Shown here piece by piece: positions 1 through 64,000 of a stretch of DNA of 64,000 nucleotides. The notes below the pieces were generated by a model, which searched no databases, was not told where the DNA came from, and saw only the letters and a list, made by a program, of their open reading frames with translations. The DNA comes from Acidaminococcus massiliensis (GTDB lineage: Bacteria; Bacillota; Negativicutes; Acidaminococcales; Acidaminococcaceae). The position numbers were made by a program, and so were the translations under genes. Positions within the stretch are counted from its first letter, which is position 1, and each line of letters opens with the position of its first letter. The stretch spans positions 448,318 through 512,317 of the forward strand of contig NZ_LT608315.1 in assembly GCF_900095825.1 (NCBI RefSeq). The letters run 5' to 3'.

Positions 1-302
1 TGGGGGAAGGTCCGGTAGAGCACTTCCAGGATCTTCAGCAGTTTCGAGGTGGGGAGCACCAGGGCATCCCCATCCGCCAGGAAGATCCGCTTCACCTGAT
101 CCTGGGCGTACCGGGCCGCCAGGGCAATCTGCCGAGAGATTTCCTCATCCGGACAAAGGGCGAACTGCACGTCCTTGTACATGGCACAAAAGGTACATGT
201 ATTGTGGGCACAGCCCCGGGTCACCCGCAGGATGAAGCTGTTGGCTTCACTGGGGGGCCGGAACACCGGTGTCTCATAATCATCGAAATACAATCCGAAC
301 AT
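1..302 (-). CDS. Radical SAM protein, N-terminal part (cut by window edge)
   Basis: About 100 N-terminal residues are present; the gene continues past position 1. Reading leftwards from the ATG at 302-300 gives a protein starting MFGLYFDDYE. It carries the cluster motif RGCAHNTCTFCAMYK at about residues 30-44. The Cx4Cx2C spacing with the following MYK is typical of HemN-like radical SAM proteins of unassigned substrate in Clostridia and Negativicutes. The motif is expected to bind a 4Fe-4S cluster and S-adenosylmethionine. A weak purine-rich ribosome site (GGAGGAAG) lies just upstream. It is divergent from the rnf operon. The start is reasonably safe because it sits between this ribosome site and the conserved motif. 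The specific reaction cannot be told from this fragment. Confidence 0.75.
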   Translation of the reverse strand, partial: MFGLYFDDYETPVFRPPSEANSFILRVTRGCAHNTCTFCAMYKDVQFALCPDEEISRQIALAARYAQDQVKRIFLADGDALVLPTSKLLKILEVLYRTFP

Positions 303-529
303 AGGCGCTTCCTCCCGCATGCTGTAAATTCTCTTCATTATATATACGAAAGTGTAGACAGTTTTTTCATAAGATTTTTCAAATTCTTACATTTGTACAA
401 AAATCCTCCTGCTACGATCATTATTATAAACTATTTTACACTCTCCTGCATGTTTTTTTGTAAACTTTTTGGGAAGAAAAATTTTCCCCGCTTTCTTCCC
501 CCTTCCTCTAAGAGAGTCTTTTCAGCCCC

Positions 530-558
530 TTGTTTTTTGTGATTTAACAATATATAAT
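530..558 (+). promoter_or_regulatory. Promoter of the rnf operon
   Basis: TTGTTT (530-535) and TATAAT (553-558) are separated by exactly 17 bases, a good sigma-70/SigA-type promoter. Transcription would start near 565, leaving a short leader before the AGAGGTGA ribosome site (588-595) and rnfC at 601. The rest of 303-529 is AT-rich and holds no gene that I can support. Confidence 0.75.
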
Positions 559-600
559 TTTTACTTGAAGTTGACACATGAAAGGTTAGAGGTGAACTGA

Positions 601-1968
601 ATGTCTGCACAAGAAGCAAGTTTCATGGGCGGTGTAGAAGTACCCCCCAGCAAGTCCTTGACCGACAAAGTGGCCATCGAAAGATGCCCGGCCCCGGACG
701 TGGTGTACATTCCTCTTTCCCAGCACATTGGTGCTCCGGCAAAGCCGGTGGTCAAACCAGGGGATAAGGTCACGATCGGGCAGGTGATTGGTGAAGCAGG
801 CGGCTTCGTCAGCACCAATATCCACGCCAGCGTAAGCGGCATGGTCATGAAATTGGAAAATCGGTATATGCCCAACGGCATGATTTCCCAGTGCGTGGTC
901 ATCAAAAATGATGGCCAGGATACCATGTGCGAGGATATCAAACCCCGCAGCGAAGCTGACATTACCCCGGATCTGATCCGTCAGGTCCTGCGGGAAAAAG
1001 GGATCGCCGGCATGGGCGGCGCCACCTTCCCTACGGCGGTGAAGTATGCTCCTCCCAAGGAAGGCCACTGCCCCATCGACACAATCCTCCTGAACGGTAT
1101 CGAATGTGAACCCTTCGTCACGGCGGACCACCGTACCCTGCTGGAATACGCCGATGAGATCATCCAAGGCCTGAAGTATTTCATGCTGGCTGCCGGCGCT
1201 GCCAAAGGCGTCATCGGCATCGAAGACAACAAGCCCGATGCCATTGAACTGATGCAGAAGAAAGTGGCTGGAGAAGCCAATATCGAAGTCTGCGTCTGCA
1301 AAGAAAAGTATCCTCAGGGCTCTGAAAAGCATCTGATCTATGCGGCAACGGGCCGTACCGTTCCCGACCGGGGGCTGCCTGCGGATGTAGGCGTCATCGT
1401 GGACAACGTAGGGACGGCTGTGGCTGCCTGCCGTGCTGTGAAAGACAACATCCCCCTGTACGAAAGAGTCGTGACCATCAGCGGTGACGGCGTGAAGAAA
1501 CCGGGGAACTATATCGTCCGTCTGGGGACTCTCTACAGCGATGCTGTGGAAAAAGCCGCCGGTGGCCTGGAAGGGGATCCCGGAAAGATCGTTTCCGGCG
1601 GGATGATGATGGGCTTTGCCGTCAACTCCCTGGATTACCCCATCACCAAGGGTTCCAGCGGTCTCCTGATCTTCAATTCCAAATCTCCTTTCGCCCAGTA
1701 TCATGAACCGGATCCCTGCGTGCACTGCGCCCGCTGTGTGGATGCCTGCCCTATGAAGCTGGAACCCACGGAAATCGTCCAGGCTGTGAAGAAACAGAAC
1801 TGGGATGATGCAGAACGGTTCTTCTGCCATGCCTGCATCGAATGCGGTTCCTGTGCTTTCGTATGCCCTGCCCACATTCCTCTGGTGCAGTACATCCGGA
1901 TGGGCAAGCAATTTATCAGAGGGAAAGGTGACGGCGGTCACAACCCCTTCTATAAATTCGACAAATAA
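601..1968 (+). CDS. rnfC: Rnf complex subunit C, Fe-S and NADH-interacting subunit
   Basis: RnfC is the peripheral subunit of the membrane Rnf complex, which couples reduced ferredoxin oxidation to NAD+ reduction and ion (Na+ or H+) export. The 455-residue length fits the short RnfC form. The N-terminal half has the SLBB/NuoF-like flavin-NADH region (GIAGMGGATFPTAVK, then NGIECEPF). Two ferredoxin-type clusters lie near the C-terminus: CVHCARCVDACP and CHACIECGSCAFVCP. It is the first gene of a six-gene rnf operon in the usual order C-D-G-E-A-B, with its own promoter and a ribosome site AGAGGTGA six bases before the ATG. Assignment is firm; the pumped ion cannot be read from the sequence. Confidence 0.96.
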   Translation: MSAQEASFMGGVEVPPSKSLTDKVAIERCPAPDVVYIPLSQHIGAPAKPVVKPGDKVTIGQVIGEAGGFVSTNIHASVSGMVMKLENRYMPNGMISQCVVIKNDGQDTMCEDIKPRSEADITPDLIRQVLREKGIAGMGGATFPTAVKYAPPKEGHCPIDTILLNGIECEPFVTADHRTLLEYADEIIQGLKYFMLAAGAAKGVIGIEDNKPDAIELMQKKVAGEANIEVCVCKEKYPQGSEKHLIYAATGRTVPDRGLPADVGVIVDNVGTAVAACRAVKDNIPLYERVVTISGDGVKKPGNYIVRLGTLYSDAVEKAAGGLEGDPGKIVSGGMMMGFAVNSLDYPITKGSSGLLIFNSKSPFAQYHEPDPCVHCARCVDACPMKLEPTEIVQAVKKQNWDDAERFFCHACIECGSCAFVCPAHIPLVQYIRMGKQFIRGKGDGGHNPFYKFDK

Positions 1969-1994
1969 TTTCGCGAAAGGACTGGATATCGATT

Positions 1995-3029
1995 ATGGAA
2001 CCTATTAAAGAACCGAAACCGCTGGTTCTCGTTTCCTCGTCTCCCCACATGCACTGTGGGCTCACCATCAGCAAGTCCATGCGGGAAGTCATCCTGGCAC
2101 TGGTACCTGCTGTCCTGGCTTCTGTCTATTATTTCCGCGTTGACGCCGTACGGGTCATCGTGTGCTGCGTGCTTTCTGCTCTTATCTTTGAAAAACTGGC
2201 CAACAAGGTCATGGGCGTGAAGAAGGACACCATCAAAGATGGTTCCGCTGCTCTGACTGGTCTCCTGCTGGCCCTGTGCCTGCCGGCCTCCCTGCCTAGC
2301 TACATGGCTGTCCTGGGTGGCATGTTCGCCGTAGTGATCGGCAAGGCCATCTTCGGCGGCCTGGGCAAGAACATCTTCAACCCGGCCCACATCGGCCGTG
2401 CCATCCTGCTGGCTTCTTTCCCCCAGCAGATGACCACCTGGGTCATCCCCGCTACCAAGGCGGCTGCCGTCACGGCTGCCACTGCCGGGGCTGATGCCAC
2501 CACCGCTGCCACCCCTCTGGCTGTGATGCGGATGACGGAAAAAGTATGGCAGGCCGGCGGTGCTGCCGCTTCCCAGCTGCCTCCCCTGTCCGATCTCTTC
2601 ATCGGCAACATTGGCGGTTCCCTGGGTGAAACCTGCGTACCGGCCCTCGTCCTGGGCGGCCTGTACCTGATCTGGAAAAAACTCATCGACTGGCGCATCC
2701 CTGTGTTCTACCTGGCCACCGTGGCCGTGATCACTGGGATCTATGGTGCTGTCATGGGTTATCCCTCCACCTTTCCCCTGTACCATCTGTTTGCCGGCGG
2801 CCTGATGATTGGTGCCTTCTTCATGGCAACGGACTGGGTCACCTCCCCCATCACCAAAAAAGGCAAGATCATTTACGCCATCGGGTTGGGTCTCCTGACT
2901 TCCCTGATCCGTCTGCGGGGCAGCTACACGGAAGGCGTCTGCTATTCCATCCTGATGATGAACATGGTCACTCCTATGATTGACCGGTTCGTACGGAATG
3001 TATCCTTCGGAGGAGGTCAGAAGAAATGA
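1995..3029 (+). CDS. rnfD: Rnf complex subunit D, membrane flavoprotein
   Basis: RnfD is a multi-pass membrane subunit that carries covalently bound FMN and sits in the electron path across the membrane. The 344-residue protein has several hydrophobic helices, the NqrB/RnfD signature region around KDGSAALTG (residues 81-89) and NPAHIGRA (129-136), and a DATTAATPLA stretch in which Thr173 is the likely flavinylation site (family motif S/T-x-A-T). ApbE, the flavin transferase required for this, is encoded in the same gene run. The stop overlaps the rnfG start by four bases (ATGA), which suggests translational coupling. Confidence 0.95.
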   Translation: MEPIKEPKPLVLVSSSPHMHCGLTISKSMREVILALVPAVLASVYYFRVDAVRVIVCCVLSALIFEKLANKVMGVKKDTIKDGSAALTGLLLALCLPASLPSYMAVLGGMFAVVIGKAIFGGLGKNIFNPAHIGRAILLASFPQQMTTWVIPATKAAAVTAATAGADATTAATPLAVMRMTEKVWQAGGAAASQLPPLSDLFIGNIGGSLGETCVPALVLGGLYLIWKKLIDWRIPVFYLATVAVITGIYGAVMGYPSTFPLYHLFAGGLMIGAFFMATDWVTSPITKKGKIIYAIGLGLLTSLIRLRGSYTEGVCYSILMMNMVTPMIDRFVRNVSFGGGQKK

Positions 3030-3595
3030 GCAACCTCTTTGTTAAATACACCGGCATCCTGGCCGTCATCTGCGGCGTCAGCGTAGGTCTCGTCGCTGCT
3101 GCCAATGAAGGGACCAAGGATACCATCGCCAAGAAACACGAAGCCGATACCCGGGCCGCCTACAAAGTGGTGCTGCCGGAACTGGGCGATCTGAAGAAGC
3201 TGCCGGCTCCCGGCGGGCTGATCACCGATGTGCAGCAGTCTTCCAAGAACGGCAAGCCCAACGGCTACATCTACACCGTGACCCCCAGCGGCTACGGCGG
3301 AAAAGTGACCCTGATGGTGGGCATCTCCAAGGACGGGGACAAGATCACCGGGATCAAGGTCATGAACCACAGCGAAACCCCTGGCCTGGGTGCCAAGAGT
3401 ACGGAACCCGCCTGGCAGGCCCAATTCAAAGGCAAACCTCTGAAAGATGCTCTGGTAGTTACCAAACAGGAAGCTGGCAAGCCCAATGAGATCAAAGCCA
3501 TCACTGCGGCAACCATCACTTCCAGAGCCGTCGTCACCGGCGTCAACGCCGCCCGTGAGGACTACATGAAGAATCATGCCAATGGAAAGGACTGA
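3026..3595 (+). CDS. rnfG: Rnf complex subunit G, covalent-FMN subunit
   Basis: RnfG is a single-helix subunit whose extracytoplasmic FMN-binding domain receives FMN on a threonine from ApbE. The 189-residue protein has an N-terminal membrane segment (about residues 7-26), then the FMN-bind domain with the conserved MNHSETPGLGAK (113-124). The acceptor motif is TAATITS, where Thr163 is the expected FMN-linked residue. It overlaps rnfD by four bases and is followed six bases later by rnfE. Length and motifs match the family. Confidence 0.95.
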   Translation: MSNLFVKYTGILAVICGVSVGLVAAANEGTKDTIAKKHEADTRAAYKVVLPELGDLKKLPAPGGLITDVQQSSKNGKPNGYIYTVTPSGYGGKVTLMVGISKDGDKITGIKVMNHSETPGLGAKSTEPAWQAQFKGKPLKDALVVTKQEAGKPNEIKAITAATITSRAVVTGVNAAREDYMKNHANGKD

Positions 3596-3600
3596 TCGAG

Positions 3601-4197
3601 ATGCTGCATGAATTGACCAAAGGTATCATCAAGGAAAACCCGTTGTTCGTCCAGCTGCTGGGTGTATGTCCGTCGCTGGCAACGAGTACTTCCATGACCA
3701 ACGCAATCGGTATGGGCTGTGCCTTTACCTTCGTTCTGTTTTTCACCAACATGATCATTGCTGCCATCCGGAAACTGATCCCGGATCAGATCCACATTCC
3801 CTGCTACATCGTGGTTATCGCTTCTGTGGTAACTGTGCTGGAAATGCTGATGAACGCTTTCGTACCGGCGCTGTATGCAGCCCTGGGCGTATTCGTCCCT
3901 CTGATCGTGGTTAACTGTATCGTATTGGGCCGTGCAGAAGCCTTCGCCTGCGACCACGGGATCATCGATTCCGCCCTGGACGCCATCGGCATGGGCATCG
4001 GCTATTCCTTCGCCCTGTGCTGCATCGCCTTCTTCCGGGAACTGGTCGGGGCCGGCAAACTCTTTGACCACGCCGTCCTGCCCGCTTCCTACCAGCCGGT
4101 GCTGATCTTCATCCTGCCGGCCGGAGCCTTCCTGACCATGGGCTTTGTATTCGCCGCGGTCAACTACTTCAAAGAAAGAGGTGCTCACAATGCATAG
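3601..4197 (+). CDS. rnfE: Rnf complex subunit E, membrane subunit
   Basis: RnfE is an integral membrane subunit homologous to NqrD and to RnfA. The 198-residue protein is almost entirely hydrophobic with about six helices and the family features ENPLFVQLLGVCPSLA near the N-terminus and VNCIVLGRAEAFA in the middle. The conserved half-membrane cysteines (CPSLA and NCIVLGR) are the ones proposed in the family to hold an iron centre with RnfA. The gene sits between rnfG and rnfA and overlaps the proposed rnfA start by eight bases. Confidence 0.95.
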   Translation: MLHELTKGIIKENPLFVQLLGVCPSLATSTSMTNAIGMGCAFTFVLFFTNMIIAAIRKLIPDQIHIPCYIVVIASVVTVLEMLMNAFVPALYAALGVFVPLIVVNCIVLGRAEAFACDHGIIDSALDAIGMGIGYSFALCCIAFFRELVGAGKLFDHAVLPASYQPVLIFILPAGAFLTMGFVFAAVNYFKERGAHNA

Positions 4198-4765
4198 TAC
4201 TTTCGGCATTCTCTTTAGCTCCATCTTCGTTTCCAACATCATCCTGTCCCGGTTCCTGGGGATGTGCTCCTTCCTGGGGGTTTCCAAGAACTTCAAGAAC
4301 TCCGTGGGCATGAGCGCCGCCGTATCCTTCGTTATGCTGCTGGCCTCCATGCTGTCCTACGCCTGCTACCATCTGCTCCTGGTTCCCTACCATCTGGAAT
4401 ACCTGAAGACCCTGGTCTTCATCCTGGCCATCGCCACCCTGGTACAGCTGGTTGAAATGTTCATGAAAAAGGCCATGCCTTCCCTGCACAAGGCCATGGG
4501 TATTTACCTGCCTCTGATCACCACCAACTGCGCCATCCTGGGTATCGCTCTGATCAACGTGGAAAGCAATTACAACTTCATCGATTCCTGCGTGAACTCC
4601 ATCGGTACGTCCATCGGCTACACCATGGCTATCCTGCTGTTCTCCTGCATCCGTGAACGTCTGGATGAAAAGGCCCTGCCCAAATGCCTCCAGAACCTTC
4701 CCATTGCTTTGATCACTGCCAGCTGCATGTCCATTTCCATGATGGGGATGAGCGGCATCCATTGA
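4190..4765 (+). CDS. rnfA: Rnf complex subunit A, membrane subunit
   Basis: RnfA is the NqrE-like integral membrane partner of RnfE. I start it at 4190 (MHSTFGILFSSIFVSN), not at the upstream in-frame ATG at 4145. AGAGGTG lies just before 4190, and family members start close to the first membrane segment. The 191-residue protein has six hydrophobic helices and the paired cysteine motifs RFLGMCSFLG and TTNCAILGIAL. The eight-base overlap with rnfE indicates coupled translation. The assignment is firm from both motifs and gene order. Confidence 0.95.
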   Translation: MHSTFGILFSSIFVSNIILSRFLGMCSFLGVSKNFKNSVGMSAAVSFVMLLASMLSYACYHLLLVPYHLEYLKTLVFILAIATLVQLVEMFMKKAMPSLHKAMGIYLPLITTNCAILGIALINVESNYNFIDSCVNSIGTSIGYTMAILLFSCIRERLDEKALPKCLQNLPIALITASCMSISMMGMSGIH

Positions 4766-4782
4766 GTTAGGAGCTGAAAATT

Positions 4783-5700
4783 ATGATTACGACTGCTGTG
4801 ATTCTGGTCGCAGTGCTGGGCGGTGCGTTCGGCCTGGTACTGGCTACGGCCAGCAAGAAATTTGCCGTTGAAGAAGATCCCCGGATCGGGGAGATCACCA
4901 ACCTGCTGCCCGGCGCCAACTGCGGCGGATGCGGGTTTGCCGGCTGCGGTGCCATGGCTGACGCCATTGTTTCCGGTCAGGAAAAAGACGCCACCAAGTG
5001 CGTGGTCTGCAGCGCAGAAAACAAAAAAGCCATTGCCGCCATCATGGGGGTGGAAAGCAACGATGACGAAAACGCCGTCCGCAGCATCCCCCGTCTCCAC
5101 TGCAATGGCTGCACCGCCAACCGGACCCCTGTGGCCAACCGGGAAGGCATCAAGAACTGCTATGTGAAGGCTGCCAATGCCGGCGGCCCCGGCCAGTGCA
5201 ACTTCGGCTGCTTCGGGGACGGTGCCTGCGTGGATGCCTGCAACTTCGGCGCCCTGAAGATCGGGGAAAACGGTCTGCCGGAATTCGACTACAACAAATG
5301 CGTCAGCTGCGGTGCCTGCTCCAAAGCCTGCCCTCAGCTGCTGATCGAAATGATCCCGGCAGACAAGAAAGTCCTGGTCCAGTGCAACAACCGGGAAAAA
5401 GGCAAAGCCGCCATGACCAACTGCAAGGTGTCCTGCATCAGCTGCGGCATCTGCGTCAAGACCTGCCCTAAACAGGCCATCACTTTGGAAGACGGCCCCA
5501 ACGGCAGCATCCCGGTCATCGACTACACCAAGTGCGTGGGCTGTGGCCTGTGCACCATGAAGTGTCCTCGGAAGTGCCTGGTGAAGATCAACCCTGTCAC
5601 CGGTACGCCTGAAGCCCCCGCCAAAGCAGAACCCACTGGCTGCGCCTGCTGTGCCATGGCCGACCAGTGCCCTTCCGCCCAGGCTCAAAAGCAGAAATAA
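4783..5700 (+). CDS. rnfB: Rnf complex subunit B, polyferredoxin
   Basis: RnfB is the ferredoxin-accepting subunit, anchored in the membrane by one N-terminal helix (residues about 3-20). After it comes the Fe-S motif GANCGGCGFAGCGAMADAI, then an extra four-Cys region, and at least three ferredoxin-like clusters: CVSCGACSKACP, CISCGICVKTCP and CVGCGLCTMKCP. The tail ends with a further Cys-rich stretch CACCAMADQC, which could hold another metal centre. At 305 residues it is a long-form RnfB. It closes the rnf set; apbE follows 13 bases later. Confidence 0.95.
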   Translation: MITTAVILVAVLGGAFGLVLATASKKFAVEEDPRIGEITNLLPGANCGGCGFAGCGAMADAIVSGQEKDATKCVVCSAENKKAIAAIMGVESNDDENAVRSIPRLHCNGCTANRTPVANREGIKNCYVKAANAGGPGQCNFGCFGDGACVDACNFGALKIGENGLPEFDYNKCVSCGACSKACPQLLIEMIPADKKVLVQCNNREKGKAAMTNCKVSCISCGICVKTCPKQAITLEDGPNGSIPVIDYTKCVGCGLCTMKCPRKCLVKINPVTGTPEAPAKAEPTGCACCAMADQCPSAQAQKQK

Positions 5701-5713
5701 CATGAGGACCTCT

Positions 5714-6715
5714 ATGAAAAAACTATTAGCTTCGCTTCTGGTTTTCAGCAGCCTGACTTGTGCAGGCTGCTTTTTTCAAACCGAAAAACACGAAGACACC
5801 CGGTTCATGATGGATACCATCGTGACCATCACCACCACCGGTGACAGCCAAAAAGATCTGACCGATGCCACCAATGACGCTCTCCAGCTGTTCCAGACCA
5901 TTGCCAACCAGACGGATCCCTATACGGCACAGGGACCGGAGGACCTGTACGCGGTGAATCAGAGTGCTGGAAAAGGCCCCCACAAAGCTTCTCCCTATCT
6001 CATGGACATCCTGAGCAAAGTCCAGCCCATGGGGAACCGGGATCTGGATCTGACCCTGGGCCCTGTGATCCAGGTATGGAACGCCCATAAGGAAGCCAAG
6101 ACCGTCCCCAGCCAGGAAGAAGTGGCCCAGGCACTGGCCAAAACCGGTCCTGAGAAGTATACTTTAGACACAGCCGCCAATACGGTGACCCTGGCCCCCG
6201 GTGCCCAGCTGGATCTGGGAGCGGTGGCCAAAGGCTATGCAGTGGAACAGACCGCAGACCTCTTGAGCCGGGACAAACGGATCAAGACCGCCCTCATCAA
6301 CGCAGGAGGCAACATCAAGGTGCTGGGCACCAAAGACGATGGCAGTCCTTGGAAGATCGGCATCCAAGACCCCCGGAACCCCCAGAAGATCCTGGGGACC
6401 CTGGCAGTGAAGGACGGTACGGCCATCGCCACCAGCGGGGATTACCAACGGTACTATGAAGTGGACGGGAAGCGGTACCACCACATCCTGGATCCCCAGA
6501 CCGGCTGGCCTGCCTGGCATGCCCGTTCCGTCACCGTGGTCACCCATTCGGCCTTCTGGGCGGATTATTATTCCACCCTGCTCTTTGTACTGCCGGAAGA
6601 CAAGGCCATGGCCCTGGTGGAAAAAGATCCCAACCTGGAAATGCTCTATGTGGATCTAGAGGGGAAGACCTATGTATCCTCCGGCCTGAAAGACATCTAT
6701 ACCCCAGAAAAATAA
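5714..6715 (+). CDS. apbE: FAD:protein FMN transferase (ApbE), probable lipoprotein
   Basis: ApbE cleaves FAD and attaches FMN to Thr in target motifs such as those in RnfD and RnfG. The 333-residue protein begins with a lipoprotein-type signal (MKKLLASLLVFSS, then Cys after LTCAG), which places it on the outer face of the membrane. I chose the ATG at 5714, not 5702, because GAGGA lies six bases before it. Family motifs include DLGAVAKGYAVE, NAGGNIKVLG and HHILDPQTGWPA. It directly follows rnfB, so it is likely to flavinylate the Rnf subunits of the same operon. Confidence 0.93.
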   Translation: MKKLLASLLVFSSLTCAGCFFQTEKHEDTRFMMDTIVTITTTGDSQKDLTDATNDALQLFQTIANQTDPYTAQGPEDLYAVNQSAGKGPHKASPYLMDILSKVQPMGNRDLDLTLGPVIQVWNAHKEAKTVPSQEEVAQALAKTGPEKYTLDTAANTVTLAPGAQLDLGAVAKGYAVEQTADLLSRDKRIKTALINAGGNIKVLGTKDDGSPWKIGIQDPRNPQKILGTLAVKDGTAIATSGDYQRYYEVDGKRYHHILDPQTGWPAWHARSVTVVTHSAFWADYYSTLLFVLPEDKAMALVEKDPNLEMLYVDLEGKTYVSSGLKDIYTPEK

Positions 6716-6724
6716 GGAGACCTT

Positions 6725-7102
6725 ATGCGCAAGAATGATTTTTGGCTGATCTTGGTCCTGCTGGTACTGGCAGCCGGGAGCTGGTTCCTGTTCCGTTCCG
6801 ACAGTACGGCCCGGGATAAAGTCCTGGTGGTCCGGAAAGACCAACAGGTGCTCCAGCGGATCGAACTGAAAAAAGTGACTTCGGAGACCAAGCTGATCGT
6901 ACCGGTGGAACATGGAGAAATGGTCATCGCCTATGACAGAGAAGGGGGCCGGGTGCTCTCCTCCCCCTGTCCGGACCAGGTCTGCGTCCACCAGGGAAAG
7001 ATCACCCGTTCCGGCCAGACCATCGCCTGCGTACCGGAAAAGGTCCTTGTCACCATTACCACAGCAGCAAAGGAAAATGATCATGATGCCATCCTCCGCT
7101 AA
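6725..7102 (+). CDS. NusG-domain-II membrane protein
   Basis: A 125-residue protein with one N-terminal membrane helix (about residues 6-23) and an extracytoplasmic NusG-domain-II-like beta domain. The family hallmark is visible: SPCPDQVCVHQGKI followed by GQTIACVPEKVLVTI. The cysteines at SPCPDQVC and IACVP are conserved features that may bind metal or form a disulfide. Genes of this family recur beside rnf/apbE or FMN-binding proteins, so a role in extracytoplasmic flavoprotein electron transfer is plausible but unproven. It overlaps the next gene by 20 bases. Confidence 0.85.
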   Translation: MRKNDFWLILVLLVLAAGSWFLFRSDSTARDKVLVVRKDQQVLQRIELKKVTSETKLIVPVEHGEMVIAYDREGGRVLSSPCPDQVCVHQGKITRSGQTIACVPEKVLVTITTAAKENDHDAILR

Positions 7103-7610
7103 ACTATCCATCCACGAAATCACCCAGCTGGGCGTCCTCCTGGCAGCTGCCATCGCCCTCCGGCTGGCAGAAACCAGCCTAGCCTGGCTGCTGCCCCTGC
7201 CGGGAGCCCACCTGGGGCTGGCCAATACGGTGACCATCATCGTCCTGTACCTCTACGGCCCAGGCAAGGGAGCGCTGTTCCTGGCCAGCCGGATCCTCCT
7301 GACCGGTCTCCTGTTCACGGGGCTTTTGAGCCCCGGTTTCCTGATCGGGCTGGGAGGCGCCGCCCTGAGCTTTGTGGGCATGGCCCTGGGAGAGAAGCAC
7401 CATTGGTTCTCCACCATCGGGATCGGCCTTCTGGGAGCCTTCCTCCACAACTGCGGCCAGATCCTGATGGCGGTGGTCATCATGCGGACCCCGGCCCTGT
7501 TCTCCTACCTGCCGGTGCTGATTGCCATCGGCATCCCCACCGGCCTGTTCACCGGATTTTTGGCCGGGTTCTTCCTGGAGAGGATGAAGGAGAAGGGGCC
7601 TGCTGCCTGA
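7083..7610 (+). CDS. Gx transporter family membrane protein (formerly called heptaprenyl diphosphate synthase component I)
   Basis: A 175-residue, five- to six-helix membrane protein with the family features GAHLGLANTVTI (about residues 40-51) and LGAFLHNCGQI. Databases have long labelled this family heptaprenyl diphosphate synthase component I, but it looks like a small-molecule transporter S-component. I start at the ATG at 7083, eight bases after AAAGGA (7069-7074); the ATG at 7077 is too close to that site. Translation is coupled to the preceding NusG-II gene by overlap. Its place after apbE suggests supply of a cofactor or quinone precursor; that is inference. Confidence 0.8.
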   Translation: MMPSSAKLSIHEITQLGVLLAAAIALRLAETSLAWLLPLPGAHLGLANTVTIIVLYLYGPGKGALFLASRILLTGLLFTGLLSPGFLIGLGGAALSFVGMALGEKHHWFSTIGIGLLGAFLHNCGQILMAVVIMRTPALFSYLPVLIAIGIPTGLFTGFLAGFFLERMKEKGPAA

Positions 7611-7648
7611 ACAGCAGGCCGTCAACCATACAAGGAGCATACAAATCC

Positions 7649-8293
7649 ATGGAACCTGCAAACTTTGACGAACTGAAAAAACAGCTGGAAGACTGCACCG
7701 CCTGCCCCCTCCGCCAGGACTGCCAAGCCCCGGTAGGCTGGTTCGGCAGCCTGGAAAGCCCTCTCATGATCGTGGGAGAAGGCCCCGGAGGCGTGGAGGA
7801 TGACTACGGCTGTCCTCTCATCGGCCCCAGCGGCCAGCTGCTGGACCGAGCCCTCTGGTCCGTCCGGATCACCCGGGACCGGGTCTATACCACCAATGTA
7901 ATCAAATGCCGTCCCAAAGGAAACCGGACCCCCACCGTGGAAGAAGGGGCCTTCTGTGCCCAAAAATGGCTGGAACAGGAAATCCGTCTCCTCCAGCCCA
8001 AGGTGATCCTGGCGCTGGGCAGTGTGGCTCTCCGGTATTTCAAAGGCCCGGAAGCCCGGATCACCCGAGCACGGGGCCAATGGTTCACCACTCCCGAAGG
8101 GATCCCCTGCCTGGCCACTTTCCACCCCTCCTATCTGCTCCGGCTCACCGGCCAGTCCCAGATTGCCGCCAAGTGGGAAGTCTTTCACGATCTGGAAGCC
8201 GTCAAAGCCAAAGTGGAGGAACAGTGCCCCGGGTACAGCTGGAACAGCGGCGCCCCGGTCCATCTGTTTGAGTTGTTCAGGAAAAGGAGCTGA
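7649..8293 (+). CDS. Uracil-DNA glycosylase, family 4/5 type with Fe-S cluster
   Basis: Removes uracil from DNA in base-excision repair. The 214-residue protein shows N-terminal CTACPLRQDC, catalytic motif GEGPGGVEDDYGCPLIG followed by GQLLD, the KCRPKGNRTPT segment with a further cysteine downstream (FCAQKW), and the HPSYLL motif near the C-terminus. The four cysteines fit the 4Fe-4S site of family 4 enzymes. Start at 7649 follows AAGGAG by 11 bases; the longer upstream reading in this frame overlaps the Gx gene and lacks family similarity. A terminator overlaps its stop codon. Confidence 0.92.
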   Translation: MEPANFDELKKQLEDCTACPLRQDCQAPVGWFGSLESPLMIVGEGPGGVEDDYGCPLIGPSGQLLDRALWSVRITRDRVYTTNVIKCRPKGNRTPTVEEGAFCAQKWLEQEIRLLQPKVILALGSVALRYFKGPEARITRARGQWFTTPEGIPCLATFHPSYLLRLTGQSQIAAKWEVFHDLEAVKAKVEEQCPGYSWNSGAPVHLFELFRKRS

Positions 8294-8322
8294 AAAGGCT
8301 GCCGCAATGCGGCAGCCTTTTC
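8293..8322 (+). terminator. Rho-independent terminator after the uracil-DNA glycosylase gene
   Basis: A perfect 13-bp stem (8293-8305 with 8309-8321) with a three-base AAT loop, GC-rich in the core and ending in a short T-run (CCTTTTC). It begins at the last base of the stop codon. Confidence 0.85.
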
Positions 8323-8355
8323 TGTGCTAAAATAAAGGAAAGAGAGGTGTTTCCT

Positions 8356-9753
8356 ATGACAATCCTTGCTTCTTTTGCTGTCCCCCATCCCCCCATCATC
8401 CTCCCGGAAGTCGGCCGGGGGGAAGAGAGGAAGATCGCCGCTACTACGGCCGCCTATGAGGCCGCCATGAAACAGGCGGCGGAATTCCAGCCGGATACCC
8501 TGATCATCACCAGTCCCCATGCGGAAATGTACCTGGATTACTTCCACATCGCCCCAGGCCGGGAAGCCCAGGGGAATTTCGCCCAATTCGGCGCATCCCA
8601 GGTAAAAATTTCCGTCCAGTACGACCGGGATCTGGCAGCCCTGATTGCCGATGAGGCAGAAAAATCCGGCATCCCTGCCGGACTTGAAGGCGAACGGAAT
8701 CCGGACCTGGACCACGGTACCCTGATTCCCCTCTATTTCTACCGGAAATTCGGGTCCCTGGAAAAGGTCCGGATCGTGCGGATTGGCCTTTCCGGCATGT
8801 CTCCTGCGATCCATTACCGGTTCGGCCAGTGCATCCGGGATGCAGCAGAAAAACTGGGTCGCCGGGCGGTGTTCATCGCCAGCGGAGATCTGTCCCACAA
8901 ACTGAAAGAAGACGGCCCTTATGGGTATGTACCGGAAGGCCCTATCTTCGACCGGCAGTGTACGGAAGCCCTGGGCCAGGGAGATTTCTTCCGCCTCCTG
9001 ACCCTGGACCATTCCCTATGCACCCGCGCCGCCGAATGCGGCCTCCGTTCCTTCTGGATCATGGCCGGTGCCTGGGACGGCACTGCGGTCCGATCCCGTC
9101 TCCTGTCCTATGAAGGACCTTTTGGGGTAGGGTACGGGGTAGCTTCCTTCCTGGGAGAAGGGCCGGACCCCAGCCGGAAATTCCTCCGTCCTCTGCTGGA
9201 AACAGAAAGAAAGCAGCGGGCAGAGCGGATTGCCCAGGAAGATCCCTATGTGAAGCTGGCCCGCTTGGCCGTGGAAACCTATATAAAGAACCATGAAATC
9301 GCCCCCCTGCCGGCTGATCTTCCCTCGGAAATGCTCCATACCCGGGCCGGTGCCTTTGTGTCCCTCCATCTCCAAGATCAGCTCCGGGGCTGCATCGGCA
9401 CCTTCCTGCCCACCCAGGACTGCCTGGCCCGGGAAATCCTGCTGAACGGGATCGCCGCCGCCACCCGGGATCCCCGTTTTCCCGCCGTCCGCCTGGAAGA
9501 ACTGCCTTATCTGGAATACAATGTGGATGTGCTCAGCACCCCGGAACCGATTTCTGGGCCGGAGGAACTGGATCCTCGGAAGTATGGGATCATCGTGAAA
9601 AGCGCTCAGGACGAACGGAGAGGCCTTCTGCTGCCCGATTTGGATGGAGTGGATACCGTTGATGCCCAAATCTCCATCGCCCGTCAGAAAGGAAATATCG
9701 CGGCCAAAGAGCCTGTCAACTTATTCCGGTTCCAGGTGGTGAGGCACAGATGA
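8356..9753 (+). CDS. AmmeMemoRadiSam proteins B and A fused (Memo-like plus AMMECR1)
   Basis: A 465-residue two-domain protein. The N-terminal ~270 residues form a LigB/Memo-like (class III extradiol dioxygenase fold) domain with the metal-site His/Asp-like motifs SFAVPHPPI, SPHAE, LDHGTLIPL and SGDLSHKL. The C-terminal ~180 residues form an AMMECR1 domain with the signature LRGCIGT at about residues 343-349. Start at 8356 follows GAGAGGTG by six bases; an in-frame GTG at 8347 lies inside that ribosome site. It overlaps the radical SAM partner by four bases. The three domains always travel together, but their joint reaction is not established. Confidence 0.9.
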   Translation: MTILASFAVPHPPIILPEVGRGEERKIAATTAAYEAAMKQAAEFQPDTLIITSPHAEMYLDYFHIAPGREAQGNFAQFGASQVKISVQYDRDLAALIADEAEKSGIPAGLEGERNPDLDHGTLIPLYFYRKFGSLEKVRIVRIGLSGMSPAIHYRFGQCIRDAAEKLGRRAVFIASGDLSHKLKEDGPYGYVPEGPIFDRQCTEALGQGDFFRLLTLDHSLCTRAAECGLRSFWIMAGAWDGTAVRSRLLSYEGPFGVGYGVASFLGEGPDPSRKFLRPLLETERKQRAERIAQEDPYVKLARLAVETYIKNHEIAPLPADLPSEMLHTRAGAFVSLHLQDQLRGCIGTFLPTQDCLAREILLNGIAAATRDPRFPAVRLEELPYLEYNVDVLSTPEPISGPEELDPRKYGIIVKSAQDERRGLLLPDLDGVDTVDAQISIARQKGNIAAKEPVNLFRFQVVRHR

Positions 9754-10592
9754 CGGAAGCGCAATCCCTCCTCACCTGCTCCCTCTGTCCCCATCACTGC
9801 CAACTGGCCCCGGGACAGACCGGTTTCTGCCGGGCCCGGAGCCATCGGGAGGGGAAGATCCGCCCGGACAATTATGGATTCCTCACCTCCCTGGCCCTGG
9901 ATCCCATCGAAAAAAAGCCCCTCCGCCGCTTCCATCCCGGAAGCCAAATCCTGTCCCTGGGCAGCTGGGGCTGCAATCTCCGCTGCCCCTTCTGTCAGAA
10001 CGCCTCCATTTCCCAGGCCGGGGCAGAAACAGCTCGGCTCCAGCTTAATCCGGAACAGCTGCTGGCCCTGGCCCTAGAATACCGGGATAAAGCCGGCAGC
10101 ATCGGAGTGGCCTTCACCTACAACGAACCCCTAGTAGGTTATGAATATGTCCGGGACTGCGCCCAGCTGCTGAAGGAAAATGGGCTCTGCACCGTCCTGG
10201 TGACCAACGGGACTCTCTGCCGGGAGCCTTGGGAAGCCCTGCTGCCCCTGGTGGACGCCGCCAACATCGACCTGAAAGGGTTCACCCCGGCATTCTACCA
10301 GTGGCTCCAGGGGGATCTGGAAACAGTGAAGACCAATATCCAGCTGGCGGTGGAAGCCGGCTGCCATGTGGAAGTGACCACCCTGGTGATCCCAGGCAAA
10401 AACGACGGAGACGAAGACATGGAAAAGGAGGCCCGTTGGCTGGCCTCCCTATCTCCGGATCTCCCTCTCCATATTTCCCGATACTTCCCCCGCTGGCACT
10501 TGGAACTCCCTCCCACTCCGGTAGAAACGGTCTATCATCTGGCCGCCCTGGCCCGGAAGTGGCTGAAGTACGTGTATGAGGGGAATTGCTAA
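9750..10592 (+). CDS. AmmeMemoRadiSam radical SAM protein
   Basis: A 280-residue radical SAM enzyme with CNLRCPFC (Cys75, 79, 82), the SAM-dependent 4Fe-4S motif, and an N-terminal four-Cys region (Cys10, 13, 17, 27) conserved in this family and probably binding a second metal or cluster. Family motifs VAFTYNEPLVGYEYV and NIDLKGFT are present. It resembles pyruvate formate-lyase-activating enzymes but is the dedicated partner of the AMMECR1/Memo fusion upstream, with which it overlaps by four bases. The substrate is unknown. Confidence 0.9.
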   Translation: MTEAQSLLTCSLCPHHCQLAPGQTGFCRARSHREGKIRPDNYGFLTSLALDPIEKKPLRRFHPGSQILSLGSWGCNLRCPFCQNASISQAGAETARLQLNPEQLLALALEYRDKAGSIGVAFTYNEPLVGYEYVRDCAQLLKENGLCTVLVTNGTLCREPWEALLPLVDAANIDLKGFTPAFYQWLQGDLETVKTNIQLAVEAGCHVEVTTLVIPGKNDGDEDMEKEARWLASLSPDLPLHISRYFPRWHLELPPTPVETVYHLAALARKWLKYVYEGNC

Positions 10593-10596
10593 AAAA

Positions 10597-10690
10597 GGGG
10601 TGTTGCGCAAAACGTGCAACACCCCGGTCGCGGGCCGCGAGCCGCGGCCCCAAAAAGAAGGAGCTGTTGCCCACGCAACAGCTCCTTCTT
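10597..10690. terminator. Tandem terminator hairpins between convergent genes, with a GC-rich palindrome between them
   Basis: Three hairpins in a row: a 10-bp stem (10597-10606 with 10616-10625), a GC-only 8-bp palindrome (10632-10639 with 10643-10650), and a 16-bp perfect stem with a four-base loop (10655-10670 with 10675-10690). Reading the minus strand, the first and last are followed by T-rich tracts, so they best serve the minus-strand genes. The first directly follows the radical SAM stop codon and could also end the + transcript. Confidence 0.75.
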
Positions 10691-10692
10691 CT

Positions 10693-11061
10693 TTATCTCC
10701 ACCACCCTGCTTTCTGCTGCATGGGCGGACGTTTTTTGTTCTGATTCTGCTGACGCTGTCTCCGTTCTTCTTCTTTTCTTCTCCGGATCTCTGCTTCCCG
10801 TCTCTTCCGGGCTTCCGCTTCCCGTTTCTTCTGGATTTCCTTCTGGCGTTTTTCAAAAGCCTTCTGGTTCCCATTGTCCCGCCGTTCCATCCGAGGTCCT
10901 TGGTTGTTCCAGGGAGTGGCCGCTTCGGCTTTGCTGCTCACCATGGCGCTGGCACCCAGCACCAGGGTCACGCCCAGCAGGAAGATGCTGGTCACTTTTT
11001 TGAAACGGTCCTTCAGGGTTTCATAAGGTTTGGCCATTGCATAGGTCACGATCTTTGTCAT
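10693..11061 (-). CDS. Small membrane-anchored, highly charged protein of unknown function
   Basis: A 122-residue protein. Residues about 22-43 form one hydrophobic segment ending in AEA, which could be a signal peptide or an anchor. The rest is a very charged helix rich in Lys, Arg, Glu and Gln (runs such as KKREAEARKRREAE), then a basic Gln/Asn tail. I recognise no domain. It lies 15 bases after the PepSY-like gene, in the same direction, and so is very likely in that operon and under the same response regulator. An envelope-stress accessory role is a guess. Confidence 0.7.
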   Translation of the reverse strand: MTKIVTYAMAKPYETLKDRFKKVTSIFLLGVTLVLGASAMVSSKAEAATPWNNQGPRMERRDNGNQKAFEKRQKEIQKKREAEARKRREAEIRRRKEEERRQRQQNQNKKRPPMQQKAGWWR

Positions 11062-11076
11062 AATGGATTACCTCCT

Positions 11077-11868
11077 TCAGTCCAGCAGCTGCTGGATGGG
11101 ATTCAGTTTATGGACCTGTCCATGGAGGACCTGTCCGTTTTGGGCATCTACCAGGAACTGGTAGCGCATGCCGTCTTTTTCACACCGGGCCAGATACACT
11201 CCCGGGAAAGATTTGGCCGCTTTGGCCATTCCCGGACGGGGCATTCCCTGCTGGTCCATGGCACCGGGCTGGTTCTGGATTCCCTTCCGGTTTTCCTGCA
11301 CACCGTTCCGTCCAGGCTGTCCTGCCGGCTGCTGTCCCTGGACATCTCCCTGTCCTGGCCGGTTCTCCTGGCTGCCGGGCTGACCGTACTGGCCAATCTG
11401 TCCAGGCTGCCCCTGCCGGTTTTCCTCTTTCCGTCCGGATTCTTCCCGGCGGTCGGACTGTTTCTTGCTGTCTTTTCTTTCCTGTTTCTTTTCCTTCTTG
11501 CTGTCCTTCCGGTCTTCTTTCTTTTCTCCCGGCTTCCGGTCATCTAAGGTGATGCTCTGGAAAGTGATGGTGGAAGGATCGGTCCCCAGGGTGCTGGCAA
11601 TGTTTTCCTTCACTGCATCGGTAGAAACCAGGGTGATATTCTGTTGGGCCGCCAGATTCTGGAGCATCCGGGTCTTAGCCTGGGCTTCCTGGATCTTGGC
11701 CTCTGCCTTGGCCTTGTGCATGGCGAATTTCCCGCCCCCTGCTACAATGGCCAGAGCCAGGAGACAGCCGGCTCCCTTTTTCAGCCGCTGAGGGGTGATC
11801 TGTTTTCTGCCCCAGTTTGCTGCTTCAACCAAACGTGCTTTGCATTGTTCCATCTTTTCTTTTTCCAT
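11077..11868 (-). CDS. Membrane protein with disordered Gln/Gly/Pro linker and C-terminal PepSY-like segment
   Basis: A 263-residue protein: a cytoplasmic basic N-terminus, one membrane helix at about residues 33-50 (GCLLALAIVAGGG), a coiled-coil-like Ala/Gln stretch to about 75, a Lys/Glu/Arg/Asp-rich segment, and a long low-complexity Gln/Gly/Pro region (about 150-210). The C-terminus has the pattern YLARCEKDGMRYQFLVDA, resembling a PepSY motif. It precedes a two-component system and carries the same promoter box as that system, so it is probably controlled by it and may modulate its sensor kinase. The PepSY call is tentative. Confidence 0.65.
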   Translation of the reverse strand: MEKEKMEQCKARLVEAANWGRKQITPQRLKKGAGCLLALAIVAGGGKFAMHKAKAEAKIQEAQAKTRMLQNLAAQQNITLVSTDAVKENIASTLGTDPSTITFQSITLDDRKPGEKKEDRKDSKKEKKQERKDSKKQSDRREESGRKEENRQGQPGQIGQYGQPGSQENRPGQGDVQGQQPAGQPGRNGVQENRKGIQNQPGAMDQQGMPRPGMAKAAKSFPGVYLARCEKDGMRYQFLVDAQNGQVLHGQVHKLNPIQQLLD

Positions 11869-11914
11869 GTCGAACCCTCCTCAGGACTTTTGTGGTTTCC
11901 CTTTGATGGTTCTC

Positions 11915-11951
11915 AGTATACAAAGGAAAAATGAAGCGGAAATGAAAGGAA
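11915..11951 (-). promoter_or_regulatory. Promoter with tandem 11-bp response-regulator box
   Basis: On the minus strand, -10 TATACT (11920-11915) lies 9 bases from two adjacent 11-bp repeats. On the plus strand these read AATGAAGCGGA (11930-11940) and AATGAAAGGAA (11941-11951). The repeats take the place of a -35 element, as in OmpR/PhoB-type activation. The same arrangement occurs before the response-regulator gene at 14080. Confidence 0.6.
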
Positions 11952-12000
11952 GCGGGAGCTCTGTGAACTATTTTTCACAAAACTCCCGCCAACTCTCCGG

Positions 12001-13422
12001 TTATCTTTCCTGGGGAGGCAGCCAGAGAAAGAAGGTGCTGCCCTTCCCCATCTGGCTTTCCGCCCGTACCTTCCCTTTCATCAGCTTAGCAGCCGCCGCT
12101 ACAAAGGAAAGGCCCAAGCCCAGGCCCATATTCTGTTTTTTGTTCCGGGAGGGATCTGCCTGGTACAGCCGGTTCCAGATCTTATCCAATTCTCCCGGTG
12201 GGATCCCATTGCCGTCATCCTCTACGGCAAGACAGATCCCTTCCTGTGTTTTTTTCAGGCTCACAGCGATCCGGCTCCGGGCAAACTTCAAGGCATTATC
12301 CAGATAGTTGCTCAGGATCCTGTGGAGGAGAGGTTCATCCCCCAGCACCTGGAGGCCCGATTCGATCCGTTCCTCCCACTGGAACTTTCCGGATTGGGGC
12401 AGCTTCTGGTAATCTTCCAGGGTTTCTCTGATCAGTTTGCTCAGATCCACGGGGACCAGCTCCAGGTTCTTCCGGTTCCCCAGCCGGGACAGTTCCAGCA
12501 GCTGGTTGATCAGCTGGCTCATCCGCCGGGACTGTTGGAAGATATGTTGGAATTCCTCCCGGGCTTCTTCCAGGTTGTCCGTATAATCCTTGCCGAACTC
12601 GCTTTCCGCCATGATCACCGCTGTAGGGGTCCGCAGCTCATGGGATACATCGGAGGTGAACCGCTTCTCCCGCTCCAGCAGTTCCTCCAGCTGCCCCAGC
12701 ATCCAGTTGAAGGTCCTCCCCATCTGATGGATCTCATCCCGGCTGTCATCCAGAGGGATCCGCTGGGATAGGTCCCCGGTTTCCCCGATGGCCCGAGCCG
12801 CCTCGCTGATGGCCCGGACGGGAGCAAAGCTCCGTTTGATGATCTTGTAGCCTCCCAATGTGACCAGGAGCAGGAACAGGGGCAGAGCGATCAGGGCCCC
12901 CACCAGAAGTACCCGGTAATACCGGGAATACACCGTATCTGCCAGATACCCCCGGACAAACCGGCCCGGTCCATGGAACTTCCCTTTACGGATTTCCTCC
13001 TTATCCGGACGCAGGGGAAGATCCAAGTAATGGTAGGGAACGCCGTTGATCACCACAGGCTGAGGTCCCCGGCCAAACATCGGTTCTGCTGCCCGAGGCG
13101 CATTTTCTGGCTGCGTCCCTTGGAGCAGTTCTCCCTGATCGCTCCAGAGGGCCAGATATACATTGTCGTCGTAGGCCCGGAACTTCCCTTCTTTTTCCAT
13201 ATACCGGTCCCCGGCTTTTTCCACCGCTTTGATCAAGGTCCGGGTGGCTGTCCGTTTCTCATAATCTTCCCCCATCTTCAGGATCACTCCGGTAAAAAGG
13301 AGCAGGATGAGGGACAAGAACAGGGTATACCACAGGGTGACCCGGAGAGAGACCGGCAGGTTCTTCAGCTGTTTCAGCCGCCGTTTCAGCCAGCGGCAGT
13401 ACCGGCTATTCTTTAAGGACAT
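12001..13422 (-). CDS. Sensor histidine kinase (OmpR-class partner)
   Basis: A 473-residue membrane kinase. Helix one is about residues 27-49 and helix two about 170-193; between them lies a roughly 120-residue extracytoplasmic sensor with no recognised ligand domain. Then come a HAMP segment, the phospho-acceptor motif FTSDVSHELRTP (His261), and an HATPase domain with LSNYLDNALKFA, EDDGNGIPP and GLGLGLSF. It overlaps the response-regulator gene by 17 bases and lies downstream of it in one operon. It probably phosphorylates that regulator in response to an envelope signal; the signal is unknown. Confidence 0.92.
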   Translation of the reverse strand: MSLKNSRYCRWLKRRLKQLKNLPVSLRVTLWYTLFLSLILLLFTGVILKMGEDYEKRTATRTLIKAVEKAGDRYMEKEGKFRAYDDNVYLALWSDQGELLQGTQPENAPRAAEPMFGRGPQPVVINGVPYHYLDLPLRPDKEEIRKGKFHGPGRFVRGYLADTVYSRYYRVLLVGALIALPLFLLLVTLGGYKIIKRSFAPVRAISEAARAIGETGDLSQRIPLDDSRDEIHQMGRTFNWMLGQLEELLEREKRFTSDVSHELRTPTAVIMAESEFGKDYTDNLEEAREEFQHIFQQSRRMSQLINQLLELSRLGNRKNLELVPVDLSKLIRETLEDYQKLPQSGKFQWEERIESGLQVLGDEPLLHRILSNYLDNALKFARSRIAVSLKKTQEGICLAVEDDGNGIPPGELDKIWNRLYQADPSRNKKQNMGLGLGLSFVAAAAKLMKGKVRAESQMGKGSTFFLWLPPQER

Positions 13423-14080
13423 AACCCGCCCCCCTTACCGTGTGGAGCAGTTTGGGTTCGAAATCTTTATCGATCTTCTTCCGCAGGGTCTTGATATACA
13501 CATCCACCATATTGGAATAGCCTTCATAAGAAAAATCCCAGGCATGTTCCAAGATCTGTTCCCGGGAAAGGACGGTCCCCTGGTTCCGCAGGAGATAATC
13601 CAGCACGGAAAATTCCTTGGGAGTCAAGGTGATCTCCTGGCCGTTCCGGGTCACCTGATGGGTCCGGGTATCCAGGGTCAGATCCGCCAGGGACAGCTGG
13701 GTCCGGGCCGTCTGCTGGGAATTGCTCCGTCGGAGCAGGCTGCGGATCCGGGCCAGCAGTTCATCGAATTCAAAAGGCTTCACCAGATAATCATCTCCGC
13801 CGCAGTCCAGTCCGGTGACCTTGTCCTGGGTGCTGTCCAGCGCCGTCAAAAACAGCACAGGCACCTGGCTGCCCTGGCTCCGGACTTTCTTCACCAGGGT
13901 CAGGCCATCCATTTCCGGCATCATGATATCTACAATCAATAAATCATATTCGGCAGCGTCCAAGTATTCCAAAGCTTCCTTCCCGTTGAAGGCGCAGTCT
14001 ACGGAATAGGCTTCGATCTTCAGCCGCTTGGCAATGATTTTATTCAAGGTGGGTTCATCTTCCACCACTAAGATCTTCAT
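13406..14080 (-). CDS. Response regulator, OmpR/PhoB family
   Basis: A 224-residue two-domain regulator. The receiver has the acidic pocket EDE near residue 7, phospho-acceptor Asp in LLIVDIMMPEMDG, and the lysine in DDYLVKPFEF. The C-terminal winged helix carries LTPKEFSVLDYLL and VDVYIKTLRKKID. Start ATG at 14080 follows AGGAGGGATGTCGG. Its promoter contains a tandem 11-bp box (14127-14148) matching the one upstream of the PepSY-like operon, which points to autoregulation and control of that operon. Confidence 0.93.
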   Translation of the reverse strand: MKILVVEDEPTLNKIIAKRLKIEAYSVDCAFNGKEALEYLDAAEYDLLIVDIMMPEMDGLTLVKKVRSQGSQVPVLFLTALDSTQDKVTGLDCGGDDYLVKPFEFDELLARIRSLLRRSNSQQTARTQLSLADLTLDTRTHQVTRNGQEITLTPKEFSVLDYLLRNQGTVLSREQILEHAWDFSYEGYSNMVDVYIKTLRKKIDKDFEPKLLHTVRGAGYVLKE

Positions 14081-14111
14081 CCGACATCCCTCCTATACTT
14101 CTACATTGTAC

Positions 14112-14148
14112 AGGATAGCAGGGGAAAATGAAAAGGCAATGAAAAGGA
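14112..14148 (-). promoter_or_regulatory. Autoregulatory promoter with tandem 11-bp box
   Basis: Minus-strand -10 TATCCT preceded by TGC (14117-14112) lies 9 bases from AATGAAAAGGC (14127-14137) and AATGAAAAGGA (14138-14148, plus-strand reading). The spacing is identical to the promoter at 11915-11951. A second, extended -10 (TGCTATAAT, minus strand) lies farther upstream near 14190. Confidence 0.6.
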
Positions 14149-14310
14149 AAGTGGGAGGGAAAAGATTTGTTTTTATGGTTAGTGTTAACTAAATTATAGC
14201 AAGTCGGATTACGTCCGCATTTCACCTTGCTTTTTAACAAAAAAGAAGTACAATATCTATGGGGAGAAAACAAGAGAAGAAAAAGCTTTAAAAGTTTTTT
14301 CGAAAAAAGC

Positions 14311-14339
14311 TTGCATCCTGTCTGGATGTATGCTAGAAT
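14311..14339 (+). promoter_or_regulatory. Plus-strand promoter with no protein gene behind it
   Basis: TTGCAT (14311-14316), exactly 17 bases, then TAGAAT (14334-14339): a good sigma-70-type promoter pointing into the gap between the response-regulator and citrate-transporter genes, both of which are on the other strand. Confidence 0.55.
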
Positions 14340-14345
14340 AACTCC

Positions 14346-14628
14346 TGTAAGTAAAGACTAACCGCATTGTCTTTATTTTTTTCAAGGCTAATGGTTAGAA
14401 TTTCCTAACCATTAGCCACTCCCCTTGCTTATTGTCGATGAAGAACTTGCCTCGGCCGGTTTTTCAACTCATTGTCATAGGAAATGCCGGAATGTGTGCC
14501 CCGGCATTTTCAACTCCCTCTCAATGGGAGGAACCGCCACTCCTCAGGTTCCTCCATCCAAACCCTTTTTTATTGTCAACCTTCAAGCAAAAACAGCGGC
14601 AGAGAAGCGCAGCTCTGCCGCTGTTTTT
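14346..14628 (+). ncRNA. Candidate structured small RNA
   Basis: Downstream of the orphan promoter lies a chain of perfect stems: 13 bp with a six-base loop (14386-14398 with 14405-14417), 9 bp (14482-14490 with 14501-14509), and 9 bp (14527-14535 with 14547-14555) followed by a T6 run at about 14565. A strong bidirectional terminator follows (14589-14628). The tetra-repeated ATTGTC lies in the single-stranded parts. No convincing reading frame spans the region. I cannot match it to a known RNA family; it may also be an untranslated remnant. Confidence 0.35.
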
Positions 14629-14662
14629 GTTGTGCCTGCTGCAAACGCAGCAGGCACTTTTT
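14589..14662. terminator. Two terminators between the candidate RNA and the CitMHS gene
   Basis: A 16-bp perfect stem with A5 and T5 flanks (14589-14604 with 14613-14628) can work in both directions. A second 11-bp stem with AAAC loop (14632-14642 with 14647-14657) is followed by T5 on the plus strand. The minus-strand citrate transporter stops at 14665, just outside. Confidence 0.8.
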
Positions 14663-14664
14663 GA

Positions 14665-15987
14665 TTACATCTGGAACACGCCGATGATCCCGGCAGCGAA
14701 TACGGTAATGATGCTGAGGATCCACAGATAGGGAGCGGAAAATTTCAGCTGTTCCTTCAGGGATACCCCGGCCATGCCGATCAGCAGCCAAGTGGTGGCG
14801 TTGTGAGGAGTCACCATGATGCAGAAGTCCTTGCCGATCAGCATGCTCATGGCAATGTCGTGAGCAGCCACCCCAAACTTCTCCGCCACCCCGATGCACA
14901 GCGGCATGAAACCGAAGAAGAAGGAGTCGGTGCCCAGCATCATGCCAAACGGCACGGACAGGCAGCCCATGACAGTAGCCAGTTTGGGTCCCAGAGCATT
15001 GGGCATGATGTTGATCAGGATATTGGCCATGCTCTTCATCATCCCAGTGCCGTTCAGGATCCCTAAGAAGATCCCGGTGGTCAGCAGGATCATGGGAGTC
15101 AGCAGAGCAGCGGAAGCGTGGCGTTTCACCGCGTTGGCCTGTTCCGTAGCGGACCGGAAGTTGATGATCAGAGCGGCGGCCAGACCGATCATGAAAGCTC
15201 CGTACAGAGGGATCTTGGTGAAGCACATGAGCAGGATGACCACCAGGGTCACCAGCCAGTTGATCCACACCAGTTTGGGCCGTTTCAGGCTGGGATCAGC
15301 AGGAGCATCGTTCCCGGCCATGCTCATGTCTTCGGTGAGTTCAGCCGCTTTTCCAGTAGGGTTCAGGCCAGCGCCCCGTTTCTTTTCCAAGAGGCCCATG
15401 TAGATACAGAAAGCCAGGACAATGATCAGGCCCACACCCTGGAGGGGCAGCAGTTCATGCCACAGGATGCTGGCATCGGTTTTCAGGATAATGGCGGTAC
15501 GGGCCACAGGACCGCCCCAGGGAGTCAGATTCATGATGCTGATAGCGGCGGAAATGATGCAGCACAGCACCACGGGACGGATGTGGAGCTTTTTGTACAG
15601 GGGCAGCATGGCAGGGACGGTAATCAGGCAGGTGCCGGCGGTGGTGCCATCCAGGTGGGCGATGGTGGCGATGATCCCGGTAGCGATGGTGACCAGGACA
15701 ATGTTGTTCCCGGCTTTCTTGGCCAAGAAGTTCATGAGAGGATCGAACATGCCCACATCATTCATCAAAGCAAAATAAACAATGGAGAACAGGAACAGGA
15801 TGGCGGTGGACATGGTGGTGCCCACGCCTTTTTTGATGAAGGCGAATACCTCTGCAGGAGCAAAGCCGCAAAGCAGGGCAATGATAATGGGGAACGCCAC
15901 GAAAATGGGAATGGCATTCATTTTGGAGGAGATCAGACAGTACACGACCAATCCGATCAGTACGAAACCGGCAATACCTAACAACAT
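14665..15987 (-). CDS. CitMHS-family citrate (metal-citrate) transporter
   Basis: A 440-residue carrier with about 12 hydrophobic helices. Family features include IAHLDGTTAGTCLITVPAML in the middle, NLTPWGGPVARTA, and LGTDSFFFGFMPL in the second half, which match the CitM/CitH citrate-Mg/Ca symporters. It probably imports citrate or a metal-citrate complex. The aconitase-family gene lies 79 bases upstream in the same direction, and a LysR gene lies beyond, so the three form a citrate-use locus. Transported ion and exact substrate are not visible in the sequence. Confidence 0.88.
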   Translation of the reverse strand: MLLGIAGFVLIGLVVYCLISSKMNAIPIFVAFPIIIALLCGFAPAEVFAFIKKGVGTTMSTAILFLFSIVYFALMNDVGMFDPLMNFLAKKAGNNIVLVTIATGIIATIAHLDGTTAGTCLITVPAMLPLYKKLHIRPVVLCCIISAAISIMNLTPWGGPVARTAIILKTDASILWHELLPLQGVGLIIVLAFCIYMGLLEKKRGAGLNPTGKAAELTEDMSMAGNDAPADPSLKRPKLVWINWLVTLVVILLMCFTKIPLYGAFMIGLAAALIINFRSATEQANAVKRHASAALLTPMILLTTGIFLGILNGTGMMKSMANILINIMPNALGPKLATVMGCLSVPFGMMLGTDSFFFGFMPLCIGVAEKFGVAAHDIAMSMLIGKDFCIMVTPHNATTWLLIGMAGVSLKEQLKFSAPYLWILSIITVFAAGIIGVFQM

Positions 15988-16066
15988 GTTTTTCTCCTTT
16001 CTGCTAGGAAGGAGGAGAAGGAGGGGCCAGTCCCCGCCTTCCCCGCTTCAGCATGGACGGCAGATC

Positions 16067-18355
16067 TTACTTTTTGCTCCCGGCATAGTAATTGATCAGG
16101 CAGCCTGCAGCCAGGATGTCTTTCTGGGACGGTTCCACGCTGCCCAAATGCAGGGTGATCTCCGCCGTCTTCTTTCCATCCCGGATGACATAGGCCTTGT
16201 AGGTGTCCGTCTCTCCCAGAAGGATTTCCCGCACGTGGGGCACATAGACCAGATCTCCCACGGCCAGTTTTCGAGAATCTTCATAGGAAGCCAGGAAGGG
16301 AAGCATCCCCCAGTTCATCACATTGCTCCGGTACCGCTTGGTGGCATATTCCAGGGCGATGTTGGCAGCACCGCCCAGCACCCGCTGGCAGGAAGCTGCC
16401 TGTTCCCGGGCAGAGCCGTCACCGGGCTTGTTGGCATAGACCACGGAGCCGAGGGAAGTATCCTTTGCCATCTCTTCCACTGTTTCCGGCAGGGCCAGGG
16501 CTTCTTTCACAGTGCGGTAGACGGCTTCCAATTCTCCGCTTTCCGTTCCGTCCTGTCTGGCTTTTTCCAGGCACCGTACTGCTTTAGCCCGCCCCACATA
16601 TTCCGGCACCTTCCGGCTCAGGGCAAATTCACTGAGGGCATAAGGATCGCTCCGGTAGGAAGAAGTTTCCCCGGAAGGGATCAGTTCATCGGTGGTGGTC
16701 ACCGGATCATCGATATACGCCGCCACTTTCAGCAGCAGGTTCTCGTTCATAGGTTCAATGGAAGGCCAAGGCTTGATGGAAGGGCCATAGACCAGTTCTT
16801 CCTTCTTATCCGGCTGGCCGATGCCATCGAACACTTTATGGTCATAAGGCAGGGAATCATAATGGTAGGGCGGGATGGTTTCATCATATTCCACTTCCGT
16901 AGCCGGCGTCAGGGCTCCCTGATTGGCAGCGGTAGCAGCCACGCTCCGGGCATCCATCAGTGCCACAGAGGCGATCTGCCCCTTCCCCGGTTTGCTCCCT
17001 TCCCGGTTGGGGAAATTCCGAGTGGTATGACGGATGCTGAATCCCTTGTTGTTGGGCGTATCTCCAGCCCCGAAGCAAGGACCGCAGAAAGCGGAACGGA
17101 CCACGGCGCCGGCATCCATCAGATCGGCCAGAGCTCCATTGCGCATCAGTTCCATGTAAATGGGATGGCTGGAAGGATAGACACTGAAGGCGAACCGTTC
17201 GCTGCCGATGCTCTTCCCTTTCAGGATATGGGCAGCCGCCACCAAGTTCTCATACAGCCCGCCGGAGCAGCCGGCGATCAGGCCCTGGTCGCAGTGCATC
17301 TTCCCATCATAATATTTGTCTGCCAAGCCCAGGGACAGTTCCTTGTTGTCCAGCATATTCACTGCCTGTTCTTCGATTTCCGCCAGCAGGTCTTTGCCGC
17401 CTTCATTCAATTCCTTGATGGTATACACATGGCTGGGATGGAAGGGCATGGCAATCATGGATTCCACCTTGTCCAGATCCACCACTACAGCCCCATCATA
17501 GTAAGCCAGGTTTTCCGGCTGCATCTCTTTGTAGGCTTCCGGCCGGTGATGGAGTTCCAGATATTCTTTCACCGTAGTATCCGTGGCCCAGATGGTGGTG
17601 AGGCAGGTGGTCTCCGTGGTCATCACATCGATGCCGTTCCGGAAATCCATGGACAGTCCGGCGATGCCAGGGCCCATGAATTCCATCACCTTGTTCTTCA
17701 CAAACCCATTCTTGAAGACCGCTTTTTCAATGGCCAGTGCCACATCCTGGGGGCCCACCCCATGCCGGGGTTTCCCTTTCAGATAGATGGCGATGACCTG
17801 GGGCCGCCGGACATCATAGGTGTGGCCCAGAAGCTGCTTCACCAGTTCCGGTCCCCCTTCCCCGATGGCCATGGTCCCGAAAGCCCCGTACCGGGTATGG
17901 CTGTCAGAACCCAGGATCATCTTTCCGCCACCGGCCATTTTCTCCCGCATGTATTCGTGGATGACGGCCATATGGGGCGGTACGTAAAGGCCCCCGAACC
18001 GTTTCACCGCAGACAGGCCGAATACATGGTCATCTTCATTGATGGTTCCCCCCACGGCAGCCAAGCTGTTGTGGCAGTTGGTCAGGATGTAGGGGATGGG
18101 GAAATGATCCAGCCCGCTGGCGATGGCCGTCTGGATGATCCCTACGTAAGTGATATCATGGCTGGTCAGGGCATCGAATTTCAGATGCAGATCTTCCATC
18201 CCTGCTCCCTGCTGATGGGCTTTCAGTACCTGATAGGCCAGGGTCTTCTTGGCACCCTTCCCAGCGTCCGCCTGGATTCCCTGAGCGGCCAATTCGCTGC
18301 CTGTAAGCAGTTGTCCGTCTTTGTAATAAACTCCCTCATGGATCAGTTCTACCAT
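16067..18355 (-). CDS. Aconitase-superfamily hydratase (YbhJ-like)
   Basis: A 762-residue member of the aconitase superfamily. The Fe-S ligands are visible as GCSGG (Cys about 363) and CGPCFGAG (about 424 and 427), with DSHTRYGAFGT as substrate/cluster motif and RHTTRNFPNREGS in the C-terminal domain. Overall it looks closer to the E. coli YbhJ-type group than to canonical AcnA/AcnB, so aconitate hydratase activity is likely but not certain. Start at 18355 is chosen because GGAGGAG precedes it; the frame opens eight codons earlier. It probably forms an operon with the citrate carrier downstream. Confidence 0.85.
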   Translation of the reverse strand: MVELIHEGVYYKDGQLLTGSELAAQGIQADAGKGAKKTLAYQVLKAHQQGAGMEDLHLKFDALTSHDITYVGIIQTAIASGLDHFPIPYILTNCHNSLAAVGGTINEDDHVFGLSAVKRFGGLYVPPHMAVIHEYMREKMAGGGKMILGSDSHTRYGAFGTMAIGEGGPELVKQLLGHTYDVRRPQVIAIYLKGKPRHGVGPQDVALAIEKAVFKNGFVKNKVMEFMGPGIAGLSMDFRNGIDVMTTETTCLTTIWATDTTVKEYLELHHRPEAYKEMQPENLAYYDGAVVVDLDKVESMIAMPFHPSHVYTIKELNEGGKDLLAEIEEQAVNMLDNKELSLGLADKYYDGKMHCDQGLIAGCSGGLYENLVAAAHILKGKSIGSERFAFSVYPSSHPIYMELMRNGALADLMDAGAVVRSAFCGPCFGAGDTPNNKGFSIRHTTRNFPNREGSKPGKGQIASVALMDARSVAATAANQGALTPATEVEYDETIPPYHYDSLPYDHKVFDGIGQPDKKEELVYGPSIKPWPSIEPMNENLLLKVAAYIDDPVTTTDELIPSGETSSYRSDPYALSEFALSRKVPEYVGRAKAVRCLEKARQDGTESGELEAVYRTVKEALALPETVEEMAKDTSLGSVVYANKPGDGSAREQAASCQRVLGGAANIALEYATKRYRSNVMNWGMLPFLASYEDSRKLAVGDLVYVPHVREILLGETDTYKAYVIRDGKKTAEITLHLGSVEPSQKDILAAGCLINYYAGSKK

Positions 18356-18408
18356 TTTGACTCCTCCGTATCGAACCAAATCAGATTTTCTGTATCTTGC
18401 TTGTCTCT

Positions 18409-18455
18409 ATAGTAGAATTCTCTGTGAAATAATACAAATACCTGTTTTTTGGTAT
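18409..18455 (-). promoter_or_regulatory. Promoter of the aconitase-citrate operon with LysR-type operator
   Basis: Minus-strand -35 TTGTAT (18437-18432), 17 bases, then -10 TACTAT (18414-18409). Directly upstream of the -35 is the palindrome ATACC-N8-GGTAT (18438-18455), a good candidate site for the divergently encoded LysR regulator. The rest of the 334-base gap holds a hairpin (see 18498) and the LysR leader. Confidence 0.6.
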
Positions 18456-18497
18456 CTGGTATCGATTTTTTTTATGCCTTTCAGAAGGCTGGAACAG

Positions 18498-18530
18498 AAA
18501 AAACGGCAGCTTCCGCTGCCGCCGTTTTTT
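18498..18530. terminator. Terminator-like hairpin between divergent genes
   Basis: AAAAAACGGCAGC (18498-18510) pairs with 18515-18530, with a three-base bulge; A and T runs on both sides make it a terminator in either direction. Its place between two divergent promoters is odd; it may shield each leader from the other. Confidence 0.5.
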
Positions 18531-18689
18531 CCGTTGCTGGTTTTCTGAGGTTGGAATCTTCCTTTTCAGGAATTGCCCGTGATTCCTTCCTGCAGGGACC
18601 AGTCTACCTGTTTTCAGCCCAAAAAACAAATAGGAATTTATTCGGATTTGCGATAAAATAAATCTATCTTTGAAATGAGGAGGCCAGCC

Positions 18690-19547
18690 ATGGACAATAA
18701 GGATATCCTGCTGCTGAAAACCCTGTATGAAGAAAAGAACATCACCCATACCGCCAAACGGCTGTTCCTCTCCCAGCCAGCCCTGACCGACCGGCTGAAG
18801 CGCCTGGAGGCAGAATTCGGCTGCACTCTTTTTTTGCGCCAGCCCAGAGGCATCCAGTTCACTTCCGAGGGAGAGCTGCTGTACCGGTATTTTCTCCAGG
18901 CAGAAGCCTCCTATCAGAAAATCCAGGATACCCTTTCCGATGCCCGGATCCACCCGGCTGGCACCCTGTCCATTGCCTGTTCCAATGTTTTCGCCAAGTA
19001 CCACATGCCCCGGATCCTCACCCAGTTCCGGAAAACCTATCCCCGGATCGAGATCCACATGAAAAGCGGGTTCAGCCATGACCGGTATCGAGATTTCCTG
19101 GAAGGCAAATACCACATCTGCATCGTCCGGGGTGAACACAACTGGAACGAAGAGAAACGTCTCCTGTGGCAGGATCCTCTCTGTGCCTTCAGCAAGGATT
19201 CCCTGAACATGGACCTCTTGCCCAGCTATCCCTATATCCACTATATGACGGATCCTTTGTTCCAGAACGTGCTGGATGACTGGTGGTACGCCCATTACAA
19301 GAAACCGCCCTTTACCATCATCGAAACCGATGCCATGGATACCTGCCTGAAAATGGTCCAGGAAGGGCTGGGATTCACCCTGCTTTCCCGGAGCTGCGGC
19401 CAGGACACTCCCCATATCCATCCCACGGTGCTGACCACCGTGGAAGGGAAACCCCTGCTGCGGGAAACCTGGATGTTCTACCGGCACAATTACCATCTCC
19501 TGACCAGCGTCAAGGCGTTCGTGGATTTTATGAAGGAGAAATATTAG
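18690..19547 (+). CDS. LysR-family regulator of the citrate/aconitase locus
   Basis: A 285-residue LysR regulator: N-terminal winged helix with NITHTAKRLFLSQPALTDRLKRLE (read in two parts, residues about 18-41) and a periplasmic-binding-like effector domain. Start at 18690 follows GAGGAGG by six bases; the ATG at 18675 overlaps that site. It is divergent from the aconitase-citrate operon, which it most likely activates, probably with citrate or a relative as effector. It resembles the LysR encoded at 52329-53231, beside the citrate lyase operon. Confidence 0.9.
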   Translation: MDNKDILLLKTLYEEKNITHTAKRLFLSQPALTDRLKRLEAEFGCTLFLRQPRGIQFTSEGELLYRYFLQAEASYQKIQDTLSDARIHPAGTLSIACSNVFAKYHMPRILTQFRKTYPRIEIHMKSGFSHDRYRDFLEGKYHICIVRGEHNWNEEKRLLWQDPLCAFSKDSLNMDLLPSYPYIHYMTDPLFQNVLDDWWYAHYKKPPFTIIETDAMDTCLKMVQEGLGFTLLSRSCGQDTPHIHPTVLTTVEGKPLLRETWMFYRHNYHLLTSVKAFVDFMKEKY

Positions 19548-19580
19548 GGGGCGGCGCTAGTGCCGTCCCAGTCAACGGCC

Positions 19581-19621
19581 AGCTGTCAACAGCCGCTGAT
19601 CGCCGACTGTTGACAGCTGAC
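19581..19621. repeat. Intergenic inverted repeat, copy of a dispersed 17-base repeat
   Basis: CAGCTGTCAACAG and CTGTTGACAGCTG face each other as a perfect 13-bp inverted repeat. The right arm with flanks, GACTGTTGACAGCTGAC (19605-19621), recurs identically at 25361-25377. Confidence 0.7.
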
Positions 19622-19672
19622 AAAAAAGGACCGTGAAGAAATGTACAATTCATTTCTTCACAGTCCTTTTTT
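19622..19672. terminator. Bidirectional terminator between convergent genes
   Basis: A long A/T-flanked stem (19622-19643 with 19651-19672), interrupted by one bulged base. A6 at the left and T6 at the right allow termination of both the LysR gene and the minus-strand permease gene, whose stop codon overlaps the right arm. Confidence 0.8.
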
Positions 19673-20174
19673 ACATATGATGCATCCCGTCCATCTGGTG
19701 CATCTGCGCCGGCATGGGCTGCCAGCCGGTAATGGTGGGATCCACCATGCCGAACACCATGGCCACGTGGCTCACCACCAAGAACCCGATCAAAAGACCG
19801 AAATGGCGCAAGGTCCGCTGCTGGTCCGTGAGATGCTTCCCAGTGATTCCCAGTTCCATGAGAGCAATGGCCCCCAGGGGGAAGATGCCCAAAAGGTAGG
19901 CCGCGATAGCCAGCTGATCCGCCCAGCCCTTCCAGTGGATCCCGGGGATCACATTCACCAGAAGGTACAGCACCGCCAGGGCAAAATAAGCCCCGGCTGC
20001 GATCCCCAGCCGATGGTTCCAGGCTTTCCAGCCGGCTGCCCTGCCGCCATAATAGGTGGTATAGAACTCCGTAGCCACCAGAGATTCCGCCAATACCACC
20101 GGGATCACCATGAAAAGGATCAGGTTCCAGGGCTGGTTGGCCGCCAGCAGATCCATATAATTCGTCATAACCAT
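19671..20174 (-). CDS. Four-helix membrane protein with Met/His-rich C-terminus
   Basis: A 167-residue integral membrane protein with helices at about 17-35, 56-77, 87-109 and 124-143. The last 17 residues hold five Met and three His (M154, M158, H159, M161, M164, H165, H166, M167), a pattern that suggests soft-metal binding. I do not recognise a named family with certainty; similar permease-like proteins sit beside two-component systems in Firmicutes. A tandem 11-bp box lies upstream of its -10, as for the secreted protein at 23781-24056. A metal transport or sensing role is inferred. Confidence 0.7.
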   Translation of the reverse strand: MVMTNYMDLLAANQPWNLILFMVIPVVLAESLVATEFYTTYYGGRAAGWKAWNHRLGIAAGAYFALAVLYLLVNVIPGIHWKGWADQLAIAAYLLGIFPLGAIALMELGITGKHLTDQQRTLRHFGLLIGFLVVSHVAMVFGMVDPTITGWQPMPAQMHQMDGMHHM

Positions 20175-20217
20175 TGCACATCGCTCCTTTGCTGCATTTC
20201 CTTAAAATCATAGTTGT

Positions 20218-20274
20218 ATTATAGGGATAGAATGTGCAGATGGTGGGAAGAGAATATGAAGAAAATATGAAGGG
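20218..20274 (-). promoter_or_regulatory. Promoter with tandem TATGAAG box (second two-component system)
   Basis: Minus-strand -10 TATAAT (20223-20218) has no recognisable -35. Two adjacent 11-bp repeats, AATATGAAGAA (20253-20263) and AATATGAAGGG (20264-20274, plus-strand reading), lie upstream. From the -10 edge to the TATGAAG core is 32 bases, exactly as at 24110-24166. Confidence 0.6.
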
Positions 20275-20297
20275 GCTGCTGCTTATGCAACAGCTCC
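20272..20297 (-). terminator. Terminator of the sensor kinase gene
   Basis: An imperfect 11-bp stem with TTAT loop belonging to the CTGTTGC/GCAACAG hairpin type seen repeatedly in this window. It overlaps the tandem box of the next promoter by a few bases. Confidence 0.6.
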
Positions 20298-20298
20298 T

Positions 20299-21453
20299 CT
20301 ACAATTCCACCACAAACTCCGCCCCGCCCTCTTTCCGGTTCCGGGCGGTGATGGTCCCGCCCTGGGCTTCCACGAAGCTTTTGGCCAGAGAGAGCCCGAT
20401 ACCGCTGCCTCCGGAAGCCCGGTTCCGGGATTTGTCTCCCCGGTAGAACTGTTCAAAGATATGGTCCAGGTCTTCCGGCGCGATGCCCGGCCCTTCATCG
20501 GCAATGATCAGGCGCACCCGCTTTCCGACCGGTTCCGTCTGCAGCAGGATGGCCGTCCCGGGATGGGTGTACCGGATGGCATTGGTGATCAAATTGTAGA
20601 GGATCTGGTTCACCCGGTCCGGGTCCAGCTGCCGCACCGGAAGAGAAGGTGCCATATTTTTGACGAAATGGAGCCTCTTTTCTTCCAGCAGCGGTTCCAG
20701 CAGCTCCGCCGCCCGTTCTGCCTTTTCTCCCAAATCCACCGGCTGGAGATGGAGTTCCAATTGATGCACCTGGGCCAGGGAAAGATCCCGGAGATCCCCC
20801 ACCAGCCGAGTCAGCCGCATGACTTCTTCCTGCATGGAAAACAATTTCTCCGGCTCCGGTTCTTCCACTCCGTCCAGCATGCTTTCCAGATGCCCCTGGA
20901 GCACTGCCAGAGGCGTTTTCAGTTCATGGGCGATATTGGCCAAAAATTCCTGCCGGTTGCTTTCATTGGCAGCCAGCTCGGCAGACATCTGGTTGAACAC
21001 AGCCGCCAGCTGCCCCACTTCATCCTGGGTCTCCACAGGCACTTCCTGCTTCAGATGACCCTGACGGATCTTTTCAGCCGCCTGGGACAGCTGCCGCAGG
21101 GGCCGGGTGATATTCCCGGACAGGAAATAACTCACCACCAAGCCCATTCCGGCAAACAAAAAGCCGATCCACCACAGGGACTTGTGATAAGATTCCACAA
21201 AGGTCCGTTCTGCTGCCCCCAGCATCATCCGATGGTGCATGCCTCCCATGCCCATCATCCCCCGGCCCATGCCCCGGCCATACCCGCCGGCAGCCTGACC
21301 GCCCTGGCCCGCCAGGGCAGAAGGATCCTGGAGATACTGGAAGAAATGGGTTTCCATCTGCTGGCTGCAGATGTAGATCACCACCAGGGCACAGATCAGG
21401 ATCAGCAGGAAGGTGCTCACCATCATCTTATTCCGAACACTGTGAAAGCGCAT
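20299..21453 (-). CDS. Sensor histidine kinase with Met/His/Gly-rich extracytoplasmic loop
   Basis: A 384-residue kinase. Helices at about residues 12-30 and 93-112 enclose a short extracytoplasmic loop that contains a Gly/Met/His cluster (GRGMGRGMMGMGGMHHRMM, residues 59-77). Then come HAMP, the phospho-acceptor FLANIAHELKTP (His176), and HATPase motifs NLITNAIRYT, DEGPGIAP and GGSGIGLSL. The Met/His cluster suggests that it senses copper or another soft metal; this is inference. It lies two bases downstream of its response-regulator gene in one operon. Confidence 0.9.
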   Translation of the reverse strand: MRFHSVRNKMMVSTFLLILICALVVIYICSQQMETHFFQYLQDPSALAGQGGQAAGGYGRGMGRGMMGMGGMHHRMMLGAAERTFVESYHKSLWWIGFLFAGMGLVVSYFLSGNITRPLRQLSQAAEKIRQGHLKQEVPVETQDEVGQLAAVFNQMSAELAANESNRQEFLANIAHELKTPLAVLQGHLESMLDGVEEPEPEKLFSMQEEVMRLTRLVGDLRDLSLAQVHQLELHLQPVDLGEKAERAAELLEPLLEEKRLHFVKNMAPSLPVRQLDPDRVNQILYNLITNAIRYTHPGTAILLQTEPVGKRVRLIIADEGPGIAPEDLDHIFEQFYRGDKSRNRASGGSGIGLSLAKSFVEAQGGTITARNRKEGGAEFVVEL

Positions 21454-21455
21454 GT

Positions 21456-22175
21456 TCAGCCTCCGAATTTATAACCGATGCCATAGACCGTCAGGATGTA
21501 CCGGGGATTCCTGGAATCCGGTTCGATTTTCTTTCGCAGGTTCCGGATATGGGCATCGATGGTCCTTTCATACCCATCAAAAGCAAACCCATGGCTATTT
21601 TCCATTAATTGCAGCCTGTTATATACATGTCCAGGGCTTTTCATAAGGACTTCCAGCAAACTGAATTCGATGGGTGTCAATTCAATGGGTTTCCAGGTCT
21701 CCGTTCCCGGTTCCTTTTGGAACAGCAGGTGCCGGTCCATATCCAGTTCCAGATCCCCTGCCCGGATCACAGTTTCCGCCGGACTTTCCTTACCTTTGCC
21801 ATACGCCCCGTAGGTCCGCCGAAGCAGCGCCCGGACCCGTGCCACTAGCTCCCGCATGCTGAAAGGCTTGGTCACATAGTCATCCGCCCCCAGTTCCAGC
21901 CCCATGAGGCGGTCGAATTCCGCATCCCGGGCCGTCAGCATGATGATGGGCACCGTGCTTTCCTGCCGGATGGTCCGGCACACATCCCGGCCGTCGATCT
22001 TGGGCAGCATCAAATCCAGCACCAGCAGCTGAGGCTGATCCTTCCGGAACACCCGCAGGGCTTCCTCCCCGTCCCGAGCCGTCAGGACTGTGAACTGCTC
22101 CTTCCGGAAATAATTGGCCAACAGTTCCAGCAGCTTGGGATCATCATCCACCAGCAGTACAGAATAGTTTTCCAT
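21456..22175 (-). CDS. Response regulator, OmpR/PhoB family
   Basis: A 239-residue regulator with receiver motifs LVDDDPK, phospho-acceptor Asp in LLVLDLMLPKIDG and DDYVTKPFSM, and a C-terminal winged helix with LTPIEFSLLEVLM and IDAHIRNLRKKIE. Start at 22175 follows AAGGAGGGAACT. Its -10 (TATAAT, minus strand, 22202-22197) lies only 22 bases from an inserted IS element, so native upstream control has been replaced or interrupted. It probably controls the genes at 20174 and 24056 through tandem TATGAAG boxes. Confidence 0.92.
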   Translation of the reverse strand: MENYSVLLVDDDPKLLELLANYFRKEQFTVLTARDGEEALRVFRKDQPQLLVLDLMLPKIDGRDVCRTIRQESTVPIIMLTARDAEFDRLMGLELGADDYVTKPFSMRELVARVRALLRRTYGAYGKGKESPAETVIRAGDLELDMDRHLLFQKEPGTETWKPIELTPIEFSLLEVLMKSPGHVYNRLQLMENSHGFAFDGYERTIDAHIRNLRKKIEPDSRNPRYILTVYGIGYKFGG

Positions 22176-22224
22176 AGTTCCCTCCTTGCTGGGAACATTA
22201 TATAAAAAGGGGGTGTTGCTGAGC

Positions 22225-22267
22225 TGACCCCCAATTGTTAGACCAAAAATCTAACAATTGGGGGTCA
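22225..22267 (+). terminator. Inward-facing terminator at the left IS end
   Basis: The left terminal repeat forms the first arm of a perfect 18-bp stem (22225-22242 with 22250-22267) with a seven-base loop, followed by GTTTTTTA just before the transposase ATG at 22275. It should stop transcription entering from the left. Confidence 0.75.
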
Positions 22268-22274
22268 GTTTTTT

Positions 22275-22853
22275 ATGGCAAAACACAGCTATGAATTTAA
22301 GAAAAAAATAGTACTGGAATATTTGAACAGTGACGAAGGGTGTATTTCTATTTCACGTAAATATGGGATGGCAAGTAGCAGCCAGCTGCTAAAGTGGGTT
22401 GCTGCTTACAAGGCATTTGGTGATGATGGACTGAAAAGATCCCGCTCTCAAAAAATATACTCTTTCAAAGAAAAACTTTCTGTGGTAGAGTCTTACTTAA
22501 CAAATGAAATCTCATATCAGGAACTAGCAATTCAAGTAGGGATCAACAACCCATCAATGATTGCCAGATGGGTCAATGAATTTAGAATTGCGGGACCAGA
22601 TGCTTTACGGTCACATAAAAAAGGCAGGAAGAGAACTTTGAACAAATCTCAAACCAAAAAAACAGATACCCAGGTTCAGCAGCCGATGGTCGACATCAGT
22701 GTGGAACATGTCAAGGAGTTAGAGGATGAAAATCTTAAACTCCGTATAGAGAATGCTTTTTTAAAAGAACTGAGGAGACTGCGTTTAGAGGACGAAGCAA
22801 AAATGAGAGAGTTGCGAAAATCATCTCCAGTCTCCGAAGATCATTCAAATTGA
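22275..22853 (+). CDS. IS3-family transposase OrfA
   Basis: A 192-residue DNA-binding subunit with two helix-turn-helix units (around residues 5-50 and 65-110) and a C-terminal leucine-zipper-like helix (VKELEDENLKLRIENAFLKEL read in parts). OrfB lies in the -1 frame. That frame is already open more than 60 bases before the OrfA stop, so programmed -1 slippage (for example at the A5 run 22799-22803) could make an OrfAB fusion. The ATG follows the T-run of the IS-borne terminator closely and has no strong ribosome site, which fits low expression. Confidence 0.9.
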   Translation: MAKHSYEFKKKIVLEYLNSDEGCISISRKYGMASSSQLLKWVAAYKAFGDDGLKRSRSQKIYSFKEKLSVVESYLTNEISYQELAIQVGINNPSMIARWVNEFRIAGPDALRSHKKGRKRTLNKSQTKKTDTQVQQPMVDISVEHVKELEDENLKLRIENAFLKELRRLRLEDEAKMRELRKSSPVSEDHSN

Positions 22854-23695
22854 AAGACCTTCTCTCCTATACTCAAATGCCCAAAGCGACCTATATGTAC
22901 TGGCAGAAACGGTTTGACCGCGTGAATCCAGACCAGGAAGTAGAGGACAAAATACAGGAAATCCGCAGCCAGCATAAAGATTATGGATATCGGCGCATGA
23001 CCGGTGAGCTGAAGAATCAAGGGATTTGCGTGAACAAGAAGAAAGTTCAACGTATCATGCAGAAACTGAGCCTTCAGGTAACATCCTTTACCCGGAAAAG
23101 CCGTAAATACAGTTCCTATAAGGGTAAGGTAGGGACCATTGCTCCGAATAGAATACATCGTCGTTTTGAGACGAATATCCCACATCAGAAGATTACGACC
23201 GATACTTCAGAATTCAAATATTATGAAGTAGATACACAGGGACATCTGACCCTGCACAAGCTTTATCTGGATCCTTTCCTGGACATGTTCGATGATGAAA
23301 TCATCAGCTATGGAATAGCCAAACGTCCTTCGGCTGAAAGCATACTGGAAGCTCAAGCTGAAGCAATCGAAATTACTGCTGATTGTCCATATCGAAGAAC
23401 GTTTCACTCCGATCAGGGCTGGGCATACCAAATGAAGGCCTATACCAGGAAACTAAAAAAAGAACGAATTTTTCAGAGCATGTCTCGAAAGGGTAACTGT
23501 CATGATAACGCTGTAATGGAAAACTTTTTCGGCTTAATGAAACAGGAAATGTATTATGGAGTGATCTACTACAGCTACGAAGAACTAAAAGCCGCTATCG
23601 AACGATACATCAAATACTATAACGAACAAAGGATCAAGGAAAAACTGGGCTGGAAAAGTCCTGTTCAATACAGGCTTTCTTTGCTGGCAGCATAA
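22850..23695 (+). CDS. IS3-family transposase OrfB (DDE integrase domain)
   Basis: A 281-residue catalytic subunit of the rve/DDE superfamily. The triad is visible: Asp in ITTDTSEFKY, Asp in FHSDQGW and Glu in AVMENFFGLMK, with the IS3-typical SMSRKGNCHDNA before the Glu and YNEQRIKEKLGWKSP at the C-terminus. The N-terminal part has the HTH_21-like YGYRRMTGEL. The first possible start is the TTG at 22850, overlapping the OrfA stop as TTGA; translation by coupling or by -1 frameshift from OrfA is expected. Confidence 0.92.
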   Translation: MKDLLSYTQMPKATYMYWQKRFDRVNPDQEVEDKIQEIRSQHKDYGYRRMTGELKNQGICVNKKKVQRIMQKLSLQVTSFTRKSRKYSSYKGKVGTIAPNRIHRRFETNIPHQKITTDTSEFKYYEVDTQGHLTLHKLYLDPFLDMFDDEIISYGIAKRPSAESILEAQAEAIEITADCPYRRTFHSDQGWAYQMKAYTRKLKKERIFQSMSRKGNCHDNAVMENFFGLMKQEMYYGVIYYSYEELKAAIERYIKYYNEQRIKEKLGWKSPVQYRLSLLAA

Positions 23696-23698
23696 AAA

Positions 23699-23730
23699 AG
23701 TAACGAGACAGTAAAAACCATCTCGTTACT
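23699..23730 (-). terminator. Inward-facing terminator near the right IS end
   Basis: A 10-bp perfect stem (23699-23708 with 23721-23730). Read on the minus strand it is followed by a T6 tract, so it stops transcripts entering the IS from the right. Confidence 0.65.
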
Positions 23731-23780
23731 AAGGTCTAACTTTTTGGAGTCACATCATGCTGTGCAACACCCCCTTTTTA

Positions 23781-24056
23781 TCAACTCTGCTGCCCCTGCC
23801 CCTGGCTGTCATCTCCCCAGCAGGGGGGCTGATCCTGGTTCCAGCAGCCGCCTCTGCGTCCGCCTCTCCAGTGCCGGCCGTTCTGGTTGTAATAAGGACA
23901 TCCAACCTGGTTGTCCAACGCTTGTACAACCGGCTGTTTACCGCTTACTGCTTCCGAAGCATGGACTGCTGGTGTGGAAAACAGCCGAGGACCGGCCACG
24001 CTCCCTGCTGCAAAGAAAACAGCTGCCATTGCCATTGTCTTGAATTTTGTTGTCAT
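23781..24056 (-). CDS. Small secreted Gly/Trp/Cys-containing protein
   Basis: A 91-residue protein with a signal peptide (basic start, hydrophobic residues about 7-22, likely cleavage after VHA near residue 33). The mature part of about 58 residues has three Cys, a GRHWRGGRRGG stretch and a Gln/Gly/Asp-rich tail. No family recognised. Its promoter holds a tandem TATGAAG-type box at the same distance as that of the Met/His-tailed permease, so both are likely targets of the response regulator at 21456-22175. Cysteine-metal binding is possible but unproven. Confidence 0.7.
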   Translation of the reverse strand: MTTKFKTMAMAAVFFAAGSVAGPRLFSTPAVHASEAVSGKQPVVQALDNQVGCPYYNQNGRHWRGGRRGGCWNQDQPPCWGDDSQGQGQQS

Positions 24057-24109
24057 GATGGATCATCCTTTCTTCCTCATCCAGGAGGGTTTCACTTCTC
24101 TTTGTCTTT

Positions 24110-24166
24110 ATTATACCCGTTCCCTATGCAGGAGTTGTTGGGGAATTATGAAGAAAATGTGAAAGG
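24110..24166 (-). promoter_or_regulatory. Promoter with tandem TATGAAG-type box
   Basis: Minus-strand -10 TATAAT (24115-24110), no good -35, and repeats ATTATGAAGAA (24145-24155) and AATGTGAAAGG (24156-24166, plus-strand reading). The TATGAAG core begins 32 bases from the -10 edge, the same as at 20218-20274. Confidence 0.55.
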
Positions 24167-24277
24167 AAGGGTTCACGAGTCGCGGGCTTGTTGGTGCAGA
24201 CCGAAGAACCGGTTTGGCAGATTCTGACCGATTTTGTCTTATCATCCTATAGAAAAAGAACAACCGGCTAGAACGTC

Positions 24278-24325
24278 CAGGCTCGCGACCCGCGACCGGA
24301 GGCTGCTGCTTGGGCAGCAGCCTCC
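24278..24325 (-). terminator. Terminator of the metal-binding protein gene plus GC-rich element
   Basis: A perfect 12-bp stem with TTGG loop (24298-24309 with 24314-24325) directly follows the stop codon at 24326. On the minus strand it is followed by GGTCGCGGGTCGCGAGCC, which matches 10626-10643 with one change. There is no T-run, so termination strength is uncertain. Confidence 0.6.
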
Positions 24326-25228
24326 TTACTTCAGGCTCTTATAGATCCTCTCCAGGTTCTCTTCCATCTGCTCCAGATAGCCGCCTTCTCCCTCGCTGCC
24401 TTCCAGGGTATGGATGGGCACTACTTTCGCGCCCACTTCCCGGGCCAGGGATTCGCTGGTCTTGGGACTGACTGCAGCCTCCGTAAAGATGGTACGGACC
24501 TGATGGGCTCTGCAGTATTCCACCAGTTTCGCCAGCTGCCGGGCATTGGGTTCTCCGGCGGCAAATACCCCTTCCACACTGTTCTGCTCCAGTCCGAAAT
24601 CCCGGCACAGATACGCAAAAGCCGCATGGCCGGTGACGAATTCTTTCCGAGAAAGGCCCTGGAATTTCCCTTTATAGGTTTCTTCCATCTGCTGCAGACG
24701 GCTGATGAATTTTTTTCCATTGGCCTGATACTCAGCTGCATGGTCCGGGTCTGCCTGGGACAGTCCCTGGACAATGGCCTCCGCTTCCAGCCGGGCGCAG
24801 GAAGGACTCAGCCAGGCATGGGGATCATATTGGCCATGTTCCCGGATTTCTTCCTGGTCTTCATTGGCAATGGGAACTACCTTTTGGGCAGCTATGATCC
24901 TGACCATATTTTTGTTTTCCGCCGCCCGGACCATTTCCTCCGCCCAGGGTTCCATGCCCAGTCCCTGCTGGACAAACACCCGAGCCTGGCTCAGCGTCTT
25001 CATGCTTTTGGTGGTGGGCTGGAACTCATGGGGTTCCGTCCCTTCCGGGATCAAAGAAGTCACTTCCACCCGATCCCCGCCGATGGCTTCCGTCATTTCT
25101 TTCATGGCATAGAAACTGGCCACCACCGGCAGTTTCCCCTGACCATCTTTCTTCGGAGCCGGCTTTCCGCCGCATCCAGCCAGCAGCATCAAAAGACCCG
25201 CCAGCAGCAAAAATAAGATTCTTTTCAT
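24326..25228 (-). CDS. Zinc/manganese ABC transporter substrate-binding lipoprotein
   Basis: A 300-residue cluster A-I (ZnuA/TroA-type) binding protein. It starts with a lipoprotein signal (LLAGLLMLLAGC). Metal ligands fit the family: His in EPHEFQP, His in DPHAWLSP, His in VTGHAAFAYL and an acidic residue near TEAAVSPK. There is no long His-rich loop of the kind common in zinc-specific members, so zinc versus manganese is open. I start at 25228 (MKRILFLL) with GAAAGGAAA upstream; the frame opens 62 codons earlier but that part is junk-like. It is divergent from its transporter genes. Confidence 0.9.
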   Translation of the reverse strand: MKRILFLLLAGLLMLLAGCGGKPAPKKDGQGKLPVVASFYAMKEMTEAIGGDRVEVTSLIPEGTEPHEFQPTTKSMKTLSQARVFVQQGLGMEPWAEEMVRAAENKNMVRIIAAQKVVPIANEDQEEIREHGQYDPHAWLSPSCARLEAEAIVQGLSQADPDHAAEYQANGKKFISRLQQMEETYKGKFQGLSRKEFVTGHAAFAYLCRDFGLEQNSVEGVFAAGEPNARQLAKLVEYCRAHQVRTIFTEAAVSPKTSESLAREVGAKVVPIHTLEGSEGEGGYLEQMEENLERIYKSLK

Positions 25229-25360
25229 CGCTCTGTTTCCTTTCGTTGGGAGATTCCCATACTGTGCAAATCTGAACCGCGGGCGACGGGTCCTGCCGTC
25301 CCTACGGTTCCGTCTTACACGTTCAAAAAATTTGCCTGCAAATTTTATCCGACCGCCGTT

Positions 25361-25377
25361 GACTGTTGACAGCTGAC
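25361..25377 (+). repeat. Second copy of the dispersed 17-base repeat
   Basis: GACTGTTGACAGCTGAC, identical to 19605-19621, lies in the gap between the metal-binding protein and ATPase genes together with a small palindromic stretch (GACGGGTCCTGCCGTC near 25284). Confidence 0.65.
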
Positions 25378-25410
25378 CGTTGTGACCGGGGCGTCTCAGC
25401 ACCCCCAATT

Positions 25411-25485
25411 GCAAACCATTTGCATTTTCGCGAGAGATATCATATCATATAGAATATGTTCCGTCAATAAACGCAAATCATTTGC
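25411..25485. promoter_or_regulatory. Two palindromic operators for a Fur-family metal regulator
   Basis: GCAAACCATTTGC (25411-25423) and GCAAATCATTTGC (25473-25485) share the 6-1-6 palindrome GCAAAT-N-ATTTGC. They sit between the divergent metal-binding-protein and ATPase genes, one close to each side, 62 bases apart. The Fur-family gene at the end of the plus-strand operon is the obvious candidate to bind them. Confidence 0.7.
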
Positions 25486-25514
25486 ATTTGCAATTTACAG
25501 AAAGAAGAATCGTT

Positions 25515-26189
25515 ATGCTGCAAATTTCCCATCTTTCCTTTGCCTATGAGCAGGGTCCCTACCTGCTCCATGATCTGTCCATGGAAATCCGCGACGGCGA
25601 CTATGTAGCCATCGTAGGTGAAAACGGCAGCGGCAAAAGCACTTTGGTGAAGCTGATCCTGGGACTCCTCTCCCCCAGCAGCGGCACCATCTCCAGCACC
25701 TTCCGCCGGCCGGCCTACGTACCCCAGCCCACGGATATGATCAACAAACAGTTTCCCATTACCGTCCGGGAAGTCCTGGATTATACCCGCCAGGTCCTCC
25801 AGATCAAGGACCGGAATGCGGTGGACCGGGCCCTGGACCGGATGCACATCGCTTCCCTCCAGGATCATCTGATCGGGGCCCTTTCCGGCGGCCAGTACCA
25901 GAAAGTCATGATTGCCAAAGCCCTCTTGGGCAAACCGGATTTGATGATTTTCGACGAACCTTCCACCGGCATGGACCTGAAGAGCCAGGACGACCTATAT
26001 CCCCTGATCCACCATCTCAATGAAGAACGGGGGATCACCGTCATCACCGTGGAACACAATCTCCGGTATGCCGCCCACAACGCTTCCAGCTTCTTCCATG
26101 TAGTCCGGGGCCAGGGCCATTTTTGCACCCCCCACGAATATATCCAGGAATACCTGACCGAAAATGGAGGTGACTGCGCCCATGTTTGA
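25515..26189 (+). CDS. Metal ABC transporter ATP-binding protein
   Basis: A 224-residue ABC ATPase with Walker A GENGSGKST, signature LSGGQYQK, Walker B LMIFDEPS and switch histidine in VEHN. It belongs with the zinc/manganese transporters by context. I start at the ATG at 25515 and not at the TTG at 25482, which lies inside the operator. The ribosome site is weak (AAAGAAG). It overlaps the permease gene by eight bases. Confidence 0.92.
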   Translation: MLQISHLSFAYEQGPYLLHDLSMEIRDGDYVAIVGENGSGKSTLVKLILGLLSPSSGTISSTFRRPAYVPQPTDMINKQFPITVREVLDYTRQVLQIKDRNAVDRALDRMHIASLQDHLIGALSGGQYQKVMIAKALLGKPDLMIFDEPSTGMDLKSQDDLYPLIHHLNEERGITVITVEHNLRYAAHNASSFFHVVRGQGHFCTPHEYIQEYLTENGGDCAHV

Positions 26190-27000
26190 TTATGCCTTCA
26201 TGCGGAATGCCTTCCTGATTTCCCTGCTGATTTCCCTGATCTGTCCCCTGATCGGCACCTTCCTGGTGCTCCGCCGTTATTCCATGATTGGGGATGCCCT
26301 GAGCCATGCGTCCCTGGCCGGAGTGGCCACCGGCCTCTTGTTCCATGCCAACCCCATCATCAGTGCCTTCTGCCTCACTTCCTTCTTCGGCCTGCTGATC
26401 GAAGTGCTCCGGGAGAAATTCCGCCGGTATGCGGAACTGACCCTGGTCATCGTCCTTTCCCTTTCCGTAGGGATCGCCATCACCATCATCAGTTCCGGCC
26501 TGGTCCACGCCAATGTGGATTTTTTCCTGTTCGGCAGCATCCTGACCGTCAGCCAGGGAGAAGTGACCACAGTGGCCATCCTGACGGTGGTTTCCCTGCT
26601 GACCATTTTCGGTCTTTTCCCCCAGCTGGTCCTCCTTTCCTTTGATGAAGACGGGGCCCGGATCCTGGGAGTCAAAGCCCGGGCCATCAATTACATCTTT
26701 TCCATCCTGGTGGCTGCCACCATCTCCGTCTCCATCCGGATCGTAGGGATCTTGGTGATCAGCTCTCTGATTGCCCTGCCCGTAGCCACTGCTCTCCAAC
26801 TCCGCCAGGGATTCAAGAAGACCATGGCGCTGGCCGTCTTTTTCAGTTTCCTGGACGTCATGGCCGGTCTCCTCGCCTCCTATTACATCGGTGCCGCTCC
26901 GGGAGGGATCACGGCCATTGTCTCTGTGCTGCTGCTTCTCCTGGTGATTTTCTTCCAATCCTGCAGCCAGAAACGGGAGGTGCCCCATGCCCAGTCCTGA
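26182..27000 (+). CDS. Metal ABC transporter permease
   Basis: A 272-residue ABC-3-family permease (ZnuB/MntB type) with about eight helices and the motifs MIGDALSHASLAG and IVGILVISSLIALP. The start at 26182 has GGAGGTGA about seven bases upstream; the ATG at 26164 lies before that site. It overlaps both its neighbours (ATPase upstream, regulator downstream), so the three form one operon. Confidence 0.92.
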   Translation: MFDYAFMRNAFLISLLISLICPLIGTFLVLRRYSMIGDALSHASLAGVATGLLFHANPIISAFCLTSFFGLLIEVLREKFRRYAELTLVIVLSLSVGIAITIISSGLVHANVDFFLFGSILTVSQGEVTTVAILTVVSLLTIFGLFPQLVLLSFDEDGARILGVKARAINYIFSILVAATISVSIRIVGILVISSLIALPVATALQLRQGFKKTMALAVFFSFLDVMAGLLASYYIGAAPGGITAIVSVLLLLLVIFFQSCSQKREVPHAQS

Positions 27001-27433
27001 ACCACCCCTCAATGCGGAACATCTGATCCGGCAAAGCGGCCTGAAATGCACCCGCTCCCGGCTCCAGGTGCTGGAAATGCTCCTGGCACAGCGGGAAGTG
27101 CTCACGGCCGATGAAATCTATGAAAAACTGCTCCAGACCGGAGCCCGCCTGAATTTTTCCACGGTCTACCGGATCCTGGAAAATTTCACGGAAAAGAAAC
27201 TGACGGAAAAAGTCCTGCTTCCTCAAAGCCGGAAATACGGATTCCTGCTCTACACCCTCAGCCATACCCATCACCTGATCTGCCTGGGCTGCCACAAAGT
27301 AGTGAACATCGACGGCTGCCCCCTCCACGGTTTCGAAGAAGACCTGGCCCAAAAGACCCATTTCGAAATCGTGGGCCATTATCTGGAACTGTATGGGTAT
27401 TGTGAGGAGTGCAGGAAAAAGGGGCGCTGCTGA
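26987..27433 (+). CDS. Fur-family metal regulator (Zur-like)
   Basis: A 148-residue Fur-superfamily repressor. The winged helix has TVYRILENF; the metal-binding part has HTHHLICLGCHKV and a C-terminal CEECRKKGRC, giving the two CxxC pairs of the structural zinc site. It overlaps the permease gene by 14 bases. Given the transporter type it is probably a zinc (or manganese) uptake regulator acting on the GCAAAT-N-ATTTGC sites at 25411 and 25473, which also control its own operon. Confidence 0.9.
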   Translation: MPSPEPPLNAEHLIRQSGLKCTRSRLQVLEMLLAQREVLTADEIYEKLLQTGARLNFSTVYRILENFTEKKLTEKVLLPQSRKYGFLLYTLSHTHHLICLGCHKVVNIDGCPLHGFEEDLAQKTHFEIVGHYLELYGYCEECRKKGRC

Positions 27434-27444
27434 CGCAGCGCCCC
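27421..27444 (+). terminator. Hairpin at the end of the metal-uptake operon
   Basis: A perfect 10-bp GC-rich stem with a TGAC loop that contains the stop codon of the regulator gene. No T-run follows; a short repeat (GTCAATGTTGAATTGTCAATG) comes next. Confidence 0.5.
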
Positions 27445-27549
27445 GTCAATGTTGAATTGTCAATGGCTGAACCATTCTCTTTATCAAGAACACTTTTAAT
27501 AGGAATCGTCTCTATTTGGGCAGTCCATCAATCCGGAACCCTTTATATT

Positions 27550-27903
27550 CTATTCGGTAAGATGGAAGGAAAAGCCTCCGATATCCTCTTTCAGATAGAC
27601 AAAGATGATTTTTCCGTCAGCGTTCCGGCGGATGGTATCTTCCTGGAAAGAGATCCCTTTCCGGGCCAGGTCCGCCATGGCCAGCTCCACATCGGGAGTC
27701 TGGAGGGCAATGTGCCCATGTTTTCCCCGTTTGCTGTTCTTCATTACTTCAAACAGCCCGGAAGCAAAAATATGGGTATCATTTTCATTTCCTGTCTCCA
27801 GGTCAAACAGGCTGCATAAAAGAGATACCAGCTGTTTGGCCTCCTTTTCATTCTCACAATTGATACCCACATGCTTTAGTTTGTAAGGAATTTTGTTTGT
27901 CAT
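27550..27903 (-). CDS. VOC-family (glyoxalase/dioxygenase-fold) protein
   Basis: A 117-residue single-domain vicinal-oxygen-chelate protein: LKHVGINCEN at the start, HGHIALQTPDVELAMADL in the middle and FVYLKEDIGGFSFHL at the end, matching the paired beta-alpha-beta-beta-beta pattern. The start at 27903 follows AGGAGG; an in-frame ATG seven codons earlier precedes that site. Histidines in HGHIAL and the C-terminal Glu/His positions could hold a metal. Substrate unknown; it may belong to sugar metabolism with the PTS-like gene upstream. Confidence 0.75.
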   Translation of the reverse strand: MTNKIPYKLKHVGINCENEKEAKQLVSLLCSLFDLETGNENDTHIFASGLFEVMKNSKRGKHGHIALQTPDVELAMADLARKGISFQEDTIRRNADGKIIFVYLKEDIGGFSFHLTE

Positions 27904-27999
27904 GGCATATACCTCCTGAATCAAAAGACTCTGCTGCGGGAATGTATCGTTTTCTCTTTATTCTACCTGAAAAAAGTCCTTTTTGTCAGCATGGAAACA

Positions 28000-28030
28000 G
28001 GGGCTGTTGTACGCAACGTGCAGCAGCCCC
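28000..28030 (-). terminator. Hairpin after the PTS-like gene
   Basis: An imperfect GGGGCTGTTG / CAGCAGCCCC hairpin of the recurring type lies just after the stop codon at 28036. Its T-run is poor. Confidence 0.5.
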
Positions 28031-28035
28031 TCCTT

Positions 28036-29598
28036 TTATTCTTCCTTCCCCTTCGTAAACCGATTGGCCGCCACAGTGATGCAGAAAGCACAGAAGGCGG
28101 ACAGGAACATGCAAAGGGCAAAGCCCAGTACATTGTTGGACAGGGTGGGCGCCACGATGCTGGGCACATAAGCCGTCCCCCGCACATTGAAGTAGCCCAC
28201 GGCCACGCCGCCTACGCCGGCAGCAATGATGGCGCCGGCCATCACTACTTTATTGGAAAACATGAAGGGATACGCCGCTTCTACAAAGGTCCCGAAAGCC
28301 ATGTTGATGAACAGTCCCGGGATGGCCAGGGCCCGGTCGTCTTTCCGCCGGGGAGCCAGGATGTTGGCAGCCATGATCCCGGCAGAGACCATCACCAGCC
28401 CCACCATATCGATGGCGCCCAGGAAGGAGTTCCCGGTCTTTTCCATTTCCAAAAGGATGATGGGCAGGATGGCTGCATGGTACATGCCTCCCATGATTGC
28501 CGGCCAGATCAGGAGCCCGGCCAGGCCCCCGCAGAGCACTGGATGGATGGAGAAGGCCCAGTCGATCACATAGCGGATCCCGTTGCCCACCGCTTCCGCC
28601 AGGGGAGCAATGAACAGATAGATCAACAGGCCGGCCGCCAGCCCGGCAATACCTCCGGCCACGATATTGGCCGTGGTGGCAGGAAAGTTCAGTTTCAGAC
28701 ATTTGAGCAGCAGGGACTGGACCAGGATCCCGGCGATGATGCCCCCGATGATGCCCCCGATGAGCCCGCCCTTGACGGACAGGATCCCGGTGACCACCCC
28801 GGCCACGATGGCTACATCCCCCATGCCGGAAACCTGTTTGGCAGCCACCGTGGCTACGATCACCGGCAGGGCGTCGATCATCACATTGAAGATCTTTTCA
28901 AAGTAGTCCAGTCCAGGCACCTTACTGAGGATCAATGTCAGCGCCATGGCGATGAACCCGGGCAGGGAGGCCATCAGGATCCCCCGAACGCTGATCCGTG
29001 CCAGGAGGCTGGTCCTTTCTCCCGGCCCTTCCGTGGTCACGCCTCCATTCATGGCCGGACGATAGCTCAAGTTCCAAAACTTGGCCAGGGCGAATACGTT
29101 GGCAATGGCCCGGGTCCGGTTGGTGGTACCGGTGGTCCCGGAAACGGCCACCACATTGAGCCCCATGGATTGGGCCAGGGCCATGGAGGTCCCGCCAGTA
29201 CCGGTGGCAGCCAGCTTCTTTTCCGCAGCAGCCGCCATGGCCCGGGCATTGGCACCCTTGGGGTCGCAGCTGGCCAGGATCAGCCCGTCCACTTTCCCGG
29301 CATCGATGAGCCCGGCAATCTTTTCATCTTCCAGGACCGCTTCCCGGTTCACTTCTTCCAAGGTTCCCCGGAAAATGACCCGAGGCTGCTCACCGTCCCA
29401 AGTCCACAATGCCGCCTTGGTTTCCGGCTTGGCCGTATCCATGGAAGCTTCTGCTGCGATGAACTGGATAGCCGCCAGCTGGATGCCCGCCGCCTTGATC
29501 TGCCGGACCATTTCCCCCAACAGGGATTCCGGATCCTTGCCTCCCAGATTGTATAGGTTTCCCCCGCTGCTGCCCAAGATTGCTGCTGCTTTTGCCAT
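28036..29598 (-). CDS. PTS fructose-type EIIC-like membrane protein with novel N-terminal domain
   Basis: A 520-residue protein. The C-terminal ~320 residues, from about 200, are a ten-helix EIIC-like transporter with glycine-rich stretches (GGLIGGIIGGIIAG) and the loop AYPFMFSN. The N-terminal ~190 residues form a soluble domain with SSGGNLYNLGG, a possible EIIB-like SCDPKGANARAMAAA (compare C-x-TG-x-AHT-x-MAA) and GTTGTTNRTRA. That cysteine might be a phosphorylation site but the match is loose. No EIIA or HPr gene is near. Start at 29598 has GAGGGGG eight bases upstream. Substrate and energy source are unknown. Confidence 0.7.
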   Translation of the reverse strand: MAKAAAILGSSGGNLYNLGGKDPESLLGEMVRQIKAAGIQLAAIQFIAAEASMDTAKPETKAALWTWDGEQPRVIFRGTLEEVNREAVLEDEKIAGLIDAGKVDGLILASCDPKGANARAMAAAAEKKLAATGTGGTSMALAQSMGLNVVAVSGTTGTTNRTRAIANVFALAKFWNLSYRPAMNGGVTTEGPGERTSLLARISVRGILMASLPGFIAMALTLILSKVPGLDYFEKIFNVMIDALPVIVATVAAKQVSGMGDVAIVAGVVTGILSVKGGLIGGIIGGIIAGILVQSLLLKCLKLNFPATTANIVAGGIAGLAAGLLIYLFIAPLAEAVGNGIRYVIDWAFSIHPVLCGGLAGLLIWPAIMGGMYHAAILPIILLEMEKTGNSFLGAIDMVGLVMVSAGIMAANILAPRRKDDRALAIPGLFINMAFGTFVEAAYPFMFSNKVVMAGAIIAAGVGGVAVGYFNVRGTAYVPSIVAPTLSNNVLGFALCMFLSAFCAFCITVAANRFTKGKEE

Positions 29599-29621
29599 AT
29601 GCATGACCCCCTCAGAAATTG

Positions 29622-29652
29622 AAACGGTCCGTCTTCCTCAGCCGGACCGTTT
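29622..29652 (-). terminator. Hairpin between the nitroreductase and PTS-like genes
   Basis: A 10-bp stem, AAACGGTCCG with CGGACCGTTT (29622-29631 with 29643-29652), could end the nitroreductase transcript or act as an attenuator in the leader of the PTS-like gene. Confidence 0.5.
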
Positions 29653-29735
29653 AGTTGTTTTACTTTACTCCGCTAGTGTACTAAAATATAGGGATCCTGT
29701 CAAGATGCGGCTCCCGCAGCAGCGGAATTGTCCCT

Positions 29736-30230
29736 TCACTCGATCCACCGGATCCATTCTTCCCGGAACCGATGATGCTCCTTGATTTCCCCTGCTGGAT
29801 ACCCCAGGGAAAACATGGCAAAGGCTTCCTCTTCCGCCGGCAGGCCGGCAATTCCTCCCACAGCCGCCATCCGCTCTGCCCGGGGATAGACTCCCATCCA
29901 GACGCCCCCCAAGCCCTGGGCATCCGTTTCGATCCAAAGATTTTCCAAGGCCGCACTGGTATCTACAGGGGCAAATTCCGGCAGCTGGCAGTCTTTCCGA
30001 TAGCTGATGACCAGAAGCACCGGAGCCTCCGCTGCAAAGGCCGAAAAATGGCTGACAGCCGCCAGCTCCCGGATCTTTTCCCGGTCCGTCACCACCGTAA
30101 AGCGCCAGGGCTGTTGGTTGCAGGCGGAAGGAGCCGCCATGGCTGCCCGGAGGATCTCCAGGATTTTTGCTTTTTCCACCGGTTTTTCAAGATATTTCCT
30201 CACACTGGTACGATGAAACAGATTTTCCAT
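29736..30230 (-). CDS. Nitroreductase-family FMN oxidoreductase
   Basis: A 164-residue nitroreductase-like flavoprotein. The N-terminal RTSVRKYLEKPVE and APSACNQQPWRF bind FMN phosphate and ribityl; GLGGVWMGVYP is the usual second-half glycine motif. It is short for the family, close to the single-domain group found in anaerobes. A reductase for nitro-aromatics, quinones or flavin is possible; the native substrate is not known. Stop at 29736; start ATG at 30230. Confidence 0.85.
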   Translation of the reverse strand: MENLFHRTSVRKYLEKPVEKAKILEILRAAMAAPSACNQQPWRFTVVTDREKIRELAAVSHFSAFAAEAPVLLVISYRKDCQLPEFAPVDTSAALENLWIETDAQGLGGVWMGVYPRAERMAAVGGIAGLPAEEEAFAMFSLGYPAGEIKEHHRFREEWIRWIE

Positions 30231-30342
30231 AAGCCAGGATCTCCTTTTCCTATTTTCGTAAGTTTACTATACCAAAGCAGCCAGGCACCTGCAAGAGAGA
30301 ACCCTGCTGTCCCTGTTCGAGAGATTTCATTCCAGTCATTTA

Positions 30343-30371
30343 TTGACAGATTCCGACGTATATGATACAAT
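30343..30371 (+). promoter_or_regulatory. Strong promoter of the transporter-peptidase operon
   Basis: Perfect -35 TTGACA (30343-30348), 17 bases, then TACAAT (30366-30371). The leader of about 110 bases runs to the ATG at 30488 and contains an AGGAGG at 30471-30476. Confidence 0.75.
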
Positions 30372-30487
30372 CCGTCTCATATTTCACGAATCTGTAACAT
30401 AAATTGTTTTGACTTGCATTCTCTGAAGAGTCTTTATTTCTTCCCTTCAGGGAATCTATGCTGTTTTACAGGAGGTTTTTTCGACAG

Positions 30488-31675
30488 ATGAGTATGTGGG
30501 TTGCTTTATTGATTGTCCTGGCGGTCTTTGCCTTTGGAGATGTGGTTTCCCGGCTCACCCGGGCCCGGCTCTCTTCCCTGTTCGTGATCATGATGACCTT
30601 TCTGGTGCTGTTCATTTTCAAGGTCATCCCTGGGGACATCATCAAACAGGCCGGCCTCACCACATTGGCGCCCATTTCCATGGTGATGCTGCTGCTGAAC
30701 ATGGGGACGACCATCGATCTGGCCATGCTGAAGCGGGAATGGCGTTCCGTGGCCGCCAGCTGCATTGCCATGGGCATTGCGATCGTTTCCTGCCTGGTGC
30801 TGATTCCTTTCATCGGACGGGCCAATGCCCTGGCAGCTGCCCCGGTAATCAACGGCGGCATCATCGCCACCACCACCATGGTGAAAGCCGCTGCGGATCA
30901 AGGTCTGGCCATGACCGCTGCCCTGGCCGCTTTTCTGTATGCCACCCAAAAATTCGTAGGGACCCTGCCGGCCTCCTATTTCGGCCTGAAGGCTGCCCGC
31001 CGGTATGTGGAAGAATTCCGCCAGCTGAAGGCAGAGGACCCGAAAGCCGTCCTGTCTGAGGAAAGCCTGCCCCAGGACAGTCCCCGGCAAAGCTGGGCGG
31101 AACGGAATACCCGTCGGTTCACCATCTACATCAGCCTGTTCATCGGAGCGGCTGCCGCCTGGCTGGGCACCCTCGGCGGAAAGCTGACCCACAACTGGGT
31201 GGGGATGTTCCTGTGGTGCATGATCATCGGCCTGGTGCTCCGAAACCTGGGCCTGGTGCCCGCCAATCTGCTGAAAAAGAACGCCAATGCCAGCGGTTTC
31301 TTCATCTTCGGTGCCCTCACCGCCATCGTCCCTTCCTTGGCCAAGGTAGATTTCAGCATGCTGGGACAGCTGGGAGTCACAGTGGTTGCCGTATTTGCCG
31401 TCACCGTAGCCGGCATCATCCTGGCCTTTAAGATCCTGCCGCTCTGGAAAATCGTAGGGGACAAGGACCTGTGCATCGGCATCGCCATGTGCCAGATGAT
31501 CGGCTATCCGGGCACCCAGCTGATCAGTGAGGAAATCGCCAAAACCGTGGGAAAGACACCGGAGGAAATCGACTACCTGGAAAAGCGGATCGGAACGGCC
31601 TATGTGATTTCCGGATTCACTTCCGTAACCGTCCTTTCCATCGTCGTGGCCACCATCATGGCCAAAATCCTGTAA
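30488..31675 (+). CDS. Polytopic membrane transporter of unassigned family
   Basis: A 395-residue protein with about ten hydrophobic helices, arranged as two similar halves around a central polar loop (about residues 180-215). Motifs seen are LLNMGTTIDLAML and NGGIIATTTMVKAAADQG in half one, and NASGFFIFGALTAIVPSLAKVD in half two. The shape recalls GltS/2-hydroxycarboxylate-type secondary carriers but I cannot assign it. The start at 30488 follows AGGAGG; an ATG at 30458 precedes that site. An M20 peptidase follows after 24 bases, which suggests the cargo is a peptide or amide. Confidence 0.75.
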   Translation: MSMWVALLIVLAVFAFGDVVSRLTRARLSSLFVIMMTFLVLFIFKVIPGDIIKQAGLTTLAPISMVMLLLNMGTTIDLAMLKREWRSVAASCIAMGIAIVSCLVLIPFIGRANALAAAPVINGGIIATTTMVKAAADQGLAMTAALAAFLYATQKFVGTLPASYFGLKAARRYVEEFRQLKAEDPKAVLSEESLPQDSPRQSWAERNTRRFTIYISLFIGAAAAWLGTLGGKLTHNWVGMFLWCMIIGLVLRNLGLVPANLLKKNANASGFFIFGALTAIVPSLAKVDFSMLGQLGVTVVAVFAVTVAGIILAFKILPLWKIVGDKDLCIGIAMCQMIGYPGTQLISEEIAKTVGKTPEEIDYLEKRIGTAYVISGFTSVTVLSIVVATIMAKIL

Positions 31676-31699
31676 GAGCCGGCTGGCAAGGAGGAGAAA

Positions 31700-32800
31700 A
31701 TGGATATCATTGAAGAATTCAAGGAACTGGTCATGATCGATTCGGCTTCTGGCAAAGAAAGAGCCATTGCCGATGCCTTGACAAAGAAGCTCCGGGATCT
31801 GGGTTTTGCCGTGAAAGAAGACCGGGCTGGAGATACCTTTGGGGGCGATACAGGGAACCTGACCGCCGTCCGGGAAGGGACCCGTCCCGGTGCCATCCTG
31901 TTCTGCAGCCACATGGACCGGGTGGCCAAAGGGCTCAGCATCCATCCTCAGGAAAAAGACGGCTATCTGGTATCTGACGGCACCACCATCTTGGCAGCCG
32001 ACGATGTGAGCGGCATCTGCGCCATCCTGGATGGGGTACGGCGGGCCATCGCTTCCCAAAAGCCCCTGCCCCGGCTGGAAATCGCCTTCACAGTGGGAGA
32101 GGAAGCCGGTCTTTGGGGAGGACGGGCCCTGGACCTGTCCCAATTCCAGAGCCCCTTCTGCTATGTGCTGGACAGTCCTGGCACCCTGGGCCGGCTGATC
32201 AACGGAGCTCCCGGCCTGGCCAAACTCCAAGTAGAAGTCCGGGGCAAAGCGGCCCATGCAGGGAACGAGCCGGAAAAGGGCATCAATGCGGCCCATATCC
32301 TATGTCATATCCTGGATACCCTGAAAGACGGCCGGTTGGATGAAGAGACCGTCTCCAACTTCCCCCTCCTGGGCACCGGCAACACAGCCACCAACATCGT
32401 CTGTGCCCAAGCCTGGGCCAAAGGCGAGAGCCGCAGCCGGGATCGGAAAAAGCTGGAAGCCTATATGGCCTACTTCCAATCCCATTGCCAGGAAAGTGCC
32501 CAAGGAACCGGAGCCGCCGTCACCACCCAGGCAGAAATCTCTTTCGCTCCCTTCCTGCTGGAAGAAAACGAACCGGTGATCTGCCATGCCCGCAAAGCCC
32601 TGGAAGCCATGGGGATCGAGCCCCGGATCGAACAGGGCGGCGGAGGGATGGATGCCAACATCTACAATGCCAAAGGCCTGCCCTCCTTAGGAGTGGCCAC
32701 CGGCTATACCAAAAACCACACCTTGGAAGAGAACCTAGACCTGGCCAGCTTCACCCGCAGCGGAGAACTGGTAGCAAAACTGATTGAAACCATTTCCTGA
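31700..32800 (+). CDS. M20-family metallopeptidase (PepT/aminopeptidase-like)
   Basis: A 366-residue di-zinc hydrolase of the M20 family. Ligands in order: His and Asp in CSHMDRV, bridging Asp in AADDVSG, catalytic Glu pair in VGEEAG, Asp in VLDSPG and the late His in KNHTLEEN. The dimerisation lid with KAAHAGNEPEKGINA is present. It resembles tripeptidase-like enzymes, so it likely cleaves short peptides or N-acyl amino acids in the cytoplasm. The operon with the upstream carrier suggests uptake-plus-hydrolysis. A GGAGGAG site precedes the ATG. Confidence 0.9.
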   Translation: MDIIEEFKELVMIDSASGKERAIADALTKKLRDLGFAVKEDRAGDTFGGDTGNLTAVREGTRPGAILFCSHMDRVAKGLSIHPQEKDGYLVSDGTTILAADDVSGICAILDGVRRAIASQKPLPRLEIAFTVGEEAGLWGGRALDLSQFQSPFCYVLDSPGTLGRLINGAPGLAKLQVEVRGKAAHAGNEPEKGINAAHILCHILDTLKDGRLDEETVSNFPLLGTGNTATNIVCAQAWAKGESRSRDRKKLEAYMAYFQSHCQESAQGTGAAVTTQAEISFAPFLLEENEPVICHARKALEAMGIEPRIEQGGGGMDANIYNAKGLPSLGVATGYTKNHTLEENLDLASFTRSGELVAKLIETIS

Positions 32801-32807
32801 ATGGACT

Positions 32808-32845
32808 AATGGGCTGTTGCATGCGCAACAGCCCATTCTTTTTCT
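32808..32845 (+). terminator. Terminator of the transporter-peptidase operon
   Basis: A perfect 13-bp stem (32808-32820 with 32825-32837), loop ATGC, followed by CTTTTTCT. It has the recurring CTGTTGC/GCAACAG core. Confidence 0.88.
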
Positions 32846-32879
32846 CTCCCCTTAGTGTAAAATAGTTCTCGGTAAAAAG

Positions 32880-32984
32880 TGAAACGAGCAGCACCGAAGA
32901 GGAAGATAATGTCAGGAAACTGCGGGATTACCTGGAACGGAATTGGGAACACCTGTTACGGATTGCAGTACTGAACTGGTGACA
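32880..32984 (+). pseudogene. Possible protein-coding remnant
   Basis: A short frame reads EEEDNVRKLRDYLERNWEHL and then LNW-stop. This looks like the end of a larger protein, perhaps an ISLre2/UPF0236-type transposase, which contain similar Tyr-Leu-x-x-Asn-Trp segments. There is no start and no further homology that I can see. Low confidence. Confidence 0.25.
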
Positions 32985-32996
32985 AGAACGGCCCCA

Positions 32997-33049
32997 AAGT
33001 CCGCCCTGTGAGGGGCGGGGGACCGTGCGGAGCACGGTGGTGGGGGCAT
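32997..33049 (+). repeat. Palindrome-rich repeat, unit A
   Basis: A 53-base unit made of adjacent small hairpins: CCGCCC with GGGCGG, then ACCGTGC-GGA-GCACGGT. The unit starts AAGTCCGCCCTG and ends GGTGGTGGGGGCAT. A second copy in the opposite orientation lies at 33197-33247. Confidence 0.8.
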
Positions 33050-33196
33050 CGGCGACAGCCGATACTTCGCAGGACCGGCCGAAAACAAGGGAGTGTCTGG
33101 CAGAAGTAGAAATATGATGACCGCAGTATCCATTGCTGGCTCTCAGGTAGATAGTTTCCATACCACCGTCAAGGTATTCGGTCCTTTCAGGACCTC

Positions 33197-33247
33197 ATGC
33201 CCCCACCACCGGGCAAGCCCGGTCCCCCGCCCCTGCAGGGCGGACTT
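33197..33247 (-). repeat. Palindrome-rich repeat, unit B (inverted copy of unit A)
   Basis: The reverse complement matches unit A over its whole length apart from loops and one stem base pair: ACCGGGC-TT-GCCCGGT replaces ACCGTGC-GGA-GCACGGT, a compensatory T-A to G-C change. Confidence 0.8.
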
Positions 33248-33740
33248 GGCCTCTGGCCTTGCTGGTATTTTGTGCGGGTATACATCGATTCTCCAGGAGC
33301 CGGGAGGGCAGGCCCAGGAGGAGTCGGCGGGATAACATCGGCAGTAGTCGCTTCACGAGTGGAGCACGCGGGCGAGGCCATCCGGCTTCCTGGTCCATAG
33401 CCGCTGCCTTTGACCGTCAGGGCAAGGCGATAGGCTGTGAGCCTCCCGCCAGGGGACGAACGGGTCTGCTCTCCCGGCGGAGAGCCTTCACGGGTGAAAG
33501 GGTATAGAAGCTTTTTGCCCTCTGGGCGGCCGGGATGGGCTTCCCACGGGAAGCCCCTACAGCGTCAGGGTCAGAGTATGGTACAGATGGCGGACCGCCT
33601 GGTGTGCGGACCCTACAATTCTGTGCTCTGCACTCTGCACTTTCGGCCCATGAATGAATAACTATACTGTGGTGAAGGTCCTCCTGAGAACTTGTTGACA
33701 CATACGTGCCGGGATCGGGAAATATAAAGAATCGGAAAAG
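33248..33740. other. Gene-free stretch rich in short palindromes
   Basis: No reading frame here looks coding. Several short inverted repeats are visible, for example GGGCTTCCC-AC-GGGAAGCCC (33537-33556) and GGCGGACCGCC (33584-33594). It may be a mosaic of dispersed repeats or decayed mobile DNA. The MATE gene promoter begins at its right end. Confidence 0.5.
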
Positions 33741-33742
33741 TA

Positions 33743-33751
33743 TGTTATAAT
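33743..33751 (+). promoter_or_regulatory. Extended -10 promoter of the MATE gene
   Basis: TG-T-TATAAT, with TATAAT at 33746-33751, is an extended -10 element without a clear -35, 43 bases before the MATE start codon. Confidence 0.5.
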
Positions 33752-33793
33752 AAAAGTTAACGACTATAAACTCTCCAAAAGGCAGGTGATTCC

Positions 33794-35134
33794 ATGGTAC
33801 ATTCCAAGACGAAAGATATGACGGCGGGCAGCATTCCCCGCCTGATCCTGGAATTTGCCCTGCCCCTCATGATCGGCAATATTTTCCAGATGCTGTACAA
33901 TACGGTGGATTCCATCGTCGTAGGGAATTTCGTAGGGACCCAAGCCCTGGCCGCCGTCAGTTCCACCACCATGATCACCAACATGTCCGTATTTTTCTTC
34001 AATGGGTTCTCCATCGGAGCTACGGTGATCATCGGCAAATATTTCGGAGCCAAAGACCACAAACTGCTCCACCGCGCCGTAGAGACCACCATGGGGGCCA
34101 CCTTTGCCCTTTGTCTGCTGTTTACCGTATTTTTCCTGGCCGGCACCGATTTCATGCTCCGCTTCATGAAGACCCCTGCCGATGTATTCGACCAGGCGGC
34201 GCTGTACCTCCGTATCTACTTTGCCGGCGTCACCGGCCTTCTCCTCTACAACATGGGCAGCGGCATCCTCCGGGCGGTGGGAGATACGAAACGGCCCCTG
34301 TACTTCCTGATCCTCACCAGCATCCTGAATATCTTCCTGGACCTGCTCTTTGTCCTGGCTTTCCATTGGGGCATTGCCGGTGTGGCCTATGCCACCATCC
34401 TGGCTCAGTTCATCTCTGCCGGGGCCACCATGGCCGTCCTCCTGCGGACCCGGGATATCTACCGTTTTTCCTTTGCAGATCTGTGCCTGGACCGGGGGCT
34501 CCTGAGCCAGATTTTCCGGGTGGGCCTGCCCACGGCCATCCAGAGCATCATCACCTCTTTTTCCAATATTTTTGTCCAGTCCTATATCAATTTCTTTGGA
34601 GCCATCGTCATGGCCGGCTGGGGCTGTTACAACAAACTGGACCAATTCATCATGCTGCCGGTCCTTTCCATGGCTATGGCTGCTACTACCTTCGTAGCAC
34701 AGAATATGGGAGCCCACAATGAAAAGCGGGCCATCGACGGAACCGTCACTTCCATCCTCATGAGCCTGGCCATTACAGGGGCCATCGCTGCCCTGCTTTT
34801 CATTTTTGCCGATACGTCCATGCGCCTATTCACGGGAGACGAACCTGTGATCAAAGCCGGCGTAGCGCTCATCCACATCAATATTTTCTTCATGCTCTTC
34901 AACTGCGTGAACCAGGTCTTGGCCGGTGCCCTGCGGGGACGGGGCGATTCCATCGGTCCTATGGTCATCATGCTGCTGTCCTTTGTCCTGATCCGCCAGA
35001 TCTACCTCTACCTCATGACCCGATTCATCAGCAACACCCCGCTTACCGTCGGTTTCGGCTACCCAGTAGGCTGGATGACCTGCTGCGTGCTAGAGGTACT
35101 GTATTTCTATCTGTTTTGGAAGCATAGGAAGTGA
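33794..35134 (+). CDS. MATE-family multidrug efflux protein
   Basis: A 446-residue carrier with 12 hydrophobic helices in two homologous halves. Typical features: LALPLMIGNIFQMLYNTVDSIVVG-like start (seen here from about residue 21), GTQALAAVSST, and the second-half PTAIQSIITSFSNI and FVAQNMGA. It probably exports cationic drugs or toxic metabolites using Na+ or H+. Single gene between a gene-free region and a strong bidirectional terminator. Start at 33794 follows GGCAGGTG. Confidence 0.92.
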   Translation: MVHSKTKDMTAGSIPRLILEFALPLMIGNIFQMLYNTVDSIVVGNFVGTQALAAVSSTTMITNMSVFFFNGFSIGATVIIGKYFGAKDHKLLHRAVETTMGATFALCLLFTVFFLAGTDFMLRFMKTPADVFDQAALYLRIYFAGVTGLLLYNMGSGILRAVGDTKRPLYFLILTSILNIFLDLLFVLAFHWGIAGVAYATILAQFISAGATMAVLLRTRDIYRFSFADLCLDRGLLSQIFRVGLPTAIQSIITSFSNIFVQSYINFFGAIVMAGWGCYNKLDQFIMLPVLSMAMAATTFVAQNMGAHNEKRAIDGTVTSILMSLAITGAIAALLFIFADTSMRLFTGDEPVIKAGVALIHINIFFMLFNCVNQVLAGALRGRGDSIGPMVIMLLSFVLIRQIYLYLMTRFISNTPLTVGFGYPVGWMTCCVLEVLYFYLFWKHRK

Positions 35135-35175
35135 AAAAAGAGGAGCTGTTGCGCACGCAGCAGCTCCTCTTTTTT
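35134..35175. terminator. Bidirectional terminator between convergent genes
   Basis: A 19-bp stem with a GCAC loop and only one G-T mismatch, flanked by A6 and T6 (35134-35152 with 35157-35175). It serves the MATE gene and the minus-strand carrier gene whose stop codon it overlaps. Confidence 0.9.
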
Positions 35176-36487
35176 ACAATACAAATGCCACGATGAAATT
35201 ATAGGCAGCCGCTGTCAGTACACTGACAGGCACAGCCCGGAGCAGCAGCTTGTTGAACAACGTGTTCCGGTCCTCCTCTTTGGGTGTGGACCCTAGGATC
35301 AGGGAACCGCCGGAAGAAAAGGGGCTGATGGCACTGGACTGGGCGCCCAGTACGGTGCAGGCAAAGAGCACGGCAGCCGACAGCCCGGTACTTTCCGCCA
35401 GTCCCGGAATCAGCGGGAACAAAGCCGGTGTCACGACGCCAGTGGTGGAGCTGAAGAAGCTCATGATGGCGGCGATGATGGAGAAAGCCAGGGGAATCAG
35501 AGGCGTGGGCACATGGGCTCCCACCCAGGCACTGAGCATCTTGATGGTCCCGGCCTTCACCGCTACGGCAATCAGCATGCCGGCTCCGGCAATCATGATG
35601 ATGGTATTCCAGGGAATCTTCGAAATGGCTTCCTTCTGGGGAGCCAGCTTCATCAGCAAGGCGATCACCGCGAAAATAATGGCCACCAGGCCCACATCCA
35701 CTTTAGCGGCCAGGTAAGAGATGGCTGGATTTCCCGGCATCAGGATCTTCAGCAGCGGGAAGATCAGGACCACCACCATCATCACCAGCATCAAAGTCAG
35801 CGTCCGGCTCTGGATCGGGGTAAAAGGCTCCGGTTTTTGGAAGGTCACACCCTGGCCGATATTCCGGTTGGCTTTGATTCCATACCGGAACACCGTAATC
35901 AGGAGCAGGGAGAAAACAAGAGAAAGCAGGAAGATTTCCATTTCCATGTTGAATGAATCCATAGGTGCCTTGACTTTCAGGGCCTCATAAGCGGAATCGG
36001 AGAGACCGCGGAAAATCACCCCCAAGTTGGACGTAGGGAAATTCCCGCCGCACAGGGCTCCGCAGTTGATGGCCACAGCCCCGGTCAGTTTGTCCATTTT
36101 GGATTCATCACAGATCAACATGGTGATGGGCGCCAGGAAAGCCAGTACAGTAAAATACGTCGCTCCCATCACCGAAAGGATCACCGCCACTCCAAAAAGA
36201 GCGTAGGGCAGCAGACCCGGAAATTTCCGGCAGGAATACAGCAGGGATCCGGACATCTTTTCCAGGGTCCCGTTAATGGCAGCCACATTGTAGAACAGCG
36301 AAACGGATAAAATCACAAACATGGTACTGACAGGCCAAAAACCGATGATGGCCTTCGGTTTCAGCCCCATCACCAGGCACCCGATCAGATAGGCAAAGAC
36401 GATACAGAACAGGCCGGTGTTCAGGCCGGTCTTATAACCCAGATAAATGGCGATGGCAATGGATAGGATAATGACGGCACTCAGCAT
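35174..36487 (-). CDS. MatC-like dicarboxylate carrier (ion transporter superfamily)
   Basis: A 437-residue carrier with about 11-12 helices. Features: MGATYFTVLAFLAPI, NCGALCGGNFPTSNLG and SSTTGVVTPALFPLIPGL, consistent with the malonate/dicarboxylate MatC group of the IT superfamily. It likely imports a carboxylate. A DUF6282 hydrolase gene lies 25 bases upstream in the same direction and a divergent LysR gene beyond it, so the substrate of this carrier is probably processed by that hydrolase. Exact substrate unknown. Confidence 0.8.
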   Translation of the reverse strand: MLSAVIILSIAIAIYLGYKTGLNTGLFCIVFAYLIGCLVMGLKPKAIIGFWPVSTMFVILSVSLFYNVAAINGTLEKMSGSLLYSCRKFPGLLPYALFGVAVILSVMGATYFTVLAFLAPITMLICDESKMDKLTGAVAINCGALCGGNFPTSNLGVIFRGLSDSAYEALKVKAPMDSFNMEMEIFLLSLVFSLLLITVFRYGIKANRNIGQGVTFQKPEPFTPIQSRTLTLMLVMMVVVLIFPLLKILMPGNPAISYLAAKVDVGLVAIIFAVIALLMKLAPQKEAISKIPWNTIIMIAGAGMLIAVAVKAGTIKMLSAWVGAHVPTPLIPLAFSIIAAIMSFFSSTTGVVTPALFPLIPGLAESTGLSAAVLFACTVLGAQSSAISPFSSGGSLILGSTPKEEDRNTLFNKLLLRAVPVSVLTAAAYNFIVAFVL

Positions 36488-36512
36488 ATGTGTTCCTCCT
36501 CCGGATCAGGCT

Positions 36513-37403
36513 TCAGTCCTTGGCTGCGCCCACAGGTTCCTCTTTGATGCCCAGCAGACGGTAGGGAATGGTCTTGGTCATGTAATAGACCTGTTCTTCC
36601 GGGATCCCGTATTCCACCAGGTAATGCATGTATTCATAGATTTCCGTTTCCCAATCCGGGTTTTCCGTCTGGCCTCCGTCCGTATCCACCATCACATGCT
36701 GGTACCCCACGGCCTGGATCAATTCGGCATTTTCCCGCAGATTCAGATGGTACTTCTTCCCTTTCCCCATATTTTGGGCATAGCACCGTTCCAGGATCAC
36801 ATCATAATCTTTCACCAGCCGGAGCTGATCTTCCAGGGTATAGCCGCAGACCCACCATTCCGGATGGGTGATCACGATTTTTCCCACGCCGGCTTTCTGG
36901 GCAGCTTCCACCACCACAAAAGCTTCTTCCGGAGAAACATGGGCCGTTGCCAGCACCGCATCATAGTCTTTGACCAGACGGAATACGGTTTCCAGTTCCG
37001 GGATCACTTTCCCGTCTCGGATCAGCTGGATTCCATCAGCGGGATCTTTCCCCATTTTTTCCAGATGCCGCCGGGCCGACTGGGTAGGCAGCCAGATGAC
37101 CTTGGCTCCCAGTTTCAATCCCTTTTCCACAGCCTCCGGATTCACGCCCCCGATGACTTTGTTCATCACCACGCCGCCATACATGGTGAACGGAGTGTTT
37201 TCTCCATAGACTTTTTTCACATAGGCATTGGCAATGGCCGCCCGATTGACCGTAAAGCCCAGATGGGATTTGATGACAATGGCACGGGCCCCCACCCTGA
37301 CAGCCGCATCAGCCAGCTCCAGATCGTTGTAGGCCCGCAGCCGCAGGTCCGGATTGGTGTGGACGTGCATATCGCAAATTCCCTGCAAAGATACTCTGCT
37401 CAT
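36513..37403 (-). CDS. DUF6282-family amidohydrolase-like protein
   Basis: A 296-residue TIM-barrel protein. Metal-binding features of amidohydrolases are visible: DMHVHTNPD at residues about 12-20 (HxH), IVIKSHLGF, ATAHVSPEE, and a late acidic motif VDTDGGQTENPD. It probably hydrolyses or dehydrates a cyclic or carboxylated compound brought in by the adjacent MatC-like carrier. Start at 37403 has GGGGAG six bases upstream; a GTG seven codons earlier is less likely. The divergent LysR and the palindrome at 37435-37472 suggest substrate-induced control. Confidence 0.78.
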   Translation of the reverse strand: MSRVSLQGICDMHVHTNPDLRLRAYNDLELADAAVRVGARAIVIKSHLGFTVNRAAIANAYVKKVYGENTPFTMYGGVVMNKVIGGVNPEAVEKGLKLGAKVIWLPTQSARRHLEKMGKDPADGIQLIRDGKVIPELETVFRLVKDYDAVLATAHVSPEEAFVVVEAAQKAGVGKIVITHPEWWVCGYTLEDQLRLVKDYDVILERCYAQNMGKGKKYHLNLRENAELIQAVGYQHVMVDTDGGQTENPDWETEIYEYMHYLVEYGIPEEQVYYMTKTIPYRLLGIKEEPVGAAKD

Positions 37404-37434
37404 ATTCTTCTCCCCTTGTTTCACAAGTATTCTG

Positions 37435-37472
37435 AATAGCCTTGCTTTTAGTGTAGCTTGTGCAAGGCTATT
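37435..37472. promoter_or_regulatory. LysR-type operator between divergent genes
   Basis: A perfect 11-bp inverted repeat, AATAGCCTTGC (37435-37445) and GCAAGGCTATT (37462-37472), with a 16-base spacer. The size and position between a LysR gene and its likely target operon fit a LysR-type dimer-of-dimers site. Confidence 0.65.
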
Positions 37473-37532
37473 GCAGAACGGGAGAATATGCTATATGATG
37501 TATCGGAAAAACCGATATCCAAGGAGGTTTCT

Positions 37533-38453
37533 ATGGATCTGCGCGAACTGCATTACCTGATTGCCATTGCCGAAGAAAAAAGCATTTCCCGGGCGGCAGA
37601 ACGGCTGTATATGGCCCAGTCCAGCCTTTCTCAATTTTTAAGTATGACAGAGGCCCATCTGGGCTATCGCCTGTTCATCCGGACCGCCAGCGGTGTCCGT
37701 CCCACGGACCAAGGCAAACGGCTGATCCAGTTTGCCCGGGATACCCTGACGGAATTCCACAGAGCCAAAGATGAAATGCAGGACATCAGTGAACTGAAAG
37801 GAGGCAAGGTGATCCTGGGGATCAGTTCTTTCCGGGGATCCTTCCTGCTGCCCCCGGTCCTCCAGACCTTCCGGACCCGCTATCCGGGCATCCACGTCCA
37901 AATCGTAGAAGAAAATTCCCTGGATCTGGAACAGATGCTGCTGACCGGAGAAATCGACCTGGCCCTCCTGGTTATGCCGGAAAAGCACAGCCGCATCCAG
38001 ACCCGTTTCCTGATGAACGATGAAATCTGCCTGATCACCCATCCCAGCCACCCAGTGATGGAGCTGGTGCACCAGGGCCAGGACGGGCAGCATCCCTCCC
38101 AGCTTTCCCAATACATCGATATCGAAGAAGCCGCCCAGTTCGAATTCCTGCTCAGCGGCTACGACACCATCCTGGGACGGGAAGCCCGCAGGATTTTCCT
38201 GCGCCATGGGATCAACCCTACAGCCTACAATGAAAATCTTTCTGCCCTGTTCGCCGCTTCCCTGGGAGCCAACGGCCTTGGCCTAGCCTTTACCTATGCC
38301 AGTTCCCGCCAGTATTTCCACAAAGCCCAGCTGCTTTCCTTGGGCAAAGACGGCACCTCCATCGCCCTGGGCACCGCCATGGCCCCGGGCCGCTACCATT
38401 CCAAAGCCACCCAGGCCCTGGATCAGGTGATTTTCGAGACACTGGGGAGATGA
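37533..38453 (+). CDS. LysR-family regulator
   Basis: A 306-residue LysR regulator with an N-terminal winged helix (SISRAAERLYMAQSSLSQFL) and an effector-binding domain with the usual ISSFRGSFLLPPVL start. Start at 37533 follows AAGGAGG; upstream in-frame Met codons lie in the promoter region. It is divergent from the DUF6282/MatC-like pair and probably controls it through the palindrome at 37435-37472. Effector unknown. Confidence 0.88.
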   Translation: MDLRELHYLIAIAEEKSISRAAERLYMAQSSLSQFLSMTEAHLGYRLFIRTASGVRPTDQGKRLIQFARDTLTEFHRAKDEMQDISELKGGKVILGISSFRGSFLLPPVLQTFRTRYPGIHVQIVEENSLDLEQMLLTGEIDLALLVMPEKHSRIQTRFLMNDEICLITHPSHPVMELVHQGQDGQHPSQLSQYIDIEEAAQFEFLLSGYDTILGREARRIFLRHGINPTAYNENLSALFAASLGANGLGLAFTYASSRQYFHKAQLLSLGKDGTSIALGTAMAPGRYHSKATQALDQVIFETLGR

Positions 38454-38469
38454 GAGACAATCCATAAAA

Positions 38470-38525
38470 AATAAATTTCGTACCAAAAATATTGCAAAAT
38501 CAATATTTTTGGTACGAAATTTATT
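38470..38525. repeat. Perfect 25-bp AT-rich palindrome
   Basis: Arms 38470-38494 and 38501-38525 pair without mismatch around a CAAAAT loop. It could be a terminator for the LysR gene upstream (A/T-rich, ends in TTTATT), an operator for the ATPase gene downstream, or both. Confidence 0.75.
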
Positions 38526-38597
38526 CTATGTACAGCCTATTTCCCTTGAAAAATATTGTTTTATGAGATATGATGGACAGGAAAGGAGGTTCCATCC

Positions 38598-39911
38598 ATG
38601 CTGAAACGAAAAATCAATCAACAACTGGCAGCCTGGAAAAAGCGACCGAATCACCAGCCTCTCATCATCAAGGGAGTCCGGCAATGCGGAAAGACCGCTT
38701 CTGTACTGGATTTTGCCCATTCCCACTATGCCCATACTGTTTATCTTAATTTTTTCGAAAATCCTCAATATGCCAAAATATTCCAGAACAGCCTGTCCGT
38801 GGATACCCTGACCATGCTCATGTCCGTCCAGCTCCCAGACGCGGTCTTCGAACCGGGCAGCACCGTTATCATCTTGGACGAAATCCAGGAATGTCCAGAA
38901 GCCCGGACGGCTTTGAAGTTTTTTAGCCTGGACGGGCGTTATGATGTAATCGCCACAGGGTCTCTGCTGGGCGTCAGCGGCTATGGAACCCCCAAATCCA
39001 TCCCAGTGGGCTATGAACAGCTCATGATCATGTATCCCATGGATTTCGAAGAATTCCTTTGGGCCCAAGGCATCAAGCCGGAAGTCATTGGTTTTCTCCG
39101 CACCTGCCTAGAAAAAGAACAGCCCGTTCCTTCAGCCCTCCATGAAAAAATGAGGGAACTGTTAAAGCTGTATACGATTGTGGGCGGGATGCCAGCTGTC
39201 GTCCAAAGCTTTGTAGAACGGCACAATCTTCAAGAAGTCCTTCTGCTCCAACGAAATATCATCCATTCTTATGAAGATGACATGGTCAAGTATGCAGAGA
39301 ATCGGGATAAAGGCCGCATCCGTCAGTGCTTTGCTTCTATTCCCCGGCAGCTGGCCAAAGAAAATAAGAAATTCCAATATTCTGTAGTAGAGTCCCGGGG
39401 CAATGCCAAAAAATTCAGCAGTTCCCTCCAATGGATCGAAGATGCCGGCATCATCTGCCGGTGTTACAATCTGTCTCTGCCAGATTTGCCCCTGGAAGGG
39501 TATGCGGTGGACAACATATTCAAAGTCTATATGGCAGACACAGGACTTTTCGTCAGCATGCTGGAAGACGGCACCCAGTCAGATATCCTGCACGGGAATA
39601 TGTTGGGATACAAAGGTGCCATTTATGAAAATCTAGCCGCTGATTTTTTCCACAAAATGGGACGAAAACTGTACTATTTCCATAAGGATTCCGGGCTGGA
39701 GATTGATTTTGTCATCCGTTTAAAAGGAAAAGCCACTCTGGTAGAAGTAAAAGCCACCAACGGGTACGCCAAGAGCCTGAAAACCATCCTGTCTCAGCCA
39801 GAACGGTATCCAGTAAACCAGGGAATCAAACTAGCCGACACCCAGCTGAACCGCCAGGGAAAAATCCTGAACCTGCCGTTCTATATGGGATTCCTGCTGA
39901 CGGAAGTATAA
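38598..39911 (+). CDS. AAA-type ATPase with DUF4143 domain
   Basis: A 437-residue protein with Walker A GVRQCGKT (about residues 26-33), Walker B VIILDEIQECP, a sensor-like ATGSLLG, and the C-terminal DUF4143 domain ending in a nuclease-like LEIDFVIR ... LVEVKA pattern of the PD-(D/E)XK type. Members are often in accessory regions and their function is poorly known; a toxin-antitoxin or defence link has been suggested for some. It stands alone behind a large palindrome and AAAGGAGG. DNA binding or processing is plausible. Confidence 0.85.
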   Translation: MLKRKINQQLAAWKKRPNHQPLIIKGVRQCGKTASVLDFAHSHYAHTVYLNFFENPQYAKIFQNSLSVDTLTMLMSVQLPDAVFEPGSTVIILDEIQECPEARTALKFFSLDGRYDVIATGSLLGVSGYGTPKSIPVGYEQLMIMYPMDFEEFLWAQGIKPEVIGFLRTCLEKEQPVPSALHEKMRELLKLYTIVGGMPAVVQSFVERHNLQEVLLLQRNIIHSYEDDMVKYAENRDKGRIRQCFASIPRQLAKENKKFQYSVVESRGNAKKFSSSLQWIEDAGIICRCYNLSLPDLPLEGYAVDNIFKVYMADTGLFVSMLEDGTQSDILHGNMLGYKGAIYENLAADFFHKMGRKLYYFHKDSGLEIDFVIRLKGKATLVEVKATNGYAKSLKTILSQPERYPVNQGIKLADTQLNRQGKILNLPFYMGFLLTEV

Positions 39912-39959
39912 ACAAGGGACTGCTGCAGAGCTAGAGTCTGCGTTCAGAAACGGCGCTCA

Positions 39960-41468
39960 TTATTCCTTCTCATTAAACAGATATTTCTTCTCCAGATACC
40001 GGAGGAAAGGACGGGCATCCAGCCCCTTGCCCGTCAGCCGCTGGAGCATTTCCGTCCCCGTAAACATACATCCGTACTGACGGATATGGCCATCCAGCCA
40101 TTGGTTCAGCCGGGCAAAATTCCCCTGGCTCAGATCTTTTTCATAATCAGGGAGATCTTGCTGCAGCCGTTCCAAGATCTGCCCATCATAGATATTCCCC
40201 AGGGCATAGCTCTGGAAATACCCGATATAATCTCCGGCCCAATGCATATCCTGGAGGATCCCTTCCGTGTCATTGGCCGGCTCCACGCCCAGCCATGTCC
40301 GATATCCTTCATTCCAGGCATCCCGCAGTTCTTCTGCTTTGATCTTTCCCGCAAAGACATCCCGTTCCAGCTCGAACCGCAGGATGGCGTGCAGGCTGTA
40401 GGTCACTTCATCTGCAGAAATCCGCCGGGGAGAAGGTTTGACCCGATTGACAGCCCGATAGAAAGTTTCTTCTGCGACTTCCTTGTAGCGGGGAAATACC
40501 TGCTGCAGCAGGGGATAATAATGCTCCCAGTAGCCCCGGCTCCGGGCCACCATATTTTCATTCAAACGGGACATGGCTTCATGGAAGCCTCCCTCGATGC
40601 CTCCCCACAGGTCCGCCCCATTCACTTCTGCATTACCCCCTGTGGCATACATGGCATGGCCGGCTTCGTGCATACAGGTAAAGATCAGCGCAATGCTTCC
40701 ATTCCGATACGTGGAAATACGGGAATCCCGAGGCCCCAGAAAAGAAGTGAACCCATGGACCACTTGATCATTGAAATGGCCCTTTTGCGGATCGTACCCG
40801 CTCTCATAAGCCAGCTGATGGGCAAAGGCTTCCATCCGGTCTGGGTCCTCCTGCTGCTCCAAGAAATCATCCGCCGGGCTATTTTGCGCAGCCAACGGAA
40901 GCTTTTCCAGCAGCTGACGGATTCCCTGCTTCAATACCGTGAACTGTCCACTGACTTCCCGGCAGTCCAATCCTTCATCCGTCATCCCCACCAAAGTATC
41001 AAACGCAGGCTGTCCCGGTTCGATTTTTTCTGCAATCTGCTTTTTCAATTGGAAAGCCTGTTCCAGCCAAGGTCTGAAAATATGGTAATCCTGCTGCTTC
41101 CTGGCTTCCTGCCATTTCTGCATCAAAGTCACTCGTAACAGGTTGTACTGTTCCAGGACTTTTCGGGGCATCCGCACCGCATTGCGGTACCGGAACAGAA
41201 ACAGGCGGACCAAGCCTCTTTCCAGATCAGAATCAATGGTCTGCCAATCCCCTCCCGAAAAATAAGCAAAAGCTTCTGCGGCCCCAGGAGATGTAAACAG
41301 GGCGTTTTTCTGATCAGCGACAAACGAGCCCACCTGCTGCCGATAGGCAGCACCTTCCGGGGGAAGCGCAGACCACTGATCCAGTTCGAACAGGGATTCA
41401 ATGGATTTGTAACAGCGGAACGCATGATTCAGCTCTTTCACCACAGCAAGCTGTTCCTGATATCCCAT
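39960..41468 (-). CDS. M32-family metallocarboxypeptidase
   Basis: A 502-residue helical zinc carboxypeptidase. The zinc motif is HEAGH (His267, Glu268, His271) and the third ligand is Glu297 in HEAMSRLNEN. The usual M32 motif is HExGH, so Ala at the third place is acceptable. The length and GGIEGGFHEAMSR segment match the family. It removes C-terminal residues from peptides in the cytoplasm. Start at 41468 follows GAGGAGGAG; the upstream 23 codons overlap the transporter gene. It lies 14 bases after an AbgT-type carrier gene, forming an operon for uptake and cleavage of acyl- or peptidyl-amino acids. Confidence 0.9.
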   Translation of the reverse strand: MGYQEQLAVVKELNHAFRCYKSIESLFELDQWSALPPEGAAYRQQVGSFVADQKNALFTSPGAAEAFAYFSGGDWQTIDSDLERGLVRLFLFRYRNAVRMPRKVLEQYNLLRVTLMQKWQEARKQQDYHIFRPWLEQAFQLKKQIAEKIEPGQPAFDTLVGMTDEGLDCREVSGQFTVLKQGIRQLLEKLPLAAQNSPADDFLEQQEDPDRMEAFAHQLAYESGYDPQKGHFNDQVVHGFTSFLGPRDSRISTYRNGSIALIFTCMHEAGHAMYATGGNAEVNGADLWGGIEGGFHEAMSRLNENMVARSRGYWEHYYPLLQQVFPRYKEVAEETFYRAVNRVKPSPRRISADEVTYSLHAILRFELERDVFAGKIKAEELRDAWNEGYRTWLGVEPANDTEGILQDMHWAGDYIGYFQSYALGNIYDGQILERLQQDLPDYEKDLSQGNFARLNQWLDGHIRQYGCMFTGTEMLQRLTGKGLDARPFLRYLEKKYLFNEKE

Positions 41469-41482
41469 GATGGCTCCTCCTC

Positions 41483-43021
41483 TCAGTGCAGGAAGACGCC
41501 GGCGCCCGGTCCCAACGGAAGATTGAACGCCATCCATACACAGACTTGTACGATCCAGACCAGCAGGAAAGCAATGGAGTACGGAAGCATCAGGGAGATG
41601 ATGGTTCCGATCCCGGTTTCTTTATTGTATTTCTGGGCCATCCCAATGACGATGGGCAGATAGGGATAGATCGGGGTAATGGGATTGGAACAGGAATCCC
41701 CGATACGGTACACCACCTGGGCAAAGGCCGGAGAATATCCCAGCAGCATGAACATGGGCACAAAAATGGGAGCAAAGATATACCATTTAGCTGAACCGCT
41801 GGTCATGACGAAATTCACCAGGGTGGTCAGCAGGATCATGCTGAGGACCAGCGGGATTCCCGTAAAGCCAGCATTTTTCAGGGCATCGGCTGCATTGACG
41901 GCAATGACCATACCCAGATTGGTATACCCAAACATGGCGATGAATTGAGCAATGACAAAGACAAGGACAATATACCCCGTCAAGGAGCGCAGAGAATCAG
42001 CCATCATGACCGGAACCTGGTTCATGTCCTGGATGGTCCCCACCGTTTTTCCGTAAACAATACCGGCCAGGACAAAATACAGGATCAGGATCGGTACCAG
42101 TCCGTTGATGAAGGGAGAATTGATGATGCTGCCTTCTTTCCCGCGCAGCAGGCCGTTTTCCGGCACCAGGCACAGCAGCAGCAGGAACAGGAAGAAGAGG
42201 GTGAACAAGCCGGTCTTCCGCAGGCCTTTTCTTTCAATATCGGTGATCTGCCGTTCTTCCGCTTTTTCCGTTCCCTGATACACACCCAGCCGAGGCGTGA
42301 TGATCCTGTCATTGACAAAGACGCCCACTGCCGTCAGCGTGAAACAAGAAACAAACATGAAATACCAGTTGATGGCAGGAGTCAAAGTGACAGAAGGATC
42401 AATCAATTGGGCCGCCTGCTCTGTGACCCCATACAGCAGCGCATCCGTCCCCGTCAGGATCACAGCCGCCGTAAATCCTGCATTGGTAGCCGCATAGCCT
42501 GCGATCAGCCCTGCCAAAGGGTTTTTCCCCACTGCCTGGAACGCGGCCGCCGCCAGGGCTGGCACAACGATAATGGAAGCTTCGGAAGCAATGCTGCCGT
42601 TGATCCCCAAAAATAGGACCGTTGCGCTCAACGCCCACAAGGGAACCCCCAGGATGGCTTTTCTCATGAACGTGGTCAGGAGTCCGGCCCCCTCTGCCAG
42701 GCCAATGGCCATCTGCATCGCCAGCACAAGCCCTAGAGGGGCAAAATTAGAAAAGTTCTTCAGCATATTCTGGAGCAGCCAGACCAGACCGTCCCGACTG
42801 ATGATGCTGCGGACAGCGACAATTTTGCCGGTGGTCGGATTGGTGACCTGGACCCCCATCCCAGCCAGGACGGCTGACAGGACCATCAAAGCTCCTGTGA
42901 TGTACAGAAAAAGGATGAACGGATGAGGCAATGCATTCCCGATTCGCTCAATGGTCCCCAAAAACCCCTTCATTTTTGGTGCTGCAGCATTTTCAGCCAT
43001 ATTCTTCCCTGCCGCTTTCAT
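41483..43021 (-). CDS. abgT: AbgT-family transporter (p-aminobenzoyl-glutamate type)
   Basis: A 512-residue carrier with about 12-13 helices. Family features: NALPHPFILFLYITG near residue 30, NGSIASEASIIVVPALAA, GYAATNAGFTAA and FVMTSGSAKWYIFAPIFVPM. AbgT carriers import p-aminobenzoyl-glutamate or related dipeptide-like compounds with the ion gradient; some members export sulfonamides. Coupling with the M32 carboxypeptidase, which could release glutamate, supports the import role. Start at 43021 follows GAAGGG by six bases. It is preceded by a consensus promoter and a TetR operator. Confidence 0.9.
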   Translation of the reverse strand: MKAAGKNMAENAAAPKMKGFLGTIERIGNALPHPFILFLYITGALMVLSAVLAGMGVQVTNPTTGKIVAVRSIISRDGLVWLLQNMLKNFSNFAPLGLVLAMQMAIGLAEGAGLLTTFMRKAILGVPLWALSATVLFLGINGSIASEASIIVVPALAAAAFQAVGKNPLAGLIAGYAATNAGFTAAVILTGTDALLYGVTEQAAQLIDPSVTLTPAINWYFMFVSCFTLTAVGVFVNDRIITPRLGVYQGTEKAEERQITDIERKGLRKTGLFTLFFLFLLLLCLVPENGLLRGKEGSIINSPFINGLVPILILYFVLAGIVYGKTVGTIQDMNQVPVMMADSLRSLTGYIVLVFVIAQFIAMFGYTNLGMVIAVNAADALKNAGFTGIPLVLSMILLTTLVNFVMTSGSAKWYIFAPIFVPMFMLLGYSPAFAQVVYRIGDSCSNPITPIYPYLPIVIGMAQKYNKETGIGTIISLMLPYSIAFLLVWIVQVCVWMAFNLPLGPGAGVFLH

Positions 43022-43046
43022 AAACATCCCTTCTTCACTCGATTTT

Positions 43047-43106
43047 TAAATATGACCGCGGTCATATTTATACATTGATTATAGTGCAGGGGACTCCCTG
43101 TGTCAA
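43047..43106 (-). promoter_or_regulatory. Consensus promoter and TetR operator of the abgT operon
   Basis: On the minus strand, TTGACA (43106-43101), 17 bases, TATAAT (43083-43078): a full-consensus promoter. The transcription start near 43071 abuts a perfect 24-bp palindrome (43047-43070) with GACCGCGGTC at its centre. A repressor bound there would block initiation or escape; the TetR gene just upstream is the obvious candidate. Confidence 0.85.
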
Positions 43107-43133
43107 TTTCCTGGATAAGGCAGTTTGAAAAAG

Positions 43134-43757
43134 TCATTTTTGAAAACCTTGCAGCAATGCGTCTGTAAAATCCTTTGTCTCTTTCCGCAAATCGAAATTC
43201 CCATTTTCCATGGTCCATTCATAAAATACCCCTCTGATGGCACGGATCAGCCAGATGGTCATTGTGTGAGCAGTCCACTTGCGGCAAAAGATCTTTTGTT
43301 CCTGCCCCTGTTCAAAAAAATGCTTGAAAAGCTGATAAAGCGGACGATGGTAATCCATTTCTCCCTGCTCTGCCGGATTTTTATGCAGCTGTTGAATATA
43401 TAAAACCCGTATCAGATCCACTCCGATGGTTTCACAGGTGAATCTGCAGGATTCCCCAATCAAGTTCTGGATCGCTGTCAGTGGCGAACAAGGATACGGA
43501 AGCCGGGCTGCCGTTTCTTCATACGTATCATCATAGTAATGGAGCATTTCTGTAACCACGGCTGCTTTAGAGGGGAAATGGATATAGAAAGTCCCTTTGG
43601 CCGTCCCTGCTTCCCGGGCGATTTCACTGATGGAAACATTCTCGTATCCTTTTTCGCGGAAAAGCCGGAGAGCCGTTGTATAAAGCTCCTTTTTGGTCTT
43701 ATCCCCTTTCGTCTCTCTGTGCTTTCCTTTTGCCTGCTCTTCGATTTGACGCGACAT
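43134..43757 (-). CDS. TetR-family repressor
   Basis: A 207-residue TetR regulator. The helix-turn-helix reads VSISEIAREAGTAKGTFYIHFPSK (in two parts, residues about 40-63), followed by an all-helical ligand domain. Start at 43757 follows AGGAGG; the longer upstream reading overlaps the GntP-gene terminator. It lies just before the abgT operon in the same direction and very probably binds the palindrome at 43047-43070. The ligand may be the imported compound. Confidence 0.88.
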   Translation of the reverse strand: MSRQIEEQAKGKHRETKGDKTKKELYTTALRLFREKGYENVSISEIAREAGTAKGTFYIHFPSKAAVVTEMLHYYDDTYEETAARLPYPCSPLTAIQNLIGESCRFTCETIGVDLIRVLYIQQLHKNPAEQGEMDYHRPLYQLFKHFFEQGQEQKIFCRKWTAHTMTIWLIRAIRGVFYEWTMENGNFDLRKETKDFTDALLQGFQK

Positions 43758-43847
43758 AACGGCCTCCTGTTTCCTTATATTCTTTCTATTAGTATAACAG
43801 ATAGAAAATGGTGCTGGGAACTTCTTGGCTGGCCCGAAAAGAAAAAC

Positions 43848-43894
43848 AGGGCTGCAGGACATCGGTTTTGCTTGCCGATATCTTCTGCAGCCCT
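43848..43894 (-). terminator. Terminator of the GntP-type gene
   Basis: AGGGCTGCAG (43848-43857) pairs with CTGCAGCCCT (43885-43894), with an inner ATCGG/CCGAT stem. On the minus strand it is followed by GTTTTTCTTTT. Confidence 0.8.
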
Positions 43895-43925
43895 CTTGCA
43901 TAGGGAACGCTGTACGGTCTTTTTC

Positions 43926-45260
43926 TCAGTGCACAAACAGGACGGACAGGATGTATACCACAATGATGGTAGTGATCCCCATGACTCCGGTCATACCGGT
44001 CTGGCATTTATAAGCCTGGGAAGTACTCATATCCGAAAACTGGGAGACCACCCAGAAATAGGAATCATTGGCATGGGAAACGGTCATGGAACCGGCCCCG
44101 ATGGCCATGATGATCAGCACCCGTCCCAGAGGAGAGGTAAAGCCCATGGCCCCCAGCATAGGAGCCACCATGGCGGATGTGGTGATCATGGCCACTGTGG
44201 AGGCCCCCATAGCGCATTTCAGCAGTGCCGCGATGATAAAGGGCAGGAACACCCCCACCCCCATGCCCATCAGAGAAGAGCTGATGACATCGGCAATGGG
44301 GAGCTTCTGGATGATGGCCCCAAAGGACCCGCCGGCCCCAGTAATGGCCAGGATCCCTGCAGAACTGGTGACCCCTTCCGTCACCCAGTCCAGCACATTT
44401 TTCTGTTCACTGCCGGGGATCAGGGTCATGGCCAGGAACACCCCTAGGATCAGGGCGATCACCGGATTCCCGATGAAGGAGAAGAAATATTTCACTGCCC
44501 CATTCCCAAAAGGAGCAGAAGGGAAATCCCCGATGGATTTGATGGCAATCAGCAGGATGGGAACCAGGATGGGAGAGAAACTGTGGAGAGCCCCCGGCAG
44601 TTTTCCGTATTTTTCCACCAGTTCTTCCACTGTGAATTCTGGATTGGCCGGAATATCGATCTTGGAAGAAATGTATTTGGCATAGAGATAGGCTGCCAAG
44701 GTAGCCGGGATGGAAATCACCAACCCTACCAGGATGGTCAGTCCCAGATCCGCATCCAGGGTCCCGGCCATGGCAATGGGGCCAGGGGTCGGTGGAACCA
44801 GGCAGTGGGTGGCATAAAGGCCTCCGGAAAGGGCCGTAGCCATGACCGCCAGGGAAATATTGGACCGAGCTGCCAAAGCCCGGGAAATAGGGCTCAGGAT
44901 GACAAATCCAGAATCACAGAAAACCGGGATCCCGGTCACATACCCAGTAATGGCCATGGTCAGCACACTGCGGCTTTTCCCCACCAGTCCCAGGATGGTA
45001 TTGGCCATGGTCAGAGCCGCACCGGTCTTTTCCAGGATGGTCCCGATGATGGTCCCGCAGAGGATGACGATACCGATATTCCCCATGATGCTGCCGAACC
45101 CATTTTTGATGATGACAATGACCTTTTCCGATGGGATTCCGCAGACCAGCCCTACCAGGACAGAAATCACCGTCATCACCAGGAACGGATGCATATTGAA
45201 TTTCTGGATGGCAATGATCATCAGCAGTACAGCAACGAAAATCACCAGAAAATAGAACAT
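43926..45260 (-). CDS. GntP-family gluconate/organic-acid permease
   Basis: A 444-residue carrier with about 12 helices. GntP features: FGSIMGNIGIVILCGTIIG, FCDSGFVILSPI, ATHCLVPPTPGPIA and SMTVSHANDSYFWVVSQF near the end. Substrates of the family include gluconate, glycerate and related hydroxy acids. It is the last gene of an operon with a CdaR-type regulator and an MBL-fold hydrolase, which favours a sugar acid or glycerate. Start at 45260. Confidence 0.9.
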   Translation of the reverse strand: MFYFLVIFVAVLLMIIAIQKFNMHPFLVMTVISVLVGLVCGIPSEKVIVIIKNGFGSIMGNIGIVILCGTIIGTILEKTGAALTMANTILGLVGKSRSVLTMAITGYVTGIPVFCDSGFVILSPISRALAARSNISLAVMATALSGGLYATHCLVPPTPGPIAMAGTLDADLGLTILVGLVISIPATLAAYLYAKYISSKIDIPANPEFTVEELVEKYGKLPGALHSFSPILVPILLIAIKSIGDFPSAPFGNGAVKYFFSFIGNPVIALILGVFLAMTLIPGSEQKNVLDWVTEGVTSSAGILAITGAGGSFGAIIQKLPIADVISSSLMGMGVGVFLPFIIAALLKCAMGASTVAMITTSAMVAPMLGAMGFTSPLGRVLIIMAIGAGSMTVSHANDSYFWVVSQFSDMSTSQAYKCQTGMTGVMGITTIIVVYILSVLFVH

Positions 45261-45271
45261 GATACTCCTCC

Positions 45272-46447
45272 TTACTTTTTCCCCTTGTTCTCTGCCAGCA
45301 GCAGACGGATCACAAATTCTCTGGCAAACCCTGAAGTATTCTCCAGGCCCAGTCCTTCATACAGTCGGTGGAGCCGATACTGCAGGGTGTTCTTGTGGAT
45401 GGCAAGTCTGTCCGCCGCTTTCTGGAGAGCTCCTTCTTCCTCATAATAAGCCCGCGCCGTATCCAGCAGCATCCGTACCTGGCCAGGAGAGACTTCCTGC
45501 TCCAGTTGATGGAGTTTCCGCCGGGCCAGGGCACCACCCCCATGGTTTTCCATCCGGGCCAAGAGATAACAGACGGCATCTTGGGGATTTTCTGCAGAAG
45601 CAACAGCTCCTTCCCCCTCCTCCAGAAGGAGCTCCACTTCCCTCCCCGCTTCCGGCAGTTCTTCCAAGGTTCCGCAGCAATGGCTGGCCGCCAGCTTCAG
45701 AAAAGATTTCCGTTCTGCCTGATCCAGGAGTTTTCCCAAGAGACCCTCTCGGATTTCTCCTAGATTCCGGAGCCGTTCCCTTTCCCCTTTTTCCAGAGAA
45801 TGGAGCACCAGCAGGATCTGGCCCGGCATCCCGAAAAGATTTCCCCGGCGGAGCAGCCGGTCCGTTTCCCACCAACTGTCCATCTGTTCTGCCAAGTCCT
45901 GGAGCGTTTCCGTGTCCTGCTGCGCTCCGATCCCCAGCAGTATAAAAGGCGGCTGCAGCTGCAGTCCTAGCGCCCGGCAGAGGCTCTGGGCCTCATCATT
46001 TTCTTCCCGGATCCCGGAAAGCAGCATCTGCAGCAAACGGGTGCGGTTTTTCTGGCGGGATTTCTTTTTCCGGTACTGCCTCTGCTGCCGGAAGAACTGG
46101 GTCACATAACCCCCCAGCAGATTCGCCGCATCCCGGATTTCTTTTTCTTCTCCGTAAAGTCCCACCACCCCGATGACCTGTCCGTTATCCAGTATGGGCA
46201 GATTGGCGCCTTCTTTGGCCCCAGGATATCGGCTCACATTCTGCGCATCGATGATCACCGGTTTTCCGGTTTCCGCCGCCAGCCGGGCTCCATGATGATA
46301 GGTCCCGATCCGTTCCTTTTCTGTAGAAGCCAAGATGGTCCCATCCGCCGCCATGATGTTGATGGTCCGCCCACTGACCAGAGGAGATGTCGCTTCTACA
46401 AAAGCCTGGGCCAGAGCTGCAAATTCCGTCTGTTTCAAGTGGTTCAT
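45272..46447 (-). CDS. CdaR-type sugar-diacid/hydroxy-acid regulator
   Basis: A 391-residue regulator. The N-terminal ~130 residues form a sugar-diacid recognition domain (PLVSGRTINIMAADGTILAST, in parts, and RIGTYHHGA). The C-terminus carries the PucR/CdaR helix-turn-helix (AADRLAIHKNTLQYRLHRLYE, in parts). Such proteins activate uptake and breakdown of glycerate or glucarate-type acids; here the GntP permease directly follows. Start at 46447 follows AAAGGAAG. The gap to GntP is 11 bases. Confidence 0.9.
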   Translation of the reverse strand: MNHLKQTEFAALAQAFVEATSPLVSGRTINIMAADGTILASTEKERIGTYHHGARLAAETGKPVIIDAQNVSRYPGAKEGANLPILDNGQVIGVVGLYGEEKEIRDAANLLGGYVTQFFRQQRQYRKKKSRQKNRTRLLQMLLSGIREENDEAQSLCRALGLQLQPPFILLGIGAQQDTETLQDLAEQMDSWWETDRLLRRGNLFGMPGQILLVLHSLEKGERERLRNLGEIREGLLGKLLDQAERKSFLKLAASHCCGTLEELPEAGREVELLLEEGEGAVASAENPQDAVCYLLARMENHGGGALARRKLHQLEQEVSPGQVRMLLDTARAYYEEEGALQKAADRLAIHKNTLQYRLHRLYEGLGLENTSGFAREFVIRLLLAENKGKK

Positions 46448-46457
46448 AGTCTTCCTT

Positions 46458-47282
46458 TCATTCCAGGAATAAGGTATCTCCCGCCCCGAGATACATGGCA
46501 TGGAGATCCGGTTCTTTCCTGACCCGTTCCCGGAAGGTTTCCCCTGTACAGTGGTTGAAGCCGATCAATTTCATCCCGAACTTCTTCATCTGCACCAGGG
46601 TTTCCCCGATCCGCGCTTCGGAAGCTTCCATCAGGTGGGTACCGCCGGCCACCCCGATGATGGGCTGTCGGTATTGTTCCTGTACAGAAGACAGGATGTT
46701 CAAGATTCCCGGATGGGAACAGCCCACCAACACGAACAGCCCTCCCTTCAGCTGATGGACCAAACAGATCTCATCGTCGAAGAGATCCGGTTTCCATTCC
46801 TCACCTTGACGCAGCCGGAACCGCTCCGGAATGGTTTCGAAGGAATGGCTCCGCCGGAATCCTGTCATCACGGAAACGGAAGGTGACAGCGGAAGCACTC
46901 CGCTGCACTCTTTGTGGAGGATACCCTTCTCTTCCAGGAAATTTTCGTCGAAACCCACCCCCAGATAGGTGGCCCGGATGTCTTCCACCGCGTATTTTTC
47001 TGTAAAATATCCCTTCCCGGTCACAAAAGGCGCCCGGACCCCCGCTTCCACAAAAGCCGGGTATCCTCCCCCATGGTCATAGTGCCCATGCCTGCCCACA
47101 GCAAACTGGATGCTTTCCAGAGGCACATCCAGCTTCCGGGCATTTTCCACTGTGTCCGGGCCCGGTCCAAAATCGAACAGGACCTTTGCATCCGGGAACT
47201 GGGCATAGAAAGACAGGCCGTGTTCATGCATCAGGCCAAGATTCTCTCCAGCGCAGTTGTCCATCAGCGTAACCAGTTTCAT
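46458..47282 (-). CDS. Metallo-beta-lactamase-fold hydrolase
   Basis: A 274-residue MBL-fold protein with metal motif GRHGHYDHGG (HxHxDH, about residues 64-73), a downstream His in VGCSHPGILN and a final His in GFNHCTGE. It resembles the methanopterin-like dihydropteroate/phosphodiesterase branch more than true lactamases. Start at 47282 follows GGGGTGAGG; the earlier start would add 24 hydrophobic residues without a ribosome site. As first gene before CdaR and GntP it may process the same compound. Substrate unknown. Confidence 0.85.
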   Translation of the reverse strand: MKLVTLMDNCAGENLGLMHEHGLSFYAQFPDAKVLFDFGPGPDTVENARKLDVPLESIQFAVGRHGHYDHGGGYPAFVEAGVRAPFVTGKGYFTEKYAVEDIRATYLGVGFDENFLEEKGILHKECSGVLPLSPSVSVMTGFRRSHSFETIPERFRLRQGEEWKPDLFDDEICLVHQLKGGLFVLVGCSHPGILNILSSVQEQYRQPIIGVAGGTHLMEASEARIGETLVQMKKFGMKLIGFNHCTGETFRERVRKEPDLHAMYLGAGDTLFLE

Positions 47283-47726
47283 CGCCTCACCCCATTCTTC
47301 AACAAACGCCAATGAATAGACAAATAATTCTAACTTTATTATAGCAAACCCCATTATTTTTTCATTGGTCTGGGGACTAAAATTCCAGATTGTTTTTTGG
47401 CACCGTCTCTATTTCGTTTTCTTACCATTCCCCTCCCGATTTTCAGCTGTCTTTCCCCATGATAGACTTGCTTCAAAATCTTCCATATGTGTCATTCGCT
47501 TCGCTGAAGGGCTGAAAGAGTAAAATCCTATAAAAATATCGAGGCCTTGTGGACAATTCTGTTCACAAGGCCTCTTATCTTACGGTAGAATAAGACGTTC
47601 TCAAAATACATTTCAATCCGACCGCCATGAAGATCTGACTAAAAGATAGAAATATTTTCTTTTTATTTTATCGGAAAAGCTTCCATGAAAAGTGCGTTCA
47701 AACAAAGGAATCCTTAACAAAAGATT
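47283..47726. other. Intergenic region without recognisable gene
   Basis: AT-rich and without a credible reading frame. It holds an 11-bp hairpin (47541-47551 with 47564-47574), GAGGCCTTGTG with CACAAGGCCTC, which might be a terminator remnant, and the leader/promoter of the MBL-fold gene at its left. Confidence 0.6.
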
Positions 47727-47772
47727 AAAGGGGCTGTGAAAAAATGATCTTTCATTTTTTCACAGCCCCTTT
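47727..47772 (-). terminator. Terminator of the citrate lyase operon
   Basis: A perfect 21-bp stem with TCTT loop (47727-47747 with 47752-47772) directly after the citF stop codon. Confidence 0.85.
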
Positions 47773-47775
47773 GCT

Positions 47776-49311
47776 TCATAATTCGTGGATCACATCGATG
47801 ATGCTGCCATCCCGGTATTCCACCACGCCGCAGATCTTGTCGCTGAGTTCCAGGGGAGAGGCTTTGCCGGAGAGCTTCACGGCTTTTTCCCGCAAGGCTT
47901 CGATGGAAGTGAGGGGCAGCCCTTTGCCTTTCAGGCATTCAGCAATATCCGGGCGCCGAGGATTCACGGCGATTCCATATTCTGTCACCAGTACATCCAC
48001 ACTTTCGCCCGGGGTGACTACGGTGGTCACATGGTCCAGCAGCATGGGCAGGCGTCCCCGGAGGAGAGGCATGGTGATCAGGGTCATCTGGGCTCCGGCT
48101 GCCGCATCCGGATGGCCGCCGGGAGCGCCCAGCAGTTTGCCATAAGAATCCGTCAGTACATTCACGTTGAAATCCACATCGATTTCCGTAGCACTGAGCA
48201 CGGTGAAATCCAGCATGTTCACATAAGGACAGGCGGAGAAGGGATTGGCATAGGCGGAAGCAGAAATCTCGTGATGTTTGATATCCGTCCGCAGGGAATC
48301 GATGGCGGTCAGATCGAAGTCCTGGGGATCATAGAAGGTCTTGATCAGTCCTTCCTTCAGCATCTGGACGTGGAACCCAGAAACCCCGCCGACCCCGGCA
48401 GCTGCTGTATAGTTCTTTTTCAGCATCTCCTGCCGGATGTAGCCGGCCGTAGCGATAGCCATGCCGCCGCTGCCGAACTGGAAGACCATATTGTCATGGA
48501 AGTAGGGTGTAGCAGCGATCACCTGGGCAGCGTACCGGGAAATCAGCAGTTCCGCCGGGTTCTTGCTGACCCGGATGGAGCCTGTGGCAATGCCGGCCGG
48601 ATCCCCGATGGAATCCACGGTGGTCACATAATCCACCTGGGTCTGAGGAATGCTCACATAATCCAGTGGGGTATCGGAAAGCCCGTCGGTGACGGCAATC
48701 ACATGGTCCGCATACTCTGCATCGGGCATGGCATAGCCCAGGGATCCGCAGGCACTCTTGCCTTCCACCCCGTTCAGGTTGCCGAACCGGTCGCAGGCAG
48801 GGGCTGCAATGAAGGCGGCATCGATATGGAGCTCTCCTGTTTCAATGGCCCGGGCCCGTCCTCCGTGGGTACGGAAGATGGCCGGTTTTTTCAGGCCGCC
48901 TTTCTGGATGAAGCTCCCCAGCTTGCTCCGGGCACCGCTGGTATCCACGGCCGTGATCACTCCGCTTTCAAAATAGGGCAGCAGGCAGTCTTGGACCTTG
49001 CTCAGGGAAGAGGCAGAGAGGGTCAGGTCTTTGATCCCTTTTTTGGCAATGGAGTCCACCACATACAGCATGACCGCATCTCCGTTCCGCAGGCAGTGAT
49101 GGAAAGAGATGGTCATCCCGTCTTTCAGCCCAATGGCATCCAGGATGTAATCCAGGCTTTTCACTTTGTCCGTACCGGGACGGAAGAATTTGACCGGGCG
49201 GGGAGCCATCCGAGAACCTTCCGGATGGGCATTGTAGGCACCGGAAAAGGCCTGTTTTGTTTCCCATCCAGGGACTTTCCGGATTTGTTCCATATATTTT
49301 TCGTCAACCAT
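47776..49311 (-). CDS. citF: Citrate lyase alpha subunit (citrate CoA-transferase)
   Basis: CitF exchanges acetyl on the acyl-carrier subunit for citrate. The 511-residue length and motifs fit: GLKDGMTISFHHCLRNGD, THGGRARAIETGE, the CoA-transferase-like FQFGSGGMAIATAG and GAPGGHPDAAAGAQM, and the C-terminal TEYGIAVNPRRPDI. It is the last gene of the operon TRAP permease, small partner, citD, citE, citF. Citramalate lyase alpha is very similar, so that substrate cannot be excluded. Start ATG at 49311 has GGAG upstream. Confidence 0.92.
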   Translation of the reverse strand: MVDEKYMEQIRKVPGWETKQAFSGAYNAHPEGSRMAPRPVKFFRPGTDKVKSLDYILDAIGLKDGMTISFHHCLRNGDAVMLYVVDSIAKKGIKDLTLSASSLSKVQDCLLPYFESGVITAVDTSGARSKLGSFIQKGGLKKPAIFRTHGGRARAIETGELHIDAAFIAAPACDRFGNLNGVEGKSACGSLGYAMPDAEYADHVIAVTDGLSDTPLDYVSIPQTQVDYVTTVDSIGDPAGIATGSIRVSKNPAELLISRYAAQVIAATPYFHDNMVFQFGSGGMAIATAGYIRQEMLKKNYTAAAGVGGVSGFHVQMLKEGLIKTFYDPQDFDLTAIDSLRTDIKHHEISASAYANPFSACPYVNMLDFTVLSATEIDVDFNVNVLTDSYGKLLGAPGGHPDAAAGAQMTLITMPLLRGRLPMLLDHVTTVVTPGESVDVLVTEYGIAVNPRRPDIAECLKGKGLPLTSIEALREKAVKLSGKASPLELSDKICGVVEYRDGSIIDVIHEL

Positions 49312-49314
49312 GGG

Positions 49315-50190
49315 TCAGATCTCCTTTCCGGCCGCTTTGGCATAGGCCAGTACGTCCTTGGCCCGGGTCACGATGGGCATATCGATCATCTTTCCGTCCA
49401 GAGCGATGACACCGGAAGCGTTGGCCATGGCTTCTTCATAGACAGCTACCACCTTTTTAGCATGTTCGATTTCCTTATCAGTGGGAGTATAGACTTCATG
49501 GACCAGCCCGATCTGGGTGGGGTGGATTACGGATTTACAGGTGAAGCCAAGCATTTTCCCAAAGGCTACGTCTTTCTTGAAACCTTCCGGATCCTTGAAA
49601 TTGCTGTTCACGTAATCCATGGGGATGACCTTGGCAGCATGGGCACAAAGGGAAATCTGGTTCCGGGCAAAAAGGATCTCTTCCGCATCTTCGCTGCGGG
49701 CCATCCGCATATCCGTGCGGAAATCCTCGGCCCCCAGGCCGATGGCGAAGACCCGGGGAGATGCTTTGGCAATCTGATAAGCATTATAAACGCCAAGAGC
49801 CGTCTCGATGGAGCAGGCAATTTTTATCGTCCCAACGGAAATCTTGTTGGCCTGTTCCACTTCTGTAATCAGCGCATCCAGAGCCTGGACATTTTCCGCG
49901 GTCTCCGATTTGGGCAGGCGGAGGAAATCCGGTTTCAGGGGGACCATAGCCCGGACATCGTCTTCATAATAGGGCGTATCCTGGCCGTTGATCCGGATCC
50001 CAATCCGGCAGTCCGGCCGGTACGTGGAAAGGAAACTGCTGACCAAATCCCTGGCAGCATCTTTTTCATTGACGGAAACCGCATCTTCCAAGTCATAGAT
50101 TAAACAATCGGCTCCATAGATTTCTGCTTTGGCGATTTTTCCAGAGGCATTCCCCGGGACAAAGAACATGGTCCTATATAAAGAATTCAT
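49315..50190 (-). CDS. citE: Citrate lyase beta subunit (citryl-ACP lyase)
   Basis: CitE cleaves citryl-ACP to oxaloacetate and acetyl-ACP. The 291-residue TIM-barrel protein shows RTMFFVPGNASGKIAKA at the start, LEDAVSVNEKDAAR, RINGQDTPYYEDD, the active-site Glu in CSIETALGVYNAYQIA, and a late RAKDVLAYAKAAG. It overlaps citD by four bases and ends three bases before the citF start, so translation is coupled. Confidence 0.93.
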   Translation of the reverse strand: MNSLYRTMFFVPGNASGKIAKAEIYGADCLIYDLEDAVSVNEKDAARDLVSSFLSTYRPDCRIGIRINGQDTPYYEDDVRAMVPLKPDFLRLPKSETAENVQALDALITEVEQANKISVGTIKIACSIETALGVYNAYQIAKASPRVFAIGLGAEDFRTDMRMARSEDAEEILFARNQISLCAHAAKVIPMDYVNSNFKDPEGFKKDVAFGKMLGFTCKSVIHPTQIGLVHEVYTPTDKEIEHAKKVVAVYEEAMANASGVIALDGKMIDMPIVTRAKDVLAYAKAAGKEI

Positions 50191-50474
50191 GCCGGTTCGC
50201 CTCCTTTTTGAGCCAGTGCCCGCTTCACGGCGGTGCGGACCCGTGCCTTGATAGCGAAGTCCCAGGCTCCCAGATCATCGATCTGGATCTTTACGCCGCG
50301 GATCCCGAATTCGTCCAGGACCTGTTCCACATCCTCCTGGATGGCTTCTCCGAATTTCTTTTCCACTTTGCTGTGGATTTCCACTTCTCTGGCATCTCCG
50401 CCCAGTTCCAGCTGGACCATCAGGTCGTGCTTGGCATCACTGCCTGCACGGACCGCATTTGTAGAAAACTCCAT
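50187..50474 (-). CDS. citD: Citrate lyase gamma subunit (acyl carrier protein)
   Basis: CitD carries the phosphoribosyl-dephospho-CoA prosthetic group on Ser12 in RAGSDAKHDLMV. The 95-residue length is typical. AGAGGAGG lies upstream of the ATG. The genes needed for its maturation (citC ligase, citX, citG) are not next to it, so they must lie elsewhere. Confidence 0.93.
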   Translation of the reverse strand: MEFSTNAVRAGSDAKHDLMVQLELGGDAREVEIHSKVEKKFGEAIQEDVEQVLDEFGIRGVKIQIDDLGAWDFAIKARVRTAVKRALAQKGGEPA

Positions 50475-50513
50475 CTGACAAGACCTCCTCTAAATCAAAT
50501 CCAGCAATCAGTA

Positions 50514-50741
50514 TCATTCAGCATGTTTCACATAACTGAAAATAAATGCAGCAAACATACAGACACTTGAAGCATTAGAAGCCCAGGGATATAACGTCTT
50601 CCGTATCCACACCAGCAAGCTCCCATTCCCACTAAAAATAGCCATTGTCTGGATCAGCACAAGGGCAATCCCCACCAGCATAAATAATGGCATCGTAATT
50701 TCAAAAATTGTCATACACAACGTTTTTAATGTTTTCTTCAT
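50514..50741 (-). CDS. Very small membrane protein partnering the TRAP-type permease
   Basis: A 75-residue protein with two hydrophobic helices (about residues 12-32 and 52-70). It sits between the TRAP large permease and citD with short gaps, in the place where a TRAP small subunit (DctQ, usually about 150-180 residues and four helices) would be. The sequence pattern FEITMPLFMLVGIALVL is compatible with half of a DctQ, but I cannot prove homology. It may be a reduced DctQ or an unrelated stabilising subunit. Confidence 0.6.
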   Translation of the reverse strand: MKKTLKTLCMTIFEITMPLFMLVGIALVLIQTMAIFSGNGSLLVWIRKTLYPWASNASSVCMFAAFIFSYVKHAE

Positions 50742-50753
50742 CTCTCCATCACC

Positions 50754-52142
50754 TCACGCACCAATAACAGGGATGATCCTTGCCATAATCAGTATCGCTA
50801 GAAACATGGTAGGCAGAACATAATAAACCATGATGGGACGGAAAATTTTAGAGGGGTCCTCCAATCCCGAAATCCCACTGGCAATGTAAAGAGGGGCCGC
50901 ATTGGGAGGGATTGCGCCTTCATTAGAAATCAAATTCAAGAAAGCAACACAGCAGACGACGGGGGGCAGCCCAATGGCCCGTAAAGCTGCATATACGGCA
51001 GCTCCCAGTGCACTTGTAGTCGCAGTCCCTGAAAAAGGACCATCCATCATAGTAATCAGTACCGCAATGACGAGGATGACAAGGAGCGGTGAATAAGATC
51101 CCAGATGGGCAAAGATATTCTTGACTTCCTGGGTCATGCCTAATTGATTGAGGACCCCGGAAGCAGCAAATGCCGTGAAGAGCAGCATGCCGACATCTGC
51201 ATATTTTCCGATGGATTCCTTAATCATTTTTCTCCATCCAGCGAAAGTATGGGGAAGATATTTCCATCCTTCAATCATGGTAAACAAAGACATCCAGATG
51301 GGAATCCAGAATACGATGGAAATAGATTTAAAAGCTTTCGGAAATGAACCATTCATAGCACTCTTTACCCACGCCCCAGTAGGTCCCATCGTAGCTGCCA
51401 AAGGAATCAGGACACCCAGGAAAATCAGCAGAGAAGAGCCATTTTCTTTCAAAGCCTGTCCAAAAGGCATGATTTTTTCGGCAGGAATGGGTTTCAATCC
51501 CGATTTTTTAGCAAAATAATAAATCACTGCCAAGCGATATGCCAGGATAATAAAACCAGCCCCCAGCAAGCCTACATATAATGTCCCTGGAGATAATTCT
51601 TTTTCAATACTTTCCATCCCCAACAGGAGCAGCATGGAGGTAGAGGGTGGAAAAATCATTCCCATCCCGGCATTGCCGGCACAAATCAAGGTTGCCTGTT
51701 CAACAGACCAACCGGTCTGCATCATCCAGGGAATCGTTATGGAACCGATGGCTGCTGCATTTCCCGATCCGGAACCTGACACCATACCAAAAAGAGCAGA
51801 ACCAATGGTGGACACATAGCCACTCCCTCCAGGCAGACGTCCGATTACACTGTTTAAGATATTGACCAACCGCATGATCACGCCTGTTTTTTCCATCAGA
51901 TAAGACATGAATACAAATGCCATTGCAGCATAAACAACTTCAGCATGGATTCCGTAAGAAAAACTTTTTACAAAGACCGACTGCAGTGAATGTTTTGAAA
52001 AAGCTCCCGCAATGGCTACAATAATAAGATATGACCACATCATCGCTTCAGAAGCTCGGCGTTTGAATCCCACATTGAGTATTAAGATAATTGCAACATA
52101 CAAAACCAATGAGATAATTCCCAATCCAATCATGCCGCCCAT
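50754..52142 (-). CDS. TRAP transporter large permease (DctM-type)
   Basis: A 462-residue DctM-family permease with about 12 helices and the hallmark GSALFGMVSGSGSGNAAAIGS, MIFPPSTSMLLLLGM and DGPFSGTATTSALGAA, LISNEGAIPPNAAPL. TRAP carriers normally need a periplasmic binding protein (DctP) and DctQ; neither a DctP gene nor a full-size DctQ lies in the window. It heads the citrate lyase operon, so it likely imports citrate, citramalate or a related acid. The LysR at 52329 probably controls it. Confidence 0.85.
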   Translation of the reverse strand: MGGMIGLGIISLVLYVAIILILNVGFKRRASEAMMWSYLIIVAIAGAFSKHSLQSVFVKSFSYGIHAEVVYAAMAFVFMSYLMEKTGVIMRLVNILNSVIGRLPGGSGYVSTIGSALFGMVSGSGSGNAAAIGSITIPWMMQTGWSVEQATLICAGNAGMGMIFPPSTSMLLLLGMESIEKELSPGTLYVGLLGAGFIILAYRLAVIYYFAKKSGLKPIPAEKIMPFGQALKENGSSLLIFLGVLIPLAATMGPTGAWVKSAMNGSFPKAFKSISIVFWIPIWMSLFTMIEGWKYLPHTFAGWRKMIKESIGKYADVGMLLFTAFAASGVLNQLGMTQEVKNIFAHLGSYSPLLVILVIAVLITMMDGPFSGTATTSALGAAVYAALRAIGLPPVVCCVAFLNLISNEGAIPPNAAPLYIASGISGLEDPSKIFRPIMVYYVLPTMFLAILIMARIIPVIGA

Positions 52143-52215
52143 TTACAATGCTCCTTTCATGAATCCTTTCCTGCCAGAACCGGTTCATCCTGTGCCTCTT
52201 ATACTTCAAATATAT

Positions 52216-52229
52216 CTGAATATTTTCAG
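52216..52229. promoter_or_regulatory. Possible LysR-type site before the TRAP-citrate lyase operon
   Basis: CTGAA-TATT-TTCAG, a 14-base palindrome, lies in the AT-rich gap between the LysR gene and the TRAP gene, some 75 bases before the TRAP start codon, close to candidate -10 elements. Confidence 0.4.
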
Positions 52230-52286
52230 TTTGTATAATGGAATAATTGGATGACCATCATAACTAAAGTGCATGGTAGAACTCAC

Positions 52287-52324
52287 AAAAAAGCACCTTG
52301 CAAAAATCCTGCAAAGTGCTTTTA
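52287..52324 (-). terminator. Terminator of the LysR gene
   Basis: AAAAAAGCACCTTGC (52287-52301) pairs with GCAAAGTGCTTTT (52311-52323) with small bulges; a T-run follows on the minus strand. Confidence 0.7.
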
Positions 52325-52328
52325 CCAG

Positions 52329-53231
52329 TCATCCGTTAAAGGGGATTTCTTTAGGCTGCAAAAAATCTTTAAATTCTCGTTCTTTTATAAACTCAAGGAA
52401 ATTTTTCAATAACGATGTATTGATATTCTTTTTCTTAAATATCAGCCAGGTATGCCGTTGAATCGGAGAACCATTCTTATCTTTTAAAATCAGCTGATGG
52501 AGAAAAGGCGCATCCGTGAGCAGCACAGAAGGCAAAAGTCCAAACCCGATGCCGCTGAACACCATCTCCCTGCAAAGATCCAGACTGTTGACCAACACTT
52601 CCGTATGGGGCGGTGTCTTGAAATTATTGTCCCACCATAAGTCCAGCATTTTCATATAATATGCATCCGTTGTATAAGCAACACGGCTCATATTTGCCAG
52701 ATCTGCCAGCTGAAAAGGCTGAGTGGAGGCTGCTGCAATGAAATTTGTTGCCAGATGGATCCGTTGGCTCTCATCCCAACCAAAATCATTCCGTAAAAAA
52801 CCAAAATGGCATTTGTTGTTGTTCATCAGCGAAACCACTTTGCTGGAAGGCGCCATGGTAATGGAAAATTTCACCTCAGGATAGATTTTCTTAAATTCCT
52901 TGATCAACGTCGGGAAATAATATTCACAAATAATATTGGGAGCCGTCAATTTGATGATGCCGGCATTCCTGTTGTCAATGGCCGTAATCCTCGTTTTTAA
53001 TTCATCATAATGGCGCAGTGCCTCATCCGCATATGCTGCTGTTTCCATGCCGGTTGGCGTCAGTGCGATCCCTTTATTGGTACTCCGGATCAAATGAGTG
53101 CCCAGCTCTTTTTCCAGTTGTTGGATTCTCTTTGTCAAGGCCGGCTGAGAAATAAACAATGCGTTTGCCGTCTTGGTGATATTTTTGAACTCCGCCAAAT
53201 ACTTTAAAATCAGTAAATCTCTGTCATCCAT
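52329..53231 (-). CDS. LysR-family regulator of the citrate lyase operon
   Basis: A 300-residue LysR regulator with the winged helix NITKTANALFISQPALTKRIQQLE (in two parts, from about residue 17) and a ligand domain starting GIIKLTAPNIICEYYFP. It resembles the regulator at 18690-19547 in both the DNA-binding helix and the ligand domain; both sit beside citrate genes. It lies upstream of the TRAP-citrate lyase operon in the same direction and probably activates it. Start at 53231. Confidence 0.88.
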   Translation of the reverse strand: MDDRDLLILKYLAEFKNITKTANALFISQPALTKRIQQLEKELGTHLIRSTNKGIALTPTGMETAAYADEALRHYDELKTRITAIDNRNAGIIKLTAPNIICEYYFPTLIKEFKKIYPEVKFSITMAPSSKVVSLMNNNKCHFGFLRNDFGWDESQRIHLATNFIAAASTQPFQLADLANMSRVAYTTDAYYMKMLDLWWDNNFKTPPHTEVLVNSLDLCREMVFSGIGFGLLPSVLLTDAPFLHQLILKDKNGSPIQRHTWLIFKKKNINTSLLKNFLEFIKEREFKDFLQPKEIPFNG

Positions 53232-53390
53232 ACTTCCAAATCCTCACAAATCGATCTGCTTCTGTTTGCTCTGCTTCGATTGGGTTACTCCCTGCCATAT
53301 AAGCGTTCAGTATATCAAGTTCCCGCTCTTTTTCCCCTTTTCCATCAGAAGTTCCCGTCGCAAAAGGAATTCCATCTCCTATTATAAAGA
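53232..53390. other. Upstream region of the LysR gene
   Basis: AT-rich spacer of the 309-base gap 53232-53540. It contains the LysR leader but no gene or motif that I can support. Confidence 0.5.
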
Positions 53391-53423
53391 AAAGCAGCTC
53401 ATCTCTCAAGGAAGAGCTGCTTT
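53391..53423 (-). terminator. Terminator after the first enolase-superfamily gene
   Basis: AAAGCAGCTC (53391-53400) with GAGCTGCTTT (53414-53423), followed on the minus strand by TTCTTTAT. It lies about 120 bases past the stop codon at 53541. Confidence 0.65.
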
Positions 53424-53540
53424 AATAAATTTCAAAACGACAATACAACAAAAATGAAGGAATATCCTGCCTATAATAGCAGGAATTGATTGCACGATTA
53501 AAGACTCCCTGCTGCATCACTGCCATGCTTTTTGATTTTC

Positions 53541-54722
53541 TTATTCAACTGTCACTTTATCGCAATTTCTAAAAGCTGTATCAGATAATTCCTGTCCAAT
53601 GCCCGGTAAATCCGGTATTGAAAAGGCTCCATTATGAGGTTGATAATCATATTTACACAGTTCTCTGTTACAGGGGGACAAATTATAGGTATGGTGCTCA
53701 TGGATTACAAAATTGGGAATGGCACACTCTACCTGCAGCGCCGCAGCTGTCGAAATGGGGCTGCCGCAGGCATGAATCTGGACCCCAACATCAAAAGTAT
53801 AGGCCATATCACAAATCTTCTTCACTTCTGTAATTCCGCCACAGGTTCCTATATCCGGCTGGATGATTTGAATTGCATTTTGTTTGAAATATTCAATGTA
53901 TTGCCACCGAGTATAGATCCTTTCTCCGTTGGCAATGGGCAGACCTGTTTCTTCATGGACAAATTTACAAAGTTGAGGCGTGGGGGTCGTCGGTTCTTCA
54001 AAATAAAAGATATGATATTTTTTCAGCATTTTTCCCAGCTGGCTGGCAGATTGAGCATCAGTATAGGAATGGTTCTCTACAATCAAATCCACATCTTCAC
54101 CAATTGCTTGTCGGACCGCCTGCACCCTTTTTTCAAACATACGCATGTATTTGGGTGCCAGAAGCCCAATCCTATCTTCTGCTGTATAGTTCCCCTCATC
54201 TGGTCTGAACGTAAAGAAATCGATTTTAATGGCATCATAGCCCTCCTGGACCGCTTTCAAGGCCTCTCGGGCATAATCTTCCGGAGTCCGCTGCGGAATG
54301 ATATCAGGACCCCAGCCAAATTGAAGCTGACTGGCATAGGCTCTTAAGGTTTTTCGTCTCTTTCCTCCCAACAGCTGATATACCGGAGCATGGTAATATT
54401 TTCCCTTGATGTCCCACAGAGCAATATCGATGGCACTGATTCCCGCAAAAATGACGGGACCTCCATTTTGTCCCCAAAAAGTAGACCGATATAATTTATC
54501 CCATATGATTTCATGATTCAGTGGGTCCATCCCAATGATTAGTTTTGCAAAATTTCTTAAAATACCAAAAGCGGCAAACTGTGCTTCACCATAAGCCAGG
54601 GCGGCTTCCCCATCTCCATAGATCCCTTCATCTGTATAAATGCGGCAGACAATGGGCCGCCAATGCCCTCCTTTCTTCAAATTGGTTTTCAGATGCAGGA
54701 TGTCAACCTTAACAATTTCCAT
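53541..54722 (-). CDS. Enolase-superfamily (mandelate racemase/muconate lactonizing) dehydratase, paralogue 1
   Basis: A 393-residue enolase-superfamily enzyme. N-terminal capping domain, then barrel motifs: KIDF (catalytic Lys region), metal ligands in LIVENHS, YFEEP and NGERI, DIGTCGGITE, and the C-terminal IHACGSP and IHEHH. This pattern fits sugar-acid dehydratases of the MR group. It shares length and many segments with the gene at 57196-58398; both lie in the same block with a 2-hydroxyacid dehydrogenase and an aminotransferase. Start at 54722 follows AAGGAGG. Substrate unknown. Confidence 0.88.
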   Translation of the reverse strand: MEIVKVDILHLKTNLKKGGHWRPIVCRIYTDEGIYGDGEAALAYGEAQFAAFGILRNFAKLIIGMDPLNHEIIWDKLYRSTFWGQNGGPVIFAGISAIDIALWDIKGKYYHAPVYQLLGGKRRKTLRAYASQLQFGWGPDIIPQRTPEDYAREALKAVQEGYDAIKIDFFTFRPDEGNYTAEDRIGLLAPKYMRMFEKRVQAVRQAIGEDVDLIVENHSYTDAQSASQLGKMLKKYHIFYFEEPTTPTPQLCKFVHEETGLPIANGERIYTRWQYIEYFKQNAIQIIQPDIGTCGGITEVKKICDMAYTFDVGVQIHACGSPISTAAALQVECAIPNFVIHEHHTYNLSPCNRELCKYDYQPHNGAFSIPDLPGIGQELSDTAFRNCDKVTVE

Positions 54723-54751
54723 GAAATTTTCCTCCTTATTCCCTCTTACAG

Positions 54752-54789
54752 ATATCGAACATCTCATAAAAAAATGAGATGTTCGATAT
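54752..54789. repeat. Perfect 16-bp palindrome with A6 loop
   Basis: ATATCGAACATCTCAT (54752-54767) faces its exact complement (54774-54789) around AAAAAA. It sits between the hydroxyacid dehydrogenase and enolase-superfamily genes; an operator, terminator or processing site are all possible. Confidence 0.65.
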
Positions 54790-54829
54790 TTCTTCTGTAT
54801 CTTATTCCAGCTTTTGCATCAACTTTTCT

Positions 54830-55795
54830 TTAGGATTGGACATCATAGACTGAAGGGTCCACTATATGAGGCCACCGCTCACCCTTGCAGACGGCGACAC
54901 ATCCTTTGGCACATTCCACGCACATATTTCGCAATGCTTCTTTCGTCAGCGCCGCACTGTGAGGAGTCAAAATGGTATTCTTTGCATGGAGCAGCGGATT
55001 GTCCATAGTTATCGGTTCTGTGCTGAACACATCGATTCCTGCCGCTGCAATGCGATTTGCGTTCAACGCATCAGCCAGGGCTTTCTCATCCACCACAGCT
55101 CCTCGACTGGTATTGATGAGAATGGCACTTTGTTTCATCAGTGAGATTTCCCGAACTCCCAGTAAATGCTTGGTATTTCCCTTCAACGGAACATGGAGTG
55201 TGATGACATCACATTCTGACAGCATATCATCCAGGTTTTCACAATATGCACACCCAGCCGCTTCAACTTTGGCACGGTTATGAGAGTGACTGTAACCGAA
55301 ACATTCCATTCCGATTGCAGAGCACAGTTGTGCAACCAGTTTCCCAATGGCACCTACACCAATGATGCCCACTTTCCGTCCGGCCAGTTCCACAGCTTTC
55401 CCTGCATCACGGATCAACCAATTGCCCTTGCGGATCTCACTGTCTGCTTCTTTCATGTTTTTCGCACAGGCAAACATCAGCGCCAAAGCATGTTCCGCAA
55501 CGGACCGGCTATTTGCTCCGGGTGTAATGACAACAGGAATGCCATGTTTTGTAGCGTAAGAGACGTCTACATTGTCATACCCGACTCCGGTCCGTCCAAT
55601 GACTTTCAAATGAGAGCATTGTTCAATAATTGAGGAATCACAAACTCCAACTCGCAGGATAAATGCATCCGCCGTTTTCAGTTGATCAATATAACTAGAT
55701 GGATTAGGAGAGTTGGCAACATATAAAACAAAACCTTGTTTTTTTAAATAATCGACAGCTGCTGGATCGAGCTGATGAGAAGCAACAATTTTCAT
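54830..55795 (-). CDS. D-2-hydroxyacid dehydrogenase
   Basis: A 321-residue NAD-dependent dehydrogenase of the SerA/D-isomer family. The Rossmann motif GVGAIGKLVAQ (about residue 147), NTSRGAVVDEKAL with catalytic Arg nearby, and LTPHSAALT with catalytic His are visible. It probably reduces a 2-keto acid or oxidises a D-2-hydroxy acid. In context it may act on the product of the adjacent dehydratases. Start ATG at 55795. Confidence 0.9.
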   Translation of the reverse strand: MKIVASHQLDPAAVDYLKKQGFVLYVANSPNPSSYIDQLKTADAFILRVGVCDSSIIEQCSHLKVIGRTGVGYDNVDVSYATKHGIPVVITPGANSRSVAEHALALMFACAKNMKEADSEIRKGNWLIRDAGKAVELAGRKVGIIGVGAIGKLVAQLCSAIGMECFGYSHSHNRAKVEAAGCAYCENLDDMLSECDVITLHVPLKGNTKHLLGVREISLMKQSAILINTSRGAVVDEKALADALNANRIAAAGIDVFSTEPITMDNPLLHAKNTILTPHSAALTKEALRNMCVECAKGCVAVCKGERWPHIVDPSVYDVQS

Positions 55796-55833
55796 ATGCA
55801 GTACACACTCCTTATTTTTAAGATAATGCTAGA

Positions 55834-55876
55834 TATCAGGATATAGTCAGATATCCACTCCAACCATATCCTGATA
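55834..55876. repeat. Inverted repeat between aminotransferase and dehydrogenase genes
   Basis: TATCAGGATAT (55834-55844) and ATATCCTGATA (55866-55876), a perfect 11-bp inverted repeat with a 21-base spacer, 35 bases past the aminotransferase stop. Confidence 0.55.
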
Positions 55877-55910
55877 ATATGCCAGCTCCGTTTTACCCTT
55901 GCCCGAAAAA

Positions 55911-57113
55911 TTATGATAAGTGTTTTACTAGTTCTCTAATACGCCGGAATCCTTCTTTAATGTCTTCTTGTGAGGCCGCATAAGAAAACCGGACATAAGT
56001 ATCCGTCTCTTCACCCAATCCAATAGCTGGAACAGTTGCTACATAGGCTTCTTCCAGGCATTTTTGGCTGAATTCGGTTCCTTTCATGTGAAGCCCACTC
56101 ACATTGACAAGAATATAAAAAGCTCCCTGAGGAATACTGTATGAAAGTCCCGGAATGGTATCCAGTTCCTGCATGACCAAATCTCGACGGGCAGCAAACT
56201 CCTTCAGCATGCTGTCTACTTGCTTCCGAGTCAAATCCGAGTTCATCGCCTCTGCCAAAGCAACTTGGATAAAGGTGGGAGAGCAGGTTGTGGAATATTG
56301 ATGACACCGGAGCAGCACCGGAAGATATTTTGCAGCGGTACAAATATAACCTATTCTCCATCCCGTCATGGCAAAAGTCTTGGAAAAGCCACTGACAACT
56401 ATGGTCCGTTCTTTCATATCAGGGAAGGAAGCAACCGAATAAAATTTCGCATCTCCATAAATCAGCCGTCCATATATTTCATCAGCCAAAATGATAAAGT
56501 TATATTTTTTCGCCAGCTCACAAATCCCCTTCATCGTTTCATAGGGAATCACCGCTCCCGTGGGATTGCACGGATTATTCAAAACCAGCATCTTTGTTTT
56601 TGCAGAAACAGCCTTTTCCAAATCTTTTAATTGGAGTTGAAAATTATCTTCTCCCCGCAGCGGGATTTCTACTATGGTTGCACCGCACATGGCTGTCAGG
56701 GCTTTATAGGTTACAAAGGAAGGTGTAGGGATAATGACTTCATCCCCCGGATCTACAAAGGCAAACATCGCATTGTTCAAAGCTTCTGCAGCACTGCTTG
56801 TAACAAAGATTTCCGTTTTGGGTTCAAAATAAACTCCGGTAAACTCTTTCATGTACTTGCTGATTTCTTCCCGCAAAGGATCAAACCCCTTATTAGAAGT
56901 ATAATGCGTATAATTATTGGTAATTGCCCGGATTGCGGCTTCTTTAATGTCCGAGGGAGTGTTGAAATTGGGTTCTCCTGCACTGAACTTGATAACAGGC
57001 TTCCCTTCCTCCTGCAATTCAGCTGCCCGATTCATAATGGTACGAATTAAAGATGCCGGTACATTGGCCATGCGCTTAGCGCCTTGTGTAAAATCATATG
57101 CTTTATCCATCAT
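55911..57113 (-). CDS. Class I/II PLP-dependent aminotransferase
   Basis: A 400-residue fold-type I aminotransferase of the aspartate-aminotransferase group. Seen: SAGEPNFNTP, NNPCNPTGAVIP, DEIYGRLIYG, the PLP lysine in VSGFSKTFAMTGWRIGY, and the C-terminal YVRFSYAAS with the substrate arginine. It probably interconverts an amino acid and a 2-keto acid. Start at 57113 follows AAAGGAG by five bases; a second ATG directly follows. Amino-acid specificity is open. Confidence 0.92.
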   Translation of the reverse strand: MMDKAYDFTQGAKRMANVPASLIRTIMNRAAELQEEGKPVIKFSAGEPNFNTPSDIKEAAIRAITNNYTHYTSNKGFDPLREEISKYMKEFTGVYFEPKTEIFVTSSAAEALNNAMFAFVDPGDEVIIPTPSFVTYKALTAMCGATIVEIPLRGEDNFQLQLKDLEKAVSAKTKMLVLNNPCNPTGAVIPYETMKGICELAKKYNFIILADEIYGRLIYGDAKFYSVASFPDMKERTIVVSGFSKTFAMTGWRIGYICTAAKYLPVLLRCHQYSTTCSPTFIQVALAEAMNSDLTRKQVDSMLKEFAARRDLVMQELDTIPGLSYSIPQGAFYILVNVSGLHMKGTEFSQKCLEEAYVATVPAIGLGEETDTYVRFSYAASQEDIKEGFRRIRELVKHLS

Positions 57114-57195
57114 CACTGCTCCTTTCATAGTCCCATAATTTTTTCATTTTTTCTGCAGCACATTTTGCAGAAGTTTTTCCTTAGAAGCAACCCAG

Positions 57196-58398
57196 TTATT
57201 CGATTGCTTTGATATATTCCTTCACTTCCTCATGTTTCAATGCTGTCTGGATGGCAAAATCTGACAGTTCTTGACCGATACCGGGACGATCAGGGATATG
57301 GTATTTGCCATGAATGGGTTGCATTTCATATTTACCCAGTTTATTGATACATTCCTGGGTAGTTCTAAAATGATGTTCATGGATAGCAAAATTGGGGATA
57401 GCTGCTTCCAGCTGCAAGGAAGCAGCATTGGTGATGACTGCTCCTGCAACGTGTACCTGTACTCTTGCATCGAATACATGAGCCATATCCGCAATCTTTT
57501 TTAACTCAGTGATTCCTCCGCAGTTGCAGGTATCAGGCTGGATCAGCTGGAGGGAATAATCCTTGAGAAAATTATAATATCCCCAGCGGGAATAGATGCG
57601 TTCTCCCCCTGCCAATGGAGTTTTGACCCGCTGGTGCAGCTCTTTCATAATTTCTGGATTCAACATACTGACTGGTTCTTCAAAGCAATACATATTATAT
57701 TTGTCACACAGTTCTCCCATACGGGTCGCCGAAGTCAAATCCATCTGACAATGATTTTCAACCAGGATATCCAAATCAGGATAGACTTCCCGTATGGCAT
57801 TCATCCGTTCTTCAATCATCTTGAAAAACTTACCGTCAACAAAGCCTTCTTTCACGTTATGAGGAAGCAGCTCTCCATTTTCATCAAAGGTAGTAAAGTC
57901 AATCTTTACAGCATCATAGCCTTCTCCCACTGCATGGGTAACAATATCAACATATTCTTTCGGCGATCCCCAAGGTCCGATTTTCGTTGTCCATCCATAT
58001 TGGATCTGAGAAGCATAACACCGAAGCTCATCCCTGGTTTTCCCTCCTAGCAGCTGGTATACCGGAACCCCCAGGACCTTTCCTTTAATATCCATTAAAG
58101 CAATATCAATTGCGGAAATGGCTGAAAATATGACGACACCGCCTCCCTGTCCCCAAAAAGTTCCTTTATAGAGTTCTTCCCAAATGGATTCTGTCTTCAT
58201 TGGATCATAGCCAATGATATGATGAGCTACATCAATTAGCATGCCATAAGCACCGCGCCAACCTGTGCCATACGCGACCCCTGCTTCTCCATCTCCGTAA
58301 AATCCCTCATCCGTATAGATTCTGCAGCAAACAGGATGTCTTTCACTTCTTTGTTCACCAGCATCCAAGACCCAAACATCAACCTTCGTTATTTTCAT
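57196..58398 (-). CDS. Enolase-superfamily dehydratase, paralogue 2
   Basis: A 400-residue enzyme closely like paralogue 1: RIYTDEGFYGDGEAGVAYG, TFWGQGGGVVIFSAISAIDIAL (seen in parts), the Lys region VKIDF, ligands in ILVENHC, CFEEP and GGERI, and VHVAGAV plus IHEHH at the end. Start at 58398 follows AGGAGG; the preceding TTG is unlikely. The two paralogues may act on related or epimeric acids. It lies 30 bases from the alanine-racemase-family gene. Confidence 0.88.
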   Translation of the reverse strand: MKITKVDVWVLDAGEQRSERHPVCCRIYTDEGFYGDGEAGVAYGTGWRGAYGMLIDVAHHIIGYDPMKTESIWEELYKGTFWGQGGGVVIFSAISAIDIALMDIKGKVLGVPVYQLLGGKTRDELRCYASQIQYGWTTKIGPWGSPKEYVDIVTHAVGEGYDAVKIDFTTFDENGELLPHNVKEGFVDGKFFKMIEERMNAIREVYPDLDILVENHCQMDLTSATRMGELCDKYNMYCFEEPVSMLNPEIMKELHQRVKTPLAGGERIYSRWGYYNFLKDYSLQLIQPDTCNCGGITELKKIADMAHVFDARVQVHVAGAVITNAASLQLEAAIPNFAIHEHHFRTTQECINKLGKYEMQPIHGKYHIPDRPGIGQELSDFAIQTALKHEEVKEYIKAIE

Positions 58399-58428
58399 CA
58401 AAACTCCTCCTTTGGATTAGAAAATAAA

Positions 58429-59592
58429 TTACGATTTCAAATAAATACGTGCTACTCGTTCTGTAATATGGGTAAACATTGCCAATCTGGTTTCTCCCAT
58501 CAAATGGCCGATTTCCAATCCGGAAATACGGTTGCCCAACCCGTCTTCTCCAAATAAAGTCACTGTATCACCAATTTTACAGGGGATTCCCGTCACATCG
58601 ATGAATGCCTGATCCATACAAATGCCTACGAAGCGACATCTTTTTCCGTTGATCAAGACAGGCGCACCGGCCATGGCGAAGCTTCTTAAATATCCATCTC
58701 CATAACCAATTCCAATGGTAGCCACTTCCGTATCTCTGACTGGCATGAAATTACGGCCATAGCCGACGCTTTCCCCCAAATGTACTTTCTTGAGATTCAC
58801 AATAACTGTTCTCCAAGAGGCACATTCCTGGACACCAATCGGATTCCAATCATCCTGGATGGAAGAATAGCCCTGATACAGGCTGCCGATTCTGACATGG
58901 GTACTGACCGGATAGGCTTCTTTCAGCCAGGTAGTGGCTCCTGTATTGCAGCAGTGTACCATGCGGGGAGATATGCCCGCTTGATGAAGCTGCTCCAGCG
59001 CAAGTTTAAAGAGACGGAATTGTTCTCTTGTGAAATCATTTCCCTTCCCATGTTCAGCAATGTCAGCCGTTGCAAAATGCGTATATACTCCATCGATTTC
59101 GATATTTCCCGCTTTTTGGATTCCATATAATAATGATTTCAAACCATCCCCCGGTTTCACGCCGATCCGATTCATGCCTGTTTCAATTTTCAGCTGTGCC
59201 TTGACTTTTTCTTTTCCTTGTCTTCTGGCCTCTTCGCTCAGTATCTTTACTCCCTCTTCATGAAAGACAGGAATTTGGATGTCCCTTGCTACCGCAATAG
59301 GGACAGAATATGCTGGAACTGGACCTAGAATCATAATGCCAGCTTGATTACAGCCTGAATCCAGAATCTGACATGCTTCAAAAATCCGTGCCACGGCTAA
59401 AAAACGGATGCCACATTCCTGGACTAGATATTTGGCAATTTCTACAGTCCCCAAGCCATATGCATTGCTTTTGACTGCTGGAAGTACTTCCAGTCCTCCA
59501 GTATACTTCCGGATTTTATTGATGTTCTCTTTGATTCGGTTCAAATGGATTTCTAAATAACTGTTATAATACTTTGGATCGTTTTTTTCCAT
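58429..59592 (-). CDS. Alanine racemase family PLP enzyme
   Basis: A 387-residue fold-type III racemase. The PLP lysine is in LPAVKSNAYGLG; further motifs are KIETGMNRIGV, GSLYQGYSS, the catalytic Tyr region VGYGRNFM, and ICMDQAFIDVTG. Members racemise alanine or other amino acids; being in a catabolic cluster and not beside cell-wall genes, it may act on a different amino acid. The NhaC-type gene ends six bases upstream. Confidence 0.88.
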   Translation of the reverse strand: MEKNDPKYYNSYLEIHLNRIKENINKIRKYTGGLEVLPAVKSNAYGLGTVEIAKYLVQECGIRFLAVARIFEACQILDSGCNQAGIMILGPVPAYSVPIAVARDIQIPVFHEEGVKILSEEARRQGKEKVKAQLKIETGMNRIGVKPGDGLKSLLYGIQKAGNIEIDGVYTHFATADIAEHGKGNDFTREQFRLFKLALEQLHQAGISPRMVHCCNTGATTWLKEAYPVSTHVRIGSLYQGYSSIQDDWNPIGVQECASWRTVIVNLKKVHLGESVGYGRNFMPVRDTEVATIGIGYGDGYLRSFAMAGAPVLINGKRCRFVGICMDQAFIDVTGIPCKIGDTVTLFGEDGLGNRISGLEIGHLMGETRLAMFTHITERVARIYLKS

Positions 59593-59598
59593 ACCTCT

Positions 59599-61050
59599 TT
59601 ACTTCCTTTCAATCTGCTTTTTTTGATTGATGGGTGCCTGATCAGCACGAATCGGTTTCCCTGTTTTGGGATCCACATACCATACGGCTACGCCAAGAAA
59701 AGCAAAGATCAAAGAAATAATCGGTGCCAGGTAACACAGATATACGTAAGGGATATATTCAGCATACGTTACCCCAAGCGTTCCTGTAAAGAAAACAGCA
59801 TTGGTATGCCAAGGCATCAGCGTACCCCCAAGTGTCCCGCAATCTTCCATGGTTCTGGAAAGCACATCCGGAGAGACCCCTTCTTCCCGATAAATCGGAG
59901 CAAACAGTTTCCCTGTAATCACATGTGCCATGGACATGGTGCATCCAATGGCTCCGGATAAATAAGAAGTAGCCATGGTAGCAAAGACAAGGCTGCCCAG
60001 AGAATGGATTTTCTTGATAAACAGATTGATGAAATTTTGCAGGACACCCATCCGTTCCAACATCCCGCCAAGACCCATGGCAAAAATCATAATCATCATG
60101 ATATCGTACATACTGGTGATACCGCCGCGGTTCAACAGTTTATCCACCAGGAAAATACCAGATTTGATGGAAAACCCCTTATGCATGACTTTGACCACGG
60201 TAATAAAAGTTGCTCCCTCACCGATCATGGCCACAGCACCGCCAAAAACTGCTCCCAAGAGAATCGTAGGAAGTGCCGGTGTCTTCAAGACCAGCATGGC
60301 AATGACAAGGAACATGGGAATGAGGGGAAGCAGGCCAATATGGAAATGGCTGGCCAATCCAGCCATATATTCATTAATGGTCGTAGGATCGTATGTACCA
60401 ATGGAATAACGGCTTCCCATGATGGCAAATATCACAAGCGTAATGATCCAGGCAGGAATCGTATTGTAGCACATGGACCGAATATGGCCGTACAATGTCC
60501 CTTTTGCCATAGCAGGAGCCAGATTCGTCGTATCAGAAAAAGGCGACATCTTATCCCCAAACAACGCCCCGCAAATAACGGCGCCGGCAATCACTCCTGC
60601 AGGGAACCCCATGCTCAGGCCAATTCCCATGCAGGCCAGTCCTGCAGAAGCAGCCGAACCATAAGAAGTACCCGTTGCAAGGGAAAGAATAGTACAAAGC
60701 ACCAGCGTTGCCGGCAAGAAAATACTGGGCTGGATGACCTGGAGGCCAAAATAAATCAAAGTGGGAACTGTTCCACACAAAATCCATGCTCCAATCAAGC
60801 AGCCTACAGCTCCCACGATTACAACTGACTGGAAACCATCCCGTACACTTTGTAAGGCATACCCCTCTATTTCACCCCAGTCATATTTTTTGATCAGGCT
60901 ATAGACGTACATGATGACCCATGTCAAAAATAGCGGAACAGCCAAATTCAATCCGCCTCTGACACAGGTAACGATTTCGGCAATAATGACCAGCATCAAA
61001 ACAACCGAATCAAACATAGGCACTTGTATCTTGCGTTCTTTTTCTTCCAT
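59599..61050 (-). CDS. NhaC-family Na+/H+ antiporter-like carrier
   Basis: A 483-residue NhaC-type protein with about 12 helices. Features: SLATGTSYGSAASAGLACMGIG, FGDKMSPFSDTTNLAPAMA, and GTLGGTLMPWHTNAVFF. Family members exchange Na+ for H+ or for organic anions such as malate-lactate. Position in an amino-acid/organic-acid block suggests an exchange of substrate and product. Start at 61050 follows GAGGAGG; the reading could extend 13 codons upstream. Confidence 0.9.
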   Translation of the reverse strand: MEEKERKIQVPMFDSVVLMLVIIAEIVTCVRGGLNLAVPLFLTWVIMYVYSLIKKYDWGEIEGYALQSVRDGFQSVVIVGAVGCLIGAWILCGTVPTLIYFGLQVIQPSIFLPATLVLCTILSLATGTSYGSAASAGLACMGIGLSMGFPAGVIAGAVICGALFGDKMSPFSDTTNLAPAMAKGTLYGHIRSMCYNTIPAWIITLVIFAIMGSRYSIGTYDPTTINEYMAGLASHFHIGLLPLIPMFLVIAMLVLKTPALPTILLGAVFGGAVAMIGEGATFITVVKVMHKGFSIKSGIFLVDKLLNRGGITSMYDIMMIMIFAMGLGGMLERMGVLQNFINLFIKKIHSLGSLVFATMATSYLSGAIGCTMSMAHVITGKLFAPIYREEGVSPDVLSRTMEDCGTLGGTLMPWHTNAVFFTGTLGVTYAEYIPYVYLCYLAPIISLIFAFLGVAVWYVDPKTGKPIRADQAPINQKKQIERK

Positions 61051-61224
61051 AGTTTTCTCCTCCTCAGCCTTAATCCAGAGTTCTTCCATGATTCCAAAAA
61101 ATGAACTTTATGTTATATTAAGCAAAAATCATGCCAGTTTATCTTGCCTATGCGATTCTCTTTTACGATTTTTTTTGTATTATATAAAACACATCTACAT
61201 TACATACTGCCGATTATGATGCTA

Positions 61225-61278
61225 ATAAAGTGCAAATGCGCAATTTTACACAACTTTCTTTGCACATTTGCACTTTAT
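61225..61278 (-). terminator. Hairpin after the SLC13-like gene
   Basis: A perfect 14-bp stem, ATAAAGTGCAAATG (61225-61238) with CATTTGCACTTTAT (61265-61278), separated by 26 bases that can extend the stem with one mismatch. On the minus strand TTAT follows; likely a terminator. Confidence 0.6.
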
Positions 61279-61295
61279 GTTCGTTTTTTTTACGA

Positions 61296-62627
61296 TTATA
61301 AAAGGACCATAGGAGCAATAATACACAAAATAATCACACTAATGACAAATAACGGTCCACCGATTTTTACATAATCAATAGGTTTGTAACCTGCCGGCAA
61401 AATCTGCATGTTCACGGCAGTCCCAATATGGGAAGCAATGGCCATATTGGTCGTAGCACCGATGATGATGATAAAGGGCAATGGGCTAATACCCAAGATT
61501 TTAGCCATGGAAATAAAAATCGGGGAAAATGCTGCAGCCACACTTCCATTCTGCATGAACAGCGTCAAAACACTGGTGAAAACAATCAGTACGGTCATCA
61601 ATTGAGAAACTGAAGTATTTGCCCCTTCAAAGAACTGATTCAGAACACCATTGGCCAGTACTTTCCCTGCACCAGATACATCGATACCAGTCCCCAAAGC
61701 GGTAACGGCTCCAACCATGATCAGGATATCCCAGTCAAGTTTGGCAAGAGTCGGTTTCAGCGGTACTGTCTTGGTCACAAAAAGGATAAGAGCACCAATC
61801 ATAGCCACATCAGCAATGTTCAAGAATTTTTTGAAGAAAGGATGGCCTGACAGTACAAAACCAATGATACAAAGGACCATCACAAATACAGACATCTTCC
61901 CTTTCCATTCAGGAATACTGTCAAATTCATGGTCGTCCAGATTAGAAGATGCTGTAGCATAACAATTACCCTTATCAAAATCCGGGCTGCCCGGTTTCAA
62001 TGCCCAAACGAGGATATTGTACCCAAAAGTTCCCCAATACACCAGCTGCAGGAGGCAAATCGGCCACATGATTTTGGTCATATCAAAGACACCCATGCCG
62101 GCTTCATAACCAGGGGTCCCCATCAACACTGCATTGGCTGCGACCTGAGAGACGGAACCTGTCAATGTCGCCCCACCGCCAATGATACAGGCAATCCCAG
62201 CAGGCATAATGACCATCTTGGAACGGATTTTCCCTTTTGATCCGGCAGCAACGGCAGCAATGATGGGCATCCACATGGCGATACAGCCTGAATTGCTCAT
62301 GAAGGCAGACATCAAGGTACAAATGGTTACAACCACAAGGATAAATACTTTTTCATTTTGGGCAATTTTATACTGGCAGATTTTGGCACCGATCCGCTGG
62401 GCAATGCCTGTTTGGAACAGGGCATCGCCTACAATCATCATTCCGGCGACCATCACGATGGAACTCCCGCCAAAGCCGGAATAGATTTGTGAAAGTTTCA
62501 TTTGCGGAATACAGATACCCATCGCCAGTGCACAACCGACGGCTGTGACACTCATAGGGAATTTCCCTACGAAGAAGAATACCATGGTAATCGCAGCAAT
62601 GATAATTGCAACGGTACTGCTTGTCAT
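61296..62627 (-). CDS. SLC13-like (DASS/ArsB superfamily) anion carrier
   Basis: A 443-residue carrier with about 11 helices. The two signature regions are SAFMSNSGCIAMWMPI and LFMQNGSVAAAFSPIFISM, each with an Asn before Ser/Gly as in DASS/SLC13 carriers. It likely imports a dicarboxylate or tricarboxylate with Na+. Start at 62627 follows GAGGGGTGA; a GTG three codons earlier is within that site. It is divergent in composition from neither neighbour and belongs to the same minus-strand block. Confidence 0.85.
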   Translation of the reverse strand: MTSSTVAIIIAAITMVFFFVGKFPMSVTAVGCALAMGICIPQMKLSQIYSGFGGSSIVMVAGMMIVGDALFQTGIAQRIGAKICQYKIAQNEKVFILVVVTICTLMSAFMSNSGCIAMWMPIIAAVAAGSKGKIRSKMVIMPAGIACIIGGGATLTGSVSQVAANAVLMGTPGYEAGMGVFDMTKIMWPICLLQLVYWGTFGYNILVWALKPGSPDFDKGNCYATASSNLDDHEFDSIPEWKGKMSVFVMVLCIIGFVLSGHPFFKKFLNIADVAMIGALILFVTKTVPLKPTLAKLDWDILIMVGAVTALGTGIDVSGAGKVLANGVLNQFFEGANTSVSQLMTVLIVFTSVLTLFMQNGSVAAAFSPIFISMAKILGISPLPFIIIIGATTNMAIASHIGTAVNMQILPAGYKPIDYVKIGGPLFVISVIILCIIAPMVLL

Positions 62628-62684
62628 TTTACTCACCCCTCGTTAAAATTTTCATGTATTTTGAATTTTTTGTATTTTATGTTT

Positions 62685-62724
62685 AGCAGTTGTGTGGATA
62701 ATCTGCCTTATCCACACAACTGCT
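62685..62724. repeat. Perfect 17-bp inverted repeat
   Basis: AGCAGTTGTGTGGATAA (62685-62701) faces its complement (62708-62724) around TCTGCC, just after the stop codon at 62730. No T-run follows, so it may be a weak terminator or a 3'-end stabiliser. Confidence 0.65.
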
Positions 62725-62729
62725 GCTAT

Positions 62730-63614
62730 TCACTTTTTGCTGTAATCGTACCAGCCCTTACCAGTTTTACGGCCCAACTCCCCTTTCTTCACTTTTTCAA
62801 TCACCAGCGGGTTCGGTGCATCTCTCTCGTCATGGCTCTCTGCATATCTATCTTTTCTCACCAGATAGTTGACATCAATTCCCGTCAGATCCATCAGACG
62901 GAAAGGTCCCATGGGATAGTTCAGTCCATTTTCACAGGCAGTATCGATATCTTCCACAGAAGCAACGCCTTTTTGCAAAAGGTCAAGGGCCTCATAGGTA
63001 ACCGCTGCATTGATGCGGTTAGCCACAAACCCGGGGATTTCTTTCCGCAAGATGATAGGAGTTTTCCCCGTCTGGGCAGCAAAGGCTTTGGCTAGCTGAG
63101 CCGTTTCTTCACTAGTATGGGGTCCTTTGACCACTTCAACCAGCTTCATGACCAAAGCAGGATTGAAATAATGCATATTGCACAGTCTTTCCGGATTCTT
63201 GGTTACATCTGCCAATTTCGAACTAACGATGTTGGAAGAATTGGTAGCCAATAGAGCATCCGGCTTCGCAATCTGGCTTACATGGGCGAACAGATCTCGT
63301 TTGGCATCCAATTTTTCAATGATGGCTTCAATAATCACATCAGCTTCCGGCACATATTTATCCGTATCCAAAGATACCGTCCAGCGAGAAGCGATCGTAT
63401 CCGCTTCTTCCTGGGTGATCCTGCCTTTTTTTACACGGCCGGCCAGGTATTCCTTGGCCCAGGCAGTAGCACTTTCCACCGCTTTGGGAAAGCTGTCGCA
63501 CAAAGTGACGATGTACCCATACTTACGGCCATTCAATGCAGTGTTCATGGCAATCTGCCGTCCCATGGCACCGGCCCCAACTACAACCACCTTTTTAACA
63601 TCTTCTATTTTCAT
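62730..63614 (-). CDS. 3-hydroxyacyl-CoA (3-hydroxybutyryl-CoA) dehydrogenase
   Basis: A 294-residue NAD-dependent enzyme that interconverts acetoacetyl-CoA and 3-hydroxybutyryl-CoA. Rossmann motif VVVGAGAMGRQIA near residue 10, catalytic His in HYFNPALVMKLVEVV, and EIPGFVANRINAA are visible. Start at 63614 follows GAGGAGGG. It lies just after a thiolase gene in the same direction, which together fit the first steps of butyrate formation or the oxidation of hydroxy acyl-CoAs. Confidence 0.92.
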   Translation of the reverse strand: MKIEDVKKVVVVGAGAMGRQIAMNTALNGRKYGYIVTLCDSFPKAVESATAWAKEYLAGRVKKGRITQEEADTIASRWTVSLDTDKYVPEADVIIEAIIEKLDAKRDLFAHVSQIAKPDALLATNSSNIVSSKLADVTKNPERLCNMHYFNPALVMKLVEVVKGPHTSEETAQLAKAFAAQTGKTPIILRKEIPGFVANRINAAVTYEALDLLQKGVASVEDIDTACENGLNYPMGPFRLMDLTGIDVNYLVRKDRYAESHDERDAPNPLVIEKVKKGELGRKTGKGWYDYSKK

Positions 63615-63640
63615 ATCCAATCCCTCCTCTGGACTGTTTT

Positions 63641-64000
63641 TTAAACTCTTTCGATCATGGTTGCCATGGACTGGCCGCCGCCGATGCACAGCGTTGCGAG
63701 ACCGGTCTTGCCGCCCGTCCTGATCAAGTTATTCAGCAGAGTAACAATCAATCTGGCACCGGTGCATCCCAGCGGATGCCCCAGGGCAATGGCGCCTCCA
63801 TTGATATTCACCTTTGCAGGATCCAGTTTCAAATCTCTTACACAGGCTACCGCCTGAGAAGCAAAGGCTTCATTCAATTCCACCAGATCGATCTGATCCA
63901 CTGTCATATCCAGTTCTTTCAGCAGTTTCGTCGTAGAAATCACAGGACCATATCCCATGATTTCAGGATCCAGAGCAGCCCGTGCGATTCCCTTTATTTT
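63641..64000 (-). CDS. Acetyl-CoA acetyltransferase (thiolase), C-terminal part (cut by window edge)
   Basis: The last 119 residues of a thiolase; the gene extends past 64000. The catalytic motifs are present: [24 protein letters not shown] with the active-site His, and CIGGGQSMA with the second Cys. It joins two acetyl-CoA into acetoacetyl-CoA or the reverse. The 3-hydroxyacyl-CoA dehydrogenase follows after 26 bases. Confidence 0.93.

Follow-up and report, generated by a model that had tools for sequence, protein, structure and literature searches.

Two inverted repeat units face each other in the window, by which we mean the whole 64,000-nucleotide stretch of the Acidaminococcus massiliensis genome that was analysed, and they very probably make up a single heterodimeric REP doublet similar to BIMEs and REPINs. 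The family to which they belong, here called REP-A, is a real, covarying and mobile-looking REP-type doublet, and its two ends carried unlike stems in every inverted pair that we counted. The REP-A unit is a tandem double hairpin, in which CCGCCC-loop-GGGCGG is followed by GGGACC-stem-GGTGGTGG; the first stem and the linkers (GGGACC and GGTGGTGG) are common to both arm types and the second stems are unlike. The features of the locus are collected in Table 1. Coordinates are window positions unless another locus is named; G000 is the window's own genome, and G006, G004 and G007 are congeners.

Table 1 Features of the REP-A doublet and its surroundings, in window positions.
Feature	Position	Strand	Description
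Enclosing transposase-deleted ISLre2-family element	32851..33705	+	Bounded by CTTAGTGTAAAATAGTTCTC and GAGAACTTGTTGACACATAC, like the better-preserved copies
Remnant of the ISLre2 transposase C-terminal region	32876..32955	+	79% to L056 and L025
Left arm, REP-A unit	32997..33049	+	Stem 1 CCGCCC..GGGCGG; stem 2 ACC-GTGC..GCAC-GGT; GGTGGTGG pointing inwards
Spacer between the arms	33050..33196		Contains two small hairpins (CGGCGACAGCCG; GGTCCTTTCAGGACC)
Right arm, inverted REP-A unit	33197..33247	-	Stem 2 ACC-GGGC TT GCCC-GGT
Repeated segment downstream of the doublet	33238..33545	+	Often, not always, adjoining ISLre2 sequence in the genome
REP-B, a second and different REP family	33512..33566	+	Minus strand reads CTGTAG plus hairpin, i.e. 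a GTAG foot

The initial annotation had described two units of about 52 bases facing each other, and the inverted-repeat search recovered them as three pairs of arms, namely 32997-33020/33224-33247 (24 nt, 79%), 33011-33028/33217-33234 (18 nt, 94%) and 33032-33049/33197-33214 (18 nt, 94%). Taken whole, the two ~52-bp units matched at 87% identity in a self-search of the genome (E 2.9e-9), and chance is therefore excluded for the arm pair. The doublet is neighboured by an M20 peptidase gene (31700-32800) and then a terminator-like hairpin (32808-32837), and on its other side by a MATE transporter gene (33794-35134). The middle of the spacer has diverged in the copies at L021 and L031 and partly in that at L050. 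An 80-aa frame at 33093-33332 had no Pfam match. A group II intron considered at 33255-33545 (start near GTGCG) was dropped, as 32780-33780 gave a single Rfam match at E up to 1, to MIR1437, and its score of 33.4 bits, where the gathering score is 168, marks a chance resemblance to the long hairpin.

Copies of the unit were looked for in the genome and in its relatives, as the annotation had proposed, and further copies were found in which the stems are kept in variant form. The pattern of the second hairpin, GGGACCN{8,14}GGTGGTGG, gave 14, 68, 22 and 11 matches in G000, G006, G004 and G007, against 3, 8, 7 and 7 for the same pattern read backwards as a control, so that G007 alone is weak evidence (11 versus 7). 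Matches were absent from four of the nine species of the genus, and neither of the two matches in a fifth, G008, forms a stem. The unit is also present in other Negativicutes, gut Clostridia and Alphaproteobacteria. A slightly wider pattern was matched in 25 of 300 genomes of the class Negativicutes; two uncultured Clostridia held 59 and 60 matches where the control gave 0, and a scan of named genomes returned at least 82 matches at no fewer than 80 loci, at least 26 of them with a stem of three pairs or more. About 19 of these listed matches with a stem also have the first hairpin (by eye), and the hosts among the matches listed with both hairpins include Sphingomonas, Caulobacter, Phenylobacterium, Selenomonadaceae and Clostridia. 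In build the unit is not entirely uniform. An optional extra hairpin module of 31-50 bp (TAAGC..GCTTATGCCGTAGCT) lies between the two hairpins of a unit at L019, L042, L028, L054 and L278 and in some other G006 and G007 units, and the doublet arms at the L262 sites of G006 (C1:218061-226472) extend outwards into more hairpins with conserved linkers (GCAGC..GCTGC, then AAGGAA..TTCC in some).

The proposal that covariation reflects selection for the hairpin itself was upheld by this larger set of units. In the genus, 145 units were picked by the first hairpin and the linkers only, blind to the second stem; their second stems comprise 580 inner pairs, of which 569 were standard (519 Watson-Crick and 50 G-U) and 11 were unpaired. 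Covariation was counted on an equal-length alignment of 44 distinct units, two MAFFT alignments with a misplaced first stem having been left out. The two-stem structure paired 98.5% of the cells, a value that none of 500 shuffles reached, and its covariation score lay above all 500. Four pairs had changed on both sides against 1.0 in the shuffles (0/500 reached four), the observed number of further pair types was reached by 9 of 500 shuffles, and structures slid along the alignment gave far lower covariation scores. Kinship among units can inflate such a shuffle test, although according to the tool itself this seldom affects the number of pairs changed on both sides. Folded singly, units exceeded shuffles in stability by a small margin only (z -1.84, -0.46 and -1.73), so that the case for the hairpins is made by covariation across copies and not by folding energy. 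The 266-nt stretch that holds both arms folds into one long imperfect hairpin at -83.8 kcal/mol, against -55.0 kcal/mol with local pairs only, and this makes separate folding of the arms less likely.

The second stem reads GTGC/GCAC in the left arm and GGGC/GCCC in the right. This had been noted as a compensatory change of one stem pair; the change is present, but it is not an isolated event. For the most part it reflects a constant difference between the arm types, because inverted neighbours had different second stems in 62 of 62 pairs, and because the six further pairs listed from the genomes G288, G216 and G222, two of which share a unit, all differ as well. To obtain the 62 pairs, 180 units whose first stem was recognised were taken from six genomes, and neighbours less than 450 bp apart were paired; the pairs comprise 121 distinct units, three being counted in two pairs, and a few of them join neighbouring elements. 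Another 18 pairs of neighbours lay 450-4000 bp apart, a distance at which an autonomous version carrying a gene between its arms might exist, and G066 and G072 had no inverted neighbours within 450 bp. Merging one-letter variants of the stems still left 0/62 inverted pairs alike, and same-strand neighbours shared a stem type in 7 of 11 pairs. When stem types were permuted within G006, 13.9 of 41 inverted pairs were expected to be alike, none was seen, and none of 20,000 permutations was as low. The expected numbers of alike pairs were 2.6 of 8 in G004 (P 0.02) and 3.2 of 7 in G062 (P 0.04); G063 (1.7 of 4, P 0.23) and G000 (0.7 of 2, P 0.67) were not significant alone. The 20 of 200 units left out for want of a recognised first stem include some false matches in genes and some real arms (the right arm of a copy on contig C3 and arms in some G006, G062 and G063 pairs), and the inverted partners of these real arms are, by eye, also unlike.

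Doublets fall into two classes. In the commoner class GGTGGTGG points outwards, and the stems are mostly GTTGCGC with AGCC in G006 and ATGC with GCGC in Clostridia; in the class of the window's doublet GGTGGTGG points inwards and the distance from unit to unit is 182-195 bp. In the two Clostridia, ATGC-stem arms adjoin one end of the spacer four times and the other end five times (by eye, in 9 of the 12 doublets listed, three with interrupted arms being left out). Stem types swap sides relative to the spacer, yet they were never equal within a pair. Perfect identity from arm to arm has a median of 15 nt (11-29) over the 62 pairs, compared with 31 nt (15-59) between arms of the same type from different loci. 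The unlike arms could have been inherited from one founder element per genome instead of being kept by selection. Alike arms might also have been lost through poor assembly, since most G006, G062 and G063 contigs are drafts; in G004 (6 contigs), though, 8/8 pairs are also unlike, and so are 2/2 counted pairs in G000.

The doublet of the window is enclosed by what is left of an insertion sequence. The ends of the enclosing element are those of L056 and L058 and thus the terminal inverted repeats of the ISLre2 family, and comparison with L056 indicates that ~1 kb of the transposase gene is missing ahead of the remnant. The L056 transposase scores 294.5 bits on NF033529 (cut-off 200); the tail of its gene is replaced, and the L058 gene has an internal gap and a neighbouring IS110. 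Nine-bp target duplications flank the better-preserved copies L056 and L058. The enclosing element resembles IS-derived MITEs in keeping ISLre2-type ends while most of the transposase gene is lost, and differs from them in having no target-site duplication at the window copy, where the sequence next to 32851 is unlike that next to 33705. Twelve doublets of the window's class were found (that of the window, three more in G000 and eight in G006), of which ten have the right-hand flank in common and seven the left-hand flank. Hitchhiking on ISLre2 probably multiplied the class, as most of its doublets share the flanks of the element. It is not the whole story, because 2 of the 12 share no flank: for two G006 doublets, both at L269, similarity to the window is confined to the stretch from 32993-32996 to 33258-33263, and L269 holds no ISLre2 sequence, so the doublet also exists without it. 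Three loci, L022, L058 and L025/L057, lack the doublet between the short direct repeats GGGCGG, CGGTCCC and GGnCGG (by eye). This looks like deletion across the hairpins, although L025/L057 may instead be an original empty site. At L020:2891-3130 (G000:C4 about 2026400) a CRISPR array ends in a fusion with a copy of the window's doublet, the junction lying at common GCCCCC letters; the left arm of this copy is mostly replaced by CRISPR repeat sequence (by eye).

The further copies and the kept stems make REP-type, non-autonomous mobile DNA, one of the readings initially offered, the best one, and the positions of the units can be compared between species. In a 12.7-kb stretch of G006, four doublets coincide with the four main alignment gaps against G007 and against G000. 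The matching gaps of G007 and G000 are 127-344 bp shorter, and at the corresponding sites these sister species carry other filler sequence. A scan with up to two mismatches found no unit at any of the four gaps in G000 and none at three of the four in G007, the fourth having a lone ATGC-type unit with one mismatch; the other unit matches in those G007 and G000 stretches lie inside a gene common to G006. No target duplication could be read for the doublets, the junctions being too diverged. The gene calls are so rough that they overlooked the actual neighbours of the window copy; by these calls, 9 of 112 units overlap genes, and between genes of the same direction 34 units lie on the strand of the genes and 37 on the opposite strand.

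These strand counts bear on the possibility of a transcribed RNA element (a terminator, mRNA stabiliser or attenuator) whose hairpins are selected on one strand. Such an element would account for the stem covariation, and some units do lie near the 3' ends of genes or near terminator-like hairpins (by eye). A preference for one strand is nevertheless absent, no Rfam family reached its gathering score in 32780-33780, and the pattern goes unmatched in several species of the genus, as described above. The folded RNA named in the initial annotation is therefore disfavoured, and we think it improbable. There is equally little to recommend the view of the doublet as a passive 3' non-coding part of the ISLre2-family element, lacking mobility of its own. 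Several doublets of the window's class are surrounded by ISLre2 ends and most share the right-hand, ISLre2-side flank, but the search for doublets of the class without ISLre2 flanks turned up the two at L269, and other genomes and groups contain solo units as well as doublets of the commoner class. An origin by chance or as an assembly artefact is scarcely credible: folding of single arms is not strongly above shuffles, but copy numbers are far above the backwards control in several genomes and the stems covary.

A strict REPIN, mobilised by a Y1 transposase from its own genome that recognises the REP-A hairpins, would agree with the REP-like, intergenic nature of the doublets and with the presence of one RAYT-like gene in the genome. 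The single Y1 match in G000 is a 155-aa protein on contig C3, which scores 29.5 bits on PF01797 (cut-off 23) and 62.8 bits on NF047646, under the cut-off of 80. However, the flanks of its gene hold copies of REP-B, with CTGTAG beside the hairpin on the other strand, and not of REP-A. No REP-A unit was found in 27 stretches around Y1 transposase genes, even with two mismatches (about 1.5 kb per side, less at contig ends, several overlapping). The genome richest in units, G006, yields no Y1 match, six Y1 matches occur in G002, where the pattern finds no unit, and the REP-A unit itself is without a GTAG foot. The linked RAYT transposase that was to be looked for thus fits the neighbouring REP-B and not the doublet itself, and we consider mobilisation of REP-A by such an enzyme unlikely.

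For the heterodimeric doublet that we favour, we propose the following mechanism. The doublets would spread as non-autonomous DNA, their hairpins forming in single-stranded DNA and being recognised by an enzyme encoded away from them. The unlike stems may serve to keep perfect pairing from arm to arm short (median 15 versus 31 nt), and a doublet with such short pairing would be spared hairpin-directed cleavage or deletion. More speculatively, and with rather low odds in our estimation, REP-A could represent widespread mobile doublets with obligately different ends, in which an enzyme acting on single-stranded DNA reads the linkers GGGACC and GGTGGTGG, and the unlike second stems mark the left and the right end.

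As a short palindrome present in many, mostly extragenic copies, the REP-A unit is a REP in the broad sense, and the inverted pairing of unlike REP motifs is that of a BIME. Enterobacterial BIMEs are mosaics of inverted, unlike REP motifs (Y with Z1/Z2) and are targets for insertion sequences; they are bound by IHF, gyrase or DNA polymerase I. REP-A resembles them as a mosaic of inverted motifs and as such a target, and differs in sequence and foot. REPINs are REP doublets that form hairpins in extragenic space, in which compensatory changes are common, and the doublet has been proposed as the replicating unit (Bertels and Rainey 2011, PMC3116915). REP-A is alike in being an inverted REP doublet with a spacer in extragenic space; however, the REPINs presented there have the same 16-mer at both ends and linked RAYT genes, whereas the ends of REP-A were unlike in every counted pair (0/62 alike) and no linked RAYT gene was found, neither in the 27 Y1 stretches nor in G006. 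For REPs tagged by GTAG or CGTC, head-head and tail-tail dimers have been described, and many families prefer heterodimers with unlike stems or loops, for which there was "no obvious explanation" and protection from hairpin removal (SbcCD) was the suggested reason (Di Nocera et al. 2013, PMC3733652). The dimers of REP-A likewise have unlike stems, but its unit is a tandem double hairpin with neither foot. The consensus ATCCGCCC..GGGCGGGGGACC-stem-GGTGGTGGG lacks the GTAG foot that REP-B next door has, and it does not follow the published description of CGTC REPs, which have a CGTC (TGTC, CCTC) foot, an 8-9 bp stem and a short tail, mostly CCA.

Heterodimeric REP pairs are therefore known already from the account of Di Nocera and colleagues (PMC3733652), the main text of which mentions neither Firmicutes nor Acidaminococcus. 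In relation to that account, what is added here is the strict rule, the tandem double-hairpin unit without a GTAG or CGTC foot, and the hosts. The open-licence literature yielded no paper on repetitive extragenic palindromes in Acidaminococcus or Negativicutes or on RAYT/REP sequences in Firmicutes, and, among the papers listed, nothing on the REP-A family. The prevalence of REP heterodimers was called unexplained in 2013 (PMC3733652), and REP-A offers a clean case: the rule holds in several genera and has a measurable consequence, in that perfect arm pairing is about halved. Because the rule is strict and pairing is about halved, REP-A is a good system for testing whether alike pairs are removed by hairpin-cleaving or deletion pathways. 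Negativicutes and gut Clostridia join the hosts of REP-like doublets, and one such doublet is now tied to an ISLre2-family carrier.

Several other repeats were observed alongside. The RAYT-like gene on C3 occupies L063:1282-1749, with REP-B repeats at 972-1045, 1744-1817 and 1866-1939, a layout like that of a REP-associated transposase locus. IS110-type elements are known to occur in REPs, and the CCCCTACAGCG foot of REP-B is, by eye, the apparent insertion site of an IS110-family element (NF033542, 213 bits in L058; L022 about 3027-4553 and L058:1237-2637). Within the window, a terminator-like hairpin, GAGCTGTTGC..GCAACAGCTC and variants, is present in four copies (10652-10693, 20264-20305, 32802-32843 and 35134-35175), with similar matches elsewhere in the genome, and an AT-rich, perfect 25-nt inverted repeat with a 6-nt loop lies at 38470-38525.
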